A stretch of 62,209 nt of DNA from the NCBI GenBank assembly GCA_025980465.1, contig JAICXJ010000014.1, forward strand, positions 1-62,209, read 5' to 3'. The stretch is from Frankiales bacterium. GTDB taxonomy: Bacteria > Actinomycetota > Actinomycetes > JAFAQI01. Positions within the stretch are counted from its first letter, which is position 1. Every line of letters begins with the position of its first letter. A program made the position numbers and the translations under genes. Below the pieces are notes generated by a model. That model was not told the DNA's origin and searched no databases. It saw only the letters and a list, made by a program, of their open reading frames with translations. Positions 1 through 62,209 of this stretch are shown piece after piece.

Positions 1-1
1 C

Positions 2-643
2 GTGGTGCCCGGCAGCGCCTGGATCACCGGAGCGAACGTCGAGGACAAGCACGCCGCCTACGTCGTACGGGGTCGAGACTTCGAGCCGGCCAGTGAGATC
101 GGAGCGGTCGAGATCCGCGACGGCGATCGGTGTGCACGTTGCGGTGGCGCCCTGTCGATCGCGCGCGGCATCGAGATCGGGCACATCTTCCAACTCGGTC
201 GCAAGTACGCCGATGTCTTCGAACTCGATGCCCAAGGCGCGGACGGTGAGCCGATCCGGATCACGATGGGTTCCTACGGCGTCGGCGTCTCGCGCGCTGT
301 CGCGGCCGTCGCCGAGCAGTCGCTCGACGAGTCGGGGTTGTGCTGGCCGGCGCAGATCGCGCCGTTCGACATCCACGTCGTCCCGGTCGGCAAGGGGGAC
401 GAGCAACTGACCGCTGCGACGAAGCTGGCCGAGGATTTGGCCGCCGCCGGCCGACGGGTACTGCTCGACGATCGGGACGGATCGGCTGGCGCGAAGTTCG
501 CCGACGCCGACCTCATCGGCATGCCGGTGATCGTGGTGGTCGGGAAGGCCCTCGCCGAGGGCAACATCGAGGTGAAGGACCGCAGGAGCGGCGAACGCCG
601 CACCATCGCCCTGGCGAACGCCGTCGCCGAACTCACCGGCTAG
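2..643 (+). CDS. proS: Prolyl-tRNA synthetase, C-terminal part (5' end outside window)
   Basis: This is the last 213 or so residues of a class II prolyl-tRNA synthetase, which charges tRNA-Pro in the cytoplasm. The visible part starts in the editing/insertion region (VVRGRDFE), then shows the class II motif 3 region around residues 72-100 (IGHIFQLGRKY, then ITMGSYGVGVSR) and an HGTP anticodon-binding domain (PFDIHVVPVG to the end). The in-frame GTG at position 2 is an internal codon, because full-length enzymes have hundreds of residues before this point. It is convergent with the DUF4439 gene and the two stop codons share one palindrome. Confidence 0.93.
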   Translation: MVPGSAWITGANVEDKHAAYVVRGRDFEPASEIGAVEIRDGDRCARCGGALSIARGIEIGHIFQLGRKYADVFELDAQGADGEPIRITMGSYGVGVSRAVAAVAEQSLDESGLCWPAQIAPFDIHVVPVGKGDEQLTAATKLAEDLAAAGRRVLLDDRDGSAGAKFADADLIGMPVIVVVGKALAEGNIEVKDRRSGERRTIALANAVAELTG

Positions 644-657
644 TGTCGTGACACTAG
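640..657. terminator. Palindrome holding both stop codons of convergent genes
   Basis: An 18-bp inverted repeat with 8-bp arms (CTAGTGTC and GACACTAG) around a GT centre. The proS stop TAG lies in the left arm and the DUF4439 stop TAG (opposite strand) in the right arm. No T-tract follows on either side, so calling it a bidirectional terminator is an inference from position. Confidence 0.5.
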
Positions 658-1073
658 GTGGGTTGGCCGGGCAGTGCCTGCGGTGCGCCCCAATGGTTGG
701 CCGCGACGGCCGAGTCGGACAGCCATCCGACGGCGAGTACGCGCACCGACGATCGCGCCGCGGCGGCAGCGGTCAGATCCCAGTAGGCATCGTTCGCGCC
801 TTGTTCGAGATGGGCGCCCAGTTGCGTCGCTGACCGACGGTTCTCGACGGCGAAGGGAAGTTGGTACGCCGCACGCGCGGCGGCCGGCCGCGCGCCCGCC
901 TGGGTGACCAGCGCGGCGAGCTGGTCGCGCCGAGTCATGTGCGTGGTGAGCCGGTCGCTGGCATACCTCTCAGCCGTCCCGGACAGATGAGCCCCGACCA
1001 CGCCGTAGCCGTACACGATGGCCTGCTCGGCAGCGAGCGCCGCTCGTAGTGCAGTGAGCTCAGTCAACTGCAC
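654..1073 (-). CDS. DUF4439 ferritin-like protein
   Basis: A 139-residue alanine-rich, probably all-helical protein resembling the DUF4439 (ferritin-like) family found between proS and rimP in many actinomycetes. Features seen: an early [20 protein letters not shown] helix with Glu and Tyr, then a [14 protein letters not shown] helix, like a four-helix bundle. The GTG start follows GAGGTGA on the minus strand, inside the end of the upstream lipoprotein gene; the two overlap by 14 bp and are probably translationally coupled. The family's biochemical function is not established; metal binding is only suggested by the fold class. Confidence 0.72.
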
Positions 1074-1497
1074 TCACCTCATGCGAGGCCGCGATGCTCG
1101 CGAACAGCGCCGCGTTGGCGCCGGAGCGGGCCCTGATCGCAAGCCCGCGAAGCTCCGACGCACTTTGCCGCACCACCGGGATCAGCCGGCGCGGTGCCAC
1201 CGTCGACGGGGCGCTCGTCGACGGCAGTGCGCCGGCGTCGTGGAGAGCCGCGAGGTGCGTGGCATGGACGGCTCGAGCGACTTGCAGCGCGGGGAGATCG
1301 GCCACGGCCGCCCGGGCGATCGCGGCGTCGCAGGTTGCCACGATCATGCGCTCCCGGCTGGCGGCCGCCTCGACTGCCTCGGCGTCCACCGTGGCCGGCT
1401 TGGCGGTTGGTCGCCGCGCCCGGCTGTGACAGCCGGCCGTGGCGAGAAGCGCCATGCCCAGCAGGGATCTGCGGGTCAACTGACCGCTGGGTCGCAC
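1060..1497 (-). CDS. Tat-type lipoprotein of unknown function
   Basis: About 145 residues from the GTG start chosen at 1497; a TTG at 1479 is an alternative. The N-terminus has a twin arginine followed by a hydrophobic stretch and a lipobox ([16 protein letters not shown]), indicating Tat export and lipidation at the Cys. The mature part is alanine-rich and helical with no motif I recognise. It sits immediately upstream of, and overlapping, the DUF4439 gene, so the pair may act together at the membrane: an exported anchor plus a ferritin-like partner. An open frame continues upstream of the chosen start, but that part overlaps rimP and is not protein-like. Confidence 0.6.
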
Positions 1498-1545
1498 TGC
1501 ACCGAGTGTGCCATTTGTCGTGATGTACGCCGCAGGCTGCTCGAC

Positions 1546-1551
1546 TACCCT
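1546..1551 (+). promoter_or_regulatory. Leaderless-type -10 element of rimP
   Basis: TACCCT followed by exactly 6 nt and the rimP ATG; no Shine-Dalgarno sequence is present. It matches the TANNNT-N6-start pattern seen at many genes here. Confidence 0.55.
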
Positions 1552-1557
1552 GCGGCC

Positions 1558-2013
1558 ATGGCCCCGATCTCCGCGACGCGACTGCGTGAGCTGATCGAGC
1601 CTGTCGTGAGCGCTGCCGGCTACGACCTGGAGGACGTCACGACCACGACGGCCGGCAAGCGGTCGGTGGTCCGGGTTGTCGTCGATCGGGACGGCGGGGT
1701 CGACCTCGATGCGGTCGCGGAACTCTCGCGGACGGTCTCGGGAAGCCTGGACTCCGCCGACGCGAGCGGTGAGTCGCCGTACGTTCTCGAGGTCACCTCG
1801 CCCGGGGTTGATCGCCCGCTCACCGAGCCGCGGCACTGGCGGCGCAACATCGGCCGGCTCGTCGAGGCCGGCGATGTGACGGGCCGCATCCGAGCCGTTA
1901 CCGAAGACAGTGTGGTCATCGACGTTGATGGCACCGAGGCGGCGGTGGCATTCACCGAACTCGCGCCGGGCACGATCGTGGTGGAGTTCTCCCGCCCCGG
2001 GACGGCGTCATGA
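1558..2013 (+). CDS. rimP: Ribosome maturation factor RimP
   Basis: A 151-residue RimP, needed for 30S subunit maturation. The N-terminal domain shows [19 protein letters not shown] and the strand [22 protein letters not shown]; the diagnostic [20 protein letters not shown] motif lies around residues 78-98, followed by a C-terminal SH3-like domain. The ATG at 1558 is preferred over upstream in-frame starts because it matches the family N-terminus and has a -10 hexamer 6 nt upstream. It overlaps nusA by ATGA, the usual rimP-nusA coupling. Confidence 0.93.
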
Positions 2014-2999
2014 ACATCGACGTCACAGCGCTGCGCGGCCTGGTTCGCGAGAAGGACGTCTCGTTCGACACCGTGGTCGAGGCGATCGAGTCGGCGCTGC
2101 TCGCGGCGTACCAACGGACCGAAGGAGCCCAGGAGCACGCCCGCGTCGTTCTCGACCGCAAGTCGGGCGAGGTCACCGTGCTGGCGCAGGAGCTCGACGA
2201 GTCCGGTGAGGTGATCCGGGAGTACGACGACACCCCGGGCGACTTCGGCCGGATCGCCGCCATGACGGCGAAGCAGGTGATCATGTCGCGGCTTCGTGAT
2301 CACGCTCAGGAAACCACCTACGGCGAGTACGTCGGCAAGGAGGGCGACCTGGTTTCCGGCGTCGTACAGCACCACTCGGCGATGCGGGCCGACGGCCCGG
2401 TCTTCGTCGATCTGGGCGACGTTGAAGGTGTGCTGCCGCCGGGCGAGCAGGTCCCCGGCGAGCGTTACGTCCACGGCGAGCGGCTTCGCTGCCTGGTGGT
2501 GAGCGTTCACAAGGGCCCGCGTGGCGCGCAGATTACGTTGTCCCGAACTCACCCCAACCTGGTCAAGAAGCTGTTCGCCATGGAGGTGCCGGAGATCGCG
2601 GACGGCACGGTTGAGATCGCCGCGATAGCGCGTGAAGCAGGACATCGCACGAAGGTGGCCGTCCGCTCGAACTCACCGTCGGTACGTGCGCGCGGAGCCT
2701 GCATCGGCCCGATGGGGGCACGAGTGCGCGCCGTGGTGACCGAACTGCACGGCGAGAAGATCGATATCGTCGACTGGGATCCCGACCCCGCGACCTTCGT
2801 CGGCAACGCACTTTCCCCCGCTCAGGTAGCGAGCGTGAGCGTCGTCGATGAGGCGAATCGCGCCGCCCGCGTGATCGTCCCGGACTTCCAGTTGTCGCTC
2901 GCGATCGGCAAAGAGGGACAGAACGCCCGGCTGGCAAACCGGCTGACCGGTTGGCGGATCGATATTCGGCCGGACAACGAAACCGGCCCGCAGGGCTAG
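2010..2999 (+). CDS. nusA: Transcription termination/antitermination factor NusA
   Basis: A 329-residue NusA of the short actinobacterial type: N-terminal RNA polymerase-binding domain (about residues 1-110), S1 domain (around [16 protein letters not shown]), KH1 and KH2 ([20 protein letters not shown] around 215, and [20 protein letters not shown] around 295-315). There are no C-terminal acidic repeats. It is cytoplasmic and associates with elongating polymerase and nascent RNA. The start overlaps the rimP stop (ATGA). ylxR follows 8 bp after the stop. Confidence 0.95.
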
Positions 3000-3002
3000 A
3001 CT
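2997..3002 (+). promoter_or_regulatory. Possible -10 element of ylxR
   Basis: TAGACT overlaps the nusA stop codon, 5 nt before the ylxR ATG. It may give a separate leaderless transcript inside the operon. Confidence 0.3.
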
Positions 3003-3007
3003 GCTCG

Positions 3008-3334
3008 ATGACTAGGCGGGCTGAGCCGGTCCGCACCTGTGTCGGGTGCCGGGTCAAGTGCGTCAAGTCAGATCTGCTGCGCGTCGTCGCGGTCGGGGAT
3101 TCAGTCGTCCCGGACCCGCGAGGCCGGATGCCGGGACGTGGTGCGCATCTGCACCCCGATCCGGACTGCCTCGCGTTGGCGGAGCGTCGCCGAGCGTTTC
3201 CGCGGGCGCTTCGCCTAGCCGGACCGCTCGATGCGACGGCCGTCGGGCAGTACGTCGCGGCGGCAGCACAGCACAGCAGCACAGCAACGGCAGCACAGCA
3301 CAGCCAGTCCCAACAGAGTGGAACGACACGATGA
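3008..3334 (+). CDS. ylxR: YlxR (DUF448) RNA-binding protein
   Basis: A 108-residue YlxR-family protein, a small nucleic-acid-binding protein nearly always encoded between nusA and infB. Motifs seen: PVRTCVGCRVKCVKSDLLRV at the N-terminus and DPRGRMPGRGAHLHPDPDC in the middle, followed by a basic helix (RRRAFPRALR). I start at ATG 3008, since the frame upstream overlaps nusA. The last 25 or so residues are low-complexity (AAQHSSTATAAQHSQSQQSG), encoded by a CAGCACAG-rich repeat and probably dispensable. Confidence 0.88.
   Translation: MTRRAEPVRTCVGCRVKCVKSDLLRVVAVGDSVVPDPRGRMPGRGAHLHPDPDCLALAERRRAFPRALRLAGPLDATAVGQYVAAAAQHSSTATAAQHSQSQQSGTTR
3264..3304 (+). repeat. CAGCACAG short repeats in the ylxR tail
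   Basis: Repeated cagcacag units in the 3' end of ylxR, encoding the Ala/Gln/His/Ser-rich C-terminus. Likely arose by slippage. Confidence 0.6.
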
Positions 3335-3419
3335 GCGCTCGATGAGCCAGCACCGATGAGTACCACCGTGCACTAGCAGCGGCTTGCGGTTATCCCGTGG
3401 GCCACCAGAAGGAGAGTTC

Positions 3420-6146
3420 GTGGCCAAGGAGCGGGTATCCGCACTCGCCAAGCAGATTGGCATGCCGTCAAAGCAGCTCATCGAGTGGCTGAACAACAAC
3501 GGCGAGTACGTCAAGACGCCGTCGTCGACCGTGGAAGCGCCGGTCGTCGCCAAGGTCCTAGCAGCATTTCCGGTCGTCGAGGCGGCGCCGAAGCCGGCGA
3601 AGAAGACCGCCGCGAAGAAGACCGCCGCCGCGCCCGAGCCGGCGGTCGAGGTGCCGGCGCCCGCGTCTGATCCCGAGCCGGTGCTCACCTCCGAGTTGCC
3701 GGCCGCGCCCTCGGCTCCGGCGGAGCCGCAGGCTCCCGCCGCGCTGAGCGAGCCGACGCCGACGCCGCCCACCACGCTGCCGCCCGCGGCTCCCCGCCCC
3801 GGGGCGCCGCGTCCGGCGGGCAACAACCCCTTCACGACGCGCCCGGCGGGCAACAACCCCTTCACCACCCGCGACCGGCCGGCACCGGTGACCCGCCCGG
3901 GACCCGGGCAGATGCCGCCGCGACCAGGCGGGGCTCGTCCCGGTCCCGGGATGATGCCGCCGCGCCCGATAGGGCGTCCCGGCGGCCCGGGTGGTCCCGG
4001 TGGTCCCGGTGGCGGCGGCCGGCCCGGTCAGGGTGGCTTCGCCGGTCGTCCGGGTGGCGGACCCGGTGGGGGCGGCGGTGGCGGTGGCGGCTACGGCCAG
4101 CGCGGCGGCGGTCAGGGTGGTGGTCCCGGCGGCGGTGTCGGTGCTCCGGGCCGTCCCGGCGGCTTTGGCGGCCGCCCCGGCGGTCCGGGCGGACGTGGGC
4201 GTGGCGCCCCGACGCAGGGCGCGTTCGGGCGTGGCCCGGGTGGTCGGCCGGCGCGCGGTCGCAAGTCGAAGAAGCAGCGCCGTCAAGAGTTCGACAACAT
4301 GCAGGCGCCGACCATCGGTGGCGTCCAGGTCCCGCGCGGCAACGGCGAGCAGATCAGGCTTCCCCGCGGCGCGAGCCTGGCCGACTTCGCGGATCGCATT
4401 GGCGCCAACCCGGGCTCGTTGGTCCAGGTGGTCTTCACCCAGCTCGGCGAGATGGTGACCGCAACCCAGTCGGCGCCCGAGGAGACCCTCCAGCTGCTCG
4501 GTACGGAGCTCGGTTGGGAAGTCCGGATCGTCACTCCCGAAGAGGAGGACGCCGAGATCCTCTCGCGCTTCGACCTGGAGTTCGATGCCGCGGAGTCAGA
4601 GGACGATCTGGTGGCGCGGGCGCCGGTGGTCACGGTCATGGGTCATGTCGACCATGGAAAGACCAAGCTGCTCGACGCGATTCGGCAGACCGACACGATG
4701 GCTCGTGAGCACGGCGGCATCACTCAGCACATCGGTGCCTACCAGGTCCACACCACGGTCGAGGACAAGGACCGGACGCTCACCTTCATCGACACCCCCG
4801 GACACGAGGCGTTCACCGCCATGCGGGCTCGCGGCGCGCAGGTCACCGACATCGCCGTCCTCGTGGTCGCGGCTGACGACGGCGTGATGCCCCAAACAAT
4901 CGAGGCACTCAACCACGCCCAGGCTGCCGAAGTGCCAATCGTGGTTGCCGTCAACAAGATCGACAAGGATGACGCGGATCCGGCGAAGGTCCGTGGCCAG
5001 CTGACGGAGTACGGCCTGGTCGCTGAGGAGTACGGCGGCGACACGCTGTTCATCGATGTCTCGGCGAAGTCCGAGCTGAACCTGGACAAGCTGCTCGAAG
5101 CAGTCGCACTGACCGCCGACGCCGCTCTCGACCTTCGTGCCAACCCGAACCGTTCCGCCGAGGGCGTCGCGATCGAGGCCCATCTCGACCGCGGCCGCGG
5201 TCCGGTGGCAACTGTGCTGGTCCAGCGGGGCACGTTGCGGGTCGGTGACTCGATCGTCGCAGGCGACGCCTTCGGACGCGTGCGCGCGATGCTCGACGAG
5301 AACGGTGACTCGCTCGACGAAGCTGGTCCGTCGCGACCGGTCCAGGTGCTGGGCTTTACCAGCGTCCCGGGCGCCGGGGACAACTTCCTCGTCGTGCCTG
5401 AGGACCGCGTCGCGAGGCAGATCGCCGAGCAGCGCCAGGCGCGGGAGCGGTTTGCCGAGCTCGCCAAGGGTCGCGGCCGGATGACGCTAGAGGATGTCCT
5501 CGAGCGGATTCAGCAGGGCGAGGTCAACCAGCTCAACCTCATCCTCAAGGGCGACGTCTCCGGGTCGGTGGAGGCCCTCGAGGACGCGCTGCTCAACATC
5601 GAGGTCGGTGCCGAGAACGAGGTCGGACTTCGCATCATCGGTCGTGGGGTCGGTGCGATCACCGAAAACGACATCAACCTCGCCCGGGCGTCGGACGCCG
5701 TAGTCATCGGCTACAACGTCCGCCCCGAGGGCAAGGCACGCGAGCTCGCCGAGCGCGAGAAGGTCGACGTCCGCTTCTACTCCGTCATCTACGCCGCTAT
5801 CGACGACGTGGAAAGCGCGCTCAAGGGGATGCTCAAGCCGGAGTTCGAGGAAGTCCAGCTTGGTACCGCCGAGATTCGCGAGATCTTCCGGTCGAGCAAG
5901 GTGGGCAACATCGCGGGTTGCATCGTGCGGAGCGGCACCATCGTCCGAAACTCGAAGGCCCGGCTGGTACGCGATGGCGCGGTTGTCGCCGACAACCTGT
6001 CGATCTCGACCCTGCGGCGCTTCAAGGACGATGCGACCGAGGTCCGGGAAGGCTTCGAGTGCGGTATCAGTCTCGGTAACTACAACGACATCAACGTCGA
6101 CGACGTGATCGAGACCTTCGAGCTGCGCGAGAAGCCGAGGGTCTAA
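3420..6146 (+). CDS. infB: Translation initiation factor IF-2
   Basis: A 908-residue IF-2, the GTPase that places fMet-tRNA on the 30S subunit and promotes subunit joining. GTG 3420 is chosen because AGAAGGAGAG lies just upstream and [17 protein letters not shown] is the conserved IF2-N start. Next come an Ala/Pro-rich linker, a very Gly/Arg/Pro-rich segment (about residues 185-280), a [16 protein letters not shown] stretch, the G domain with GHVDHGKT (about 407), DTPGHEAF and NKIDKDD, then domains II, III and the C-terminal tRNA-binding domain. The linker contains an exact [10 protein letters not shown] duplication. Confidence 0.97.
3813..3872 (+). repeat. 30-bp tandem duplication in infB
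   Basis: Two copies of a 30-bp unit starting ccggcgggcaac at 3813 and 3843, each encoding [10 protein letters not shown]. It is in frame and lies in the disordered linker. Confidence 0.9.
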
Positions 6147-6187
6147 TGCACCACAGCACCTAGGTCGCGGACAGCAAGGACAGCGTG

Positions 6188-6613
6188 ATGGTTGATGCCC
6201 CTCGCGCCCGCCGGATGGCGGTGCGCGTGAAGGAGATCGTCGCCGATCAGATCGAGCACCGGGTCAAGGATCCGCGGCTCGGCCTGGTGACGGTCACCGA
6301 CGCGCGGCTGAGCCCGGATCTGCGCGAGGCGACCATCTTTTGGACGGTGTGGGGCGACGACGCGGTGCGCGCCGACAGTGCGGCCGCACTGGAGAGCGCC
6401 AAGGGCGCGATCCGTAGCGCGGTCGGTCGGGCCACCGGTCTGAAGCACACCCCGAGCATCACGTTCGTGCTCGATGCCATCCCGGAGAACGCCCAGCACA
6501 TCGAGGAGGTTCTCGCCCGCGCCCACCAGCAGGACGAGCGGGTCCACGAGGCTGCCAGAAATGCGGTGCACGCCGGTGACGCCGACCCATACCGCCACGA
6601 CGATGACGAATGA
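6188..6613 (+). CDS. rbfA: Ribosome-binding factor A
   Basis: About 141 residues. RbfA is a KH-fold cold-shock factor acting in late 16S rRNA 5' end maturation. Matching features: RARRMAVRVKEIVADQIEHR at the N-terminus, KDPRLGLVTVTDARLSPDLR, and TPSITFVLDAIPENAQHIEEVL near the C-terminus. A GTG directly before the ATG (6185) could also serve as the start. It follows infB by about 40 bp and overlaps truB by 4 bp (ATGA), in the standard infB-rbfA-truB order. Confidence 0.93.
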   Translation: MVDAPRARRMAVRVKEIVADQIEHRVKDPRLGLVTVTDARLSPDLREATIFWTVWGDDAVRADSAAALESAKGAIRSAVGRATGLKHTPSITFVLDAIPENAQHIEEVLARAHQQDERVHEAARNAVHAGDADPYRHDDDE

Positions 6614-7491
6614 CCGACGGTCTCATCGTCGTCGACAAGCCACCGGGCTGGACGTCGCATGACGTCGTCGCACGCATGCGACGGATCGCCGGTACCCGAC
6701 GGGTCGGGCACGCCGGCACCCTCGACCCGATGGCGACCGGTGTCCTGATACTCGGGGTCGGTCAGGCCACTCGGCTGCTCGGCCACCTCGCCTTGCACGA
6801 CAAGGAGTACCAGGCCACCATCCGGCTTGGCGTCGCAACGACGACCGACGACGCCGACGGCGAAGTCAGCGCCGAAGCGGACGACGAGTCGCTAGAGCGG
6901 GTCACCGACGCGAAGATCGCGGCAGCGATGAAGCGTCTCACCGGAGCCGGCGAACAGGTCCCATCGTCGGTCTCCGCGATCAAGGTCGACGGCGTGCGTG
7001 CCTACAAACGGGTCCGTGACGGCGAGCAGGTGGAGTTGTCGGCCCGGCCAGTTCACGTCGAGCGATTTGATCTGCTGGAACGCAGGGCTCACGATCTCGA
7101 CGTCGAGGTCAGCTGCTCGACCGGGACCTACGTGCGGGCGCTCGCCCGGGACCTCGGCGCCGCGCTCGGAGTGGGTGCTCATCTCACCCGGCTTCGCCGT
7201 ACCCGAGTTGGGCCCTTTCATCTGAGCATCGCGAACGGGATCGACGAGCTGGAGGAGACGCTGCAGATCATTCCGATCGCCGAAGCCGCGACCGCTGTGT
7301 TTCCAGCGGTCATGGTCACCGAAGAAGAAGCGGCGCGCATCATGCACGGTCAACGACTCGTGCTCGACATCGAGCAGCCGACGACTGCGGTTCTCGCACC
7401 CGGGAACCGGCTGATCGCTCTCGTCGAGCTTCGGGACGGCGTGGCGCAGCCGATCGCCGTCTTCGCCGCCCAGGCAGACTTGTCCTCGTGA
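6610..7491 (+). CDS. truB: tRNA pseudouridine(55) synthase TruB
   Basis: A 293-residue TruB, which converts U55 to pseudouridine in the T-loop of tRNAs. N-terminus GLIVVDKPPGWTSHDVV; catalytic aspartate motif GHAGTLDPMATGVL at about residues 36-49; later YVRALARDLGAALGVGAHL and a PUA-like C-terminal domain. The ATG overlaps the rbfA stop. ribF follows after a 24-bp gap. Confidence 0.95.
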   Translation: MTDGLIVVDKPPGWTSHDVVARMRRIAGTRRVGHAGTLDPMATGVLILGVGQATRLLGHLALHDKEYQATIRLGVATTTDDADGEVSAEADDESLERVTDAKIAAAMKRLTGAGEQVPSSVSAIKVDGVRAYKRVRDGEQVELSARPVHVERFDLLERRAHDLDVEVSCSTGTYVRALARDLGAALGVGAHLTRLRRTRVGPFHLSIANGIDELEETLQIIPIAEAATAVFPAVMVTEEEAARIMHGQRLVLDIEQPTTAVLAPGNRLIALVELRDGVAQPIAVFAAQADLSS

Positions 7492-7515
7492 GGCCGCGCA
7501 GATGAGTGTCACCAG

Positions 7516-8397
7516 ATGAGCTCGGGCACTGTGGTCCCGATCGGGATCTTCGACGGCGTCCACCGTGGCCATCAGCTGGTGTTGCAGCGGGCAGTTGCCG
7601 CCGCTCGTGACCGGGACCTGCGGGTCGCCGTGATCACGTTCGATCCGCACCCGGTCGCGATCCTTCGTCCGGAAGCGATGCCGTTGATGCTGACGACGCT
7701 GCCACGACGGATCGAGCTGCTGAAGGACAACGGTGCTGACGAGGTCGTGGTGCTCGAGTTCAGCCTGGAGCTGTCCAAGCAACCCCCCGAGGAGTTCATC
7801 GAAGACACCCTGCTCGGCCGTCTCGCCGCGAAGCGGATCGTGGTCGGCCAGAACTTCCGCTTCGGCCACCGAGCCGCGGGCGACGCCGCGCTGCTGCGCA
7901 AATACGACCTCGAGGTCGACGACGTTCCGCTGCTGGCCGGTGTCGAGACGATCTCCTCGAGCTACATCCGCGAGCAGATCGCCCAGGGCGACGTCGCGGC
8001 GGCCGCGATCGCGCTGGGGCGACCGCACTTCGTCGAGGGCCCGGTGGTCCGTGGCGACGCCCGAGGACGGTCCCTCGGCTTTCCGACGGCCAACGTCGGA
8101 GTCGACCACCGGATCGCGATCCCGCGGGATGGGGTGTACGCCGGACACGTGCGACGGGCGAGCGGTCAGCGCAGCATCGCGGCGATCAGCGTCGGGACGA
8201 ATCCGACCTTCGACGGCGTCCACCGCCGGGTCGAGGCGTACATCATCGACGAAGGTCATGAACTCGAGCTCTACGACGAGCACGTGATGATCGAGTTCGC
8301 CGAGCGGCTTCGCGGAATGGAGAAGTTCGCGAGCGTGGACGATCTGGTCGCCCAGATGGCAGCAGACGTCGCCGCCGCCCGGGCTCGGCTACACTGA
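7516..8397 (+). CDS. ribF: Bifunctional riboflavin kinase/FAD synthetase
   Basis: A 293-residue RibF, which phosphorylates riboflavin to FMN and adenylates it to FAD. The N-terminal nucleotidyltransferase half shows IGIFDGVHRGHQ and a later SSSYIREQIAQGDVAAA; the C-terminal kinase half shows RGRSLGFPTANVGV, SVGTNPTFDG and IIDEGHELELYDE. The protein begins almost directly at the first beta strand, lacking the 15-20 residue N-terminal lead present in many actinobacterial homologues. The start is uncertain by a few codons. Confidence 0.95.
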   Translation: MSSGTVVPIGIFDGVHRGHQLVLQRAVAAARDRDLRVAVITFDPHPVAILRPEAMPLMLTTLPRRIELLKDNGADEVVVLEFSLELSKQPPEEFIEDTLLGRLAAKRIVVGQNFRFGHRAAGDAALLRKYDLEVDDVPLLAGVETISSSYIREQIAQGDVAAAAIALGRPHFVEGPVVRGDARGRSLGFPTANVGVDHRIAIPRDGVYAGHVRRASGQRSIAAISVGTNPTFDGVHRRVEAYIIDEGHELELYDEHVMIEFAERLRGMEKFASVDDLVAQMAADVAAARARLH

Positions 8398-8462
8398 TCG
8401 TCGTACTAGACCGTCTGCCCCTGTGGTGTAACCCTGCGGGCTGATATCTCGGGAGTCCACGA

Positions 8463-8732
8463 GTGCCGCTCGACGCCGCCGTCAAGCAACAAATCATCAG
8501 CGAGTACGCCACCGGCGACGGTGACACCGGCTCTCCCGAGGTGCAGGTCGCGCTGCTGTCGCGGCGAATCTCCGACCTCACCGAGCACATGAAAGTCCAC
8601 AAGCACGACTTCCACACTCAACGTGGTCTGTTGCTTCTCGTCGGCCGTCGCCGGCGGATGTTGCGCTACCTCGAGAGCACGGACGTGCAGCGCTATCGCG
8701 CACTGATCGAGCGACTCGGCTTGCGCCGCTAG
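8463..8732 (+). CDS. rpsO: 30S ribosomal protein S15
   Basis: An 89-residue S15 that binds the central domain of 16S rRNA. It contains the conserved [28 protein letters not shown] and [12 protein letters not shown]. The GTG start has a CGGGAG ribosome-binding site 8 nt upstream. It is followed by pnp, an arrangement conserved in many bacteria, with a large hairpin in the 147-nt gap. Confidence 0.97.
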
Positions 8733-8747
8733 CCCGATCCCGATACC

Positions 8748-8859
8748 GCGCGCTGGCCGAAGGTGACGAGCGCCGGTCCTCGGTAGTGGCGGCCGGGCCA
8801 CCCAGACGTCCGTCCGCTTCGATCGATGACCGGGCCCGCCTTCGAATCGGCCAGCGCGC
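8748..8859 (+). promoter_or_regulatory. Long stem-loop in the rpsO-pnp gap (candidate RNase III processing site)
   Basis: Two 13-nt arms are perfectly complementary: GCGCGCTGGCCGA at 8748-8760 and TCGGCCAGCGCGC at 8847-8859, with an 86-nt intervening segment that holds further GC-rich pairing. In E. coli and Streptomyces the rpsO-pnp intergenic RNA is known to form a hairpin cut by RNase III, through which PNPase autoregulates. That this one works the same way is an inference. Confidence 0.75.
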
Positions 8860-8879
8860 CGAAGAGAACGGAGGCCGGA

Positions 8880-11111
8880 ATGTCCGGTACCGAAGACACG
8901 CAATACTCCGAAGCAATCCTGAAGAGCTCGCTCGGCGAGCGCACGATCCGCTTCGAGGCTGGGCGCCTCGCCCAGCAGGCCGCGGGATCCGTGGTCACCT
9001 ACCTCAACGGCGACACGATGGTCCTGTCGGCGACGACGGTCTCGAAGAACCCGAAGGACCAGCTGGACTTCTTCCCGCTGACCGTGGACGTCGAGGAGCG
9101 GCAGTACGCCGCCGGCAAGATTCCGGGTTCATTCTTCCGCCGCGAGGGACGGCCGAGTGAGGATGCGATCCTCACCTGCCGGCTCACCGACCGGCCGCTG
9201 CGGCCCAGCTTTGCGAAGGGCCTGCGCAACGAGATCCAGATCGTCTCGACGATCATGGCGCTCGATCCTGACGAGCTCTACGACGTCGTAGCCATCAACG
9301 GCGCCGCCTGCTCGGTCCTACTCGCCGGCCTGCCGTTCTCCGGCCCGGTTGCGGGTGTCCGAGTGGCTCTCATCGACGATGAGTGGGTGCCGTTCCCGAC
9401 GTACTCCGAGCTGGAGCGTGCCGTGTTCGACATGGTCGTCGCAGGGCGGGTCGTCGATGCCGTCGCGGGTGCGGAGCCACATTCGTTCGGTGGCGATGTC
9501 GCAATCATGATGGTCGAGGCCGAGGCAACCGACCACACGGTCGAGCTCGTCGCCGGTGGCGCCCAGGCGCCGACTGAGGAGATCGTCGCGCAGGGGCTCG
9601 AGGCGGCCAAGCCGTTCCTCGCCGAGATCGCCCGCGCCCAACGGGAGCTGGCCGACAAGGCGGCCAAACCGACTCGTGAGTTCCCGGTCTACCTCGACTA
9701 CGCCGACGACGCACTCGAGGCTGTCGAGGCCGCCGTGCACGAGGAGCTCGCGAAGGCGCTCACGATCGCGGACAAGCAGGACCGCGAGAACGAGCTTGAC
9801 CGCATCAAGGAGGTCGCCAAGGAGAAGCTGGCGGAATCCTTCGAGGGTCGCGAGAAGGAGATCAGCGCGGCGTACCGCTCGGTCACCAAGAAGCTGGTCC
9901 GCCAGCGGGTCATCTCCGACGGGGCGCGAATCGACGGTCGTGGTGTCCGCGACATCCGGACGCTCTCCGCCGAGATCGACGTCGTACCCCGGGTCCACGG
10001 CTCGAGCCTGTTCGAGCGCGGCGAGACCCAGATCCTCAACGTCGCGACACTGAACATGCTGCGCATGGAGCAGATGGTCGACACGTTGTCGCCGGAGACC
10101 CGCAAGCGCTACATGCACCACTACAACTTCCCGCCGTACTCCACCGGTGAGACCGGCCGGGTCGGTTCCCCGAAGCGGCGCGAGATCGGCCACGGTGCGC
10201 TCGCTGAGCGCGCATTGGTACCGGTACTGCCGAGCAAGGACGAGTTCCCCTACGCGATCCGTGCGGTGTCCGAGGCGCTTGGCTCCAATGGCTCGACGTC
10301 GATGGGCTCGGTCTGCGCCTCGACGCTGTCACTGATGGCCGCGGGTGTGCCGTTGAAGGCCGCGGTTGCCGGTATTGCGATGGGGCTGATCAACGAAGGC
10401 GACGACTTCGTCACCCTCACCGACATCCTCGGAGCCGAGGACGCGTACGGCGATATGGACTTCAAGGTCGCGGGTACTCGTGACTTCGTCACTGCGCTGC
10501 AGCTCGACACCAAGCTCGACGGCATTCCGGCGTCGGTGCTCGCGGCGGCGCTGCAGCAGGCCCGCGAGGCTCGCATGACGATCCTCGACGTGATGGCTGA
10601 GGCCATCGCGTCGCCGGGTGAGATGAGCCCGTACGCGCCGCGGATCATCACGGAGAAGATCCCGGTCGACAAGATCGGCGAGGTGATCGGGCCGAAGGGC
10701 AAGATCATCAACCAGATCCAGGACGACACCGGTGCGGACCTGACGGTCGAGGACGACGGCACGATCTACATCGCCGCTGTTGACGGCGACAAGGCGGAGG
10801 CCGCATTGAGGGCGATCCGCTCGATCGTCTCCCCGCAGCTGCCGGAGATCGGCGAGCGGTACCTCGGCACGGTCGTCAAGACCACAACCTTCGGCGCATT
10901 CATCTCGCTCACTCCGGGCAAGGACGGCCTGCTGCACATCTCGCAGATCCGCAAGCTCGCCGGTGGCAAGCGGGTGGAGAACGTCGACGACGTGCTCGCT
11001 GTCGGCCAGAAGGTTCAGGTGGAGATCGCCGAGATCGACCCGCGGGGCAAGCTCTCGCTGGTGCCGGTCCTCGACGAGGCGGCGTCTGCCGAATCCACCG
11101 ACGCCGAGTAG
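8880..11111 (+). CDS. pnp: Polyribonucleotide nucleotidyltransferase (PNPase)
   Basis: A 743-residue PNPase, which degrades RNA phosphorolytically from the 3' end and can add 3' tails. ATG 8880 is preferred over ATG 8826 because GGAGG precedes it and the upstream ATG lies inside the leader hairpin. Domains in order: first RNase PH-like core (about residues 15-230), linker helices, second core (about 320-560, with [20 protein letters not shown] and [16 protein letters not shown]), KH ([18 protein letters not shown], about 600) and S1 ([17 protein letters not shown], about 660-730). Confidence 0.96.
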
Positions 11112-11128
11112 AAGTGGCTCACTAGCTC

Positions 11129-14322
<3,194 letters not shown>

Positions 14323-14459
14323 GCCTCGATCCTGGCGTACCCGGCCACGGCGCTCGACTGGTTATTCAGGTGTCGCCGGTGGGCCAGCGATCCTCGTCGG
14401 CCAAGTCGATGACCAGCACCGGCCTGCCTTCGACTGCAGCGGATCGGCGATCATTGGGT

Positions 14460-14804
14460 GTGATCGATGTCGATGAGGAGACCTTCGGCCGGCTGGTCGA
14501 GGCAGCGATCGATGGCATCCCGGACGAGCTGCGCCGGCAGATGCGCAATGTCTCGATTGCCGTCGAAGACCTGGGCGCCTCGCCCAACCTGCTCGGGCTC
14601 TACCACGGCGTACCGCTGACGCAGCGGACCACGCACTACTCCGGCTTTCTGCCGGACCAGATCACGATCTACCGGCTGCCGATCCTGCGTCGGTGCGACA
14701 CCCTCGATGACGTGGTGCGCCAGGTCCGGGTGACCGTCGTCCACGAGATCGCGCACCATTTCGGCATCGGCGATGCGCGACTGCACGAGCTTGGCTGGGC
14801 CTGA
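14460..14804 (+). CDS. Minimal metallopeptidase-like (zincin) protein
   Basis: About 114 residues from GTG 14460. It matches the small metallopeptidase family of actinobacteria and proteobacteria (DUF1025 type). The zinc signature HEIAHHFGIGD (HExxHxxGxxD) lies near the C-terminus, and the N-terminal IDVDEETFGRLVEAAIDGIP and LLGLYHGVPL are typical. I discarded the longer frame from 14370 because its extra residues are not family-like. The physiological substrate is unknown, and such proteins may not be active proteases. Confidence 0.82.
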   Translation: MIDVDEETFGRLVEAAIDGIPDELRRQMRNVSIAVEDLGASPNLLGLYHGVPLTQRTTHYSGFLPDQITIYRLPILRRCDTLDDVVRQVRVTVVHEIAHHFGIGDARLHELGWA

Positions 14805-14884
14805 GCGAAATTCGGATGTGTGCGACGGGGGCGAGGCACTACCGTCATCGGTGACCGCGACCCGACCGGAGGGAGGTGAGGGCG

Positions 14885-15001
14885 ATGAGGTACCTGACTC
14901 GACGCTGCCCACATCCTGCTTCGAACGGAAGGTTCTGCGTTGTCCCCACCGCTCGCCCGCGTCGCGCGAATCGATCGCGGCGCTGCAGATCTCCTCACTG
15001 A
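14885..15001 (+). CDS. Possible 38-residue leader ORF before rsgA
   Basis: ATG 14885 follows a strong ribosome-binding sequence (GGAGGGAGGTGAGGGCG) and opens a frame reading MRYLTRRCPHPASNGRFC at its start, ending at TGA 14999-15001 inside rsgA in another frame. The Arg/Cys-rich sequence resembles no family I know. The strong ribosome-binding site is the only reason to list it; it could be a coupling leader or chance. Confidence 0.25.
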   Translation: MRYLTRRCPHPASNGRFCVVPTARPRRANRSRRCRSPH

Positions 15002-15896
15002 CTCCGGCAACTGCCGGATCGACATCCCACCCGGCTCGGACCTCGCAGTCGGAGACTGGGTCACCACCAACGGTCTCCACCTCCTCGCAATCGAGCCTCG
15101 GCGAACAGCGATCGTTCGTGCTGCCGCTTCAGGGGAGTCCCGTGCGCAGATCCTGGTCGCGAACGTGGACACCGTCTTCGTCGCGGTACCCGCCGTGCCG
15201 GCGCCGAGGCCCGCAGCTGTCGAACGCCTCGTCGCGCTCGCCTGGGACAGCGGTGCGACGCCGGTCGTCCTGCTCACCAAGTCAGACCTCGCCGTCGCCC
15301 CGCAGGAGCTGCACGCCGCGGTCGCTGGGAGCGCGCCGGGATGCGACGTCCACGCCGTCAGTGCTGAGACCGGTGACGGCATGCCCGCTCTCGCGGCGTA
15401 CGACGAGCCGGGCCGAACGCTGTGCGTGATCGGACGCTCGGGTGCGGGCAAGTCGACACTGGCGAACGCGCTCCACGGCGAGGTCGCGATGGAGGTGAGC
15501 AACGTGCGCCGGGACGGCAAAGGCCGTCACACGACCACGCACCGGCAGCTCATCCCGCTTCCCGGCGGCGCGGTGCTCATCGACACCCCCGGGCTGCGCG
15601 GCGTGGGACTGTGGATCGCCGACGAGGGGGTGGCAGCGGCGTTCCCGGACATCGACTCGCTCGCGACCGGCTGCCGATTCAGTGACTGCGCACACGACAC
15701 CGAGCCGGGGTGCGCCGTAACCGCGGCCATCGCGAGCGGCGAACTGCCGCGGCGTCGCCTGGAAAGCTGGCGGAAGCTCGAGCGGGAAGCCGCCTGGATC
15801 GCGGCCCGCAGCGACGCCCGCCTTCGCAAGGAGCGGCAGCGGCAGTGGCGCCAGACAACTATGGCGGCTAGGCGCTCCGGGCCGTTTCGGCCCTGA
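14940..15896 (+). CDS. rsgA: Ribosome small subunit-dependent GTPase RsgA
   Basis: A 318-residue RsgA (YjeQ), a circularly permuted GTPase that checks late 30S maturation. Order seen: N-terminal OB-like domain; G4 LLTKSDLA; G1 GRSGAGKSTLANAL at about residues 164-177; G3 DTPGLRGVGL; then the zinc-binding finger with CRFSDCAHDTEPGC. The TTG start at 14940 has GGAAGG about 6 nt upstream. Its 3' end overlaps the convergent DoxX gene by 29 bp, and a hairpin covers the end. Confidence 0.93.
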   Translation: MSPPLARVARIDRGAADLLTDSGNCRIDIPPGSDLAVGDWVTTNGLHLLAIEPRRTAIVRAAASGESRAQILVANVDTVFVAVPAVPAPRPAAVERLVALAWDSGATPVVLLTKSDLAVAPQELHAAVAGSAPGCDVHAVSAETGDGMPALAAYDEPGRTLCVIGRSGAGKSTLANALHGEVAMEVSNVRRDGKGRHTTTHRQLIPLPGGAVLIDTPGLRGVGLWIADEGVAAAFPDIDSLATGCRFSDCAHDTEPGCAVTAAIASGELPRRRLESWRKLEREAAWIAARSDARLRKERQRQWRQTTMAARRSGPFRP

Positions 15897-16413
15897 CCGC
15901 CTCCGGCGTCACGGTGCCGGTGTCGCCCTGATCTGCGATGGCTTCGACCGGGTAGGCCGGCTCCGCGGACGGCTTCGGCTTGCTCAGCTCAATGGTGGCC
16001 GTCGACGCGGCAGCGCCGAGCCCGACTGCGCCGAGGGTGGCCGCGAGGCCGTGCTCGTCCTCGACGATCGCCGCGATCGCGGCGATGAGGACGGCGTTGT
16101 ACTCCCAGCCGCGCTGGGTGATCCACGGTCCGTTGGGTGCGTGCACCTTCCGGATCGCGGTGATCATCGTGCCGATCAGCGCCGCGCCCGACAGCGGCGT
16201 CATCTTGCCGATCGCGAAAAGTGCACCGCCGGCGGTCTCAGCGAACCCCGCCGCGTAGGCGTTGACGCGCGCCGGATGCATATCGAGCTTGTCCATCATC
16301 TGCTCGGTGCCCTCGATGCCGGGGCCGTCGAAGGACCCCATGAGCTTCTGGGTGCCATGTCCGACGAACAGTCCACCGATGAGCAGCCGTGTGGCCAATC
16401 GCGCAATCTTCAT
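15868..16413 (-). CDS. DoxX family membrane protein
   Basis: About 181 residues from ATG 16413, beginning [23 protein letters not shown], the usual DoxX opening. There are four predicted membrane segments (N-terminal; around [48 protein letters not shown]), then an acidic/Pro-rich cytoplasmic tail. DoxX proteins are linked with redox/thiol stress in some bacteria, but the role here is not known. Divergent from thyA, convergent with rsgA. Confidence 0.8.
15879..15893. terminator. Hairpin between convergent rsgA and doxX-like gene
   Basis: GGGCCG-TTT-CGGCCC, a perfect 6-bp stem directly before the rsgA stop codon and within the 3' overlap of the two convergent genes. No T-tract follows. Confidence 0.4.
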
Positions 16414-16462
16414 ATTTTCGGTGTGCCCGGAAAGTCGGCGAGAGAACGTCCTTGCCCGGCGG

Positions 16463-16468
16463 TACTGT
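16463..16468 (+). promoter_or_regulatory. Leaderless-type -10 element of thyA
   Basis: TACTGT, 6 nt, then the thyA GTG. Confidence 0.55.
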
Positions 16469-16474
16469 CGGCCG

Positions 16475-17275
16475 GTGGCTGTCGACACCCAGTACGAGGA
16501 TCTGCTCAGACGGGTCCTCGATACTGGCGCCCGAAAGGCAGACCGGACGGGCACCGGGACCCGCAGCATCTTCGGGCATCAGCTCCGCTTCAACCTCGCC
16601 GACGGTTTCCCGCTCATCACGACGAAGAAGGTGCACTTCCGCTCGGTGGCGGTCGAGTTGTTGTGGTTCCTCCGCGGTGACAGCAACGTGAAGTGGCTGA
16701 AGGACAACGGCGTCTCGATCTGGGACGAGTGGGCGGACACCGATGGCGAGCTCGGGCCGGTGTACGGCGTCCAGTGGAGGTCATGGCCGACGCCCGACGG
16801 TCGGCACATCGATCAGATCAGCGCCGTGCTGGACCTCCTCGGCGCCGACCCCGATTCCCGCCGGATGGTCGTGTCGGCGTGGAACGTCGCCGAGCTGCCC
16901 CAGATGGCGCTGCCGCCGTGTCATGCGCTGTTCCAGTTTTACGTGGCCGATGGACGGCTTTCCTGCCAGCTGTACCAACGCAGCGCGGACCTGTTTCTTG
17001 GGGTGCCGTTCAACATCGCGAGCTACTCGCTGCTCGTCCACATGGTCGCCCAGCAGGTCGGCCTCGGCGTCGGCGAGTTCATCTGGACCGGCGGAGACTG
17101 CCACATCTACGACAACCACGTGGAGCAGGTCGCGACGCAGCTCTCACGTGCGCCGAGACCGTTCCCTTCGATCGCGGTCGACAAGGCCCCGTCGCTGTTC
17201 GACTACCGATTTGAGGACTTCACATTGATCGGGTACGACCCGCACCCTGCGCTGTCAGCGCCGGTGGCGGTCTGA
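16475..17275 (+). CDS. thyA: Thymidylate synthase ThyA
   Basis: A 266-residue ThyA converting dUMP to dTMP with methylene-tetrahydrofolate. Seen: [17 protein letters not shown], the catalytic cysteine in [30 protein letters not shown] and GDCHIYDNH. The long frame upstream of GTG 16475 runs antisense through the DoxX gene and is not thyA. folA follows 7 bp downstream; together they close the folate cycle (ThyA makes dihydrofolate, FolA reduces it). Confidence 0.96.
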
Positions 17276-17282
17276 CGCCTCA

Positions 17283-17801
17283 GTGCTGCTCTCGCTGATC
17301 TGGGCGCAGGCGCGCGACCGGGTGATCGGCGCAGCAGGCGGCATCCCGTGGCACCTGCCGGAAGACCTGGCCCATTTCAAGACGCTCACGCTCGGTGCGA
17401 CCGTCGTCATGGGCAGGACCACCTGGGAGTCACTCCCGCAGCGGTTCAGACCGCTGCCCGGGCGCCGGAACGTCGTACTCAGTCGGCAGCCTGGGTGGGA
17501 GGCCGAAGGGGCCGAGGTCGCTGCCTCCCTCGAGGATGCGCTCGCCCTCGTTGACGGCGACGTCTGGGTGGTCGGTGGCGGGGCGGTGTACCGGAAGGCC
17601 CTGCCGCTGGCGGCGCGAGCCGTCGTGACCGACGTAGACGCGGCATTCGTCGGCGACACCTTTGCTCCCGAGCTCGACAGTGCCTGGCGGGTGGCCGCCA
17701 GGGAGCCGGCGTCGGGTTGGGAGCGGTCGAGCACCGGCCTGAACTACCGGATCACGACATATGAGAAGGCGCTCAAAACGCCTTGCGCGATACCGTCATA
17801 G
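17283..17801 (+). CDS. folA: Dihydrofolate reductase
   Basis: A 172-residue DHFR. Key parts: SLIWAQARDRVIGAAGGIPWHLPEDLAHFK (active-site acid in the PEDL segment), VVMGRTTWESLP, and DVWVVGGGAVYRKALP for NADPH binding. GTG start 7 bp after the thyA stop; the gene ends 2 bp before the dapA ATG, and its last codons contain the dapA -10 hexamer. Confidence 0.95.
   Translation: MLLSLIWAQARDRVIGAAGGIPWHLPEDLAHFKTLTLGATVVMGRTTWESLPQRFRPLPGRRNVVLSRQPGWEAEGAEVAASLEDALALVDGDVWVVGGGAVYRKALPLAARAVVTDVDAAFVGDTFAPELDSAWRVAAREPASGWERSSTGLNYRITTYEKALKTPCAIPS
17791..17796 (+). promoter_or_regulatory. Possible leaderless -10 element of dapA
   Basis: TACCGT lies inside the folA 3' end, 7 nt before the dapA ATG. 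Confidence 0.4.
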
Positions 17802-17803
17802 AC

Positions 17804-18694
17804 ATGGAGCGGCCCTTCGGAAGCGTCCTCACGGCGATGGTGACGCCATTCACCACCGATGGCGCGCTCGACCTCGAGGGCGCTCAGCGACTCGCCACCC
17901 GGCTGGTCGACGGCGGCAACGACGGCCTAGTGATCAGTGGCACCACCGGTGAGTCGCCGACCACCTCCGACGAGGAGAAGGATCGGTTGCTTCGAGCGGT
18001 CATCGAGGCGGTGGGCGAGCGGGCGAGCGTGATCGCGGGGGTCGGCACCTTCGACACCGCCCACACCATCGAGGCGGCGCGGCACGCCGAGAAGGCGGGC
18101 GCGGCCGGCGTACTGGTGGTGACGCCCTACTACAGCAAGCCGCCGCAGGAAGGGCTGGTCGCGCACTTCACGGCCGCGGCAGACGCCACCGATCTGCCGG
18201 TGATGCTCTATGACATCCCCAGTCGCAGTGGCACCAAGATCGCTCTCGACACGATGTTGCGGCTCGCGGAGCATCCGAAGATCGTCGCCGTCAAGGACGC
18301 CACCGGCGACATCGCCACAACGACCGAGATTCTCGCCGCGACCGACCTCGCCTACTACTCCGGCGATGACATCGCGACGCTGCCACTACTCGCGATCGGT
18401 GCCGTTGGTGTCGTCAGCGTCGTGGCTCACGTCTGCACCCGCCACTACGTCGAGATGGTTGCCGCAGTCGATGCCGGGAACCTCGCCGAGGCGCGGCGAC
18501 TGAACGCAGAGGTGCTTCCCGCCGTCATCGCGATCATGACCCGGACCCAGGGCGCGATCATGGCGAAGGCAGCACTCGAACTGACCGGCGTACTCGCCAA
18601 CCGGACCACCCGGCCGCCACTCGTCGACGCGACCGCCGCCCAGGTCGACGAACTTCGCAACGACCTTCGGAGGGTCGCCGGGCTTCTCCCATGA
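17804..18694 (+). CDS. dapA: 4-hydroxy-tetrahydrodipicolinate synthase
   Basis: A 296-residue TIM-barrel DapA condensing pyruvate with aspartate semialdehyde. Seen: SVLTAMVTPFTTDGALDL, ISGTTGESPTTSDEE (GTTGE loop), YYSKPPQEGLVAHF, catalytic tyrosine in MLYDIPSRSG and Schiff-base lysine in VAVKDATGD (about residue 165). ATG 17804 is chosen over an upstream TTG at 17783. It overlaps rnj by 4 bp. Confidence 0.95.
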   Translation: MERPFGSVLTAMVTPFTTDGALDLEGAQRLATRLVDGGNDGLVISGTTGESPTTSDEEKDRLLRAVIEAVGERASVIAGVGTFDTAHTIEAARHAEKAGAAGVLVVTPYYSKPPQEGLVAHFTAAADATDLPVMLYDIPSRSGTKIALDTMLRLAEHPKIVAVKDATGDIATTTEILAATDLAYYSGDDIATLPLLAIGAVGVVSVVAHVCTRHYVEMVAAVDAGNLAEARRLNAEVLPAVIAIMTRTQGAIMAKAALELTGVLANRTTRPPLVDATAAQVDELRNDLRRVAGLLP

Positions 18695-20379
18695 GCCATC
18701 CGCATCCGGATCTCGGCGCTCCTCCGCCCCTATCCAACAACGGCCTGCGCATCGTCGCGCTCGGCGGCATCGGCGAGATCGGTCGGAACATGACCGTGTT
18801 CGAAAGCGCTGGCCGGCTGCTGATCGTCGACTGCGGGGTGCTGTTCCCCGAGACCGAGCAGCCCGGGGTCGATCTCATCCTTCCGGACTTCTCCTACCTT
18901 CAGGATCGCTGGGACGATCTCGACGCCGTCGTCCTCACCCACGGCCACGAGGATCACATCGGTGCCGTCCCCTACCTGCTGCGCGAGAAGCCCGACCTCC
19001 CCCTCGTCGGCTCCCGGCTGACCCTCGCTCTGGTCGAGGGCAAGCTGCGCGAGCATCGCATCGAGCCGTTCACCCTCGAGGTGGCAGAAGGTACGACGGA
19101 GCGACTGGGACCCTTCGAGTGCGAGTTCTTCGCGGTCAACCACTCGATCCCAGACGCCCTCGGTCTCGCGATCCGGACCTCGGCCGGCACCGTCCTGCAT
19201 ACCGGCGACTTCAAGATGGACCAGCTTCCGCTCGACGGTCGCATCACAGACCTCGGCGGTTGGGCGCGGCTCGGTCGCGATGGCGTCGACCTGCTGATGA
19301 GTGACTCGACGAACGCCGAGGTGCCCGGGTTCGTGACGCCTGAGCGCGAGATCGGTCCGGTGCTCGACGATGTGTTCCGCGGGGCATCTCGCCGGATCAT
19401 CGTGGCCTGCTTCGCCTCGCACATCCATCGGGTCCAGCAGGTGCTCGAGGCCGCCCAGGCACATCATCGGCGGGTCGCGTTCATCGGCCGCTCGATGGTC
19501 CGCAACATGGGGATCGCCCGCGAGTTGGGCTACCTGTCGATCCCGCCCGGCTTGGTCGCCGACCTGGGTGAGATCGAGGGGCTTCCGCCGGAGCAGGTCG
19601 TGCTGATCTCGACCGGCTCGCAGGGCGAGCCGATGTCGGCGCTGTCGCGGATGGCGAACCATGACCACCGCCAGGTCCGGGTGGAGCCAGGTGACACGGT
19701 CGTTCTGGCGTCATCGCTGGTGCCGGGAAACGAGAGCGCGGTGTTCCGCGTCATCAACGGTCTGAATCGGCTCGGCGCCAACGTCATTCACAAGGAGACC
19801 GCTCTGGTGCACGTCTCCGGCCACGCGCCGGCCGGGGAGCTGCTTTACGTCCTGAACATGACCCGGCCGTCGAACGTCATGCCGATCCACGGGGAGTGGC
19901 GCCATCTGCGGGCTCATGCCGAGCTTGCGGTGGCCAGCGGAGTACCGCGCGAGAACGTCGTCCTGGCGGACGACGGGGTGGTCGTCGACCTCGTCGACGG
20001 TCGCGCGCGAGTGGTCGGTGCGATCCCTGCCGGCTACGTCTACGTCGACGGCAGTGGCGTCGGCGACGTGGGCGAGCAGTCCCTGAAGGACAGGCTGATC
20101 CTCGGCGGGGACGGCTTCGTCACGATCGTGGTGGTCGTCGACTCAGTGACCGGGAAGGTTGCGGCGCCGCCGGAGATCTTCGCGAGGGGCTTCTCGGAGG
20201 ATCCGGCCGCCTTCGACGGCGTGCTGCCGCTGGTCGAGGAATCCCTCGCCGCAGCCGGCCGCGAGGGTGCCAGCGACCGACACGAGCTGCAGCAGCGGGT
20301 CCGCAGGGTGGTGGGCAAGTGGGTCAGCGACACCTACCGGCGCCGCCCGATGATCATCCCGGTCGTCCTGGAGGTCTGA
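18691..20379 (+). CDS. rnj: Ribonuclease J
   Basis: A 562-residue RNase J, a beta-CASP metallo-beta-lactamase with 5' exo- and endonuclease activity in mRNA decay and rRNA processing. Metal motif HGHEDHIG lies at about residues 81-88, with later ligands in AVNHSIPDALG and HTGDFKMD; the beta-CASP region includes STGSQGEPMSALSRMA and HVSGHAPAGELLY. The C-terminal domain is typical. The ATG overlaps the dapA stop, as in many actinomycetes. Confidence 0.95.
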   Translation: MSHPHPDLGAPPPLSNNGLRIVALGGIGEIGRNMTVFESAGRLLIVDCGVLFPETEQPGVDLILPDFSYLQDRWDDLDAVVLTHGHEDHIGAVPYLLREKPDLPLVGSRLTLALVEGKLREHRIEPFTLEVAEGTTERLGPFECEFFAVNHSIPDALGLAIRTSAGTVLHTGDFKMDQLPLDGRITDLGGWARLGRDGVDLLMSDSTNAEVPGFVTPEREIGPVLDDVFRGASRRIIVACFASHIHRVQQVLEAAQAHHRRVAFIGRSMVRNMGIARELGYLSIPPGLVADLGEIEGLPPEQVVLISTGSQGEPMSALSRMANHDHRQVRVEPGDTVVLASSLVPGNESAVFRVINGLNRLGANVIHKETALVHVSGHAPAGELLYVLNMTRPSNVMPIHGEWRHLRAHAELAVASGVPRENVVLADDGVVVDLVDGRARVVGAIPAGYVYVDGSGVGDVGEQSLKDRLILGGDGFVTIVVVVDSVTGKVAAPPEIFARGFSEDPAAFDGVLPLVEESLAAAGREGASDRHELQQRVRRVVGKWVSDTYRRRPMIIPVVLEV

Positions 20380-20460
20380 CGTCCGCTCCGGACTGGCAGC
20401 GGTTGTTCCCCCGATTGCGTCCAGCTGGTGCGCGAGGACCCCGGGGGACGCGATCATCCT

Positions 20461-20475
20461 GATCGGCAGCCGATC
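20461..20475. terminator. Small inverted repeat downstream of rnj
   Basis: GATCGGC-A-GCCGATC, 7-bp arms, 82 bp after the rnj stop and before the ftsK promoter. A weak terminator candidate with no T-tract. Confidence 0.3.
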
Positions 20476-20518
20476 GGCATGCTCAGCGTGGCTCATGTGA
20501 CTGGTGTGACGAAAGGGT

Positions 20519-20524
20519 TATTGT
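20519..20524 (+). promoter_or_regulatory. Leaderless-type -10 element of ftsK
   Basis: TATTGT, 6 nt (cagcgg), then the ftsK GTG. Confidence 0.5.
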
Positions 20525-20530
20525 CAGCGG

Positions 20531-23059
20531 GTGGCAGCAACGAAGGCTCCCGCACGCCCACGTGCGGCTTCCCCGAGTCGTAACTCGTCGACGGGTACGT
20601 CGAGGGCGAGGTCGAGTTCCGCGCGGTCTCGCACGACCACCCGCAAGCCGCCCGCCCGTCGCACCCCCGCCCGTCGTCCCCCGGCGCGGCGTTCGGGCAG
20701 CCGTCGTCCGGCGTCGCGACGACCGAGCCTGCTCGGTGGGCTGATCCGCGCGATCGGACGACTGTTCACCGGGCTGTGGATGCTACTGGCCCACGCCCTC
20801 GGAGGCATCGCGCGTTCGGTCGGCGGCGGGGCCCGCGACCTCGACCCGGTGCTGCGTCGCGACGGGGCCGGGCTCGCGGCGATCGCCACGGCACTCGTGG
20901 TGGCGGTCGGCGCCTGGGCCGATGCGGCCGGTCCGTTCGGGCACGGGCTGACGCACCTCATCCGAACCTTTATCGGCTCCGGTGCGATGGTGCTTCCGAT
21001 CGCGCTTGTTTGTGGCGCCTGGCGACTGCTGCGCCGGCCGGCTCCCGACGCCCCCCGCGGCCGAGTCGTCATCGGCTGGATCGCAGTGGCGGTGGGCTAC
21101 CTCGGCATCCTCGACCTGATTCATGGCGACCCGTCCGGCGCAGCCGCGCGCCGCGGCGCTGGCGGGGTACTCGGTGTGCTCGCCGGGTCACCGTTGGGCA
21201 CCGCGTTGACGGCGTACCTCGCTGTGCCGGTACTCGCTCTCGTCGCCCTGTTCGGTCTCCTGGTCATCTCCGGCACACCGCTGTATGCCGTACCCGAGAA
21301 GATTCGCTCGCTTCGCCGCGCACCGGAGCCAGCCGCGGCGCAGGCGCCGGCGCTCGAGGAAGGCATGCTTGCGACCGAGCCGATCAAGCGAGGCCGTCGA
21401 AAGCACGCTTCGGTGGCCTCGACCAGTGATGACGCACCGTTTGCAGCCTCTCCGGTCCTGAGCCAGGACCCGCCGGCGACGCCGGAGGCCGAGTCCTCGC
21501 GCGAGCCCGACAGCACCCCGACGCGGGTCATCACGCTTCCCGATGTCGCCGCGGCGTCACCGACCCAGACGGCGCAGCTCACTCTCGGCGAAGGTACCTA
21601 TCAGCTGCCGCCTCCCAGCCTGTTGAAGGAAGGCAGCGCGCCCAAAGCGCGCAGCAAGGTCAACGACGCGGTCATCGAGGCGCTCACCCAGGTCCTCGCC
21701 GAGTTCGCGGTTGATGCGTCGGTCACTGGTTTCAGCCGTGGCCCGACGGTGACCCGCTATGAGGTCGAGCTCGGGCCGGCCGTGAAGGTCGAGCGGATCA
21801 AGGCGCTTCAGCGCAACATCGCGTACGCCGTGAAGAGCCCCGACGTGCGGATCATCGACGTGATTCCGGGCAAGTCCGCGATCGGCATCGAGATACCCAA
21901 CACGGACCGTGAAACTGTCAGCCTCGGCGACGTACTTCGCGCGCCGGTCGCGTCCCGCGACCATCACCCGTTGGTGGTTGCCCTGGGCAAGGACGTCGAG
22001 GGCCGGTTCATCGCGGCGAACCTCGCGAAGATGCCGCACGTGTTGATCGCCGGGGCGACCGGCGCCGGTAAGAGCACCTGCATCAACGCGCTGATCACCT
22101 CGGTTTTGGCTCGAGCCACGCCTGAAGAGGTCCGGCTAGTGCTCATCGACCCGAAGCGGGTGGAGCTGTCGCACTACCAGGGAATCCCGCACCTCATCAC
22201 GCCCATCATCACGAACCCCAAGAAGGCCGCCGAGGCGCTGACCTGGGTCGTGCGCGAGATGGAGATGCGCTACGACGACATGGAGGCGGCCGGCGTCCGC
22301 CACATCGACGACTACAACGCCAAGTTGAAGGCCGGCAAGCTGACGACACCACCCGGAAGCGATCGGGTGTTCGCGTCGTACCCCTATCTGCTGGTGATCG
22401 TCGATGAGCTCGCCGACCTGATGATGGTTGCGCCTCGCGACGTCGAGGACGCCGTCGTCCGGATCACGCAACTCGCACGTGCTGCCGGAATCCACCTCGT
22501 GCTTGCGACCCAGCGGCCGAGCGTCGACGTGGTGACCGGCCTCATCAAGGCGAACGTTCCGAGCCGACTCGCCTTCGCGACCGCGAGCCTCGCGGACTCT
22601 CGAGTCATTCTCGACCAGCCCGGCGCCGAGAAGCTGGTCGGCGGCGGTGACGCGCTGTTCCTGCCCATGGGGGAGAGCAAGCCGATGCGGCTGCAGGGCG
22701 CTTATGTCTGCGACGCCGAGATCGACGCCGTGGTCGGACACTGCAAGAAGCAGCGCGAACCCGTCTATCGCGAGGACGTCTCGGCAGGTGCGGTCAGCAA
22801 GCGCGATCCGGACGAGGACGTCGGCGATGATCTCGACCTGCTCTGCCAGGCGATCGAACTGGTCGTGACCACGCAGTTCGGCTCGACGTCGATGCTGCAA
22901 CGCAAGCTGCGGGTCGGCTTCGCGAAAGCCGGACGGCTCATGGACCTGATGGAAAGCCGGGGCGTGGTCGGACCCAGCGAGGGTTCGAAGGCGCGCGACG
23001 TGCTGGTGCGACCCGAGGAGATGGAAGCGATCATCGATACCCTCAGGGGCGACGCTTAA
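20531..23059 (+). CDS. ftsK: DNA translocase FtsK/SpoIIIE
   Basis: An 842-residue septum-associated DNA pump. After a basic N-terminal tail (about 60 residues of Arg/Pro/Ser) come several membrane segments (about residues 70-255), an acidic/Pro linker, then the motor: Walker A AGATGAGKSTCINALI at about 508, Walker B LVIVDELADLM at about 620, and LATQRPSVDVVTGLIKANVP. The C-terminal gamma winged helix (QAIELVVTTQFGSTSMLQRK to the end) reads chromosome polarity sequences. GTG start with a -10 hexamer 6 nt upstream. Confidence 0.95.
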   Translation: MAATKAPARPRAASPSRNSSTGTSRARSSSARSRTTTRKPPARRTPARRPPARRSGSRRPASRRPSLLGGLIRAIGRLFTGLWMLLAHALGGIARSVGGGARDLDPVLRRDGAGLAAIATALVVAVGAWADAAGPFGHGLTHLIRTFIGSGAMVLPIALVCGAWRLLRRPAPDAPRGRVVIGWIAVAVGYLGILDLIHGDPSGAAARRGAGGVLGVLAGSPLGTALTAYLAVPVLALVALFGLLVISGTPLYAVPEKIRSLRRAPEPAAAQAPALEEGMLATEPIKRGRRKHASVASTSDDAPFAASPVLSQDPPATPEAESSREPDSTPTRVITLPDVAAASPTQTAQLTLGEGTYQLPPPSLLKEGSAPKARSKVNDAVIEALTQVLAEFAVDASVTGFSRGPTVTRYEVELGPAVKVERIKALQRNIAYAVKSPDVRIIDVIPGKSAIGIEIPNTDRETVSLGDVLRAPVASRDHHPLVVALGKDVEGRFIAANLAKMPHVLIAGATGAGKSTCINALITSVLARATPEEVRLVLIDPKRVELSHYQGIPHLITPIITNPKKAAEALTWVVREMEMRYDDMEAAGVRHIDDYNAKLKAGKLTTPPGSDRVFASYPYLLVIVDELADLMMVAPRDVEDAVVRITQLARAAGIHLVLATQRPSVDVVTGLIKANVPSRLAFATASLADSRVILDQPGAEKLVGGGDALFLPMGESKPMRLQGAYVCDAEIDAVVGHCKKQREPVYREDVSAGAVSKRDPDEDVGDDLDLLCQAIELVVTTQFGSTSMLQRKLRVGFAKAGRLMDLMESRGVVGPSEGSKARDVLVRPEEMEAIIDTLRGDA

Positions 23060-23076
23060 CCGTCGAAATCCGCCCT

Positions 23077-23106
23077 TTGCCGTTTAGTTTTCAGCGGTTC
23101 TAAACT
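23077..23106 (+). promoter_or_regulatory. Sigma-A-like promoter upstream of the RodZ-like gene
   Basis: TTGCCG (23077-23082), an 18-bp spacer, then TAAACT (23101-23106). This 69-bp gap after ftsK is noticeably AT-richer than its surroundings. Confidence 0.45.
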
Positions 23107-23128
23107 TGGCTGTTGTCCCTCCCGCTCT

Positions 23129-23914
23129 ATGAAGGCCGGTCTCGTGTCCGTCGGCGAAACCCTTTCCCGCGCCCGACGTAGCCGGGGTCTGTCGATCGCT
23201 GACGTCAGCGCCGACACCCGCATCCGGTCGTCACTGATCGGCGCGATCGAGGCCGACGAGTTCGATCCGTGCGGCGGCACGGTCTACGCCCGGGGTCACA
23301 TCCGCAGCATTGCTCGGGTGGTGGGAGTCGACCCGGAGCCGCTGATCGCGGAATTCGACGAGGTCTACCACGTCGAGCGGCCCTCGGTCGCGGTCTCCGC
23401 CGACGCCCAGCCGACCGACCCCGAACTGGTGGCGCGCAGCGAGCGGCACCGGCCGAACTGGAACGTTGCGATCGGCCTCGCGCTCGTCGCGATCTGTGCG
23501 CTGGCGCTCGCCGGCCTGGTGACCAATCAGGGGCACGGCAAGGGCGCCAACGGCGGCCAGACGGACCTCGCGAGCCAGCATCACCACCCGAACGCGAACC
23601 GGTCGCCGGCGGCGCCGCCGCCATCGACTGTCGCGCAGCTCCCGACCCAGCGGGCGAGCATGCTGATCCGGGTGCTCAGCGGGCAGACCTGGCTGTCGAT
23701 CAAGACCAGGAGCGGCGGCGTGCTCTTCGAGGGTCTCCTCCCGGCCGGCCAGCACAAGATGTTCACCAACAAGCACGGCTTGAGCTTCATCATCGGCAAC
23801 GCTCCCGCGGTCGACGTCGTCGTGAACGGGCATGACATCGGCTCACCCCCGTCGTCGGGCAGCGTGTCCAAGGGCAACGTCACACCCGGCGCCGACACCA
23901 TCCAGCTCGCCTGA
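23129..23914 (+). CDS. RodZ-like protein (HTH_25, one TM, DUF4115)
   Basis: A 261-residue membrane protein. It has an N-terminal HTH domain (SVGETLSRARRSRGLSIADVS, ARGHIRSIARVVGVD), a linker, one transmembrane helix (NVAIGLALVAICALALAGLV, about residues 110-130), a low-complexity His/Asn/Pro linker, and an extracytoplasmic DUF4115 domain (LIRVLSGQTWLSIKT to SFIIGNAPAVDVVVNGHDIG). RodZ proteins link cell-shape machinery to the membrane, and this ftsK-proximal version is standard in actinomycetes. The start may be ATG 23129 or GTG 23144. Confidence 0.88.
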   Translation: MKAGLVSVGETLSRARRSRGLSIADVSADTRIRSSLIGAIEADEFDPCGGTVYARGHIRSIARVVGVDPEPLIAEFDEVYHVERPSVAVSADAQPTDPELVARSERHRPNWNVAIGLALVAICALALAGLVTNQGHGKGANGGQTDLASQHHHPNANRSPAAPPPSTVAQLPTQRASMLIRVLSGQTWLSIKTRSGGVLFEGLLPAGQHKMFTNKHGLSFIIGNAPAVDVVVNGHDIGSPPSSGSVSKGNVTPGADTIQLA

Positions 23915-23945
23915 TCCGACCCTTGGGCCCGACCCGCCCGCCCAT

Positions 23946-23951
23946 TAGCCT
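23946..23951 (+). promoter_or_regulatory. Leaderless-type -10 element of rimO
   Basis: TAGCCT, 6 nt, then the rimO GTG. Confidence 0.55.
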
Positions 23952-23957
23952 TGGCGG

Positions 23958-25334
23958 GTGCCCCGGTCGGTCGCTCTCGTCACGCTGGGCTGTGCGCGTA
24001 ACGAGGTCGACTCGGAGGAGCTCGCAGCGCGGCTCGCCACCGCCGGCTGGCGACTGACCGACGACGCCGACACCGCCGATGCGGTCATGGTCAACACATG
24101 CGGCTTCGTCGAGGCCGCGAAGCGGGACAGCATCGACACGTTGCTCAACGCTGCGGACGACGGTCGCCCCGTCGTCGCTGTCGGCTGCCTCGCCGAGCGG
24201 TACGGCGAGACGCTCGCCAAGGAGCTTCCGGAGATTGCGGTGCTCGGCTTCGACGACTACGCCGCGATCAGCGAACGGCTCGACGATGTCGTCGCGGGCC
24301 GACCACTCGTCCCACACACCCCGCGGGATCGGCGCACGATGCTCCCGATCACTCCGACCCAGCGGCCGGCCGAAGTCGGCGACCTCGGGATTCCAGGGCA
24401 TGCGGGTGGTCCGCGAACGGTCCTTCGGCGGCGGTTGACCGCTGACCCGGTCGCTCCGCTGAAGCTTGCCTCCGGCTGCGATCGCCGTTGTGCGTTCTGC
24501 GCGATCCCGTCGTTCCGAGGCGCGTTCGTCTCACGTCCCCCGGACGACATCGTCAATGAGGCCCACTGGCTTGCTGACCACGGGGCGCGCGAGCTGTTCC
24601 TGGTAAGTGAGAACTCCACCTCCTACGGCAAGGACCTCGGCAATCTCCGGCTGCTCGAGGAGCTGCTTCCCCGCCTCGCCGCCGTACCCGGTATCGCACG
24701 GGTGCGGGTGTCCTACCTGCAACCCGCCGAGCTGCGGCCGTCGCTGGTTGATGCGCTCTGTCGGGGCGGTGGGGTCGCGGCGTACTTCGACTTGTCCTTC
24801 CAGCATGCGAGCGAATCGGTGTTGAGACGGATGCGGCGGTTCGGGAGCACCGAGCGCTTCCTGGACCTGCTCGAGACGATTCGCGCCGCCGCTCCAGCGG
24901 CCGGCGTCCGCAGCAATGTCATCGTCGGGTTCCCCGGCGAGACCGAAGCTGATGTCGACGAGCTCGAACGGTTCCTGACCGGCGCCCGACTTGATGCGAT
25001 CGGCGTCTTCGGGTACTCCGACGAGGACGGCACGGAGGCCGCCGACCTGCCCGGCAAGATCGACCCGGCTGCCGTCGCCGATCGGGTCGGGCGGATCACG
25101 TCGCTGGCCGAGGAGTTGACCGCCCAGCGAGCGGAGGAGCGGGTCGGCGAGGTCGCGGAAGTGCTGATCGAGTCCGCCGCTGACGGCATCGTCGAGGGTC
25201 GGGCAGCACATCAGGCACCGGAGGTCGACGGCTCGGTGACGCTGCGGTCGGCTGAAGCGGTCACAGTTGGTGATCTGGTGCCGTGCCGGGTCATCGAGTC
25301 AGCCGGCGTCGACCTGGTGGCGGAACCGGCATGA
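23958..25334 (+). CDS. rimO: Ribosomal protein S12 methylthiotransferase RimO
   Basis: A 458-residue radical-SAM enzyme that methylthiolates an aspartate of ribosomal protein S12. The N-terminal UPF0004 domain has cysteines in [24 protein letters not shown] and VGCLAERYG for the auxiliary Fe-S cluster; the radical-SAM motif is CDRRCAFC at about residues 174-181; [13 protein letters not shown] and a C-terminal TRAM domain follow. The paralogue miaB, a tRNA enzyme, lies at 42.6 kb; RimO is distinguished by its N-terminal motif and operon position. The stop is caught in a short duplication at the pgsA junction. Confidence 0.93.
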
Positions 25335-25352
25335 ACGCGGAACCGGTATGAA
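25320..25352 (+). repeat. 17-bp-period microduplication at the rimO/pgsA junction
   Basis: gcggaaccggcatgaa (25320-25335) is repeated as gcggaaccggtatgaa (25337-25352). The first copy contains the rimO stop and an ATGA-type overlap start; the second contains the ATG that is in frame with pgsA. Confidence 0.8.
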
Positions 25353-26049
25353 GGCAGCGGGGGAGCCGGGCCCCAGCGGTGTGCCGGGCCTGCCGGCGAC
25401 GCTGCCCCGAATCCATCCGCCGCAGCCCAAACCGGACCAGATGGGCGACCCGGTCAGTGGTGCCTCGGTGGTCAACCCGGCGAACGGGCTGACCCTGCTC
25501 AGGCTGCTGCTGGTGCCGGTTTTCATCGTGCTGCTCCTGGCGCACGGCGGTCACTCCGACGGGTGGCGGGTGTGCGCTTTCGTGGCCTTCGCCCTCGCCT
25601 GCATCACGGATCTGGTCGATGGTGATCTCGCCCGGCGCCACAACCTGGTTACCGATGCGGGAAAGATCGCCGACCCGATCGCCGACAAGGCCTTGACCGG
25701 TGCCGCGCTCCTCAGCCTCGCCGCGCTCGGTGATCTCCCCTGGTGGGTGACCGTCGTGATCTTGGCGCGGGAGCTCGGGATCACCGGCCTACGGGTGTTC
25801 GTGATTCGTCACGGTGTGATCCCGGCCAGTCGTGGTGGCAAGGCAAAGACGCTGGTGCAGAACATCGCGATCGGCCTGTACCTGTTGCCACTCACGGGGG
25901 GATTGGCGGCCGCCCGGTTCTGGATGATGGGCATTGCAGTCGTGCTCACCGTCGTGACCGGGGTCGACTACGTGTCCAAGGCGGTGACGGTACGACGGAC
26001 CAGCGAACGGACGGCGCTGAAGCGGCTGCGCCGGCTGCAACGGCCATGA
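25348..26049 (+). CDS. pgsA: CDP-diacylglycerol-glycerol-3-phosphate 3-phosphatidyltransferase
   Basis: About 233 residues, a CDP-alcohol phosphatidyltransferase of the inner membrane. The full family signature DG-x2-AR-x8-G-x3-D-x3-D is visible as DGDLARRHNLVTDAGKIADP followed by IAD (about residues 92-114). Four or more hydrophobic helices follow, including LTLLRLLLVPVFIVLLLAHG and WWVTVVILARELGITGLRV. It probably makes phosphatidylglycerol phosphate, though an alternative phospholipid head group cannot be excluded. The start is complicated by the junction duplication. It overlaps cinA by 4 bp. Confidence 0.9.
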   Translation: MKAAGEPGPSGVPGLPATLPRIHPPQPKPDQMGDPVSGASVVNPANGLTLLRLLLVPVFIVLLLAHGGHSDGWRVCAFVAFALACITDLVDGDLARRHNLVTDAGKIADPIADKALTGAALLSLAALGDLPWWVTVVILARELGITGLRVFVIRHGVIPASRGGKAKTLVQNIAIGLYLLPLTGGLAAARFWMMGIAVVLTVVTGVDYVSKAVTVRRTSERTALKRLRRLQRP

Positions 26050-26525
26050 CGTCAACCGCGATCGCGATCCATGACCGGTTGCGGGAGCGTGGCGAGACGG
26101 TAGCGACTGCCGAGTCACTCACGGCCGGAATGGTCGCTGCCGCGCTGACCGAGGTCGCGGGATCCTCGCTGACCTATCGCGGCGGCGTGGTGGTCTATGC
26201 GACCGAGTTGAAGGCGACGCTCGCCGGCGTACCGGCCGATCTGTTGGCCGAGCGAGGGCCAGTTGATCCGCAGGTGGCGGCAGCGATGGCGGCTGGCGTC
26301 CTCGAGCGGGTCGGTGCGGACTGGGGACTGGCGTTGACGGGTGTGGCGGGTCCGGATCCGCAGGACCACAAGCCGGTTGGTCTGGTGTACATCGCAATTG
26401 CCGGTCCCGAATCCGTCGCCGAGATCCACCAGCTGCAGCTGTCCGGAGACCGCGCTGCGATCCGGGCCGGCGCCCGCGACGAGGCGTTGGCGCAATTGCT
26501 CGTCGCAGTCTCAGCCGATCGGTAG
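26046..26525 (+). CDS. CinA C-terminal-type nicotinamide-nucleotide amidohydrolase
   Basis: A 159-residue stand-alone CinA/PncC-like deamidase, likely converting NMN to nicotinate mononucleotide in NAD salvage. Diagnostic segments: TVATAESLTAGMVAAALTEV at the N-terminus, SSLTYRGGVVVYATELKATL, and ALTGVAGPDPQDHKPVGLVY. ATG 26046 overlaps the pgsA stop. The order pgsA-cinA-clgR is common in Streptomyces-like actinomycetes. Confidence 0.92.
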   Translation: MTSTAIAIHDRLRERGETVATAESLTAGMVAAALTEVAGSSLTYRGGVVVYATELKATLAGVPADLLAERGPVDPQVAAAMAAGVLERVGADWGLALTGVAGPDPQDHKPVGLVYIAIAGPESVAEIHQLQLSGDRAAIRAGARDEALAQLLVAVSADR

Positions 26526-26545
26526 CGGCGCCAGACTCGGTCGAG

Positions 26546-26551
26546 TAACTT
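26546..26551 (+). promoter_or_regulatory. Leaderless-type -10 element of clgR
   Basis: TAACTT, 6 nt, then ATG 26558. Confidence 0.5.
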
Positions 26552-26557
26552 GGATGG

Positions 26558-26989
26558 ATGCCGCTGCTTCGTCGCCTGCTCGGTGAGGTCCTTCGTCGCC
26601 ACCGCCTGCGGCAGTCCCGGACCCTTCGGGACGTCAGCAGTGCGGCAGGTGTATCGCTCGGGTACCTCTCCGAGGTCGAGCGAGGCCGCAAGGAAGCGTC
26701 GAGTGAACTGCTCGCCGCGATCTGCACCGCTCTCGAGGTGTCGCTGTCGGAGGTGTTGCGCGAGGTCAGCGACGACCTGGCACGGGAGGAGCGCAAGGTG
26801 CGGCTCGCCCCAGTCGGGTTCGCCGCGATCGGTGCGCCGGCTCGGTTTATACCGAGCCCGCTGGTGCCATCGCTCGGAGTGCGGCCAGTCGCCGGCATTC
26901 CGCCGCGGACCCCGTCGCGCAGCGAACGGCCGGCTTCGCCGGTCGCGCAGCTTGCCGCTGCGGGCCCGCTGCCTGTCGCCGCCGCCTGA
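26558..26989 (+). CDS. clgR: ClgR-type XRE transcriptional regulator
   Basis: A 143-residue helix-turn-helix activator like ClgR, which in actinomycetes switches on clpP/clpC and other proteostasis genes. The HTH covers [20 protein letters not shown] and [19 protein letters not shown] (about residues 18-58). The C-terminus is Ala/Pro-rich and ends VAAA; in Streptomyces a terminal Ala-Ala makes ClgR a Clp substrate, giving feedback. Position directly after cinA supports the call. Confidence 0.88.
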
Positions 26990-26990
26990 C

Positions 26991-27593
26991 ATGACCCACC
27001 CGCAGTCGGTCTCCGCGCACCATGCGTCCGCGGCACCCATTCGGGAACGAGGGGTGCACAGCCGCGCCGGCAACGCAATGGCCCGGACCCGATCGGCCGT
27101 GCTGGACGGCGCCTCGCGCGCTGTTGAGAAGCACGGTGCGCGTAAGGCGACGATGGCCGACATCGCCGCCCTCGCCGGAATCGCGAAGGGCACGCTCTAT
27201 AACCACTTCCGTGCGAAAGAGGCGGTGTACGCCGCGGCGCTCGACGCTGGCATTCGGAGTCTGACGGCCGAGTGCACCGCCGCCGCGAATGAGGACCTGG
27301 CCGAAGCGCTGGCGCTGGCGGCCGAACGCATCGGCAGCCACCCGGCGCTGCGGCGCGTCGCGGCGGACGAGCCAGCGACGTTGGCGACGCTGATGACGCC
27401 GACCGACATGCCGTTGTGGGGGCTGGCCCGCTCGTCGGTGCGGGATGTGATGGTCGCGGCCGGTGTCGCGACCAGCTCGACCAGCATCGACACGGTGCTG
27501 CGATGGCTGGTCAGCTTCATCGCGGCACCCGCGGTCGACGCGGCCGCTCAAGCCGGATTGGTAGCGACTGCCGTCGGCGCCGGGCCGGCCTGA
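26991..27593 (+). CDS. TetR family transcriptional regulator
   Basis: A 200-residue TetR protein starting one base after the clgR stop. The HTH is TMADIAALAGIAKGTLYNHF followed by RAKEAVYAAAL (about residues 55-85), preceded by a helix RSAVLDGASRAVEKHGARKA. The ligand-binding half is Ala-rich and not assignable. Its last 46 bp overlap the convergent nei2 gene. The target is unknown; co-transcription with clgR is suggested by spacing only. Confidence 0.85.
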   Translation: MTHPQSVSAHHASAAPIRERGVHSRAGNAMARTRSAVLDGASRAVEKHGARKATMADIAALAGIAKGTLYNHFRAKEAVYAAALDAGIRSLTAECTAAANEDLAEALALAAERIGSHPALRRVAADEPATLATLMTPTDMPLWGLARSSVRDVMVAAGVATSSTSIDTVLRWLVSFIAAPAVDAAAQAGLVATAVGAGPA

Positions 27594-28366
27594 CAGCTCG
27601 GGCACCAAAAGCAGACCCGATCCTGGGGCGGTTCGCCCTGCATCGCTCGGCGGATCGTGGTGCCGCACCGCCGGCACTCGCGCCCGGCACGGTCGTAGAC
27701 CCAGTGCTCCTCGCCGCGGCGAAGGCTCCCGGTGGTGACCTGCTGCACATGGTGCCGGTTGGCGAGCATCAGCTGCCGGGCCAGTGCGACCGTTCGCTCG
27801 AGCTTGGCCACCTCGCCGACCGAGGTCCAAGGCGTCACACCCATGAGGAACAGCGTCTCGACTTTGTAGAGGTTTCCGATGCCGGCGAGGTTGCGCTGGT
27901 CGAGAAGGGCTTCGCCGATCGCGCGATCGGGCTGGTCGGCCAGCCGGCGCACCGCCTCGCTCTGGTCCCAGTCCGGGCCGAGCAGGTCAGGACCGAGGTG
28001 CCCGACCAGCCGGGCCTCGTCGCGGGTGTCGACGAGGTCGATGACCGGGATCCGGAAGCCGACCGCTCGCATCGTGTCAGTGCCGAGCACGATCCGAATC
28101 TCGTGGCCCGGACCACCGGACCATCGCGCCCCAGCCGGGAAGACCCGCCACGACCCGGTCATCTTGAAATGCGTGTGAAGCGTCAGCCCACCCTCGACTC
28201 TGGTCAGCATGTGCTTTCCCCGCGGCACGACCTCGAGCACTCGCCGGCCGGTGAGGTCGGCAGTCGCCAGGCGTGGCACGCGGAAGTCGCTCGCGGTCAG
28301 CAGCTCACCGAACAGCGCATCGTGCATGTGCTTGGCCGACCGCCAGACGGTGTCGCCTTCGGGCAC
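27548..28366 (-). CDS. nei2: Fpg/Nei family DNA glycosylase (Nei2 type)
   Basis: A 272-residue base-excision repair glycosylase/AP lyase. The mature N-terminus (after Met removal) is PEGDTVWR, with the catalytic Pro and Glu; this form is typical of actinobacterial Nei2 rather than MutM. LTLHTHFKMTGSW and the helix-two-turn-helix (ALLDQRNLAGIGNLYKVETL, about residues 160-180) follow. The C-terminal zinc finger has CRRCGT then CFWCPSC. It starts 5 bp after the lhr stop, so lhr-nei2 form one leftward unit. It overlaps the TetR gene at its 3' end. Confidence 0.9.
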   Translation of the reverse strand: MPEGDTVWRSAKHMHDALFGELLTASDFRVPRLATADLTGRRVLEVVPRGKHMLTRVEGGLTLHTHFKMTGSWRVFPAGARWSGGPGHEIRIVLGTDTMRAVGFRIPVIDLVDTRDEARLVGHLGPDLLGPDWDQSEAVRRLADQPDRAIGEALLDQRNLAGIGNLYKVETLFLMGVTPWTSVGEVAKLERTVALARQLMLANRHHVQQVTTGSLRRGEEHWVYDRAGRECRRCGTTIRRAMQGEPPQDRVCFWCPSCQAGPAPTAVATNPA

Positions 28367-28371
28367 GTGCG

Positions 28372-31300
28372 TCAGCTCCGCAGCCGAAGCCCACGCGGGG
28401 TCGGGTGGAAGCCCGCCGCTTCGAGTGCCTCGGCGAGCGGTGAGTGCGCAACGGCGGCACCGTCGGCGCGCTCGACCGACAGCCGGCCGAGCATGCCGTC
28501 ACGCACGGCAAGAGCGAGAGCGTCCGCGGCGGGCTGCACGACGTCGGTGTCGTCGGACCATGACAGCAATGACTTGCCGCCTCTTTCGACGTAGAGACAG
28601 AGCTCACCGTTGACCAGTACGACGAGCGCGCCGGCCTTGCGCCCGGGACGATGGGTTCCCGGATGCTCCGGCCAGGGCAGCGCTGCGCCGAAGGCGTTCG
28701 CCGGGTCAGTGGCGGCGAGCACCAATGCTCCGCTGTCGGCCGGCAGGCTGCGCATCCGGTCGACAGCGGCCGGGATCGCGAACTGCAGGCCGCCGAGCCC
28801 TTCGACGAAGTAGCCGCGCCGACAGCGACCGCTCTGCTCGAAGGCCTTCAACATCGGGTACGTCGCGGCGTATCCCGCGCCGAGTCGTTCGGCGACGACC
28901 GCACCGCGCGTCACGATGCCATGGCGATCGAGCAGCGCTTCCGCCTGTGCGTGGCCGCTTCGGGTCCGGTCGAGGTCTCGCGCGGGCAGCGCCGACCAGC
29001 GGCCGGTGACGGTCGGAGCAGCCGTCCGCGGTGGAATGCCGAGCCGGCCGGGTCGGCCCGGCCGGACTCTGCGGCTGTGGCTACGCCGTTGGCCGGACCC
29101 GGCCAGAAGTGATCGCAGTGGCGCGAGCGTGTCGTTGGTCAGATGACCGCTCCAGACCAGATCCCACAGCGCGCTGGTCAGGCTCTTGTCGTCGATGCCG
29201 TCGGGGCCGTCGATGCCGTCGAGGCGCTCGCTGATCGCCCGGAAGAACAGCGCTCCGCCGCCGGCCAGCAGGTCGAGGATGCACTGCTGGGTCGAGGTGA
29301 GCGAATCGGCGTCCGGCTCCGGGATCAGCATCGGTGCCGCGTCGGCGAGCGCGAGCGTGATCCACCCGTCGTTTCCTGGCAGCCCACCTTGCCCGGCCCA
29401 GATCACCTCGCCGCTCGCCGTGAGCTCGTCGAGCTGGGCGGGCGAGTAGCCGGTCACCCGGCTCGGGAGGATCACAGTCTCGAGCATCGAGGCGGGCACG
29501 GCAGCACCGCCGAGCTGCTCGATTGCTCGGCCGAGGGCATCCATGCCCCGTCCGGCGTGAGGGCCGACGCCTTGCCACGCCGGCAGGAACCGGGCGAGCG
29601 CAGCGGGCGGCGAAGGCTCGATCTCGTCGCGCAGCTTCGCCATGGACCGGCGCCGCAGCGACCGCAGCACCTCGGCGTCGCACCACTCGAGCCCGACCCC
29701 GCCGGGACGGAACTCGCCCCGGACCAGGCGCCCGGTCGCCAGCATTGCGTGCAACGCGGCATCGACCACCGCCGGTCCGAGACCGAATCGCTCCGCAACC
29801 TCGGCGGTGTGGAAGGGCCCATGTCTGCGGGCGTAGCGGGAGAGCAGGTCGCCGAGCGGATCCGCGACCGGCTCGAGGAAGGCCTCGGGTAGGCCGACCG
29901 GCAGCGGGGCGCCCAGTGCGTCGCGCACCCGCGCCGAGTCCTCGACTGCCAGCCAGCGTTCTTCGCCGGCGATGCGCGGCCGGATGGCGCGGCGTCGCTC
30001 CTCGAGCGACGCGAGCATCGTCGGTGTGGCGCCGCGCGCAATCAGCTCGTCGGTGCGCAGGTCGCCGAGGACCCGCAGCGCGTCAGCGACTGCTTCCTCG
30101 TCGAGCAGTCGACGCTGCGGCGTGAGCCAGGCCAGCTCGGCCTCGATCTCCTCGACCGAGGTGGGGTCTAACAGTTCGCGAAGCTCCGCCGTACCAACAA
30201 GCTCGGCGAGCAGCGTGGCGTCGAGTGCCAGCGCCGCGGCGCGGCGTTCGGCGAGGGGTTGGTCGCCCTCGTACATGAAGGCGCCGATGTAGTCGAACAG
30301 CAGCGATCGCGAGTACGGGGACGGCGCCGCCGTCTCGACGTCGACGATCCGCACTTCCCGACCGGCGATCTGGCGCATCAACCCGACCAGCCCGGGCAGA
30401 TCGAAGACGTCCTGGAGGCATTCCCGAACCGCCTCGAGGACGACCGGGAACGTGCCGTACTGACTGGCGACCGACAGCAGCTGCGACGAGCGTTGCCGTT
30501 GCTGCCACAGCGGGGCGCGGCGGCCGGGCGTGCGGGTCGGCAGGAGCAGCGACCGGGCGGCGCACTCGCGGAACCGGGACGCGAACAGGGCGGACGACCC
30601 GATCTCCCGGGTCACGATCGCCTCGACCTCGTCGGCGTCGAGCAGCGCGATGTCGGCGGGCGGCGGCTCGTCGGTGTCGGGAAGCCGGATCACGATCCCG
30701 TCGTCGGCATGCATGACCTGAGCGTCGAGGCCGCTTCGTTCGCGCAGCAGGCATTGCAATGCCAGACCCCACGGCGCGTGCACGCGAGCGCCGAAAGGTG
30801 AGTGAACGACGACCCGCCAGTCACCGAGCTCGTCACGAAATCGCTCGACGACGATGGTGCGGTCATCCGGGAGCGCGCCGGTGGCCGCTCGTTGCTCGCG
30901 CAGATAGGCGATCGTGTTGGCGGCCGCCCATTCGTCGAGGCCGATCGCGCGGAGCCGAGTGGTTGCGGACTCGTCGTCGACCCGGCCAAGCTCGCGCACG
31001 AAACTTCCCATCGCCCGGCCCAGCTCGACCGGTCGCCCGAGCGCGTCGCCGTGCCAGAACGGCAGCCGGCCCGGCATGCCGGGCGCCGGGGAGACCATTA
31101 CCCGGTCATGGGTGATGTCCTCGATCCGCCAGCTGGTCGAGCCGAGGGTGAACACCTCACCGACCCGGGACTCGTAGACCATCTCCTCGTCGAGCTCGCC
31201 GACGCGAGTGTTGGCGCCGACCAGGTAAACCGCGAATAATCCCCGGTCCGGGATCGTGCCGCCGCTGGTGACGGCGAGGCGCTGCGCGCCGGGGCGGGCG

Positions 31301-32760
31301 GTGAGGGTGTCGGTCGTGCGGTCCCAGACGATGCGAGGCCGCAACTCCGCGAAGTCGTCGCTGGGGTAGCGGCCGGCCAGCATGTCGAGGGTGGCGTTGA
31401 GGGCCGAGTCGGGAAGGGTGGCGAATGGCGCTGCTCGTCGTACCACGCCGGCGATGTCCGCGACGCTCCAGTCATCCATCGCAATCATTGCGACGATCTG
31501 TTGGGCGAGTACGTCGAGCGGATTGCGCGGTGCCGCAATCGCTTCGATCTCGCCGGCTTGCATGCGTTGGGCGACAACGGCGCTGGCGAGCAGGTCACCG
31601 CGATGCTTCGGGAACATCACGCCCTCGCTGACCGCGCCGACCTGATGACCGGCCCGACCGACCCGTTGCAGGCCGTTGGCCACAGAAGGCGGTGACTCGA
31701 CCTGGATGACCAGGTCGACCGCACCCATGTCGATGCCGAGCTCGAGGCTGGAGGTGGCGACGACGCAGGGCAGCTCGCCACGCTTCAGCGCCTCCTCGGT
31801 GATTGCGCGCTGCTCGCGGCTGACGCTGCCGTGATGGGCCCGCGCGATCTCGATCTCGCGACCGGCATGGTCGCTGGCGAGCTCGTTGAGCCGGCCGGTG
31901 AGTCGCTCGGCAAGTCGGCGTGAGTTGGCGAAGACGATCGTGGACGAGTGGCTGTCGATCAGGCCAGCGATCCGCTCGTCGACTGCGGGCCAGATGCTGT
32001 TGGTGTCGGTCTGCGGTTCGGTCATGTCCTCGACCGGCACCACGACGTCGAGTGCGATGGTCTTGGCGGCAGGCGGCTGGACGACCGTCACCGGTCGGGC
32101 GAAGGCCAGGAACATCGCCACCTCGTCCACCGGGCGAACCGTGGCTGAGAGGCCGATTCGCTGTGCCGGAGCCTCCAGGCGGGAGTCGAGGCGTTCCAAG
32201 GTGACCGCGAGATGAGCGCCGCGTTTGGTGCCCGCGACGGCGTGGACCTCATCGACGATGACGGTCTCGACGCCCTCGAGCGACTCGCGAGCCTTGCTGG
32301 TCAGCAACAGATATAACGACTCCGGTGTCGTGATCAGGATGTCCGCCGGAGTGCGGGCGAACGCCCGACGCTCGTCGGCGGGTGTGTCGCCGGTGCGCAT
32401 CGCGACCGAGACCTCGCTGATGTCGAGACCGAGTCGGTGGGCGGCGTGACGGATCCCCGCAAGCGGAGCGCGGAGGTTGCGCTCGACGTCGACCGCAAGA
32501 GCCTTCAGCGGGCTGACGTAGACGACACGGCATCGCTTTCCGGGGTCCTTCGGCCGCGGCGTGGTCGTCAGCCGGTCGAGAGCGTGCAGGAATGCCGCGA
32601 GCGTCTTGCCGGAGCCGGTCGGTGCGATGACCAGCGAGTGAGCGCCGCTGCTGATCGCCTGCCACGCCCCGCCTTGGGCCGGGGTGGCGGCGGCGAAGGA
32701 CGTCTCGAACCAGGCCCGGGTCGCCGGGGAGAAGCCGGCGAGGGGATCGGTCGTCGTCAC
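28372..32760 (-). CDS. lhr: Lhr-family ATP-dependent DNA helicase
   Basis: A 1462-residue full-length Lhr, a 3'-5' translocating DNA helicase of superfamily 2. Motifs: I APTGSGKTLAAFLHAL (about 45-60), Ia VYVSPLKALAVDVERN, II VDEVHAVAGTKRG, III GLSATVRPV, then IVFANSRRLAERL and motif V-VI ATSSLELGIDMGAVDLVIQV followed by QRVGRAGHQ (about 365). A winged-helix region and a large C-terminal domain follow, as in mycobacterial Lhr. Lhr and Nei2 are adjacent in many actinomycetes, pointing to a joint DNA-damage role. GTG start. Confidence 0.93.
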   Translation of the reverse strand: MTTTDPLAGFSPATRAWFETSFAAATPAQGGAWQAISSGAHSLVIAPTGSGKTLAAFLHALDRLTTTPRPKDPGKRCRVVYVSPLKALAVDVERNLRAPLAGIRHAAHRLGLDISEVSVAMRTGDTPADERRAFARTPADILITTPESLYLLLTSKARESLEGVETVIVDEVHAVAGTKRGAHLAVTLERLDSRLEAPAQRIGLSATVRPVDEVAMFLAFARPVTVVQPPAAKTIALDVVVPVEDMTEPQTDTNSIWPAVDERIAGLIDSHSSTIVFANSRRLAERLTGRLNELASDHAGREIEIARAHHGSVSREQRAITEEALKRGELPCVVATSSLELGIDMGAVDLVIQVESPPSVANGLQRVGRAGHQVGAVSEGVMFPKHRGDLLASAVVAQRMQAGEIEAIAAPRNPLDVLAQQIVAMIAMDDWSVADIAGVVRRAAPFATLPDSALNATLDMLAGRYPSDDFAELRPRIVWDRTTDTLTARPGAQRLAVTSGGTIPDRGLFAVYLVGANTRVGELDEEMVYESRVGEVFTLGSTSWRIEDITHDRVMVSPAPGMPGRLPFWHGDALGRPVELGRAMGSFVRELGRVDDESATTRLRAIGLDEWAAANTIAYLREQRAATGALPDDRTIVVERFRDELGDWRVVVHSPFGARVHAPWGLALQCLLRERSGLDAQVMHADDGIVIRLPDTDEPPPADIALLDADEVEAIVTREIGSSALFASRFRECAARSLLLPTRTPGRRAPLWQQRQRSSQLLSVASQYGTFPVVLEAVRECLQDVFDLPGLVGLMRQIAGREVRIVDVETAAPSPYSRSLLFDYIGAFMYEGDQPLAERRAAALALDATLLAELVGTAELRELLDPTSVEEIEAELAWLTPQRRLLDEEAVADALRVLGDLRTDELIARGATPTMLASLEERRRAIRPRIAGEERWLAVEDSARVRDALGAPLPVGLPEAFLEPVADPLGDLLSRYARRHGPFHTAEVAERFGLGPAVVDAALHAMLATGRLVRGEFRPGGVGLEWCDAEVLRSLRRRSMAKLRDEIEPSPPAALARFLPAWQGVGPHAGRGMDALGRAIEQLGGAAVPASMLETVILPSRVTGYSPAQLDELTASGEVIWAGQGGLPGNDGWITLALADAAPMLIPEPDADSLTSTQQCILDLLAGGGALFFRAISERLDGIDGPDGIDDKSLTSALWDLVWSGHLTNDTLAPLRSLLAGSGQRRSHSRRVRPGRPGRLGIPPRTAAPTVTGRWSALPARDLDRTRSGHAQAEALLDRHGIVTRGAVVAERLGAGYAATYPMLKAFEQSGRCRRGYFVEGLGGLQFAIPAAVDRMRSLPADSGALVLAATDPANAFGAALPWPEHPGTHRPGRKAGALVVLVNGELCLYVERGGKSLLSWSDDTDVVQPAADALALAVRDGMLGRLSVERADGAAVAHSPLAEALEAAGFHPTPRGLRLRS

Positions 32761-32813
32761 CGCTCCATTCTTGTCGCTGCCTACGACAGCCGACTTCGGG
32801 TGTCGTCGCTCGC

Positions 32814-32819
32814 TACAGT
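32814..32819 (+). promoter_or_regulatory. Leaderless-type -10 element of the DUF1801 gene
   Basis: TACAGT, 6 nt, then GTG 32826. Confidence 0.5.
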
Positions 32820-32825
32820 GCCGGC

Positions 32826-33434
32826 GTGACCGCGGCCGACATCGACGCCTACCTCGCTCGCCTCGACGAGCCGCACGGCTCGACCCTGGGTGAGGTACGG
32901 CGACGCGTCGTTGCCCTGCTGCCGCAGGCGGAACAGGTGATCTCTTACCAGGTGCCCGGCTTCAGGGTGGAGGGAAAGATGATCGCCGGGCTGGCGGCGT
33001 TCACTCGTCACCTGAGCTACCTCCCGCACAGCGGTTCGGTCCTTCCCGCCCTCGCGGATGAGCTCGCCGGATACCAGGGCACCAAGAGCGCGCTGCACTT
33101 TCCGGTCGACGAACCGCTGCCGGTCGAGTTGATTCGCCGGCTCCTTCAGGTGCGACTCGATCAGGCCGGTCTCAGCGACGCCGTGAGGCTCGGCGAGCGG
33201 AGTCCCTCACTGTCGTCGGTGACCCGGGACAGCCCGGTATGGCGGGCAGATCCGCTCGCCTGGCGGCGGATTGGTTCGTCGTCCAGGCCGGCAGGAAGTC
33301 CGTGGTCACGGCCTCGACCATCGGGCGCCATGGGCATCGGGATGACAACGGTGGAAGGTGCCGTGCGCCGTTGCGCGCGGTCTTACCGGGCAGGGACGAC
33401 CCTCGGAGCAGTACCTCGTGGGCTGGTCACGTGA
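32826..33434 (+). CDS. DUF1801 (YdhG-like) protein with an odd C-terminal extension
   Basis: The first 118 or so of 202 residues form a DUF1801/YdhG-like domain: DIDAYLARLDEPHGSTLGEV, then QVISYQVPGFRVEGKMIAGL, HLSYLPHSGSVLPAL and SALHFPVDEPLPVELIRRLL. Function unproven; related Bacillus proteins were proposed as iron chaperones. Residues beyond about 120 are Arg/Ser/Pro-rich, family-unlike, and look like non-coding DNA read through, so the ancestral stop may have been lost. A hairpin spans the present stop. Confidence 0.72.
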   Translation: MTAADIDAYLARLDEPHGSTLGEVRRRVVALLPQAEQVISYQVPGFRVEGKMIAGLAAFTRHLSYLPHSGSVLPALADELAGYQGTKSALHFPVDEPLPVELIRRLLQVRLDQAGLSDAVRLGERSPSLSSVTRDSPVWRADPLAWRRIGSSSRPAGSPWSRPRPSGAMGIGMTTVEGAVRRCARSYRAGTTLGAVPRGLVT

Positions 33435-33444
33435 CTTCGTGACC
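33425..33444 (+). terminator. Hairpin spanning the DUF1801 stop codon
   Basis: GGTCACG, 6-nt loop (which contains the TGA stop), CGTGACC. A perfect 7-bp stem without T-tract; terminator-like by position. Confidence 0.35.
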
Positions 33445-33489
33445 GTCACTGCGCGGTGAACAGCCGGTGCCCGCGGTGGCGGCGGCGAT

Positions 33490-33495
33490 TAGTTT
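33490..33495 (+). promoter_or_regulatory. Leaderless-type -10 element of the DUF3046 gene
   Basis: TAGTTT, 6 nt, then GTG 33502. Confidence 0.55.
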
Positions 33496-33501
33496 GAACC
33501 G

Positions 33502-33699
33502 GTGCGGATGACGGAGTTCTGGGAGCGAATGCGCGAGCAGTTCGGTCCGTCGTACGCCGATGCGGTCGCTCGCGACCAGGTGCTGTCGAAGCTTGCCGGC
33601 CGCAGCGCGGTCCAGGCGCTGGAGGACGGCGAGAACCCACGAACGGTCTGGCTGGCGTTGTGCGAGCACTTCGAGATACCGGTTCGCGCCCGCCACTAG
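33502..33699 (+). CDS. DUF3046 small protein
   Basis: A 65-residue protein of the DUF3046 family, found almost only in actinomycetes and usually just upstream of recA. Seen: MRMTEFWERMREQFGPSYAD, LAGRSAVQALEDGENPRTVW, and LCEHFEIPVRAR at the end. The GTG start fits the family N-terminus (MRxTEFWxRM) and the -10 spacing; ATG 33508 is an alternative. No function is known. Confidence 0.85.
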   Translation: MRMTEFWERMREQFGPSYADAVARDQVLSKLAGRSAVQALEDGENPRTVWLALCEHFEIPVRARH

Positions 33700-33749
33700 C
33701 CGGGGTCGCCCCCTCGCCACAGCGGTAGGTCCGGCGTGTCGGCTGGACT

Positions 33750-33763
33750 CGAACACCTGTTCG
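33750..33763 (+). promoter_or_regulatory. SOS (LexA) box of recA
   Basis: CGAAC-ACCT-GTTCG, a perfect match to the mycobacterial/Bacillus-type CGAAC-N4-GTTCG operator. TATGAT at 33764-33769 abuts it as a likely -10, so LexA binding would cover the promoter. The recA ATG is about 105 nt further on. Confidence 0.9.
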
Positions 33764-33769
33764 TATGAT
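33764..33769 (+). promoter_or_regulatory. Likely -10 element of recA
   Basis: TATGAT immediately downstream of the SOS box; no clear -35 hexamer, as is common for regulated actinobacterial promoters. Confidence 0.5.
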
Positions 33770-33873
33770 TGTGGATGGCACGCGACCGTCCCCAACCGGC
33801 TCTGCGCCGCCGATTCTGTCGGTACCAGGTCCTACGGTCGCCCGCATCGACAGCTTCGACCGAAAGGCGCGAC

Positions 33874-36048
33874 ATGGCAGAGCTCGACCGCGACAAGGCG
33901 CTTGCTGCGGCCCTGGGCCAGATCGAGCGACAGCACGGCAAGGGTGCGGTCATGCGGCTCGGTGACGAGACCCGGGCGCCGATTGACGTCATCCCGACCG
34001 GCTCGATCGCACTCGACGTCGCACTCGGCATCGGCGGCCTGCCGCGCGGCCGGATCGTGGAGATCTACGGGCCTGAGAGCTCCGGGAAGACGACCGTGGC
34101 CCTGCACGCGGTCGCGAATGCGCAGCGGGCCGGCGGAATTGCCGCCTTCATCGACGCGGAGCACGCCCTCGATCCGGAGTACGCCAAAGCACTCGGTGTC
34201 GACATCGACCAGCTCTTGGTCTCGCAACCCGACACCGGTGAGCAGGCGCTGGAGATCGCCGACATGCTGATCCGTTCCGGTGCGCTGGACATCCTGGTCA
34301 TCGACTCGGTCGCTGCACTGGTGCCGAAGGCCGAGATCGAGGGCGAGATGGGCGACTCCCATGTCGGCCTGCAGGCCCGGCTGATGAGCCAGGCGCTGCG
34401 CAAGATCACCGGCGCGTTGTCGACCTCTGGTACGACGGCGATCTTCATCAACCAGCTTCGCGAAAAGATCGGCGTGTTCTTTGGCTGCCTGTCCTATGGC
34501 ACGCGAGTCACCCTCGCCGACGGTACTCAGGAGAAGATCGGCAAGATCGTTAACCAGAAGCTCCCGGTCGAGGTGCTCTCCTACGATCCGGATCTTGGCA
34601 AGATCGTGCCGAAGAAGGTCGTCAACTGGTTCGACAACGGACCTACCGACCACTTCCTGCAGTTGACCGTCGCGCGGCCGAGTGGCACTGGGCGAGCCCA
34701 GCTCGGTCTTACCTCGAACCACCTGGTCCGCACACCGGGAGGCTGGCGGGAGGCCGGCGAGCTGATTCCCGGCGATCGGGTGATGCTGTCGCAGCCGCAC
34801 CAGCTCAGCCAGTTTCAATGGGAGATCATCCTGGGTGGGCTGATGGGCGATGCCGCACTCTCGCCGACTCGCAACGGCCTCGGCACTCGGTTCCGGATGG
34901 GACCCGGCCCGAGGCAGCACGCCTACCTCGATTGGAAAGCGTCACTGTTCACCAACATCAAGCAGTGCCGCACGATGAATGCCGCTGGCGCTGCGTTCGT
35001 CGATCTGACTCCACTGCCGGAGCTCGCCGAGCTGCGCGAGGCTGTCTACTTCGGTGACGGCAAGAAGCACCTCAGCTGGGACTACCTGAAAGCGCTCACA
35101 CCACTCTCGCTCGCAATCTGGGTGATGGACGATGGCTGCTTCACCCTTCGTTCGAAGGGCCTGCAGGAGCGCACCCGAGGCGGCAGTGGCCGCCTCGAGA
35201 TCTGCGTCGACGCGATGAGCCCCGAGACGCGGCTGCGGCTTCAGGAGCACCTGGATGATCACTTCGGGTTGCCGAGCAAGCTCATGACCTGCGGCAAGAG
35301 GCGGCAGCAGGTGCTGCAGTTCAACACCGTGACAACGGCGAAGTTCCAGCAGTTGATTGCGCCGTACGTTCACCCATCGATGGAATACAAGTTGCTTGAG
35401 CGGTTCCGCGGTCAATTCGCGGTCACGCCGACGTTCGTCGAGCCGATGATGCATCCGGTGCCCGCGAAGGTGGTCGACATTCGGGTGAAGCCACCGACCC
35501 GATCGATGCACCGGTTCGACATCGAGGTCGAGGGTTCGCACAACTATCTCGCCGACGGCGTCATTGTGCACAACTCACCTGAAACAACGACGGGCGGCAA
35601 GGCGCTGAAGTTCTATGCATCGGTGCGGCTCGATGTACGACGGATCGAGACCTTGAAGGACGGCCAGGATGCGGTGGGAAACCGGACTCGCGTCAAGGTC
35701 GCGAAGAACAAGGTCTCGCCTCCTTTCAAACAGGCGGAGTTCGACATCTTGTATGGCCATGGCATCAGCCGCGAGGGCAGCCTGATCGACCTCGGTGTCG
35801 ACCACGGCATCGTCCGCAAGGCCGGTGCTTGGTACACCTACGAGTCGGATCAGCTCGGTCAGGGCAAGGAGAACGCGCGCGGCTTCCTGCACGACAACCC
35901 TGACCTGGCCGATGAGATCGAGAAGAAGATCAAGGAGAAGCTCGGGATCGGACCGCGAGTTGACGCACCGACGGTCGACGCCGCCGACATCGACATCGAT
36001 GCGCCGATCGACCTGACTGCCGACGTTCCGACTCCGGTCGAGTTCTGA
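33874..36048 (+). CDS. recA: Recombinase RecA precursor with an intein
   Basis: The precursor is 724 residues, of which 363 are an intein, leaving a 361-residue RecA. ATG 33874 matches the family start ([21 protein letters not shown]). Walker A is GPESSGKTT (residues 66-74), Walker [11 protein letters not shown]. The intein interrupts DNA-binding loop L2 after residue 204, between GVFFG and SPETTTGG. The C-terminal domain and an acidic Asp/Ile-rich tail follow. RecA pairs homologous DNA and triggers LexA self-cleavage. An SOS box controls the gene; recX lies 9 bp downstream. Confidence 0.97.
34486..35574 (+). mobile_element. RecA intein, M. leprae RecA type, with LAGLIDADG endonuclease
   Basis: 363 residues. 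It starts [20 protein letters not shown] (Cys1), has block B LTSNH, and ends [12 protein letters not shown] before extein Ser+1. Position and sequence (for example [30 protein letters not shown]) match what I recall of the M. leprae RecA intein (365 residues) and differ from the M. tuberculosis RecA intein, which sits elsewhere in the protein. The dodecapeptide motifs read [11 protein letters not shown] and [10 protein letters not shown]; both aspartates are kept, though the usual Gly after the first is Ala. Splicing residues all look intact. Confidence 0.95.
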
Positions 36049-36057
36049 TCCGGACCG

Positions 36058-36576
36058 TTGATCGACGAGGGCCGTCATCCCGATCCGGAGCCGGATCCGG
36101 AATCGGTCGCCCGAACGATCGCGCTCCGGCTCCTCGAGCGAGCGCCACGGACCCGTAGCGAGCTCGCGACGGCGATGGCCCGACGCGGCGTACCGGGCGA
36201 GATCGTCGAGCGGGTCCTCGACCGTTACGGCGAGGTCGGGCTGATCGACGACGTGGCGTTCGCGGCGGCGTGGGTCCAGTCGCGGCATCGCGGCCGCGGT
36301 CTGGGCAAGCGCGCACTTGCGGCGGAGCTGCGGCGAAAGGGAATTGATGGAGAGGTGGCGGCGGAGGCCCTGTCGGCCGTGACCTCAGACGATGAGGAGG
36401 CCGCTGCCGTCGCCCTGGTACGGCGGCGGCTTCCCTCGTTGTCCGGGTTGTCCCGCGATGTCCAGACTCGTCGGCTGGTGGCGATGCTCAGCCGGAAGGG
36501 CTTCAGTGCATCCCTTGCCTATCAAGCGGTGAGGTCCGCTGTCGGCGCGGATGACGGGGTGTTGCCGTCGCTGTGA
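36058..36576 (+). CDS. recX: Regulatory protein RecX
   Basis: A 172-residue RecX, which binds RecA filaments and inhibits recombinase and co-protease activity. Three RecX repeats are recognisable: ARTIALRLLERAPRTRSELA, VERVLDRYGEVGLIDDVAFAAAWVQSR-type helices, then RGLGKRALAAELRRKGID and RRLVAMLSRKGFSASLAYQA. I place the start at TTG 36058, which has no clear ribosome-binding site; coupling to recA is likely. Confidence 0.88.
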   Translation: MIDEGRHPDPEPDPESVARTIALRLLERAPRTRSELATAMARRGVPGEIVERVLDRYGEVGLIDDVAFAAAWVQSRHRGRGLGKRALAAELRRKGIDGEVAAEALSAVTSDDEEAAAVALVRRRLPSLSGLSRDVQTRRLVAMLSRKGFSASLAYQAVRSAVGADDGVLPSL

Positions 36577-36723
36577 CGGCGGCTTAGCCTCGAAGTCACG
36601 AAGGAGTAATCCAGCCGCAGAGCGGCGTCACTCGCCGTCCCGCGTTTGATTTGAGCGATGCACTAACGGGTTCCCTTCGGCATGCGCGGTTGCCCACGCG
36701 CGAGAGCGGAAGGGGTGCCTGAC

Positions 36724-38181
36724 ATGGCAATCCTGGTTGCCGTTTTGATCGTCGTCGCTGCGGCTATCGCCGTCCTCCTTGTCGTTGTCCTTCGCACCGT
36801 CACTCGCAACTCAGCGGCGCTTCAGCCGCCACCGTCGAACCCAGCCGCAGCCTTCGCCGGCGATGAGACCACCGAGCGGCGCGCCGATCTCGAGCGCCGA
36901 CAGCAACGTCTCATCGAGTCCGAGCAGCGACTCGATGCTGAGGCGCGTCGCCTCGACGAACGGCAGCGGGCTCTCGCTGATGCCGAGCAGGGTCTCGCGC
37001 AGGCGCAGGAACAACTCGCCGCGCTGATGACCCAACACGAGCGAGAGCTCGAACGCGTCGCCGGTCTGACGGCCGCGGACGCAAAGAACGAGCTGGTCAG
37101 CTCGATCGAGGCGCAGGCAAAGCGCGACGCGGCACTGATCGTGCGTGACATCGAGACCACCGCCCGCGAGGAAGGCGAGATGCGCGCGCGGCGCATCGTC
37201 GTGGGCGCGATCCAGCGGGTCGCGAGCGAGCAGACCACCGAGTCAGTGGTGACCGTCCTTCACCTTCCGGCGGAGGACATGAAGGGCCGGATCATCGGCC
37301 GTGAGGGTCGCAACATCCGGGCCTTCGAGAGCATCACCGGCGTCAACCTCATCATCGACGACACCCCGGAAGCGGTCCTGCTGTCGTGCTTCGACCCGGT
37401 ACGACGCGAGACCGGCCGGCTGACACTGGAGAAGCTGGTCCTCGATGGTCGGATTCATCCGCACCGCATCGAAGAGCAGCACGAGCGAAGCAAGGTCGAG
37501 ATCGCAGCGCTGTGCCAGCGCGCCGGTGAGGATGCCGTTGTCGATGTCGGCATCGGGGAGATCCACCCCGAGCTCATCAAGCTGCTCGGCCAGCTGCGCT
37601 ACCGCACCTCATATGGGCAGAACGTCCTCAAGCACCTGGTCGAATCGGCCCACCTCGCCGGCGTGATGGCCGCCGAGCTGCGCCTGGACGTGACGCTCAA
37701 CAAGCGCTGCGCCTTCCTGCATGACATCGGCAAGGCGCTCACCCACGAGGTCCAGGGATCGCACGCCATCGTCGGAGCCGAGCTCGCCCGCAAGTACGGC
37801 GAGCCCGAGGAGGTCTGCCACGCGATCGAGGCGCACCACAACGAAGTCGAGGTTCGCACTGTCGAAGGCGTGTTGACCCAGTGCGCCGACGGCATCAGCG
37901 GCGGCCGTCCCGGCGCCCGTCGCGAGTCGCTCGAGCACTATGTTCAGCGGCTGGAGCGGATCGAGCGGATCGCTTCGACCCAGGTCGGCGTCGAGAAGGT
38001 CTACGCGATGCAGGCCGGCCGCGAGATCCGGGTGATGGTCAAACCCGAGGAGATTGACGACATCGGCGCCCAGGTCATCGCGCGTGATGTCGCGAAGCAG
38101 ATCGAAGAGGAGCTGACCTACCCGGGCCAGATCAGGATCACGGTCGTGCGGGAGTCGCGCGCGATCGAGGTCGCCAAGTAG
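36724..38181 (+). CDS. rny: Ribonuclease Y
   Basis: A 485-residue membrane-anchored endoribonuclease that begins mRNA decay. N-terminal transmembrane helix (AILVAVLIVVAAAIAVLLVV), a long coiled coil rich in Glu/Gln/Arg (about residues 45-170), a KH domain with GRIIGREGRNIRAFES, and an HD domain with metal ligands in FLHDIGKALTHE and CHAIEAHHNEVEVRT. RNase Y together with RNase J and PNPase in one window gives a Gram-positive style decay set. ATG 36724 matches the family N-terminus. Confidence 0.93.
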   Translation: MAILVAVLIVVAAAIAVLLVVVLRTVTRNSAALQPPPSNPAAAFAGDETTERRADLERRQQRLIESEQRLDAEARRLDERQRALADAEQGLAQAQEQLAALMTQHERELERVAGLTAADAKNELVSSIEAQAKRDAALIVRDIETTAREEGEMRARRIVVGAIQRVASEQTTESVVTVLHLPAEDMKGRIIGREGRNIRAFESITGVNLIIDDTPEAVLLSCFDPVRRETGRLTLEKLVLDGRIHPHRIEEQHERSKVEIAALCQRAGEDAVVDVGIGEIHPELIKLLGQLRYRTSYGQNVLKHLVESAHLAGVMAAELRLDVTLNKRCAFLHDIGKALTHEVQGSHAIVGAELARKYGEPEEVCHAIEAHHNEVEVRTVEGVLTQCADGISGGRPGARRESLEHYVQRLERIERIASTQVGVEKVYAMQAGREIRVMVKPEEIDDIGAQVIARDVAKQIEEELTYPGQIRITVVRESRAIEVAK

Positions 38182-38211
38182 TAGAAATCGCCAGAGTAAG
38201 AAGGCCAGACG

Positions 38212-38901
38212 GTGAGCGTCCAACCCACGCCTACGGATATCGCCGACCGCTGGGTTGATTCGCGCGAGCGGGTGCGGGAGTTCGTCAGCGCGATCTCCGA
38301 CGAGCAACTCGACAGCAACGTGCCAGGTACGCCGAAATGGTCGGTGATCGAGCTGATGGGCCACGTCGTGGGATCGCCGATCGACTTGGCGGCGGGAAAG
38401 TTCGACGGAGCGGGCGGCGAGGAGTGGACCCAGGCGCAGGTCGAGCAACGTCGCGGCCGCACCATCGGTGAGCTGGTCGAGGAGTGGGATGGCGCTGTCG
38501 ACGCCATCACCACGAGGATCCGAGCCGGCGACATCCCCGCGCCGGTGAGCTACGACGTGATCACGCATGAACAGGACCTGCGTGGCGCCCTCGGCCTCGA
38601 CCCGCTGCCCGACCCCACGTGCCTGACCTTCATCACCGATGGATTCGCGACTCGGTTCGAGCGGATAGTCGCGAAGACCGACCTGCCACCCGTTCAGCTC
38701 ATCGACCCCGCTACTGGTTGGACTGCCGGCTCTGCGGGCGGCGTCGTCTGGACCGCCTCGCAGTTCGAGTTCTTCCGCAGCATGACCGGACGTCGCAGCA
38801 TCACCCAGGTGGCCGCGATGGACTGGTCGGGCGACGCCGCGCCGTACCTGGGCGTCCTCTCGCCGTTCGGCGCACTACCGGAGATCGACATCACCGACTA
38901 G
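38212..38901 (+). CDS. Mycothiol-dependent maleylpyruvate isomerase-like (DinB-fold) protein
   Basis: A 229-residue actinobacterial TIGR03083-type protein. The N-terminal DinB-like four-helix bundle has WSVIELMGHVVGSPIDLA, with a His typical of the metal site, and SYDVITHEQDLRGALGL with a second His. A C-terminal SCP-like domain follows (VQLIDPATGWTAGS, FEFFRSMTGRRS). Family members act as mycothiol S-transferases or isomerases; the substrate here is unknown. GTG start with AAGAAGG upstream. Confidence 0.82.
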   Translation: MSVQPTPTDIADRWVDSRERVREFVSAISDEQLDSNVPGTPKWSVIELMGHVVGSPIDLAAGKFDGAGGEEWTQAQVEQRRGRTIGELVEEWDGAVDAITTRIRAGDIPAPVSYDVITHEQDLRGALGLDPLPDPTCLTFITDGFATRFERIVAKTDLPPVQLIDPATGWTAGSAGGVVWTASQFEFFRSMTGRRSITQVAAMDWSGDAAPYLGVLSPFGALPEIDITD

Positions 38902-38972
38902 CGCCGGCTCCCAGGCCCGACCCGCTGCCCCCGATGAGGACGGGGCCTCGCGCGGTGTATGCATGGATGCGC

Positions 38973-38991
38973 ATTGGACAATGATCATCGG
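38973..38991 (+). promoter_or_regulatory. Possible metal-regulator (Zur-like) site before the ABC transporter
   Basis: ATTGGACAATGATCATCGG, AT-rich for the region, includes the palindrome ATGATCAT and resembles loosely the ATGATNNT core of actinobacterial Zur sites. Weak match; listed because a metal transporter operon starts just downstream. Confidence 0.25.
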
Positions 38992-39002
38992 GTCTTGCTG
39001 GC

Positions 39003-39920
39003 ATGGCCGGCGTGCGTTGGATCGCTGTCGTTGCAACCGTTGTCGCCATTGCGGCGGCCGCGGCCGGGTGCAGCAGCTCAGGCAGCGGTAAAAATGCCTC
39101 GGGCCAGGTCGAGGTCGTCGCGGCCGAGAACTTCTGGGGCAACCTGGCGCAGCAAATCGGCGGAAGCCACGTCGTCGTCACCAGTCTGATCACCAACCCC
39201 AGTGCCGATCCGCACGAGTTCACCTCGAATGTCATCGACCAGCTCGACGTCTCGCACGCCGGTGTGGTCATCGTCAACGGCGCCGGATACGACGGCTTCA
39301 TGTCGAAGTTGCTCTCGGCATCACCGTCCGCGCATCGACGGGTGGTGACCGTTGCCAACGTGTTGCACGTGGGCGGCAGCAACCCCAACCCGCACCTCTG
39401 GTACGACGTTGGCGGCCTGCGAGCCGTCGTCACTTCGATTCAGTCCGCACTTGCGGCGGTCGATCCTGCCCACGTCGCCGATTACCACCGGCGCCTCCAG
39501 CACACCCTGACGCGGCTGCAGCCCCTCGAGCGCGCAGTGGGCTCGCTTCGAGTGCGCTACGCCGGCACCCGGGTGGCCTACACCGAGCGGGTACCCGGGT
39601 ACCTCCTCGCCACCGCTGGCCTGCAGGTCGTGACACCGCCCGGGTTCGCTCGCTCGATCGAGGACGGGACCGATCCGTCGTTCGCTGACACCGCGGCGAT
39701 GCGCAACGTCATCACCCAGCACAAGGCCAAGGTCTTGCTCTACAACTCGCAGGCCGCCTCGCCGGTGGCGAAGCAGCTGCAATCACTGGCACGCGGCAAT
39801 GGCATCCCCGTCGTCCCGGTGACCGAGACCATGCCGGTTGGTCAGACGTTCGAGTCCTGGCAGCTCGCCCAGGTCAACGCGCTCGCTGACGCATTGGGTA
39901 GCAGCGGGGCCGGCACGTGA
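39003..39920 (+). CDS. Zinc/manganese ABC transporter substrate-binding lipoprotein
   Basis: A 305-residue cluster A-I (ZnuA/TroA-like) binding protein. Signal peptide with lipobox AAAAAGCSSS (Cys at residue 23). Metal ligands expected for the family are visible: His in SADPHEFTSN, His in NPHLWYDV, a Glu/His position in VAYTERVPGYLL, and Asp in DGTDPSFADTAAM. It lacks the His-rich loop common in high-affinity ZnuA. The stop overlaps the ATPase gene by 4 bp. Confidence 0.88.
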   Translation: MAGVRWIAVVATVVAIAAAAAGCSSSGSGKNASGQVEVVAAENFWGNLAQQIGGSHVVVTSLITNPSADPHEFTSNVIDQLDVSHAGVVIVNGAGYDGFMSKLLSASPSAHRRVVTVANVLHVGGSNPNPHLWYDVGGLRAVVTSIQSALAAVDPAHVADYHRRLQHTLTRLQPLERAVGSLRVRYAGTRVAYTERVPGYLLATAGLQVVTPPGFARSIEDGTDPSFADTAAMRNVITQHKAKVLLYNSQAASPVAKQLQSLARGNGIPVVPVTETMPVGQTFESWQLAQVNALADALGSSGAGT

Positions 39921-40726
39921 GTGACGTCGCGCGGCTCGACGGTGTCGCAGCCGGCTACGGCAACCGGGTGCTCTGGCGCGACCTCGACCTGACGATCACC
40001 CCCGGCGAGTACCTCGCGGTGCTCGGCGGCAACGGCACCGGCAAGACGACGTTGCTGAAGTTGCTGCTCGGCGCGCTGCGTCCGCTGGCCGGTCAAGTCG
40101 CGGTGTTCGGCGAGTCGGCCAAGCGCGGCGACCGCCGGGTCGGATACGTGCCCCAGCACCAGGCGTTCGACCGCGACATGCCGGTACGCGGGATCGACCT
40201 CGTCGGGTTGGGAGCTTCGGGTCACCGGTTCGGTCCGCGCCGAATGCCGAAGTCGGTCGCCTCACGCGTCGCCGCGTCGATCAGCGCGGTCGGTGCCGGC
40301 GATTACGCAACCGCGCCGGTAGGGCTGCTCTCTGGCGGTGAGCAGCAGCGGTTGCGCATCGCCGGCGCCATCGTCGACGACCCGGCGCTGATCCTCGCCG
40401 ACGAGCCGCTGTCGTCGCTCGATTTCTCCAGTCAGCGGCAGGTCGCCGACGTATTGGACGGCCGACGCCGCGAGGTCGGCTCGGCAGTGGTCGTCGTCAC
40501 GCACGACATCAACCCAATGCTTCGGCATGTCGACCGGGTGCTCTACCTCGCGGCGGGCAAGTGGGCGTGCGGTACGCCGGAGGAGGTGCTGACCAGCGAA
40601 CGGCTGACCGCTCTGTACGGCATCGAGATCGATGTCGTGCGGGTGCGCGACCACGTCGTGATCGTCGGTGCGCCGGACGAGCTCACCGGGCCGCATCACC
40701 ACGCGGACGAAGGCGGCGGGCACTGA
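39917..40726 (+). CDS. Metal ABC transporter ATP-binding protein
   Basis: A 269-residue ABC ATPase. Walker A GGNGTGKTT (about residues 37-45), Q-loop in VGYVPQHQAFD, signature LLSGGEQQRLRIA, Walker B ALILADEPLSSLD and switch His in VVVTHDINPML. The C-terminus is His-rich (PHHHADEGGGH), perhaps a metal-sensing tail. It overlaps the genes on both sides in a three-gene operon. Confidence 0.92.
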   Translation: MSDVARLDGVAAGYGNRVLWRDLDLTITPGEYLAVLGGNGTGKTTLLKLLLGALRPLAGQVAVFGESAKRGDRRVGYVPQHQAFDRDMPVRGIDLVGLGASGHRFGPRRMPKSVASRVAASISAVGAGDYATAPVGLLSGGEQQRLRIAGAIVDDPALILADEPLSSLDFSSQRQVADVLDGRRREVGSAVVVVTHDINPMLRHVDRVLYLAAGKWACGTPEEVLTSERLTALYGIEIDVVRVRDHVVIVGAPDELTGPHHHADEGGGH

Positions 40727-41547
40727 TGTTCCTCACCTTGCTGCACCAGCACTTCGTCCAGATGTCGCTCGTTGCCGCGGCTGTAGCCGCAGTCGTCTCC
40801 GGAACGCTGTCACCACTCGTGATCGCCCGCGGCCAGGCGTTCTCGGTTCACGGCATCGCCGAGCTCGGTCTCACCGGCGCGGCCGGCGGCCTGCTCGCCG
40901 GCATCGACGCGCCCTCCGGCGCCTTGATCGGCTCCGCGAGCGTCGGCGCGCTGCTCGGCTTTCTCGGGTTGCGCGATCGGGATCGCGACGCCGCAACCGG
41001 CGTCGTACTTGCCGCCGGTCTCGGCCTCGGCGGGCTGTTTCTGTCGCGGCTCCACGCGTATGCGACGACGGGCTTCGGGCTGCTGTTCGGCTCGATCAGC
41101 TCGGTGTCCGACCACGAAGTGATCCTGCTCTGCTCGGTCGCCGGCGCGGTGCTGGTGGTCCTCGCGATCTGCTGGCGGCCGCTGTGGTTTGCCTCGGTCG
41201 ATCCGGCCGCCGCCGAAGCGCGCGGAGTCCCGGTGCGCACCCTCGGTGTCGCGTTCCCGATCCTGCTCGGCGCCGCGGTTGCCGAGGTGATTCAGGTCAC
41301 CGGGGTCCTGCTGATCCTCACTTTGGTGGTGACCCCCGCCGCAGCAGCGACGAGGCTGTCGGCTCGACCGCGCACCGTTGTCCTCACCTCGGTCAGCTTG
41401 GCGCTGCTCGCCTCCGCCGGCGGTGTCCTGTGCTCACTGCAGTGGACCAGCCCACCGCCGTCGTTCTTCGTCGCGATGATCTCGTTCGGCGGCTACGTGA
41501 TCGCACGAATCGTCGGAGACAGCATGCGAGCTCGCCGCCGCGGATAG
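40726..41547 (+). CDS. Metal ABC transporter permease
   Basis: A 273-residue integral membrane permease of the ABC-3 family. It begins MFLTLLHQHFVQMSLVAAAV at an ATG sharing its A with the ATPase stop. About eight hydrophobic segments, with SPLVIARGQAFSVHGIAELG and GVLLILTLVVTPAAAATRLS typical of the family. It forms the membrane channel of the zinc or manganese importer. A longer open frame upstream overlaps the ATPase and is not used. Confidence 0.92.
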   Translation: MFLTLLHQHFVQMSLVAAAVAAVVSGTLSPLVIARGQAFSVHGIAELGLTGAAGGLLAGIDAPSGALIGSASVGALLGFLGLRDRDRDAATGVVLAAGLGLGGLFLSRLHAYATTGFGLLFGSISSVSDHEVILLCSVAGAVLVVLAICWRPLWFASVDPAAAEARGVPVRTLGVAFPILLGAAVAEVIQVTGVLLILTLVVTPAAAATRLSARPRTVVLTSVSLALLASAGGVLCSLQWTSPPPSFFVAMISFGGYVIARIVGDSMRARRRG

Positions 41548-41550
41548 CGT
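41545..41550 (+). promoter_or_regulatory. Possible leaderless -10 element of the CPBP gene
   Basis: TAGCGT overlaps the permease stop and sits 7 nt before GTG 41558. Confidence 0.35.
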
Positions 41551-41557
41551 CGAGAAC

Positions 41558-42400
41558 GTGACCCGGCAGGTTGGTGACTTGTCAGCACTACCGGGTGCCC
41601 GAGCACCCGGTGACGCTGACAACTCGGAGCGGCCGGCTCCGCCGGTGCCGCGCCGCTGGCTCGTCACGGAGGTCTGGCTGGTCTTCGCCCTCTCACTCGG
41701 TGCGTCCGGCGTCCGCGCCGCCATCGATCTGATCGGAGCGGCGACCAGCGGCCAGTCGCTCACTGCCCAGACCGCGCTGATCGTCGGCAATCCGGCGTCC
41801 GGCCGGCCGTGGCTGAGCCTGTTCCTGCTGCTCGACTCGCTCGCCTTCGGCATCATGCCGGTGCTACTGGTGATCCACTTCCTCATCAGGTCGGGGGAGC
41901 GGCCGGCGACGATCGGTGTCGACCTCACCCGACCGCGCTCGGACAGTGTGCGAGGAGCGGCGATCGCGGCCATCGTCGGCGGCGCCGGGCTCGGGCTCTA
42001 TCTCGCCGCACACGCCGCCGGAGTCGATCTGACCGTCGTCCCCGAGGCGATCCCAGCCGTGTGGTACCGGATCCCGATTCTCGCGCTGTCGGCGTTGCAG
42101 AACGCCGCCGTGGAGGAAGTCTTGGTCGCCGGCTATCTCCTTCACCGGCTCCGCCAGCTGGGCTGGGGTGACAACACGGCACTGGCCACCAGTGCGCTGT
42201 TGCGCGGCAGCTACCACCTCTATCAAGGATTGGGCGGGTTTGCCGGCAACGCGGTGATGGGGCTGATCTTCGGCCGGCTCTACCAGCGATGGGGCCGGGT
42301 GATGCCGCTACTCCTCGCCCACTTTCTGATGGACGCGGTGGCGTTCATCGGCTACGCCGAACTCGCGCACCGAGTGTCATGGATCCCGGTGCCGAGCTAG
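41558..42400 (+). CDS. CPBP family intramembrane metalloprotease-like protein
   Basis: A 280-residue membrane protein with six or more hydrophobic segments and the ABI/CPBP (Rce1-like) domain in its second half. Motif 1 is NAAVEEVLVAGYLLHRL (Glu-Glu kept; the usual Arg of EExxxR is absent, as in many actinobacterial relatives), motif 2 LLRGSYHLYQG with His, motif 3 LLLAHFLMDAVAF with His and Asp. It may be a protease or a non-proteolytic relative. The 10-bp gap to the zinc permease is probably incidental. Confidence 0.82.
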   Translation: MTRQVGDLSALPGARAPGDADNSERPAPPVPRRWLVTEVWLVFALSLGASGVRAAIDLIGAATSGQSLTAQTALIVGNPASGRPWLSLFLLLDSLAFGIMPVLLVIHFLIRSGERPATIGVDLTRPRSDSVRGAAIAAIVGGAGLGLYLAAHAAGVDLTVVPEAIPAVWYRIPILALSALQNAAVEEVLVAGYLLHRLRQLGWGDNTALATSALLRGSYHLYQGLGGFAGNAVMGLIFGRLYQRWGRVMPLLLAHFLMDAVAFIGYAELAHRVSWIPVPS

Positions 42401-42564
42401 CGAGTCCGAGACGCGCGCAGGACTCAACCCGCCGACAGTTGGACCTTGACGCGCAGAACTCCCCGCTGACCTCCGGCGGCTTGCCGAAGGCGCCGGCCAG
42501 TGTCAAACCAGCGCCGTGCTGATGAGCAGGCATGCCGTCAGCCTGCCATCCGGCGCCGACCTCG

Positions 42565-42570
42565 TAGCCT
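42565..42570 (+). promoter_or_regulatory. Leaderless-type -10 element of miaB
   Basis: TAGCCT, 6 nt (ggtgcc), then GTG 42577. The rest of the 176-bp gap upstream shows nothing I can identify. Confidence 0.6.
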
Positions 42571-42576
42571 GGTGCC

Positions 42577-43995
42577 GTGACCGTAAGCCGTACCTATGAG
42601 GTGCGCACGTACGGCTGCCAGATGAACGTGCATGACTCCGAGCGCATCTCCGGACTGCTCGAGACCGCCGGCTACCAGAAGGCGGCGCAGGGTACGACGG
42701 CTGACGTGGTCGTCTTCAACACCTGCGCGGTGAGAGAGAACGCCGACAACCGGTTGTACGGCAACCTCGGCCACCTCCGGCCGGTCAAGATGGCGAATCC
42801 TGGGATGCAGATCGCCGTCGGCGGCTGCCTCGCCCAGAAGGACCGCGGCACGATCGTCGAGCGGGCGCCGTGGGTCGACGTGGTCTTCGGCACGCACAAC
42901 CTCGGTGCGCTGCCGGTCCTGCTCGAGCGGGCCCGCATCGAGCAGGAAGCCCAGGTGGAGCTGCTCGAGGCGCTCGAGACCTTCCCGTCGACGCTGCCGA
43001 CCCGGCGCGAATCGGCGTACCGAGCCTGGGTCTCGATCAGCGTCGGGTGCAACAACACCTGTACGTTCTGCATCGTCCCGTCGCTGCGCGGCAAGGAGAA
43101 GGACCGTCGCCCGGGCGACATCCTCGCCGAGATCGAGGCGCTCGTCGCCGACGGAGTCATCGAGATCACCCTGCTGGGCCAGAACGTCAACTCCTACGGA
43201 GTCGAGTTCGGTGATCGGATCGCCTTCGGCAAGCTGCTACGCGCCTGCGGTGAGGTCGAGGGGTTGGAGCGGGTGCGGTTCACCTCGCCGCACCCGCGTG
43301 ACTTCACCGACGACGTGATCGTCGCGATGGCCGAAACGCCCAACGTCATGCCGAGCCTGCACATGCCGTTGCAGTCCGGCAGCGACCGGGTGCTCGCCGC
43401 GATGAAGCGGTCCTATCGCGCCGGCAAGTACCTCGGGATCATCGACCGGGTACGTGCGGCCATCCCCGATGCGGCGATCACCACCGACATCATCGTCGGC
43501 TTCCCCGGTGAGACCGAAGACGACTTCACCGCGACCCTCGACGTGACGCGGGCGGCGCGATTCGCCGGCGCCTTCACCTTCCAGTACTCGGTGCGAGCCG
43601 GCACCCCAGCCGCGTCAATGCCGGATCAGGTCGCCGCCGAGGTCGTGGCCGAACGCTACGAGCGGCTGGTCGCGGTCGTCGAGGAAGGCGCCTGGGCGGG
43701 CAACCGGGCGCTCCTCGGGACGACGGTCGAGGTGCTGGTGGCTGAAGGTGAGGGCCGCAAGGACGAACGGACCCATCGGCTGTCGGGCCGGGCGCGCGAC
43801 AACCGGCTCGTGCACCTCGCCGGCTGCGACGCCCGACCGGGCGACGTGGTGACCGCCGAGGTGACCCACGCCGCGCCGCACCACCTGGTCGCCGACCGGG
43901 TCCTCGACATCCGCCGTACTCGCGGCGGCGATGCCGGTCAACGATCGGACGGCCCGACGCCGGTTGGGTTGGGAATGCCGGGGCGCGCCGGCTGA
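42577..43995 (+). CDS. miaB: tRNA-2-methylthio-N6-dimethylallyladenosine synthase MiaB
   Basis: A 472-residue radical-SAM methylthiotransferase that adds the 2-methylthio group to i6A37 of tRNA. N-terminal cysteines: [37 protein letters not shown]. Radical-SAM motif CNNTCTFC followed by [17 protein letters not shown] (about residues 158-185); TRAM domain at the C-terminus. The next gene, miaA, makes its substrate; stop and start share a base. GTG start with leaderless-type -10. Confidence 0.95.
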
Positions 43996-44894
43996 TGGCC
44001 CGGGTCGTCGCGGTCGTCGGACCGACGGCGTCCGGAAAGTCGGCTCTCGGTATCGCCCTGGCACGGGCGCTCGGCGGCGAGGTCATCAACGCCGACTCGA
44101 TGCAGCTCTACCGCGGGATGGACATCGGTACGGCGAAGCTGCGGCTCGACGAGCGGCAAGGGATCCCGCATCATCTGCTTGACATCTGGGAGGTCACCCA
44201 GACCGCCAGCGTCGCCGACTACCAGCACCGATCCCGGATCGCGATCGACAGGCTGCTGAGTGTTGGCGTGACGCCGATCGTGGTCGGTGGCAGTGGCCTC
44301 TACGTCCGGGCGGCGCTGGACCCGATCGCCTTCCCCGGCACCGACGCCGAGGTTCGCGCCGAGCTCGAAGCTGAGCTCGACGCGGTCGGCGCGGCGGCGC
44401 TGCATGCTCGCCTCGCCGAGTGCGATCCGGCGGCAGCGGCGGCGATCGCCCCGGCGAACGGCCGCAAGATCGTCCGCGCGCTCGAAGTGATGCGGCTCAC
44501 CGGCGAACCGTTCACCGCCGCCCTTCCCGGCTATGGCGCGTCGAGGTACGACACGACGTACGTCGGGCTCGACCTGGCGACCGGGCAGCTCGATGCCCGA
44601 ATCGAGCGCCGGGTGCAGCAGATGTTTGCGGCCGGCTTCGAGACCGAGGTCCGCACGCTGGCCGAAGCCGGGCTGCGCGAGGGAGGCACCGCCTCGAAGG
44701 CGCTGGGATACGCGCAACTGCTCGCCGTCATCGACGGAACGATGGATCTCGCCACCGCCCGGCTGGAGACCGCCCGGGCCACCCGCCGCTTCGTGCGCCG
44801 GCAACGCTCATGGTTTCGCCGCGACCCGCGGATCACGTGGCTCGATGCCTCGATTGACCCACTCCGGGACGCAATCGCACTAGCAAACGGGTGA
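43995..44894 (+). CDS. miaA: tRNA dimethylallyltransferase MiaA
   Basis: A 299-residue MiaA adding the dimethylallyl group to A37 of UNN-reading tRNAs. P-loop GPTASGKSALGIALA at residues 9-23, then INADSMQLYRGMDIGTAK, HHLLDIWEV, VVGGSGLYVRAAL and KALGYAQLLAVIDG; RRQRSWFRRDPRITWLD closes the protein. A one-base overlap couples it to miaB. Confidence 0.95.
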   Translation: MARVVAVVGPTASGKSALGIALARALGGEVINADSMQLYRGMDIGTAKLRLDERQGIPHHLLDIWEVTQTASVADYQHRSRIAIDRLLSVGVTPIVVGGSGLYVRAALDPIAFPGTDAEVRAELEAELDAVGAAALHARLAECDPAAAAAIAPANGRKIVRALEVMRLTGEPFTAALPGYGASRYDTTYVGLDLATGQLDARIERRVQQMFAAGFETEVRTLAEAGLREGGTASKALGYAQLLAVIDGTMDLATARLETARATRRFVRRQRSWFRRDPRITWLDASIDPLRDAIALANG

Positions 44895-45004
44895 CACGTT
44901 CGGCACGCCAAAAATGGTCACATCAGGCCATGTTGTGACGATCATCCACATCACATACTCAGCCACAGGCATATCCGGAAAAACCGGACGCAGCGGGAGG
45001 GCCC

Positions 45005-45862
45005 ATGAACGCGATTGACCTCGACCTGGTACCCGCGCTGAAGCGCGCTGTCGAGGATGACGCTCTGGTGGTGCACTACCAGCCTGAGGTCGACCTGGCT
45101 TCCGGCGGTGTCGTGGGCATGGAGGCGCTGCTTCGCTGGCAGCACCCCCGGCGCGGGCTGCTCTGGCCCGTCGACTTCCTTACCGTCGCGGAGCGCGCCG
45201 GGCTGTTGCCGTCCCTGGGCTGGGAGGTGCTGCGTCGCGGTGCCAAGGAGCTGGCGTCGTGGCGGTCCCTGCCGCCGGGTGGCGATGGCTCACCTCGCCA
45301 GCTCTGGGTGAACGCCTCGGCCTCGCAGCTGCTGCAGGTCGACTTCGCCGACCGGCTCGCCGGGCTGATCGCCGAGTTCGACCTGCTTCCAGGCACCCTC
45401 GGCATCGAGATCACCGAGGAGACCCTGGCGACCGGCAGCAAGCACGCGCCGGCGCTGCTGAACGAGCTGCGCGAGGCCGGCGTTGTCCTGGCCATCGACG
45501 ACTTCGGGAGTTGGTACTCGAGCCTCGGCACTCTCGGCGATCTGCCGATCGAGGCGGTCAAGCTCGACCGGTCATTCGTCCGCGGCGTCGGCTCCGACCT
45601 CGACGACGACTCGATCGTCTCCTCGGTCATCGCCCTCGCGCACGCTCACGGCATTCGGGTGGTGGCGGAGGGCGTCGAGAGCTGGGCCGAGGGCGCGAGG
45701 TTGTGCGAACTGGGCTGCGACCGCGCACTTGGCTACCTGTTCAGCGGACCTCAGCTGCCCGAGCATGCGCGAATGATGATGGCGCACGGCTCCGGCTGGA
45801 CCGCGCCCGAGCAGCGCAAATCGGTCGACGGCAAGCTCGCCAGACCTACCCTGGACGCGTGA
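45005..45862 (+). CDS. Stand-alone EAL domain protein (putative c-di-GMP phosphodiesterase)
   Basis: 285 residues, nearly all EAL domain, with no GGDEF or PAS partner. Catalytic residues seen: Glu in VGMEALLRW, Asn in WVNASASQ, Glu in IEITEETL, Asp-Asp in LAIDDFGSWYSSL, Lys in AVKLDRSF, Glu in VAEGVES. Two departures: the loop-6 Gly (DFGTGYSSL) is Trp, and the Gln before GYLFS is Leu (ALGYLFSGP). Ribosome-binding site GGGAGGG upstream. Its GTGA end overlaps dapF. It may hydrolyse c-di-GMP or only bind it. Confidence 0.85.
   Translation: MNAIDLDLVPALKRAVEDDALVVHYQPEVDLASGGVVGMEALLRWQHPRRGLLWPVDFLTVAERAGLLPSLGWEVLRRGAKELASWRSLPPGGDGSPRQLWVNASASQLLQVDFADRLAGLIAEFDLLPGTLGIEITEETLATGSKHAPALLNELREAGVVLAIDDFGSWYSSLGTLGDLPIEAVKLDRSFVRGVGSDLDDDSIVSSVIALAHAHGIRVVAEGVESWAEGARLCELGCDRALGYLFSGPQLPEHARMMMAHGSGWTAPEQRKSVDGKLARPTLDA
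45847..45852 (+). promoter_or_regulatory. Leaderless-type -10 element of dapF
   Basis: TACCCT inside the end of the EAL gene, 6 nt before the dapF GTG. Confidence 0.45.
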
Positions 45863-46659
45863 GGTCCGCCAGCATTCGCTTCGTCAAGGGGCACGGGACG
45901 CAGAACGACTTCGTCGTTCTGCCCGACGTCGCGGCGGCTGACCTCACGACCGAACTGATCCAGAGCATCTGCGACCGGCGTACCGGGATCGGTGCTGACG
46001 GCGTGCTTCGGGTCGCTGCCACCGGCGAGGCCGGTGGCTACTTCATGGACTACCGCAACGCTGACGGTTCGGTTGCCGAGACCTGCGGTAACGGGATCAG
46101 GGTCTTCGCCCGGTTCCTGGTGGCCGCGGGTCTGCAGGAGCCCGGCGAGTTTGTTGTCGGCACCCGCAACGGGCCGTGCGCGGTCGTCGTGCCCGCCGAC
46201 GGCGGTGACATCACCGTCGAGATGGGTACGCCGCAGCGGCTGCCGGACGGCAAGGTGACGATCGACGGCGCGTCGTGGCCGGCGACTGGTATCTCGATGG
46301 GCAATCCGCATCTCGTCGTGCTCGACGCGGGCGCCGTGTCGGGGCTCGACCTGACCCGCCAACCCGGTTACGAGCCGGCCGACTCCTACCCGGACGGGGT
46401 GAACATCGAGTTCCTCGAGCTCCTCGGCGACCACCACCTGCGGATGCGGGTGCACGAACGGGGAGTGGGGGAGACCCGATCGTGTGGCAGCGGCGCGTGC
46501 GCCGCGGCCGTTGCCGCGATGGAGGCGGCGGGGGAGCGAGCGCCGTACCTCGTCGACGTGCCCGGCGGTCGGCTCGTGATCGACTGGCGGGCCGACGACC
46601 AGGTGCTCCTGAGCGGGCCCGCGGTAGTGGTCGCCAGCGGCGAATATCCATTCGGATGA
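45859..46659 (+). CDS. dapF: Diaminopimelate epimerase
   Basis: A 266-residue DapF converting LL-DAP to meso-DAP for peptidoglycan and lysine. The two catalytic cysteines are visible in ETCGNGIRVFARF (about residue 76) and RSCGSGACAAAVAA (about 212), with FVKGHGTQNDFVVL at the start and VGETRSCGSG late. GTG 45859 is chosen from the family N-terminus; the long upstream frame is antiparallel-looking sequence over the EAL gene. Only 19 bp separate it from hflX. Confidence 0.95.
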   Translation: MRSASIRFVKGHGTQNDFVVLPDVAAADLTTELIQSICDRRTGIGADGVLRVAATGEAGGYFMDYRNADGSVAETCGNGIRVFARFLVAAGLQEPGEFVVGTRNGPCAVVVPADGGDITVEMGTPQRLPDGKVTIDGASWPATGISMGNPHLVVLDAGAVSGLDLTRQPGYEPADSYPDGVNIEFLELLGDHHLRMRVHERGVGETRSCGSGACAAAVAAMEAAGERAPYLVDVPGGRLVIDWRADDQVLLSGPAVVVASGEYPFG

Positions 46660-46678
46660 GCGCGTTGTACCTGTCACG

Positions 46679-48103
46679 ATGGCTTTCCAGATGACTGCCG
46701 AACCATTCGATCCCGACGCTGATCTCAGCTCGGATCAGCGTGCCGACCTGGCGCTCGAGGAGCGCCGGGCGCTTCGCCGCGTGGCGGGAATCTCGACCGA
46801 GCTCACCGACATCACCGAGGTCGAATACCGCCAGCTGCGGCTGGAACGGGTGGTCCTGATCGGGGTCTGGACCGCGGGCACGCTCGATTCCGCTGAGGCG
46901 TCACTCACCGAGCTCGCCGCCCTCGCCGAGACCGCCGGATCGCAGGTGCTCGAGGGGCTGATGCAGCGTCGTTCGGATCCCGACCCGGCGACGTACGTGG
47001 GATCCGGCAAGGCCAAGGAGCTGCGCGACATCATCGTCGCGACCGGCGCCGACACCTTGATCTGCGATGGCGAGCTCACCCCCGGGCAGCTGCGCCGGCT
47101 CGAGGAGGTCGTGAAGGTCAAGGTGATCGACCGGACCGCGCTGATCCTCGACATCTTCGCCCAGCACGCGCGCAGCAAGGAGGGCAAGGCGCAGGTCGAG
47201 CTCGCGCAGATGGAGTACATGCTGCCCCGGCTGCGGGGCTGGGGCGAGTCGCTGTCTCGGCAGGCCGGAGGGCGGGTCGCCGGGGGTGGCGGGATCGGCA
47301 CGCGCGGACCGGGTGAAACCAAGATCGAGACCGACCGGCGCCGGATCCGGGCGCGCACCGCAAAGCTGCGCCGCGAGATCTCGGCGATGAAGAGCGCGCG
47401 AGAGGTGAAGAAGCAGGAGCGGCGCCGCAACGCGGTGCCGTCCGTTGTCATCGCCGGCTACACCAACGCCGGCAAGTCCTCCCTGCTCAACCGGCTGACC
47501 GGCGCCGGCGTACTGGTGGAGAACGCGCTGTTCGCGACCCTCGACCCGACGGTACGACGGGCCCGCACCAGCGACGGTCGCGTTTTCACGCTCGCCGACA
47601 CCGTGGGATTCGTCCGTCACCTGCCGCACCAGCTCGTCGAGGCATTCCGCTCGACGCTTGAGGAGGTCGCGGAGGCCGACCTGATCCTGCACGTCGTCGA
47701 CGGCTCGGATCACGACCCCGCCTCGCAGCTTGCTGCGGTGCGGGAGGTGTTCGCCGACATCGGTGCGCTGAACGTGCCGGAGCTCGTCGTGGTGAACAAG
47801 GCCGACGCCGCCGACCCTGCAGTGCTCACCCGGCTCCGCCGCGACGAGCCGGACGCCGTGGTCATCTCGGCGCGGACCGGCGAAGGAATCGACGCGCTTC
47901 AGGCGCGGCTCGCGCAACTGGTGCCGCACCCGCAGGTCCCGGTCACACTGCTGGTGCCCTTCACGGCAGGCGACGTCGTGTCGCGGATCCATCGCTACGG
48001 CGAGGTCCAGGCGGTGACCCATACCGCCGACGGCACGCATCTCCAGGCGCGGCTGCCCGTCTGGCTGGCGCACGACGTCGCGGCCTACGCCGTGCTGCCC
48101 TGA
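46679..48103 (+). CDS. hflX: Ribosome-associated GTPase HflX
   Basis: A 474-residue HflX, a GTPase that splits or rescues stalled 70S ribosomes, often under stress. The N-terminal HflX domain includes RSDPDPATYVGSGKAKELRD, ARSKEGKAQVELAQMEYMLP and GGGIGTRGPGETKIETDRR; the G domain has GYTNAGKSSLLNRLTG (about residues 258-273), DTVGFVRHLPHQLVEAF and VVNKADAAD. Position after miaA/dapF is conserved. Either ATG 46679 or ATG 46691 could be the start. Confidence 0.94.
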   Translation: MAFQMTAEPFDPDADLSSDQRADLALEERRALRRVAGISTELTDITEVEYRQLRLERVVLIGVWTAGTLDSAEASLTELAALAETAGSQVLEGLMQRRSDPDPATYVGSGKAKELRDIIVATGADTLICDGELTPGQLRRLEEVVKVKVIDRTALILDIFAQHARSKEGKAQVELAQMEYMLPRLRGWGESLSRQAGGRVAGGGGIGTRGPGETKIETDRRRIRARTAKLRREISAMKSAREVKKQERRRNAVPSVVIAGYTNAGKSSLLNRLTGAGVLVENALFATLDPTVRRARTSDGRVFTLADTVGFVRHLPHQLVEAFRSTLEEVAEADLILHVVDGSDHDPASQLAAVREVFADIGALNVPELVVVNKADAADPAVLTRLRRDEPDAVVISARTGEGIDALQARLAQLVPHPQVPVTLLVPFTAGDVVSRIHRYGEVQAVTHTADGTHLQARLPVWLAHDVAAYAVLP

Positions 48104-48168
48104 CCGGGTCGGCGACAGCACCCTGATATCCTGAGGTCGAATCGACGGCGTCGCCGTGGGTTCTCTCC

Positions 48169-48187
48169 CGCGGGCGAGCCGCCCGCG
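48169..48187 (+). promoter_or_regulatory. Leader hairpin between hflX and the DEAD-box helicase gene
   Basis: CGCGGGCG-AGC-CGCCCGCG, a perfect 8-bp, very GC-rich stem, 65 bp after the hflX stop and about 85 nt before the helicase start. There is no T-tract. It may end hflX transcription or be a 5' leader structure of the helicase mRNA, a type of gene often regulated through its leader. Confidence 0.45.
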
Positions 48188-48272
48188 AGGTCGCACGTAG
48201 CACCGGTTGCTCCTCATCCATCGACGGGCTTCAGCACACGAACGCGGCCCGACCGATGTTTGGAGTACCACT

Positions 48273-49751
48273 TTGCCCGCTTCATCTGCCCGCCCGCGCC
48301 GACGGCCCGCCCCGGCGCGCTCCTCCCGCCGAGGCCAGTCCTCGGGCAGCCGACCCGCTCGCGCGCCCGCCCTCGACCGCTCCTCGGCGCTCGAGCAGGC
48401 GCTCGACGCCTCGGCCGCAGCAGCGCCGCCTGAGCCGCGTGACTTCGCTCAGCTCGGCCTGCCGTCAGCGCTGGTCACAGCGCTCGCCCGGCGCGGAATC
48501 TCCGCGCCGTTTGCGATCCAGGCGCGGACACTGCCTGACGCCCTTGCCGGCCGTGACGTTCTCGGCCGGGCGCAGACCGGCTCCGGTAAGACGCTCGGGT
48601 TCGGGCTGCCGATGCTGGCGCGGCTCGCGGCCGACCGCCGCGACGTCTCGGGCGGCCGACCGCGCGGGCTCGTGCTGGTGCCGACCCGCGAGCTTGCCCG
48701 TCAGGTCGCCGATGCCCTTGCCCCGCTTGGCCAGCCGATCGGAGTTCGCCTCGCAACGGTCTACGGCGGTGCGCCGATGGGCCGACAGATCGAGGCGTTG
48801 CGGCGCGGCGCCGACGTGGTCGTCGCCACCCCGGGCCGGCTCATCGATCTGCTCGAGCGGGGCGCCGTGCGCCTCGACGGGATCGCGGTGACGGTGCTCG
48901 ACGAGGCCGACCACATGGCGGACCTGGGCTTCCTTCCGGCGGTGACGAGGCTGCTCGATCTCACGCCGCCGGGCGGACAGCGAATGCTGTTCTCCGCCAC
49001 CCTCGACCGTGGCGTCGCGCGACTCGTCGACCGCTATCTCGACGACCCGGCGATCCATGCGGTTGCTGCCGCCGCGTCGCCGGTGTCCGACGCCGAGCAT
49101 CTGGTGTTCTCGGTGCGTCGCGAGGACAAGCTGTCGCTTGCGGCCGAGATCGCCGCCCGACCCGCGCGCACGCTGTTGTTCGTCCGGACCAAGCACGGGG
49201 CTGATCGACTGGCCCGCCAGCTCGGCCGCGAGGGCGTGGCGGCGAGTGCGATCCACGGCAACCTCAACCAGGGGCAGCGCCAGCGCGCGATCGACGGGTT
49301 CGCGGCCGGCCGGCATCGGGTGCTCGTGGCGACGGACGTCGCTGCGCGCGGCCTGCATGTCGACGACGTCGACCTCGTGGTGCACTACGACCCGCCGAAC
49401 GACCACAAGACCTATCTGCATCGGTCTGGGCGGACCGCCCGGGCCGGGGCGGGTGGCACAGTGCTCTCCTTCGTTGAGCGGGAGCAGGCACGAGAGGTCT
49501 CGCGGCTGCTCGCGGCCGCGAACGTCACGGCCGACGAGACCGCGGTGCGTCCGGGTCACCCGCTGGTGAAGGGCCTGGCAAGTTCCGGCGTACCCGTCGT
49601 GGTGCACGAGCCGACCGCTGACACCTCGAGCCGTGCCGGCCGACACCCTCGCACCGGTGGGGGAGCGGCCAATCGACGGTCCCGGTCGTCGAAAGCCCCG
49701 GCTCGCTCCCGGACGCCGGCGATCCGGGCAGCCGCCCCGGGTGCGCGTTAG
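48273..49751 (+). CDS. DEAD-box RNA helicase (RhlE/CsdA-like)
   Basis: About 492 residues from TTG 48273, which has GGAG 8 nt upstream. Basic N-terminal tail, Q motif ([19 protein letters not shown]), motif [56 protein letters not shown] with [34 protein letters not shown] and [10 protein letters not shown]; then an Arg/Ser/Ala-rich tail. Unwinds structured RNA, likely in ribosome assembly or decay. Its stop overlaps the convergent lexA stop. Confidence 0.92.
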
Positions 49752-50443
49752 ATGCGGCGCAGCAGGGCGGTCACTCGGCCGAGGATGACGGCGTCGGTGC
49801 CGTCAATCGGCGAGTAGTCGGAGTTCGCGGGCATCAGCCAGACCTGACCGTCCTTGCGCGACAGCGTCTTCACGGTGGCCTCGTTGTCGAGCAGCGCGGC
49901 GACGATGTCGCCGTTGTCGGCGCTTTGCTGGCGTTGGACGACGACCCAGTCACCGTCGGTGATCGCCGCGTCGGTCATCGAGTCGCCTTTGACCTCCAGT
50001 AGGAACAGGTCGCCGTCGCCGACGATCTGGCGGGGGAGTGGGAAGACGTCCTCGATCAGTTGCTCGGCGAGGATCGGACCACCTGCGGCGATGCGGCCGA
50101 CCACCGGCACGTAGGTCGGAGGCGGCCGATCGTCGCCCTCGCCGGTCGCGTCGTCGGGCGCCACCGCGCGCACCTCGACCGCCCGAGGCCGATTCGGGTC
50201 GCGGCGCAGGAAGCCCTTCTTCTCCAGCGTTGTCAGCTGATGGGCCACGCTCGACGTGCTGGTCAGGCCGACCGCCTCGCCGATCTCCCGCATCGACGGC
50301 GGGTAGCCCCGCCGCTCGACCGACTCGCGGATCACCTCGAGCACCTTGTGCTGGCGCGGGGTCAGCCCGGCGGCGTCGGGGGGTCCGTCGGGAATCTCGC
50401 GAACGTTGGTGTCTCGGCGGCTGTCCCGCGGCGTCTTGGCCAT
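49748..50443 (-). CDS. lexA: SOS repressor LexA
   Basis: A 231-residue LexA. The N-terminal winged helix reads [20 protein letters not shown] then [20 protein letters not shown]; the cleavage site is Ala-Gly in GRIAAGGP; the catalytic Ser and Lys are in [11 protein letters not shown] and [10 protein letters not shown]. RecA-stimulated autocleavage relieves repression. ATG 50443 is chosen because TACGGT sits exactly 6 nt upstream on the minus strand. An autoregulatory SOS box lies about 33 bp upstream of the start. Confidence 0.95.
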
Positions 50444-50449
50444 ATCGGA

Positions 50450-50455
50450 ACCGTA
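50450..50455 (-). promoter_or_regulatory. Leaderless-type -10 element of lexA
   Basis: On the minus strand TACGGT, 6 nt (tccgat), then the lexA ATG. The SOS box at 50476-50489 falls where the -35 region would be. Confidence 0.6.
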
Positions 50456-50475
50456 GCGATCCGACCCGCCGGATT

Positions 50476-50489
50476 CAAACACCTGTTCG
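50476..50489. promoter_or_regulatory. SOS (LexA) box of lexA
   Basis: CAAAC-ACCT-GTTCG, one mismatch from CGAAC-N4-GTTCG and sharing the ACCT spacer with the recA box. Positioned over the lexA promoter on the minus strand and upstream of the divergent LysM gene. Confidence 0.82.
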
Positions 50490-50543
50490 AACGTGTCGCG
50501 TTTTTGTCCGGCTGTCGTGGTAGAACTCGTACATGCGTTCGAT

Positions 50544-50557
50544 CGAACAGGCATTCG
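50544..50557 (+). promoter_or_regulatory. SOS (LexA) box in the LysM gene leader
   Basis: CGAAC-AGGC-ATTCG, one mismatch from the consensus, 17 bp upstream of the LysM gene ATG and just before its GGAGG. Confidence 0.75.
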
Positions 50558-50574
50558 AGTACGGAGGCGGATCG

Positions 50575-50895
50575 ATGACTTCCCCCACTCGCAGCTACAC
50601 CACCCCGGTCCGGCTCACCCGCCGCGGCCGGATCGCCGTGGTGGCGCTGCTCATGCTCATCCTCGTCGCAGCCGGTCTCAGCCTGGGTCACGGCTCGAGC
50701 CAGGCTGCCGGCCGTCACCACCCGATCCAGCACACCGTGACGGTCGAGGCCGGCGAGACGCTGTGGTCGGTGGCGGCGCGGATCGCCCCGCATGCCGATC
50801 CACGGCTGGTGGTGGCTGACATCACCTCCCTCAACGACCTCGCGACGGCCGTGGTCGAGCCCGGGCAACAGCTGATCGTGCCCACCGTCGGCTGA
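50575..50895 (+). CDS. SOS-linked LysM membrane protein (ChiZ/DivS position)
   Basis: A 106-residue protein from ATG 50575, which has GGAGGCGG just upstream. One transmembrane helix ([20 protein letters not shown], about residues 18-37) precedes an extracytoplasmic LysM domain ([20 protein letters not shown] to [10 protein letters not shown]). In Mycobacterium the equivalent lexA-divergent gene (Rv2719c, ChiZ) and in Corynebacterium divS are SOS-induced division suppressors. An SOS box supports the same role here, but the homology is positional and domain-level only. Confidence 0.85.
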
Positions 50896-50979
50896 TCGAG
50901 GCCAGCATCGCGACACGCGGAGGAGAAAAGTGTCCGAAGTGCTTGCGCGCCGCGACCCGAGGTCGTAACGTCCCGCCCT

Positions 50980-51045
50980 ACATCTTGTGTTACACCGATG
51001 TGATTTACCCACAAGTTGTGGAACACCGCTTCCACAGGCTGTGGA
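50980..51045 (+). promoter_or_regulatory. Cluster of palindromes upstream of nrdR-nrdJ
   Basis: Three dyads in an AT-richer stretch: GTGT-T-ACAC (50987-50995) flanked by ACATC and GATGT; CCACAA-G-TTGTGG (51009-51021); and TCCACAG-G-CTGTGGA (51031-51045). They are candidates for NrdR repressor boxes, and the last two also resemble DnaA-box half sites (TGTGGA/TCCACA). No cobalamin riboswitch was recognised in this 200-bp gap. Confidence 0.5.
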
Positions 51046-51097
51046 CGAAATCGGGCGAAACGCAGCAATTGCCACCAGAAAGCGGGGTGTCGGCCAG

Positions 51098-51583
51098 GTG
51101 CATTGCCCATTCTGCCGTCACCCGGACTCCCGGGTCGTCGACTCCCGTGAGGCCGAGGACGGCGCGGCGATCCGCCGTCGCCGGTCCTGCCCCGAGTGCG
51201 GCCGCCGGTTCACCACGCTCGAGACCGCCAGCCTGACCGTCGTGAAGCGCTCCGGAGCGACCGAGCCGTTCTCGCGGACCAAGGTGATCGACGGCGTCCG
51301 CAAGGCTTTCTCCGGCCGTCCGGTCGACGAGGACGCGCTCGCGCGACTCGGTCAGGCCGTCGAGGAGGCCGTACGGGCACGAGGTGCCGCCGAGATCCCG
51401 GCGCACGAGATCGGGATGGCGATCCTGGAGCCGCTGTCGTCGCTCGACGAGGTCGCCTACATCCGGTTCGCGAGCGTCTACAAGAACTTCGCCTCACTCG
51501 ACGACTTCGTGATCGAGGTCGCGTCGATGCGCACCGAACAGCAGGCAGATCCGGGACGTATCCCGGCAGCAGAAGCGTTGTAA
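51098..51583 (+). CDS. nrdR: Transcriptional repressor NrdR
   Basis: A 161-residue NrdR, the ATP-cone repressor of ribonucleotide reductase genes that senses ATP/dATP. The N-terminal zinc ribbon is [20 protein letters not shown] with [14 protein letters not shown]; the ATP cone follows ([20 protein letters not shown] to [13 protein letters not shown]). The GTG start encodes the canonical MHCPFC opening. nrdJ follows 23 bp downstream and is its obvious target. Confidence 0.96.
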
Positions 51584-51606
51584 CTAGGGCAGAGAGAGGG
51601 ACATCC

Positions 51607-54600
51607 ATGACCGAGACGGTGAGCGGCGCGCCGCGCGGTGCCGGTGCTGGGACGACCAGCAAGCGGGCCCGCGGGCTGCGGCTCGAGCGCGTCTACACGC
51701 GCCCGGGCGTGCACCCCTACGACGAACTGACGTGGGAGCGCCGCGACGTCGTGATGACCAACTGGCGCGACGGCACCGTCAACTTCGAGCAGCGCGGGGT
51801 CGAGTTCCCGGACTCCTGGTCGGTCAACGCCGCGAACATCGTCACTACCAAGTACTTCCGTGGTGCGGTCGGCTCGCCGGAACGGGAGTCGAGCCTTCGC
51901 CAGCTCATCGACCGGGTGGTCTCGACGTACCGCAGGGCGGGCGAGGAGCACGGCTACTTCGCGACCGCTGACGACGCCGAGATCTTCGACCACGAGCTGA
52001 CCCATATGCTGGTCAACCAGATCTTCAGCTTCAACTCGCCGGTCTGGTTCAACGTCGGAACCCCGTCACCGCAGCAGGTGAGCGCGTGCCAGCCCTACGA
52101 CGCGATGGTCAGCACTCCGTCGGGCATGGTGCCGATCGGGAAACTGGTGGAGGACAACGCCGTCGGCACGAAGGTCTACGACGCGCACGGCCTTGCCCAG
52201 ATCCTCGCGGTCAAGCACAACGGTCGCAAAGAGGTTCTGCGGATCACCACGAAGGCCGGCCACCAGTTGGACGTCACCGCTGACCACCTCGTCTGGCGGT
52301 CGACCGGTGATCGCAACGGGCGGTTCGTTCCGGCAGCGGAACTGCGTGCGGGCGATGCTCTCGAGTGGCACCGCACGCATTCCTACGGTGAAGCAGAGAT
52401 CCACACGCGAGAGATCGCCGAGGCGGCCCTCGCAGGTTGGTTGCAGTCCGATGGCTTCGTTGGCCAGTACAGCGGTACGAACCGCTCGCTGACGATCGAG
52501 GCGATGACCGTCACCGACGAGGAGTTGGCGTGGGTCACCCGCGCTCTCGACGTGGTTTTCCCTGACACTCATCGTCACGAGCGGTCGGTCGTGACTCAGG
52601 ACACTAGCCTTGACTGTCGCCGGACCCGCCTCTACGGCAACGGTCTTCAGGAATACGTCGACGCCTGGGATCTGCGCGTGAGAGGCACCGAGATGGTCGT
52701 CCCTCCGCGACTGTTCGCCGCCCCCCTTCCTGTCGTCGCGGCGTATCTACGCAGCCTGTTCCAGGCGGAGGGCTACGTCAGCCGCCGGGAGCGGTCCACC
52801 CTCGTTGGCCTCGACATGATCAGCGAGGAGTTGGTCCGGGGCGTTCAGACCTTGCTTTCTCGCTTCGGGATCTTCGCTCGTGTGGGGCACAAGATCGATT
52901 CGCGACCCAACCGGAACGACACGTGGGGTATCCGGATCCAGAACGATGGCGATCGCCGGACTTTCGCCGATGAGATCGGGTTCATCGACCCGCGCAAGGC
53001 GGAGAAGCTAGAAGCGTCCTTCGAGTTGGCCGGTCGCAAGGCACTCCCCGTGAAGCGAGTCCAGATCGCGTCCATCGAATCCCGCGGCGAGATGGATGTC
53101 TATGACATCCAGACGGACTCCGGTGAGTACCTCTCGGGTGGGCTGCGCGTCCACAACTGTTTCATCCTCGCCGTCGACGACACGATGGACTCGATCCTGA
53201 ACTGGTACCGGGAGGAGGGCCTGATCTTCAAGGGCGGCTCCGGCGCCGGCCTGAACCTCTCGCGGATCCGTTCCTCGAAGGAACTGCTGTCCTCGGGCGG
53301 CACCGCGTCGGGTCCGGTCAGCTTCATGCGCGGCGCCGACGCCAGCGCCGGCACGATCAAGTCGGGTGGCGCCACCCGGCGCGCGGCGAAGATGGTGATC
53401 CTCGACGTCGACCACCCCGACGTTGAGGAGTTCATCGAGACGAAGTCGCGCGAGGAAGACAAGATCCGGGCGCTGCGCGACGCCGGCTACGACATGGACC
53501 TCGGTGGCAAGGACATCGTGTCCGTGCAGTACCAGAACGCCAACAACTCGGTCCGGGTCAACGACGACTTCATGCGGGCGCTCGAGGAAGGCCGGGAGTT
53601 CGGGCTGCGGGCGCGGCAGACCGGTGAGGTCCTCGAGACCGTCGACGCCAAGAACCTGTTCGCCAAGATCGCGAACGCGGCGTGGGAGTGCGCCGACCCG
53701 GGCATCCAGTACGACGGCACGATCAACGACTGGCACACCACGCCGGAGTCCGGCCGGATCACCGCGTCCAATCCATGCTTCCCAGCAGACCAGCGCGTGG
53801 TCACCGACAAGGGGCTAATCCGGATCGGGGACCTGGTGTCGCGCGCCGCCGAGGGTGAGGACTTCGCGGTCTACACGAATGACGTAACCAACGAGGACGA
53901 GCCGCGAGCGTGCGTGCTGGCCACCACCCCGACCCGGTACATGGTCACCGGACGCAACGAGGTCGTCGAACTTCGGTTCTCCGACGGTTCTCGGCTGCGG
54001 TGCACTCCGAACCACCGTCTCTGGACGGCGAATCGCGGATATGTGCGCGCCGAGGATCTGGCGGATGACGACCGGATCGTTCGGTCGTTCGAGTACGCCG
54101 CCCGCCCGTACGCATCGTGGTCGATCCCGGCGAAGGCCCACGAGGCGGCGCAGCGGACGGCGGGGCGCGGCGCCGCGCTCGCGCTGCCTGAGAAGTGGGA
54201 TGAGGAGTTCGCCCACTATCTGGGCTGGGCACTCGGTGACGGCTGCGTCACACGGAACGCCGTCGTGACGGTCTATGGCAACGCGGACGATCGGGAAGCG
54301 AATCTCGCCCGGCACAGCGCTGTCATTGAGCGCATCACCGGCCGCGCTCCGAAGCCCTCGGTGCAGGCCAACGGGACCGTCCAGCTGCGCGTCACCCGGC
54401 ACGCGTTTGTGACATTCATCCGTGCGCTCGGGTTCACCGCTAGTCGGGCGGCTGACACGTCGATGCCTGAGTGTGCGTTCGAGATGCCGGAGCCGGTCCT
54501 TACGGCATTCCTTCGTGGCGTGTTCGATGCCGACGGATGCGTCGTGGACGGTCCGAACGCTCGGTATGTGGGGCTGGGCAGCCGGTCCGAGGAGCTGCTG

Positions 54601-57600
54601 CTCGGGGCTCAGGAGTTGATTGCCTCACTCGGCATGGCCGCGCGGATCTACTCCAATGGGCCTTCGTTTGATCTTCGCATCAGCGGACGCAGCGCACGTG
54701 ACTACGCGGTCATGATCGGATTTGACCTGTCTCGCAAGGCGGAGAAGCTACGGGTCGCGCTGGACGATCACACTGTCTATGAGACGGACGAGACCGTCGC
54801 GCTGGTGAGTCGCGGCTCGGTTGGGTTCGAGACGACGTACAACCTCACTGAGCCGCGCAACCACAGTTACATCGTCGGCGGCGTCGTCGTGGCGAACTGC
54901 AGCGAGTACATGCACCTGGACAACTCTTCGTGCAACCTGGCATCGCTCAACCTGCTGAAGTTCCTCGGCGACGACGACACGTTCGACTCGACGAAGTTCA
55001 CCAGGGCGGTCGAGCTGATCATCACGGCGATGGACATCTCGATCTGCTTCGCCGACTTCCCGACCGAGAGCATTCGCGACACAACTCGCGCCTTTCGTCA
55101 GCTCGGCATCGGCTACGCGAACCTAGGCGCGTTGTTGTTGGCGACCGGCCACGCCTACGACAGCGAAGGCGGGCGGTCGCTCGCCGCCGCGATCACCTCG
55201 CTGATGACCGGTACGGCGTACAAGCAGTCGGCTGAGCTGGCCGGCGTCGTCGGACCGTATGACGGCTATGCCCGCAACGCCGACGCACACAAGCGGGTGA
55301 TGCGCAAGCACTCGGCTGCGAACGACATGGTCCGTCCGGTCGACGCCGACGCGGCGCGGGTACTGCATGCCGCGACGAAAGCCTGGCAGGACTGCCTCGC
55401 GATCGGTGAGAAGCATGGCTGGCGCAACGCGCAAGCGTCGGTTCTCGCGCCGACCGGATGTCTGACCGGTGACACTCTCGTCACGACCGATCGCGGCCTG
55501 GTTCGCCTCGACCAGCTCGGCGAGGTCTACGGCGAGCGCTGGCAGGATCTCGACGTGCGAGTCTCGACCGACGAGGGCGCACAGCAGGCGACCAAGTTCT
55601 TCGTCAACGGCGAGGAGCCGACGCGTCGGATCGTCACCGAGGGCGGCTACCGGATCCAGGGCACGCTCGCCCATCGGATCAAGGTCGTCGACCCAATGTC
55701 CGGCGAGTGGGTCTGGAAGCGGCTGGCCGATGTCGCCACCGGCGACCTCACCCCGGTGCAGCTCGGCACCCTGGTTGGCGAGCCGCGTCACGTGCCGCTT
55801 CCCGTACTCGACCAGGCGGATTACTCAGGTGACCACGCCGTCCGCGTGCCGGATTCGGTCGACGCCGACCTCGCCGAGCTCGTCGGCTATTTCATGGGTG
55901 ACGGGAGCCTGCATGCCACCGGCATCAGGCTCCGCGTCGCCGATACCGACCTCGATGTGGTCGATCGGTTCAAGGTGTTGGCGAAGTCGCTGTTTGACAT
56001 CGAGCCGACGATCATTCAGCAGCAGGGCTATACCGAGGTCACGCTGTCCTCGGTGCGACTCGCTCGGTGGTGGCAGGCAGCCGGCTTCGCGAAGCTGTTG
56101 CCCTCGGCCGACCATCGCGGCAACGGCTCGACACCGCGGGTGCCGGCGGCAGTGCTCGAGAGCAACGACCGCGAGATCTACGCCGCGTTCTTGCGTGGTC
56201 TGTTCGAGGCTGACGGCTCCATCGTCGAGTCAGTTCCGTCCCTCTCGACAGCGTCCGAATCGTTCGCGACCGAGGTACGCACGCTCCTGCTCGCACTCGG
56301 AATGGCCACAACGACGCGAGAGACAGTCAGCGGGAGGGGCGGGCCTCAGTTCCAGGTACGGCTGCGCAACCTCGACCACGCTTGGCGTTACGCGGAATCG
56401 GTGAACTTCCTGGGCGGACGCAACTCGCGTCTGCTGCAGTCCGTGGTGGCTAGCCAGCCGGGCAATCGCGACCGGATCTATCTGCCGCGCCAGGTGTGGG
56501 ATGGGCTGGTCCCGGCGGGGTCGCGGCATCGATCTGTCGTTGTCTCGTCGCTCGCCGAGTCCGGCAGCGTCTCACGGACGACCGCGCAGCGCGTCTTCGA
56601 CGTGACTCCCGACCCGCGGCTCGGCCATGCGCTGGGGTACCTCTTTGAGCGGGTGGCGGCCAATGAGGACGGCGGCGTTCAGCCGACGTACGACCTGTCG
56701 GTGCCGGCCAACGTCACGTACGTCGCCAACGGCCTGGTCAGCCACAACACGATCGGGCTGATGATGGATTGCGACACGACCGGCATCGAGCCGGACCTGG
56801 CGCTGGTGAAGTTCAAGAAGCTGGTCGGCGGCGGCTCGATGCAGATCGTCAACCAGACCATTCCGCGGGCACTCACCAAGCTCGGATACCAGGACGAGCA
56901 GGCCGAGGCGATCATCGAGCACATCTGCGAGCACGGCAACGTGATCGATGCGCCAGGGCTGCGCCCGGAGCACTACGAGGTGTTCGACTGCGCGATGGGC
57001 GAGCGAGCGATCTCGCCGATGGGCCACGTGCGGATGATGGCGGCGACTCAGCCGTTCATCTCCGGCGCCATCTCCAAGACCGTCAACATGCCGGAGTCGG
57101 CGACCGTCGAGGAGGTCGCGGACATCTACTACCAGGGCTGGAAGCTCGGGCTGAAGGCGCTCGCGATCTACCGCGACAACTGCAAGGTCGGTCAGCCGCT
57201 CACCGACGCCCGGGCCAAGAAGGCCGAGTCGATCATCGACGCCCCGATCGAGCACCGGCCGGTACGCCGGCGGCTGCCGAAGCGCCGGCCGAGTCAGACC
57301 GTGTCGTTCTCGGTGGCGGGCGCCGAGGGCTACCTGACGGCGGGTTCCTACCCCGACGACGGTCTCGGCGAGGTCTTCCTCAAGCTTGGGAAGCAGGGCT
57401 CGACCCTCGCCGGCGTGATGGATGCGTTCTCGATCGCGATCTCGATCGCGCTGCAGCACGGAGTGCCGCTGGAGACCTACGTGCAGAAGTTCACCAACAT
57501 GCGGTTCGAGCCGGCGGGCATGACCGACGACCCGGACATCCGCATGGCGCAGTCGGTGATGGACTACATCTTCCGTCGCCTCGCGCTGGACTACCTGCCG

Positions 57601-57927
57601 TATGACAGCCGCGCCGAGCTCGGCATCTTCACCGCCGAGGAGCGGGCCCAGACCGTGGCATCGTCGTACGGCGCTGCGCCGGCCGCACCGGCGATCGACG
57701 ACGATCTCGACCTCAACCCGGAGACGCTGCGAGACAGCGTGCCGGTAGAGGCTCAGCCGGCACCGGCACCGGCACCGGTCGAGGTGCACTCCTCGACCGA
57801 GTTGATCGAGGTACAGCAGGGCACCGCGGCGGACGCGCCGTTGTGCCTGTCCTGCGGCGTCAAGATGCGTCCCGCCGGAAGCTGTTACGTCTGTGAGTCG
57901 TGCGGGTCGACCAGTGGTTGTAGCTGA
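51607..57927 (+). CDS. nrdJ: B12-dependent (class II) ribonucleotide reductase precursor with three inteins
   Basis: A 2106-residue precursor carrying three inteins (1161 residues), leaving an enzyme of about 945 residues that reduces ribonucleotides to deoxyribonucleotides with adenosylcobalamin. ATG 51607 fits the family start. Extein landmarks in mature numbering: redox Cys161 in SACFILAVDD, radical-site Cys367 in NPCSEYMHLDN, second redox Cys378 in SSCNLASLNL, and the 550-560 loop APTGTIGLMM. The tail has a Cys-rich zinc/redox motif (CLSCG, CYVCESCGSTSGC). Intein 1 directly precedes Cys161, intein 2 Cys367, intein 3 Thr554. All reading frames are intact. Confidence 0.97.
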   Translation: MTETVSGAPRGAGAGTTSKRARGLRLERVYTRPGVHPYDELTWERRDVVMTNWRDGTVNFEQRGVEFPDSWSVNAANIVTTKYFRGAVGSPERESSLRQLIDRVVSTYRRAGEEHGYFATADDAEIFDHELTHMLVNQIFSFNSPVWFNVGTPSPQQVSACQPYDAMVSTPSGMVPIGKLVEDNAVGTKVYDAHGLAQILAVKHNGRKEVLRITTKAGHQLDVTADHLVWRSTGDRNGRFVPAAELRAGDALEWHRTHSYGEAEIHTREIAEAALAGWLQSDGFVGQYSGTNRSLTIEAMTVTDEELAWVTRALDVVFPDTHRHERSVVTQDTSLDCRRTRLYGNGLQEYVDAWDLRVRGTEMVVPPRLFAAPLPVVAAYLRSLFQAEGYVSRRERSTLVGLDMISEELVRGVQTLLSRFGIFARVGHKIDSRPNRNDTWGIRIQNDGDRRTFADEIGFIDPRKAEKLEASFELAGRKALPVKRVQIASIESRGEMDVYDIQTDSGEYLSGGLRVHNCFILAVDDTMDSILNWYREEGLIFKGGSGAGLNLSRIRSSKELLSSGGTASGPVSFMRGADASAGTIKSGGATRRAAKMVILDVDHPDVEEFIETKSREEDKIRALRDAGYDMDLGGKDIVSVQYQNANNSVRVNDDFMRALEEGREFGLRARQTGEVLETVDAKNLFAKIANAAWECADPGIQYDGTINDWHTTPESGRITASNPCFPADQRVVTDKGLIRIGDLVSRAAEGEDFAVYTNDVTNEDEPRACVLATTPTRYMVTGRNEVVELRFSDGSRLRCTPNHRLWTANRGYVRAEDLADDDRIVRSFEYAARPYASWSIPAKAHEAAQRTAGRGAALALPEKWDEEFAHYLGWALGDGCVTRNAVVTVYGNADDREANLARHSAVIERITGRAPKPSVQANGTVQLRVTRHAFVTFIRALGFTASRAADTSMPECAFEMPEPVLTAFLRGVFDADGCVVDGPNARYVGLGSRSEELLLGAQELIASLGMAARIYSNGPSFDLRISGRSARDYAVMIGFDLSRKAEKLRVALDDHTVYETDETVALVSRGSVGFETTYNLTEPRNHSYIVGGVVVANCSEYMHLDNSSCNLASLNLLKFLGDDDTFDSTKFTRAVELIITAMDISICFADFPTESIRDTTRAFRQLGIGYANLGALLLATGHAYDSEGGRSLAAAITSLMTGTAYKQSAELAGVVGPYDGYARNADAHKRVMRKHSAANDMVRPVDADAARVLHAATKAWQDCLAIGEKHGWRNAQASVLAPTGCLTGDTLVTTDRGLVRLDQLGEVYGERWQDLDVRVSTDEGAQQATKFFVNGEEPTRRIVTEGGYRIQGTLAHRIKVVDPMSGEWVWKRLADVATGDLTPVQLGTLVGEPRHVPLPVLDQADYSGDHAVRVPDSVDADLAELVGYFMGDGSLHATGIRLRVADTDLDVVDRFKVLAKSLFDIEPTIIQQQGYTEVTLSSVRLARWWQAAGFAKLLPSADHRGNGSTPRVPAAVLESNDREIYAAFLRGLFEADGSIVESVPSLSTASESFATEVRTLLLALGMATTTRETVSGRGGPQFQVRLRNLDHAWRYAESVNFLGGRNSRLLQSVVASQPGNRDRIYLPRQVWDGLVPAGSRHRSVVVSSLAESGSVSRTTAQRVFDVTPDPRLGHALGYLFERVAANEDGGVQPTYDLSVPANVTYVANGLVSHNTIGLMMDCDTTGIEPDLALVKFKKLVGGGSMQIVNQTIPRALTKLGYQDEQAEAIIEHICEHGNVIDAPGLRPEHYEVFDCAMGERAISPMGHVRMMAATQPFISGAISKTVNMPESATVEEVADIYYQGWKLGLKALAIYRDNCKVGQPLTDARAKKAESIIDAPIEHRPVRRRLPKRRPSQTVSFSVAGAEGYLTAGSYPDDGLGEVFLKLGKQGSTLAGVMDAFSIAISIALQHGVPLETYVQKFTNMRFEPAGMTDDPDIRMAQSVMDYIFRRLALDYLPYDSRAELGIFTAEERAQTVASSYGAAPAAPAIDDDLDLNPETLRDSVPVEAQPAPAPAPVEVHSSTELIEVQQGTAADAPLCLSCGVKMRPAGSCYVCESCGSTSGCS
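52087..53157 (+). mobile_element. NrdJ intein 1 (357 residues)
   Basis: Begins CQPYDAMVSTPSGMVPIG, has block B VTADH, and ends GGLRVHN before extein Cys161, the redox cysteine. A LAGLIDADG endonuclease is suggested by LAGWLQSDGFV and AAYLRSLFQAEGYVS; the second motif has Glu where Asp is usual, which may weaken cleavage. All splicing residues (Cys1, block-B Thr/His, penultimate His, terminal Asn) are present. Confidence 0.93.
53776..54897 (+). mobile_element. NrdJ intein 2 (374 residues)
   Basis: Begins CFPADQRVVTDKGLIRIGDL, block B CTPNH, and ends GGVVVAN before extein Cys367, the thiyl-radical cysteine. The penultimate residue is Ala instead of the usual His. Two well-kept dodecapeptides, HYLGWALGDGCV and TAFLRGVFDADGCV, suggest an active homing endonuclease. 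Confidence 0.93.
55459..56748 (+). mobile_element. NrdJ intein 3 (430 residues)
   Basis: Begins CLTGDTLVTTDRGLVRLDQL, block B TLAH, and ends NGLVSHN before extein Thr554 in the APTG/TIGLMMD loop. Dodecapeptides ELVGYFMGDGSL and AAFLRGLFEADGSI are intact. It is the longest of the three; the extra length lies between the second endonuclease motif and the C-terminal splicing block. Confidence 0.93.
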
Positions 57928-57951
57928 CGCTGGCTGCGTTCTCGTCGCCTA

Positions 57952-57969
57952 GCGGCTGACGTCAGCCGC
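57952..57969. terminator. Palindrome downstream of nrdJ
   Basis: GCGGCTGAC-GTCAGCCGC, a perfect 18-bp palindrome 25 bp after the nrdJ stop, in the gap between convergent nrdJ and marR. No T-tract. Confidence 0.45.
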
Positions 57970-57977
57970 CCTTGAGC

Positions 57978-58019
57978 GAGGCGGGCTGGTCCGGAGGGGA
58001 AGCCGGGCTGGCCCGCCTC
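57978..58019. terminator. Second inverted repeat in the nrdJ-marR gap
   Basis: GAGGCGGGC at 57978-57986 pairs with GCCCGCCTC at 58011-58019 around a 24-nt loop. With the neighbouring palindrome it probably separates the convergent transcripts. Confidence 0.45.
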
Positions 58020-58039
58020 TTCCAGGTCCGACCGATGGC

Positions 58040-58444
58040 TCAGTCGGACAGGCCGCCGCGCTCGAGCAGCGGGCGCAGCGTCGTGCCAAGTGTCTCGAGT
58101 TCGTCGAGGTGCAGCTCGGTGAGTGACACGAGCTTCGCCTCACCGGCCCTGGTGAGCGTCACCCGGACCACCCGGCCGTCGTCGGCGTCACGATTGCGGG
58201 TGACCAGACCGAGTGCGACGGTGCGGCTGAGCAACTCGACCGCCGAGTGATGCTTGATCAGCAGCCCGTCCGCGATCCCGCCGACCGTCGGCCCCTCCGG
58301 ACCCGGATACGCCTTCACCACCAGCAACAGCTGATGCTGGGAGTGGGTCAGCCCGACCGCAGCCGCCTGCTCCTCGCTGAAGGCGTTGAACCGCCGCAGC
58401 GCGGTCCGGAATGCCAGCAGCGCCGGGTAGTCGATCTCCGCCAT
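58040..58444 (-). CDS. MarR family transcriptional regulator
   Basis: A 134-residue MarR dimer-type repressor. It has an N-terminal dimerisation helix (ALLAFRTALRRFNAFSEEQA), the winged HTH PTVGGIADGLLIKHHSAVEL with LLSRTVALGLVTRNRDADDG and the wing RVVRVTLTRAGEAKL (about residues 50-105), and a C-terminal dimer helix. ATG 58444 has GAGGTGG upstream on the minus strand. A perfect palindrome lies 27 bp upstream, between it and the divergent operon. Confidence 0.92.
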   Translation of the reverse strand: MAEIDYPALLAFRTALRRFNAFSEEQAAAVGLTHSQHQLLLVVKAYPGPEGPTVGGIADGLLIKHHSAVELLSRTVALGLVTRNRDADDGRVVRVTLTRAGEAKLVSLTELHLDELETLGTTLRPLLERGGLSD

Positions 58445-58468
58445 GCCACCTCAATCAAATGCGGGGTA

Positions 58469-58490
58469 TTTATATCGCAATGCGATATAC
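58469..58490. promoter_or_regulatory. Candidate MarR operator with divergent -10 elements
   Basis: TATATCGCA-A-TGCGATATA (58471-58489) is a perfect 19-bp palindrome, the size and form of a MarR site. It overlaps TATACT (58485-58490, plus strand) and TATAAA (minus strand, 58469-58474), plausible -10 elements of the rightward operon and of marR. The gap is strikingly AT-rich for this genome. Confidence 0.85.
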
Positions 58491-58520
58491 TCGGTCGGGA
58501 CTCGCTCAAGAGGAGCCGGT

Positions 58521-58769
58521 ATGGACAACGACGTGCTGCTTGCCGTGATCATCGTGCTGGGCGCGGTGCTGCTGTTCGTGACTGCCTACATGGAGTGGAT
58601 CGGCGTGATGAACCTGTTCACGCCGCGGTCAGGACCACGCTACGACGAATGCGGCCATCTCAAGGTGATCATCACTACGCAGCACGGCCGGTGCTTCCAC
58701 TGCCGGCACCAGCGCCTTGAGCACGCCCTCCATCTTCCGGTGCAGCATCCTCACCAGGAAGTCCGCTAG
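58521..58769 (+). CDS. Small membrane protein with a Cys/His-rich tail, family unknown
   Basis: 82 residues from ATG 58521, which has GAGGAG 6-11 nt upstream. One transmembrane helix (LLAVIIVLGAVLLFVTAYME, about residues 6-25) is followed by DECGHLKVIITTQHGRCFHC and HRQ-type basic residues, giving three Cys and several His that could bind a metal. The end (EHALHLPVQHPHQEVR) is His-rich. It is the first gene of the putative MarR-regulated operon. I recognise no family. Confidence 0.65.
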   Translation: MDNDVLLAVIIVLGAVLLFVTAYMEWIGVMNLFTPRSGPRYDECGHLKVIITTQHGRCFHCRHQRLEHALHLPVQHPHQEVR

Positions 58770-58793
58770 CCCCTCGCGTGATGTGATCGGTGG

Positions 58794-60287
58794 GTGGCTG
58801 TCGAGACCATCCCAGATCTTGTCCAGGCGGCCGCTGACGCCCACGGTGAGCGGATCTGGCTTCGCACCGACGATGGCGAGCTGAGTTTCGCCGCCGCCGC
58901 GGCGACCGTCGGCCGCGCTATCGACCGGCTCCGCGAGGACGGCGTCCAGCCGGGCGATCGGGTGGCGCTGCTGATCCATAACACTGCACCCGACCTGTTG
59001 TGTTGGCTCGCGGTCAGCTGTCTCGGTGCGGTCGCCGTCACGATCAACCCGGCAAGCTCGCCCGCCGAGCTGAACGGCCTGGTTTCCCAGGTCCGCCCAG
59101 CGCTTCGCATCGACGACCCGCTGCGGTACGCCGGTGACTGGCGCGCGCCGTCGTCGAGCGGCGGCCGAGCGACCACGCTCTCCACGACCGCCCACCCGGA
59201 CGACATTGCGGCCTTCATCCCGACCTCCGGCACCACCGGTCGGTCGAAGCTCGTGATGCAGACCCACCGTGCCTATGCCTACGCCGGAGCCGGGTTCCCC
59301 TACTGGATGGAGCTGACCGCCGACGACCGGCTCATGACGTCGCTGCCGCTGTTCCACATCAACGCCCCGGCGTACTCGGTGATGGGCTCGCTGGCCTGCG
59401 GCGCCGGTTTGATCCTGCTGCGGCGCTTCTCGGCGAGCAGCTTCCTCGAGGCAGCCCGCCGCCACGGCGCGACGGAGTTCAACGCGATCGGCGCGATGCT
59501 CGAAATCCTGATGCGGACGCCGCGGCGCCCGGATGATGCGGCGACCGACCTGCGAGTGGTCTACACCGGGCCGTCGCCGACCCGTGAGTGGCAGGAGCAG
59601 TTCGAGGCGCGGTTCGGGTTGCGGGTGGTCTGCGGCTATGCAATGTCGGAGTCTCCGTACGGCCTGATCTGGCCGCGTGGTGGCGAGAAGTCGTTGCGTA
59701 CCAGGCCATTCGGCACCCTCGGGTCGGTCCGTCAGCACCCCACGTTGGGTGAGATCAATCAGGCGAAGGTCCTCGACGGCGAGCTCCTGCTGCGTAACCC
59801 GGTCATCACTCCGGGTTACTTCGAGATGCCCGCGCAGACCGCGGAGACGATTGTCGATGGCTGGCTGCACACCGGCGACCTGGTCACCGACAACGGCGAC
59901 GGCACCTACACCTTCCTCGCCCGCAAGAAGGAGGTACTGCGTCGGCGCGGGGAGAACCTCTCGCCTGCCGAGGTCGAGGAGGCCATCGCCTCCCACCCGG
60001 CCGTTGTCGAATGCGCCGTCGTCGGAGTGCCGTCGGACCTGACCGAGGAGGAGGTCAAGGCGTTCGTGGTCCTGCGCGCGGACAGCGAGGCGAGCTTCGC
60101 CGAGCTGCACGACTGGGCAGCGCAGCGGTTGACCAGCTTCAAGGTGCCGCGGTTCTGGCAGCGACTCGACCGGCTCCCGCGCACCCCGACCGCGAGGGTG
60201 GCCAAGCATCAGCTTCCGAGCGGACACCCGCGCGAGGAGTACGACGCCGATCCGTCGGCCGCCGTGCCAGGGTGGACGCCACCATGA
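58794..60287 (+). CDS. AMP-forming acyl-CoA ligase-like enzyme (ANL superfamily)
   Basis: 497 residues. Adenylation motifs: A3 FIPTSGTTGRSKLVMQTHRA (about residues 141-160), A5 CGYAMSESPYGL, A7 GWLHTGDLV, A8 ARKKEVLRRRGENLSPAEVE. The A10 motif, normally TGKxxK with a catalytic lysine, reads PTARVAKHQL: the lysine position is Arg, with a Lys three residues on. It resembles the CaiC/crotonobetaine-CoA ligase side of the family, but the substrate is unknown. The GTG start has only a weak ribosome-binding site. Its stop overlaps the next ATG. Confidence 0.87.
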   Translation: MAVETIPDLVQAAADAHGERIWLRTDDGELSFAAAAATVGRAIDRLREDGVQPGDRVALLIHNTAPDLLCWLAVSCLGAVAVTINPASSPAELNGLVSQVRPALRIDDPLRYAGDWRAPSSSGGRATTLSTTAHPDDIAAFIPTSGTTGRSKLVMQTHRAYAYAGAGFPYWMELTADDRLMTSLPLFHINAPAYSVMGSLACGAGLILLRRFSASSFLEAARRHGATEFNAIGAMLEILMRTPRRPDDAATDLRVVYTGPSPTREWQEQFEARFGLRVVCGYAMSESPYGLIWPRGGEKSLRTRPFGTLGSVRQHPTLGEINQAKVLDGELLLRNPVITPGYFEMPAQTAETIVDGWLHTGDLVTDNGDGTYTFLARKKEVLRRRGENLSPAEVEEAIASHPAVVECAVVGVPSDLTEEEVKAFVVLRADSEASFAELHDWAAQRLTSFKVPRFWQRLDRLPRTPTARVAKHQLPSGHPREEYDADPSAAVPGWTPP

Positions 60288-61084
60288 CTGAGTCCCGCGG
60301 CTATCCCACGTCCATCGGCACGACCGACGCCGACTCGATCACGCTGCTCGGGCGCGACCTCGCAAGCGAGCTGATGGGACAGGTCGGATTCGCCGAACTT
60401 GCCTTTTGGCTGGTCGCGATGCGGCGCCCCACCGAGGGAGAGCTACGCGTGTTCGAGGCCGTGCTGGTGGCTCTCGCCGACCACGGTTTCACCCCGTCGG
60501 CGATTGCCGCCAGACTCACGCTGACCGGTGCCCCGGAGTCCATCCAGGGCGCGCTCGCCGCGGGGCTGCTCGGCGGCGGCTCCCGCTTCCTCGGCGTCAC
60601 TGAGGACTGCGGCGGCTTCCTGATCGATGCGCTGGCCGCCCACGCTGCGGCGGGAGGCCCACCACCGTCCGAGGACGCGGATTTCGACGGGGTCGCGCGG
60701 ACCGCGATCGCGAAGCGGCGCGCTGCCGGTGGGTACGTACCGGGGTTGGGCCACCCCGTCCACAAGGTCGCTGATCCGCGCACCGCCGTCCTGATCCGGA
60801 TCGCTGCGGGATCCGATCAGCGCGGTCCGCATCTTCGGTTGTTCGAGGCAGTCGGACGGGTCCATCCCGAGCAGCTCGGTCGAACCTTGCCCCTCAACGG
60901 GGCAGGGGTGTGCGGCGCGGCCCTGGCCGACCTCGGCTTCGGTGCCGACATCCTCCGGGGATTCGCGCTGCTCGCCCGCACCGCGGGCCTGCTCGGTCAC
61001 CTCGCCGAGGAACGCCGTCGGCCGATCGGTCAGGCGCTCTACCGCGACGTCGAGCTCGCGACCGACTACGACTCCCCGGGCTGA
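60284..61084 (+). CDS. Citryl-CoA lyase / short citrate synthase-like protein
   Basis: 266 residues of the citrate synthase superfamily, much shorter than citrate synthase (about 370-430) and like the stand-alone citryl-CoA lyase group. Seen: MGQVGFAELAFWLVAMRRPT, LTGAPESIQGALAAGLLGGG, VPGLGHPVHKVADPRTAVL (a conserved His) and LLARTAGLLGHLAEERRRP. The family cleaves citryl-CoA or similar 3-hydroxyacyl-CoAs to acetyl-CoA plus a keto acid. ATGA overlap with the ligase gene implies co-translation. The 3' end overlaps the convergent PAP2 gene. Confidence 0.85.
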   Translation: MTESRGYPTSIGTTDADSITLLGRDLASELMGQVGFAELAFWLVAMRRPTEGELRVFEAVLVALADHGFTPSAIAARLTLTGAPESIQGALAAGLLGGGSRFLGVTEDCGGFLIDALAAHAAAGGPPPSEDADFDGVARTAIAKRRAAGGYVPGLGHPVHKVADPRTAVLIRIAAGSDQRGPHLRLFEAVGRVHPEQLGRTLPLNGAGVCGAALADLGFGADILRGFALLARTAGLLGHLAEERRRPIGQALYRDVELATDYDSPG

Positions 61085-62022
61085 GCCGGCTGGGCCACGA
61101 ATCCCGATCGCGGTGCGTCGAGGTCGAAGTTCTCCAGCATCAGCAGTAGTGCGATCAACAGGCTGACGACGATGACGATCGTGAAGCTGATGCTGAACTG
61201 GTACGCCTCGTTCTGTACGACGGGCGTGGGCGCGAGCACACCGGAGTTGTTCATCAGGTAGGCGACCGCGTGCGCCACGTTGTCGGCACCTCGCAGCGCG
61301 CCGTACACCCAGGCCGCTCCCAGCAGGACCAACGCCGGCACGTGAGCGAGGCGGCGGCCGGTGCGGACCCGGCGGGCGCGGGCGAGCGCCGCGATCGCGA
61401 GCGACATGAAGGCGAACGCGATGAACGCCGCCGCGATTGCGTCGCTTGCCCGGTGCCAGCCTGCGCTCTGCACGTACGACGCCGTAACAACCGCGTAGGA
61501 GCCGGCCGCGACGGCAGCCAGACCCCGCCAGGCCGGCGGTGACACCACAACGAGGGCGAGGGCGCAGGCGACTGCTGTGGCGGTGTGCCCGCTCGGGAAC
61601 GTGTTGACCGGATACACGATGTCGGTGTTGACCAGGTAGGGCCGGCTCAGTACGACGCTCTTGAGCAGCTCGGTGGCGCCGACCGCGAGCAGCGTTGCGG
61701 TGGCAGTCGTCACCCCCAGCCAGGGCCGGCGACGGAGGATCCCGATCCCAATGATGATCGCGAGCACGATGGCGAAGTTCCCGGCGTTGATGTGCCGCAG
61801 GACGAACGCGTCATGCAGCCGAGCCGACCACGAGACATGGTGGTGGGCCCCGAGCAGCGCCGCATTGTCCAGCCGGTGACCGAGGGCGGTCCGGACCATC
61901 AGCAGGTAGATCACGCCGACCACCAGGGCGCATATCGCGGCGGCCCACAGGAAGCGCCGGTGCAGGGTGGCACCGATCCGCACCTGCCCGGGCGGGACGG
62001 ACACCTCGGTGGCGACGCTCAC
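61066..62022 (-). CDS. PAP2-type membrane phosphatase
   Basis: About 318 residues from GTG 62022. An integral membrane phosphatase with the three PAP2 motifs: LKSVVLSRPYLV (KxxxxxxRP), FPSGHTATAVACAL (PSGH) and SAGWHRASDAIAAAF (SRxxxxxHxxxD variant ending HRASD). Several hydrophobic helices precede and follow, including ICALVVGVIYLLMV and a C-terminal pair. Substrates are probably lipid phosphates such as undecaprenyl or phosphatidate phosphates; not determinable here. Convergent with the lyase gene, overlapping 19 bp. Confidence 0.87.
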   Translation of the reverse strand: MSVATEVSVPPGQVRIGATLHRRFLWAAAICALVVGVIYLLMVRTALGHRLDNAALLGAHHHVSWSARLHDAFVLRHINAGNFAIVLAIIIGIGILRRRPWLGVTTATATLLAVGATELLKSVVLSRPYLVNTDIVYPVNTFPSGHTATAVACALALVVVSPPAWRGLAAVAAGSYAVVTASYVQSAGWHRASDAIAAAFIAFAFMSLAIAALARARRVRTGRRLAHVPALVLLGAAWVYGALRGADNVAHAVAYLMNNSGVLAPTPVVQNEAYQFSISFTIVIVVSLLIALLLMLENFDLDAPRSGFVAQPAQPGES

Positions 62023-62085
62023 CCCACCATGTAACAGGGTCCACCTGAAAGCGACACCTATCACGCCGACAAATCCGTCAGCTGA

Positions 62086-62209
62086 TCAGCTCGCAGCCGC
62101 CAGCGGCGCCGGCTCGGGAGCGTCGGAGTCGGTCGGATAGGGCCGAAGGATCGGCTGTGCAGATTCGGGCCGAAGGATCGGCTGTGCAGATTCGGGCCGA
62201 AGGATCGGC
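62086..62209 (-). CDS. C-terminal end of an unidentified protein with 9-residue repeats (5' end outside window)
   Basis: Reading leftward from the right edge, an open frame runs to TGA at 62086-62088. It encodes repeats of ESAQPILRP (two full plus a partial PILRP) and then YPTDSDAPEPAPLAAAS. The tandem unit is 27 bp, so the repeat keeps the frame. The Pro/Ala/Glu-rich character suggests an unstructured tail. Only 40 residues are visible and the domain it belongs to cannot be known from this window. Confidence 0.6.
   Translation of the reverse strand, partial: PILRPESAQPILRPESAQPILRPYPTDSDAPEPAPLAAAS
62140..62209. repeat. 27-bp tandem repeat reaching the window edge
   Basis: Unit gggccgaaggatcggctgtg plus cagattc, starting at 62140, 62167 and 62194 (last copy cut by the window end). 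Identical copies, in frame with the minus-strand partial gene. Confidence 0.9.

What the first reader, a model, noticed from the sequence alone, without database searches (positions are those of the whole stretch)
58521..61084. Putative MarR-controlled operon: small Cys-rich membrane protein, acyl-CoA ligase, citryl-CoA lyase
Three genes with 24-bp and ATGA junctions pair a CoA ligase with a stand-alone citryl-CoA lyase-like enzyme. Together these could activate a hydroxy-carboxylic acid to its CoA ester and cleave it to acetyl-CoA or propionyl-CoA plus a keto acid. The pathway is not one I can name, and MarR could sense the aromatic or acidic substrate.
Basis: inference. Interest (0 to 1): 0.5.

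Follow-up and report, generated by a model that had tools for sequence, protein, structure and literature searches.

The report
CoA ligase paired with Asp-less lyase
A bacterial gene pair that attaches coenzyme A to an unknown acid and probably splits it is real and conserved, but its 'citryl-CoA lyase' lacks the aspartate known from that enzyme family, and most of its close relatives sit beside genes for breaking open aromatic rings.

Summary
The genes are as described: MarR (58040-58444, -), an 82-aa membrane protein (58521-58769), an AMP-forming CoA ligase (58794-60287) and a citryl-CoA-lyase-like protein (60284-61084), with 24-bp and ATGA junctions. The "operon" is two modules. (1) MarR and the small protein flank a 19-bp perfect palindrome, unique in the genome; three relatives also have the small gene divergent from a MarR gene, away from ligase and lyase. 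(2) Ligase and lyase pair: in 99 genomes (own included) the ligase occurs in 11, the lyase in 17, both in 10, adjacent in 7. In 39 named loci a CoA-activating enzyme stands directly before the lyase in 35: a class III CoA transferase (29) or this ligase (6), never both. Many also hold LigB (25), an amidohydrolase (27) and IclR (30). The window's nearest lyase relative, a Mycobacterium MAG, joins the ligase to that aromatic cluster; the window's own genome lacks LigB. The lyase has the citryl-CoA-lyase fold and its His and Arg residues, but the aspartate is Ala in 53 of 53 orthologues, so the name is doubtful. Best reading: CoA-dependent C-C cleavage, substrate unknown.

The parts
58040..58444 (-). 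MarR-family regulator (134 aa), divergent from the small gene
   Evidence: Pfam PF12802 MarR_2 44.4 bits
58471..58489 (.). Perfect palindrome TATATCGCA-A-TGCGATATA between MarR and the small gene; probable MarR operator
   Evidence: Only match with up to 3 mismatches in the window (0 in 100 shuffles) and in the held genome of 3.45 Mb, 95% complete; 4 of 2000 shuffles of the 76-bp gap give perfect arms of 9
58521..58769 (+). Small protein (82 aa): hydrophobic N-terminus and C-terminal CGH...CxxCRH (likely zinc-binding)
   Evidence: No Pfam or NCBIfam hit; close relatives in 3 of 98 other genomes, each divergent to a MarR gene; motif conserved
58794..60287 (+). AMP-forming acyl-CoA ligase (497 aa, GTG start)
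   Evidence: PF00501 and PF13193; orthologues at E<1e-100 in 11 of 99 genomes, own included; Arg at the usual A10 Lys position in all 14 other loci that cover it
60284..61084 (+). Citrate-synthase-fold lyase-like protein (266 aa), annotated 'citryl-CoA lyase', without the family's aspartate
   Evidence: NF004868 276 bits; model's best PDB match 6hxp citryl-CoA lyase; A207 aligned with Asp of 6hxp and of Chlorobium ATP-citrate lyase
60902..60904 (+). Codon of Ala207, the position of the family's aspartate
   Evidence: A in 53 of 53 close orthologues, D in 1 of 62 homologues aligned

Best explanation
The stretch holds two units. Unit 1: MarR and a small, probably membrane-anchored and zinc-binding protein, divergently transcribed and controlled by MarR at the palindrome between them. 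Unit 2: an overlapping gene pair in which the AMP-forming ligase turns an unknown carboxylic acid into its CoA thioester and the citrate-synthase-fold protein then breaks a carbon-carbon bond of that thioester. The pair is the ligase version of a module that in most of the actinobacterial loci found uses a class III CoA transferase in place of the ligase and stands beside LigAB-type extradiol ring cleavage, an amidohydrolase and an IclR regulator. The natural substrate is therefore probably a polycarboxylic acid that arises from aromatic ring fission or resembles such a product. Catalysis must work without the aspartate of citrate synthase and citryl-CoA lyase. Shown here: gene content, pairing, interchangeable activating enzyme, predicted fold, loss of Asp. 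Inferred: order of steps, C-C cleavage, substrate class, regulation.
For: Co-occurrence: ligase 11, lyase 17, both 10 of 99 genomes (own included), Fisher p = 1.3e-8 without correction for relatedness; adjacent in 7. Of 39 named loci, directly upstream on the same strand: CoA transferase 29, ligase 6; 3 cut by the contig end, 1 with the transferase divergent; never both. The two sets overlap: L044 and G084's contig are the same sequence. Four-base overlap between activating gene and lyase in 17 of 28 measured loci. LigB 25, LigA 24, amidohydrolase 27, IclR 30 of 39. In the 99 genomes, close LigB (E<1e-150) occurs in 6, all with the lyase; close amidohydrolase (E<1e-200) in 8, of which 7 have the close lyase. 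L070, a Mycobacterium MAG whose lyase is the window's sister (support 97/88), has LigB-LigA-DoxX-amidohydrolase-VOC-ligase-lyase in a row. A Rhodococcus plasmid shows the transferase form. Fold: model pLDDT 81, pTM 0.78, best match 6hxp, E 3.3e-11. Asp position: Ala in 53 of 53 close orthologues, while H67, H157 and R232 are the same in all of them that cover these columns (51, 53 and 52). D1026A of human ATP-citrate lyase is called inactive (PMC10115795, abstract and passages); a deposited archaeal D541A mutant holds citryl-CoA (PDB title).
Against: The window's genome has no LigB homologue at E<=0.001 and only weak partial amidohydrolase matches, so ring fission is not shown for this organism; LigB is present in only 1 of the 6 named ligase-type loci. 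In G031 the ligase stands without any close lyase; in G004 and G061 the two lie on different contigs, and G004's lyase has no activating gene beside it. G010 has the lyase but no ligase at E<=1e-60 and no activating gene beside it. G047 has the close amidohydrolase but no close lyase. No activity, substrate or transcript is known. Loss of Asp could also mean a thioesterase or a non-catalytic protein. PMC10115795 itself argues that D1026 acts allosterically in ATP-citrate lyase, so absence of Asp does not by itself decide the chemistry.
Confidence: 0.5

Rival explanations
1. One reading: one MarR-controlled operon in which the lyase is an ordinary citryl-CoA or citramalyl-CoA lyase with citrate-synthase chemistry.
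For: Above the NCBIfam cut-off for 'citryl-CoA lyase'; same predicted fold; tight spacing; palindrome between MarR and the small gene.
Against: Asp replaced by Ala in 53 of 53 close orthologues. MarR and the small gene keep other company in relatives.
Confidence: 0.12
2. The Asp-less protein is a citryl-type thioesterase: citrate synthase hydrolyses citryl-CoA after condensation, and without Asp only the hydrolytic half would remain. Paired with a ligase it would recycle or proof-read CoA esters.
For: His and Arg residues kept; citrate synthase does hydrolyse citryl-CoA (PMC5830745, passages).
Against: A ligase or transferase directly coupled to a hydrolase of the same ester would be futile; an activating enzyme stands directly upstream in 35 of 39 loci, which suggests a forward step.
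Confidence: 0.15
3. The protein runs in the synthetic direction: it condenses an acyl-CoA made by the ligase with a keto acid.
For: Same superfamily as citrate and methylcitrate synthases.
Against: Asp375 is the base that deprotonates acetyl-CoA in citrate synthase (PMC5830745, passages) and is missing; many relatives stand with dioxygenase, amidohydrolase and PcaR-like IclR genes, which look catabolic.
Confidence: 0.1
4. The protein is a scaffold or allosteric partner of the ligase or transferase, not an enzyme, in the way that PMC10115795 argues for the citrate-synthase-homology module of ATP-citrate lyase.
For: Loss of Asp; an activating enzyme of one of two unrelated kinds directly upstream in 35 of 39 loci.
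Against: His and Arg of the site unchanged in the orthologues; it would have to serve two unrelated activating enzymes; ligase and lyase on different contigs in G004 and G061.
Confidence: 0.08

Closest known systems
Citryl-CoA lyase of Hydrogenobacter thermophilus (PDB 6hxp)
   Same: Fold and length; best PDB hit by sequence (5.8e-25) and by structure (3.3e-11).
   Different: LNVDG in 6hxp is LNGAG here: Asp to Ala; partner is an AMP-forming ligase (in Hydrogenobacter a separate citryl-CoA synthetase, recalled).
ATP-citrate lyase, citryl-CoA-lyase module (human, Chlorobium, Methanosaeta)
   Same: Homologous module; there a CoA ester of a hydroxy-polycarboxylic acid is made by another unit.
   Different: Separate ligase of the ANL type instead of a fused succinyl-CoA-synthetase-like unit; no Asp.
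Other 'citryl-CoA lyase' (PRK06224-type) proteins on plasmids
   Same: Same annotation; six that I chose from 111 records (five proteobacterial, one rhodococcal; 40-45% identity) also lack Asp (NATG, NVSG, NAAG, NGAG).
   Different: Mostly other neighbours: acyl-CoA dehydrogenases, MaoC, acetate-CoA ligase-like genes, CoA transferases, TRAP transporters; Martelella has LigB-, LigA- and amidohydrolase-like genes.
LigAB (protocatechuate 4,5-dioxygenase) type extradiol pathways
   Same: 25 of 39 named lyase loci hold a LigB-like and 24 a LigA-like gene.
   Different: Known LigAB pathways end with the LigK aldolase and need no CoA (recalled); here a CoA-activating enzyme and a citrate-synthase-fold protein are present; the window's genome lacks LigB.

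Membership tests
Citryl-CoA lyase | Citrate-synthase / citryl-CoA-lyase fold | tested here: met
   AlphaFold model and Foldseek, 6hxp TM-score 0.75 by query length
Citryl-CoA lyase | NCBIfam curated cut-off | tested here: met
   NF004868, 276 bits against 193
Citryl-CoA lyase | His and Arg of the active site (ADHG, GxGHxxH, LxAR motifs) | tested here: met
   H67, H157 and R232 unchanged in the close orthologues that cover them, 51, 53 and 52 rows; roles recalled
Citryl-CoA lyase | Active-site Asp (Asp375 of citrate synthase, Asp1026 of ATP-citrate lyase) | tested here: not met
   Ala207; A in 53 of 53 close orthologues, D in 1 of 62 homologues
[quoted passage not shown]
   needs an assay
AMP-forming acyl-CoA ligase (ANL) | AMP-binding and C-terminal domains, P-loop TSGTTG-x-x-K | tested here: met
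   PF00501, PF13193; TSGTTGRSK
AMP-forming acyl-CoA ligase (ANL) | A10 catalytic Lys | tested here: not met
   Arg aligned with the corresponding Lys of 8weu; Arg in all 14 other loci that cover the motif, duplicates counted once. Some working ANL ligases may have Arg here too (recalled, not tested)
MarR-regulated operon | MarR gene with palindrome in the divergent promoter region | tested here: met
   binding not tested
MarR-regulated operon | Ligase and lyase belong to the MarR unit in relatives | tested here: not met
   no match to the window's MarR or small protein at E<=1e-10 in 39 named lyase loci; other contexts; weak MarR-like matches about 5 kb off in 2 loci
LigAB extradiol pathway | LigB dioxygenase in the same genome | tested here: not met
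   no LigB match in G000 at E<=0.001; genome 95% complete

The most novel reading that the evidence does not exclude
The proteins filed as 'citryl-CoA lyase' (PRK06224) are a separate, natural Asp-less branch of the citrate-synthase fold. With an interchangeable CoA ligase or class III CoA transferase they form a CoA-dependent cleavage module for products of extradiol aromatic ring fission (for example an oxalocitramalyl-CoA-like ester), a CoA-dependent counterpart to the LigK-type aldolase ending, with a new catalytic mechanism.
Probability: 0.3. Interest if true: 0.65.

Novelty: new variant of a known kind. Interest (0 to 1): 0.42.

Why it matters
A database name in wide use would be wrong for a whole family, and an unnamed CoA-dependent route for ring-fission products in actinobacteria could be tested with two small proteins. 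It would also show how a citrate-synthase fold works without the residue regarded as its key base.

Tried and rejected
Literature: in ten searches I saw no title or abstract that describes this pair, this gene cluster or the missing Asp. Several listings were cut (20 of 129, 10 of 20, 12 of 48, 12 of 39 papers), and the library holds open-access papers only, so this does not show that it is not in print. Passages were read in five papers: PMC10115795 and PMC5830745 are used above; PMC13118837, PMC8235520 and PMC2864759 turned out to be about other things.

Pathway assignment: gallate, protocatechuate, quinoline-type and nitrogen-heterocycle routes were considered; none could be fixed, because LigB is only distantly like gallate and protocatechuate dioxygenases and the amidohydrolase only distantly like triazine, cytosine and guanine hydrolases. 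VOC and maleylpyruvate-isomerase-like neighbours did not settle it. First neighbour counts were spoiled by spurious antisense ORFs in GC-rich DNA; one search missed the CoA transferase of 4 loci; one search corrects this after 8 reference proteins of odd length were dropped. The promoter and terminator scan found nothing.

Limits: the 39 named loci come from one scan seeded with the window's own lyase and so lean to close relatives; they overlap with the 99 genomes. Gene calls and start codons are my own crude ones. Fisher's test ignores relatedness. Many loci are MAG contigs. In the tree the label 'transferase' was given to every row not known to be otherwise, one of which (L118, an unannotated record) I did not check; L014 was labelled 'ligase' although its ligase lies on another contig; 8 rows had no label; the bootstrap had not settled.

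Full report
Observation. The ligase starts with GTG 24 bases after the small gene; the lyase start overlaps the ligase stop in ATGA.

Two units, not one. Between MarR and the small gene lies a 19-base perfect palindrome at 58471-58489. It is the only such site with up to three mismatches in the window and in the held genome of 3.45 Mb, so the regulator looks local. In 99 genomes (the window's own, G000, and 98 relatives) the small protein has three close relatives, in G003, G004 and G008 (G015 is a weak match). In each a MarR gene stands divergent to it, with palindromes in the gap; in G004 my gene caller puts a 93-aa ORF between the two. G003 and G008 have no lyase match at E<=0.001 and no ligase match at E<=1e-60, and in G004 small gene, ligase and lyase lie on three different contigs. 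These MarR proteins are only distantly like the window's (29% over 104 and 36% over 56 residues for two of them, no hit for the third). The window's own MarR has orthologues of 55-59% identity in several relatives; in the five whose neighbours I could read by eye (G002, G004, G005, G010, G012) these were other genes; a sixth (G007) could not be read because the caller picked an antisense frame. So MarR plus small protein is one recurring arrangement and ligase plus lyase another. They are neighbours here; whether a transcript runs through is unknown.

The ligase-lyase pair. Lyase orthologues (E<1e-50) occur in 17 of 99 genomes, ligase orthologues (E<1e-100) in 11, both in 10; the exception is G031. 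Fisher's p is 1.3e-8, uncorrected for relatedness. They are adjacent in seven: G000, G005, G038, G053, G069, G077 and G084. In G002 both lie at contig ends; in G004 and G061 they are apart, and G004's lyase has no activating gene beside it. Seven genomes have the lyase without this ligase: six of them (G039, G067, G072, G081, G086, G094) have the CoA transferase beside it; G010 has neither.

The module elsewhere. One scan of named genomes with the window's lyase gave 39 loci; at least one (L044) is the same contig as one of the 99 genomes (G084). Directly upstream on the same strand stands a class III CoA transferase in 29 and the ligase in 6; three loci are cut by the contig end, and in one (L067) the transferase is divergent; no locus has both. 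Other neighbours among the 39: IclR 30 (PcaR-like: 260 bits to TIGR02431, below its cut-off of 284.75), amidohydrolase 27, LigB 25, LigA 24, zinc dehydrogenase 10, VOC 6. LigB and amidohydrolase are common with the transferase (24 and 26 of 30) and rare with the ligase (1 and 1 of 6). That one, L070, is the window's nearest relative in the lyase tree (97/88) and reads LigB-LigA-DoxX-amidohydrolase-VOC-ligase-lyase. The tree needs a single switch between ligase and transferase partners (labels as told under limits). On annotated plasmids, Rhodococcus sp. NBC_00297 has the transferase form with a hydroxylase of the 3-hydroxyphenylpropionate kind; R. rhodochrous BX2 has transferase and lyase with a VOC gene but no LigB in the stretch shown; the alphaproteobacterium Martelella has LigB, LigA, amidohydrolase, IclR, lyase and transferase, the last three to six more distant in sequence and the transferase downstream. 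The window's genome has no LigB homologue at E<=0.001 and only weak amidohydrolase matches. It has a VOC homologue of 56% on another contig and no close maleylpyruvate-isomerase-like protein.

The lyase. Its AlphaFold model (pLDDT 81.1, pTM 0.78; residues about 71-100 weak) matches citryl-CoA lyase 6hxp best, then lyase modules of ATP-citrate lyases, then citrate synthases. Alignments to 6hxp and Chlorobium ATP-citrate lyase put Ala207 on the Asp of their NVDG motif. In 62 homologues this position is Ala in 55 (all 53 close orthologues among them), Thr in 4, and Ser, Val and Asp in one each; the Asp is in L028, a distant homologue. H67, H157 and R232 are unchanged in the close orthologues that cover them. 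By recall and spacing these correspond to His900, His975 and Arg1065 of human ATP-citrate lyase and Ala207 to Asp1026; I saw no direct alignment to the human numbering. D1026A inactivates human ATP-citrate lyase; whether Asp1026 is a base or acts allosterically is debated there (PMC10115795, abstract and passages). In citrate synthase Asp375 takes the proton from acetyl-CoA (PMC5830745, passages). A deposited archaeal ATP-citrate lyase carries D541A and holds citryl-CoA (PDB title); that this is the same Asp is likely but unchecked. Identity of 58-76% among the orthologues argues against a decaying gene.

The ligase. Domains are complete. It reaches the cut-off of none of the 25 NCBIfam models shown, of 98 matched, so the substrate is open. 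The A10 lysine position holds Arg in the window and in all 14 other loci that cover it.

Reading. The evidence fits a CoA-activation-and-cleavage module that often stands with ring-fission genes; in the window's genome the ligase form is present without a LigB-type dioxygenase, so its substrate must come from elsewhere. C-C cleavage, substrate and regulation are inferences.

Noticed in passing
51607-57927: A class II (B12) ribonucleotide-reductase-like gene seems to hold three intein-like insertions (Cys starts, HN- or AN-type ends) in its translation, read by eye.
   Followed up: no
58521-58769; L129, L130, L131: Small protein with a conserved CGH...CxxCRH motif that stands divergent to a MarR gene with a palindrome between them in four genomes; no Pfam family.
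   Followed up: partly
L070:650-6783: Mycobacterium MAG contig that joins LigAB, amidohydrolase and VOC genes to the ligase-lyase pair; a good candidate for naming the pathway.
   Followed up: partly
L040, L042, L077, L082, L083, L125, L126: A maleylpyruvate-isomerase-like gene, VOC genes and a MetE-like gene recur in varying combinations around ligase-type loci, but not next to the window's pair.
   Followed up: partly
62140-62209: Tandem repeat of 27 bp at the very end of the contig.
   Followed up: partly
L112-L117: Six 'citryl-CoA lyases' on rhodococcal and proteobacterial plasmids also lack the Asp; most stand with acyl-CoA dehydrogenase, MaoC, CoA transferase or TRAP transporter genes; probably several catabolic roles.
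   Followed up: partly
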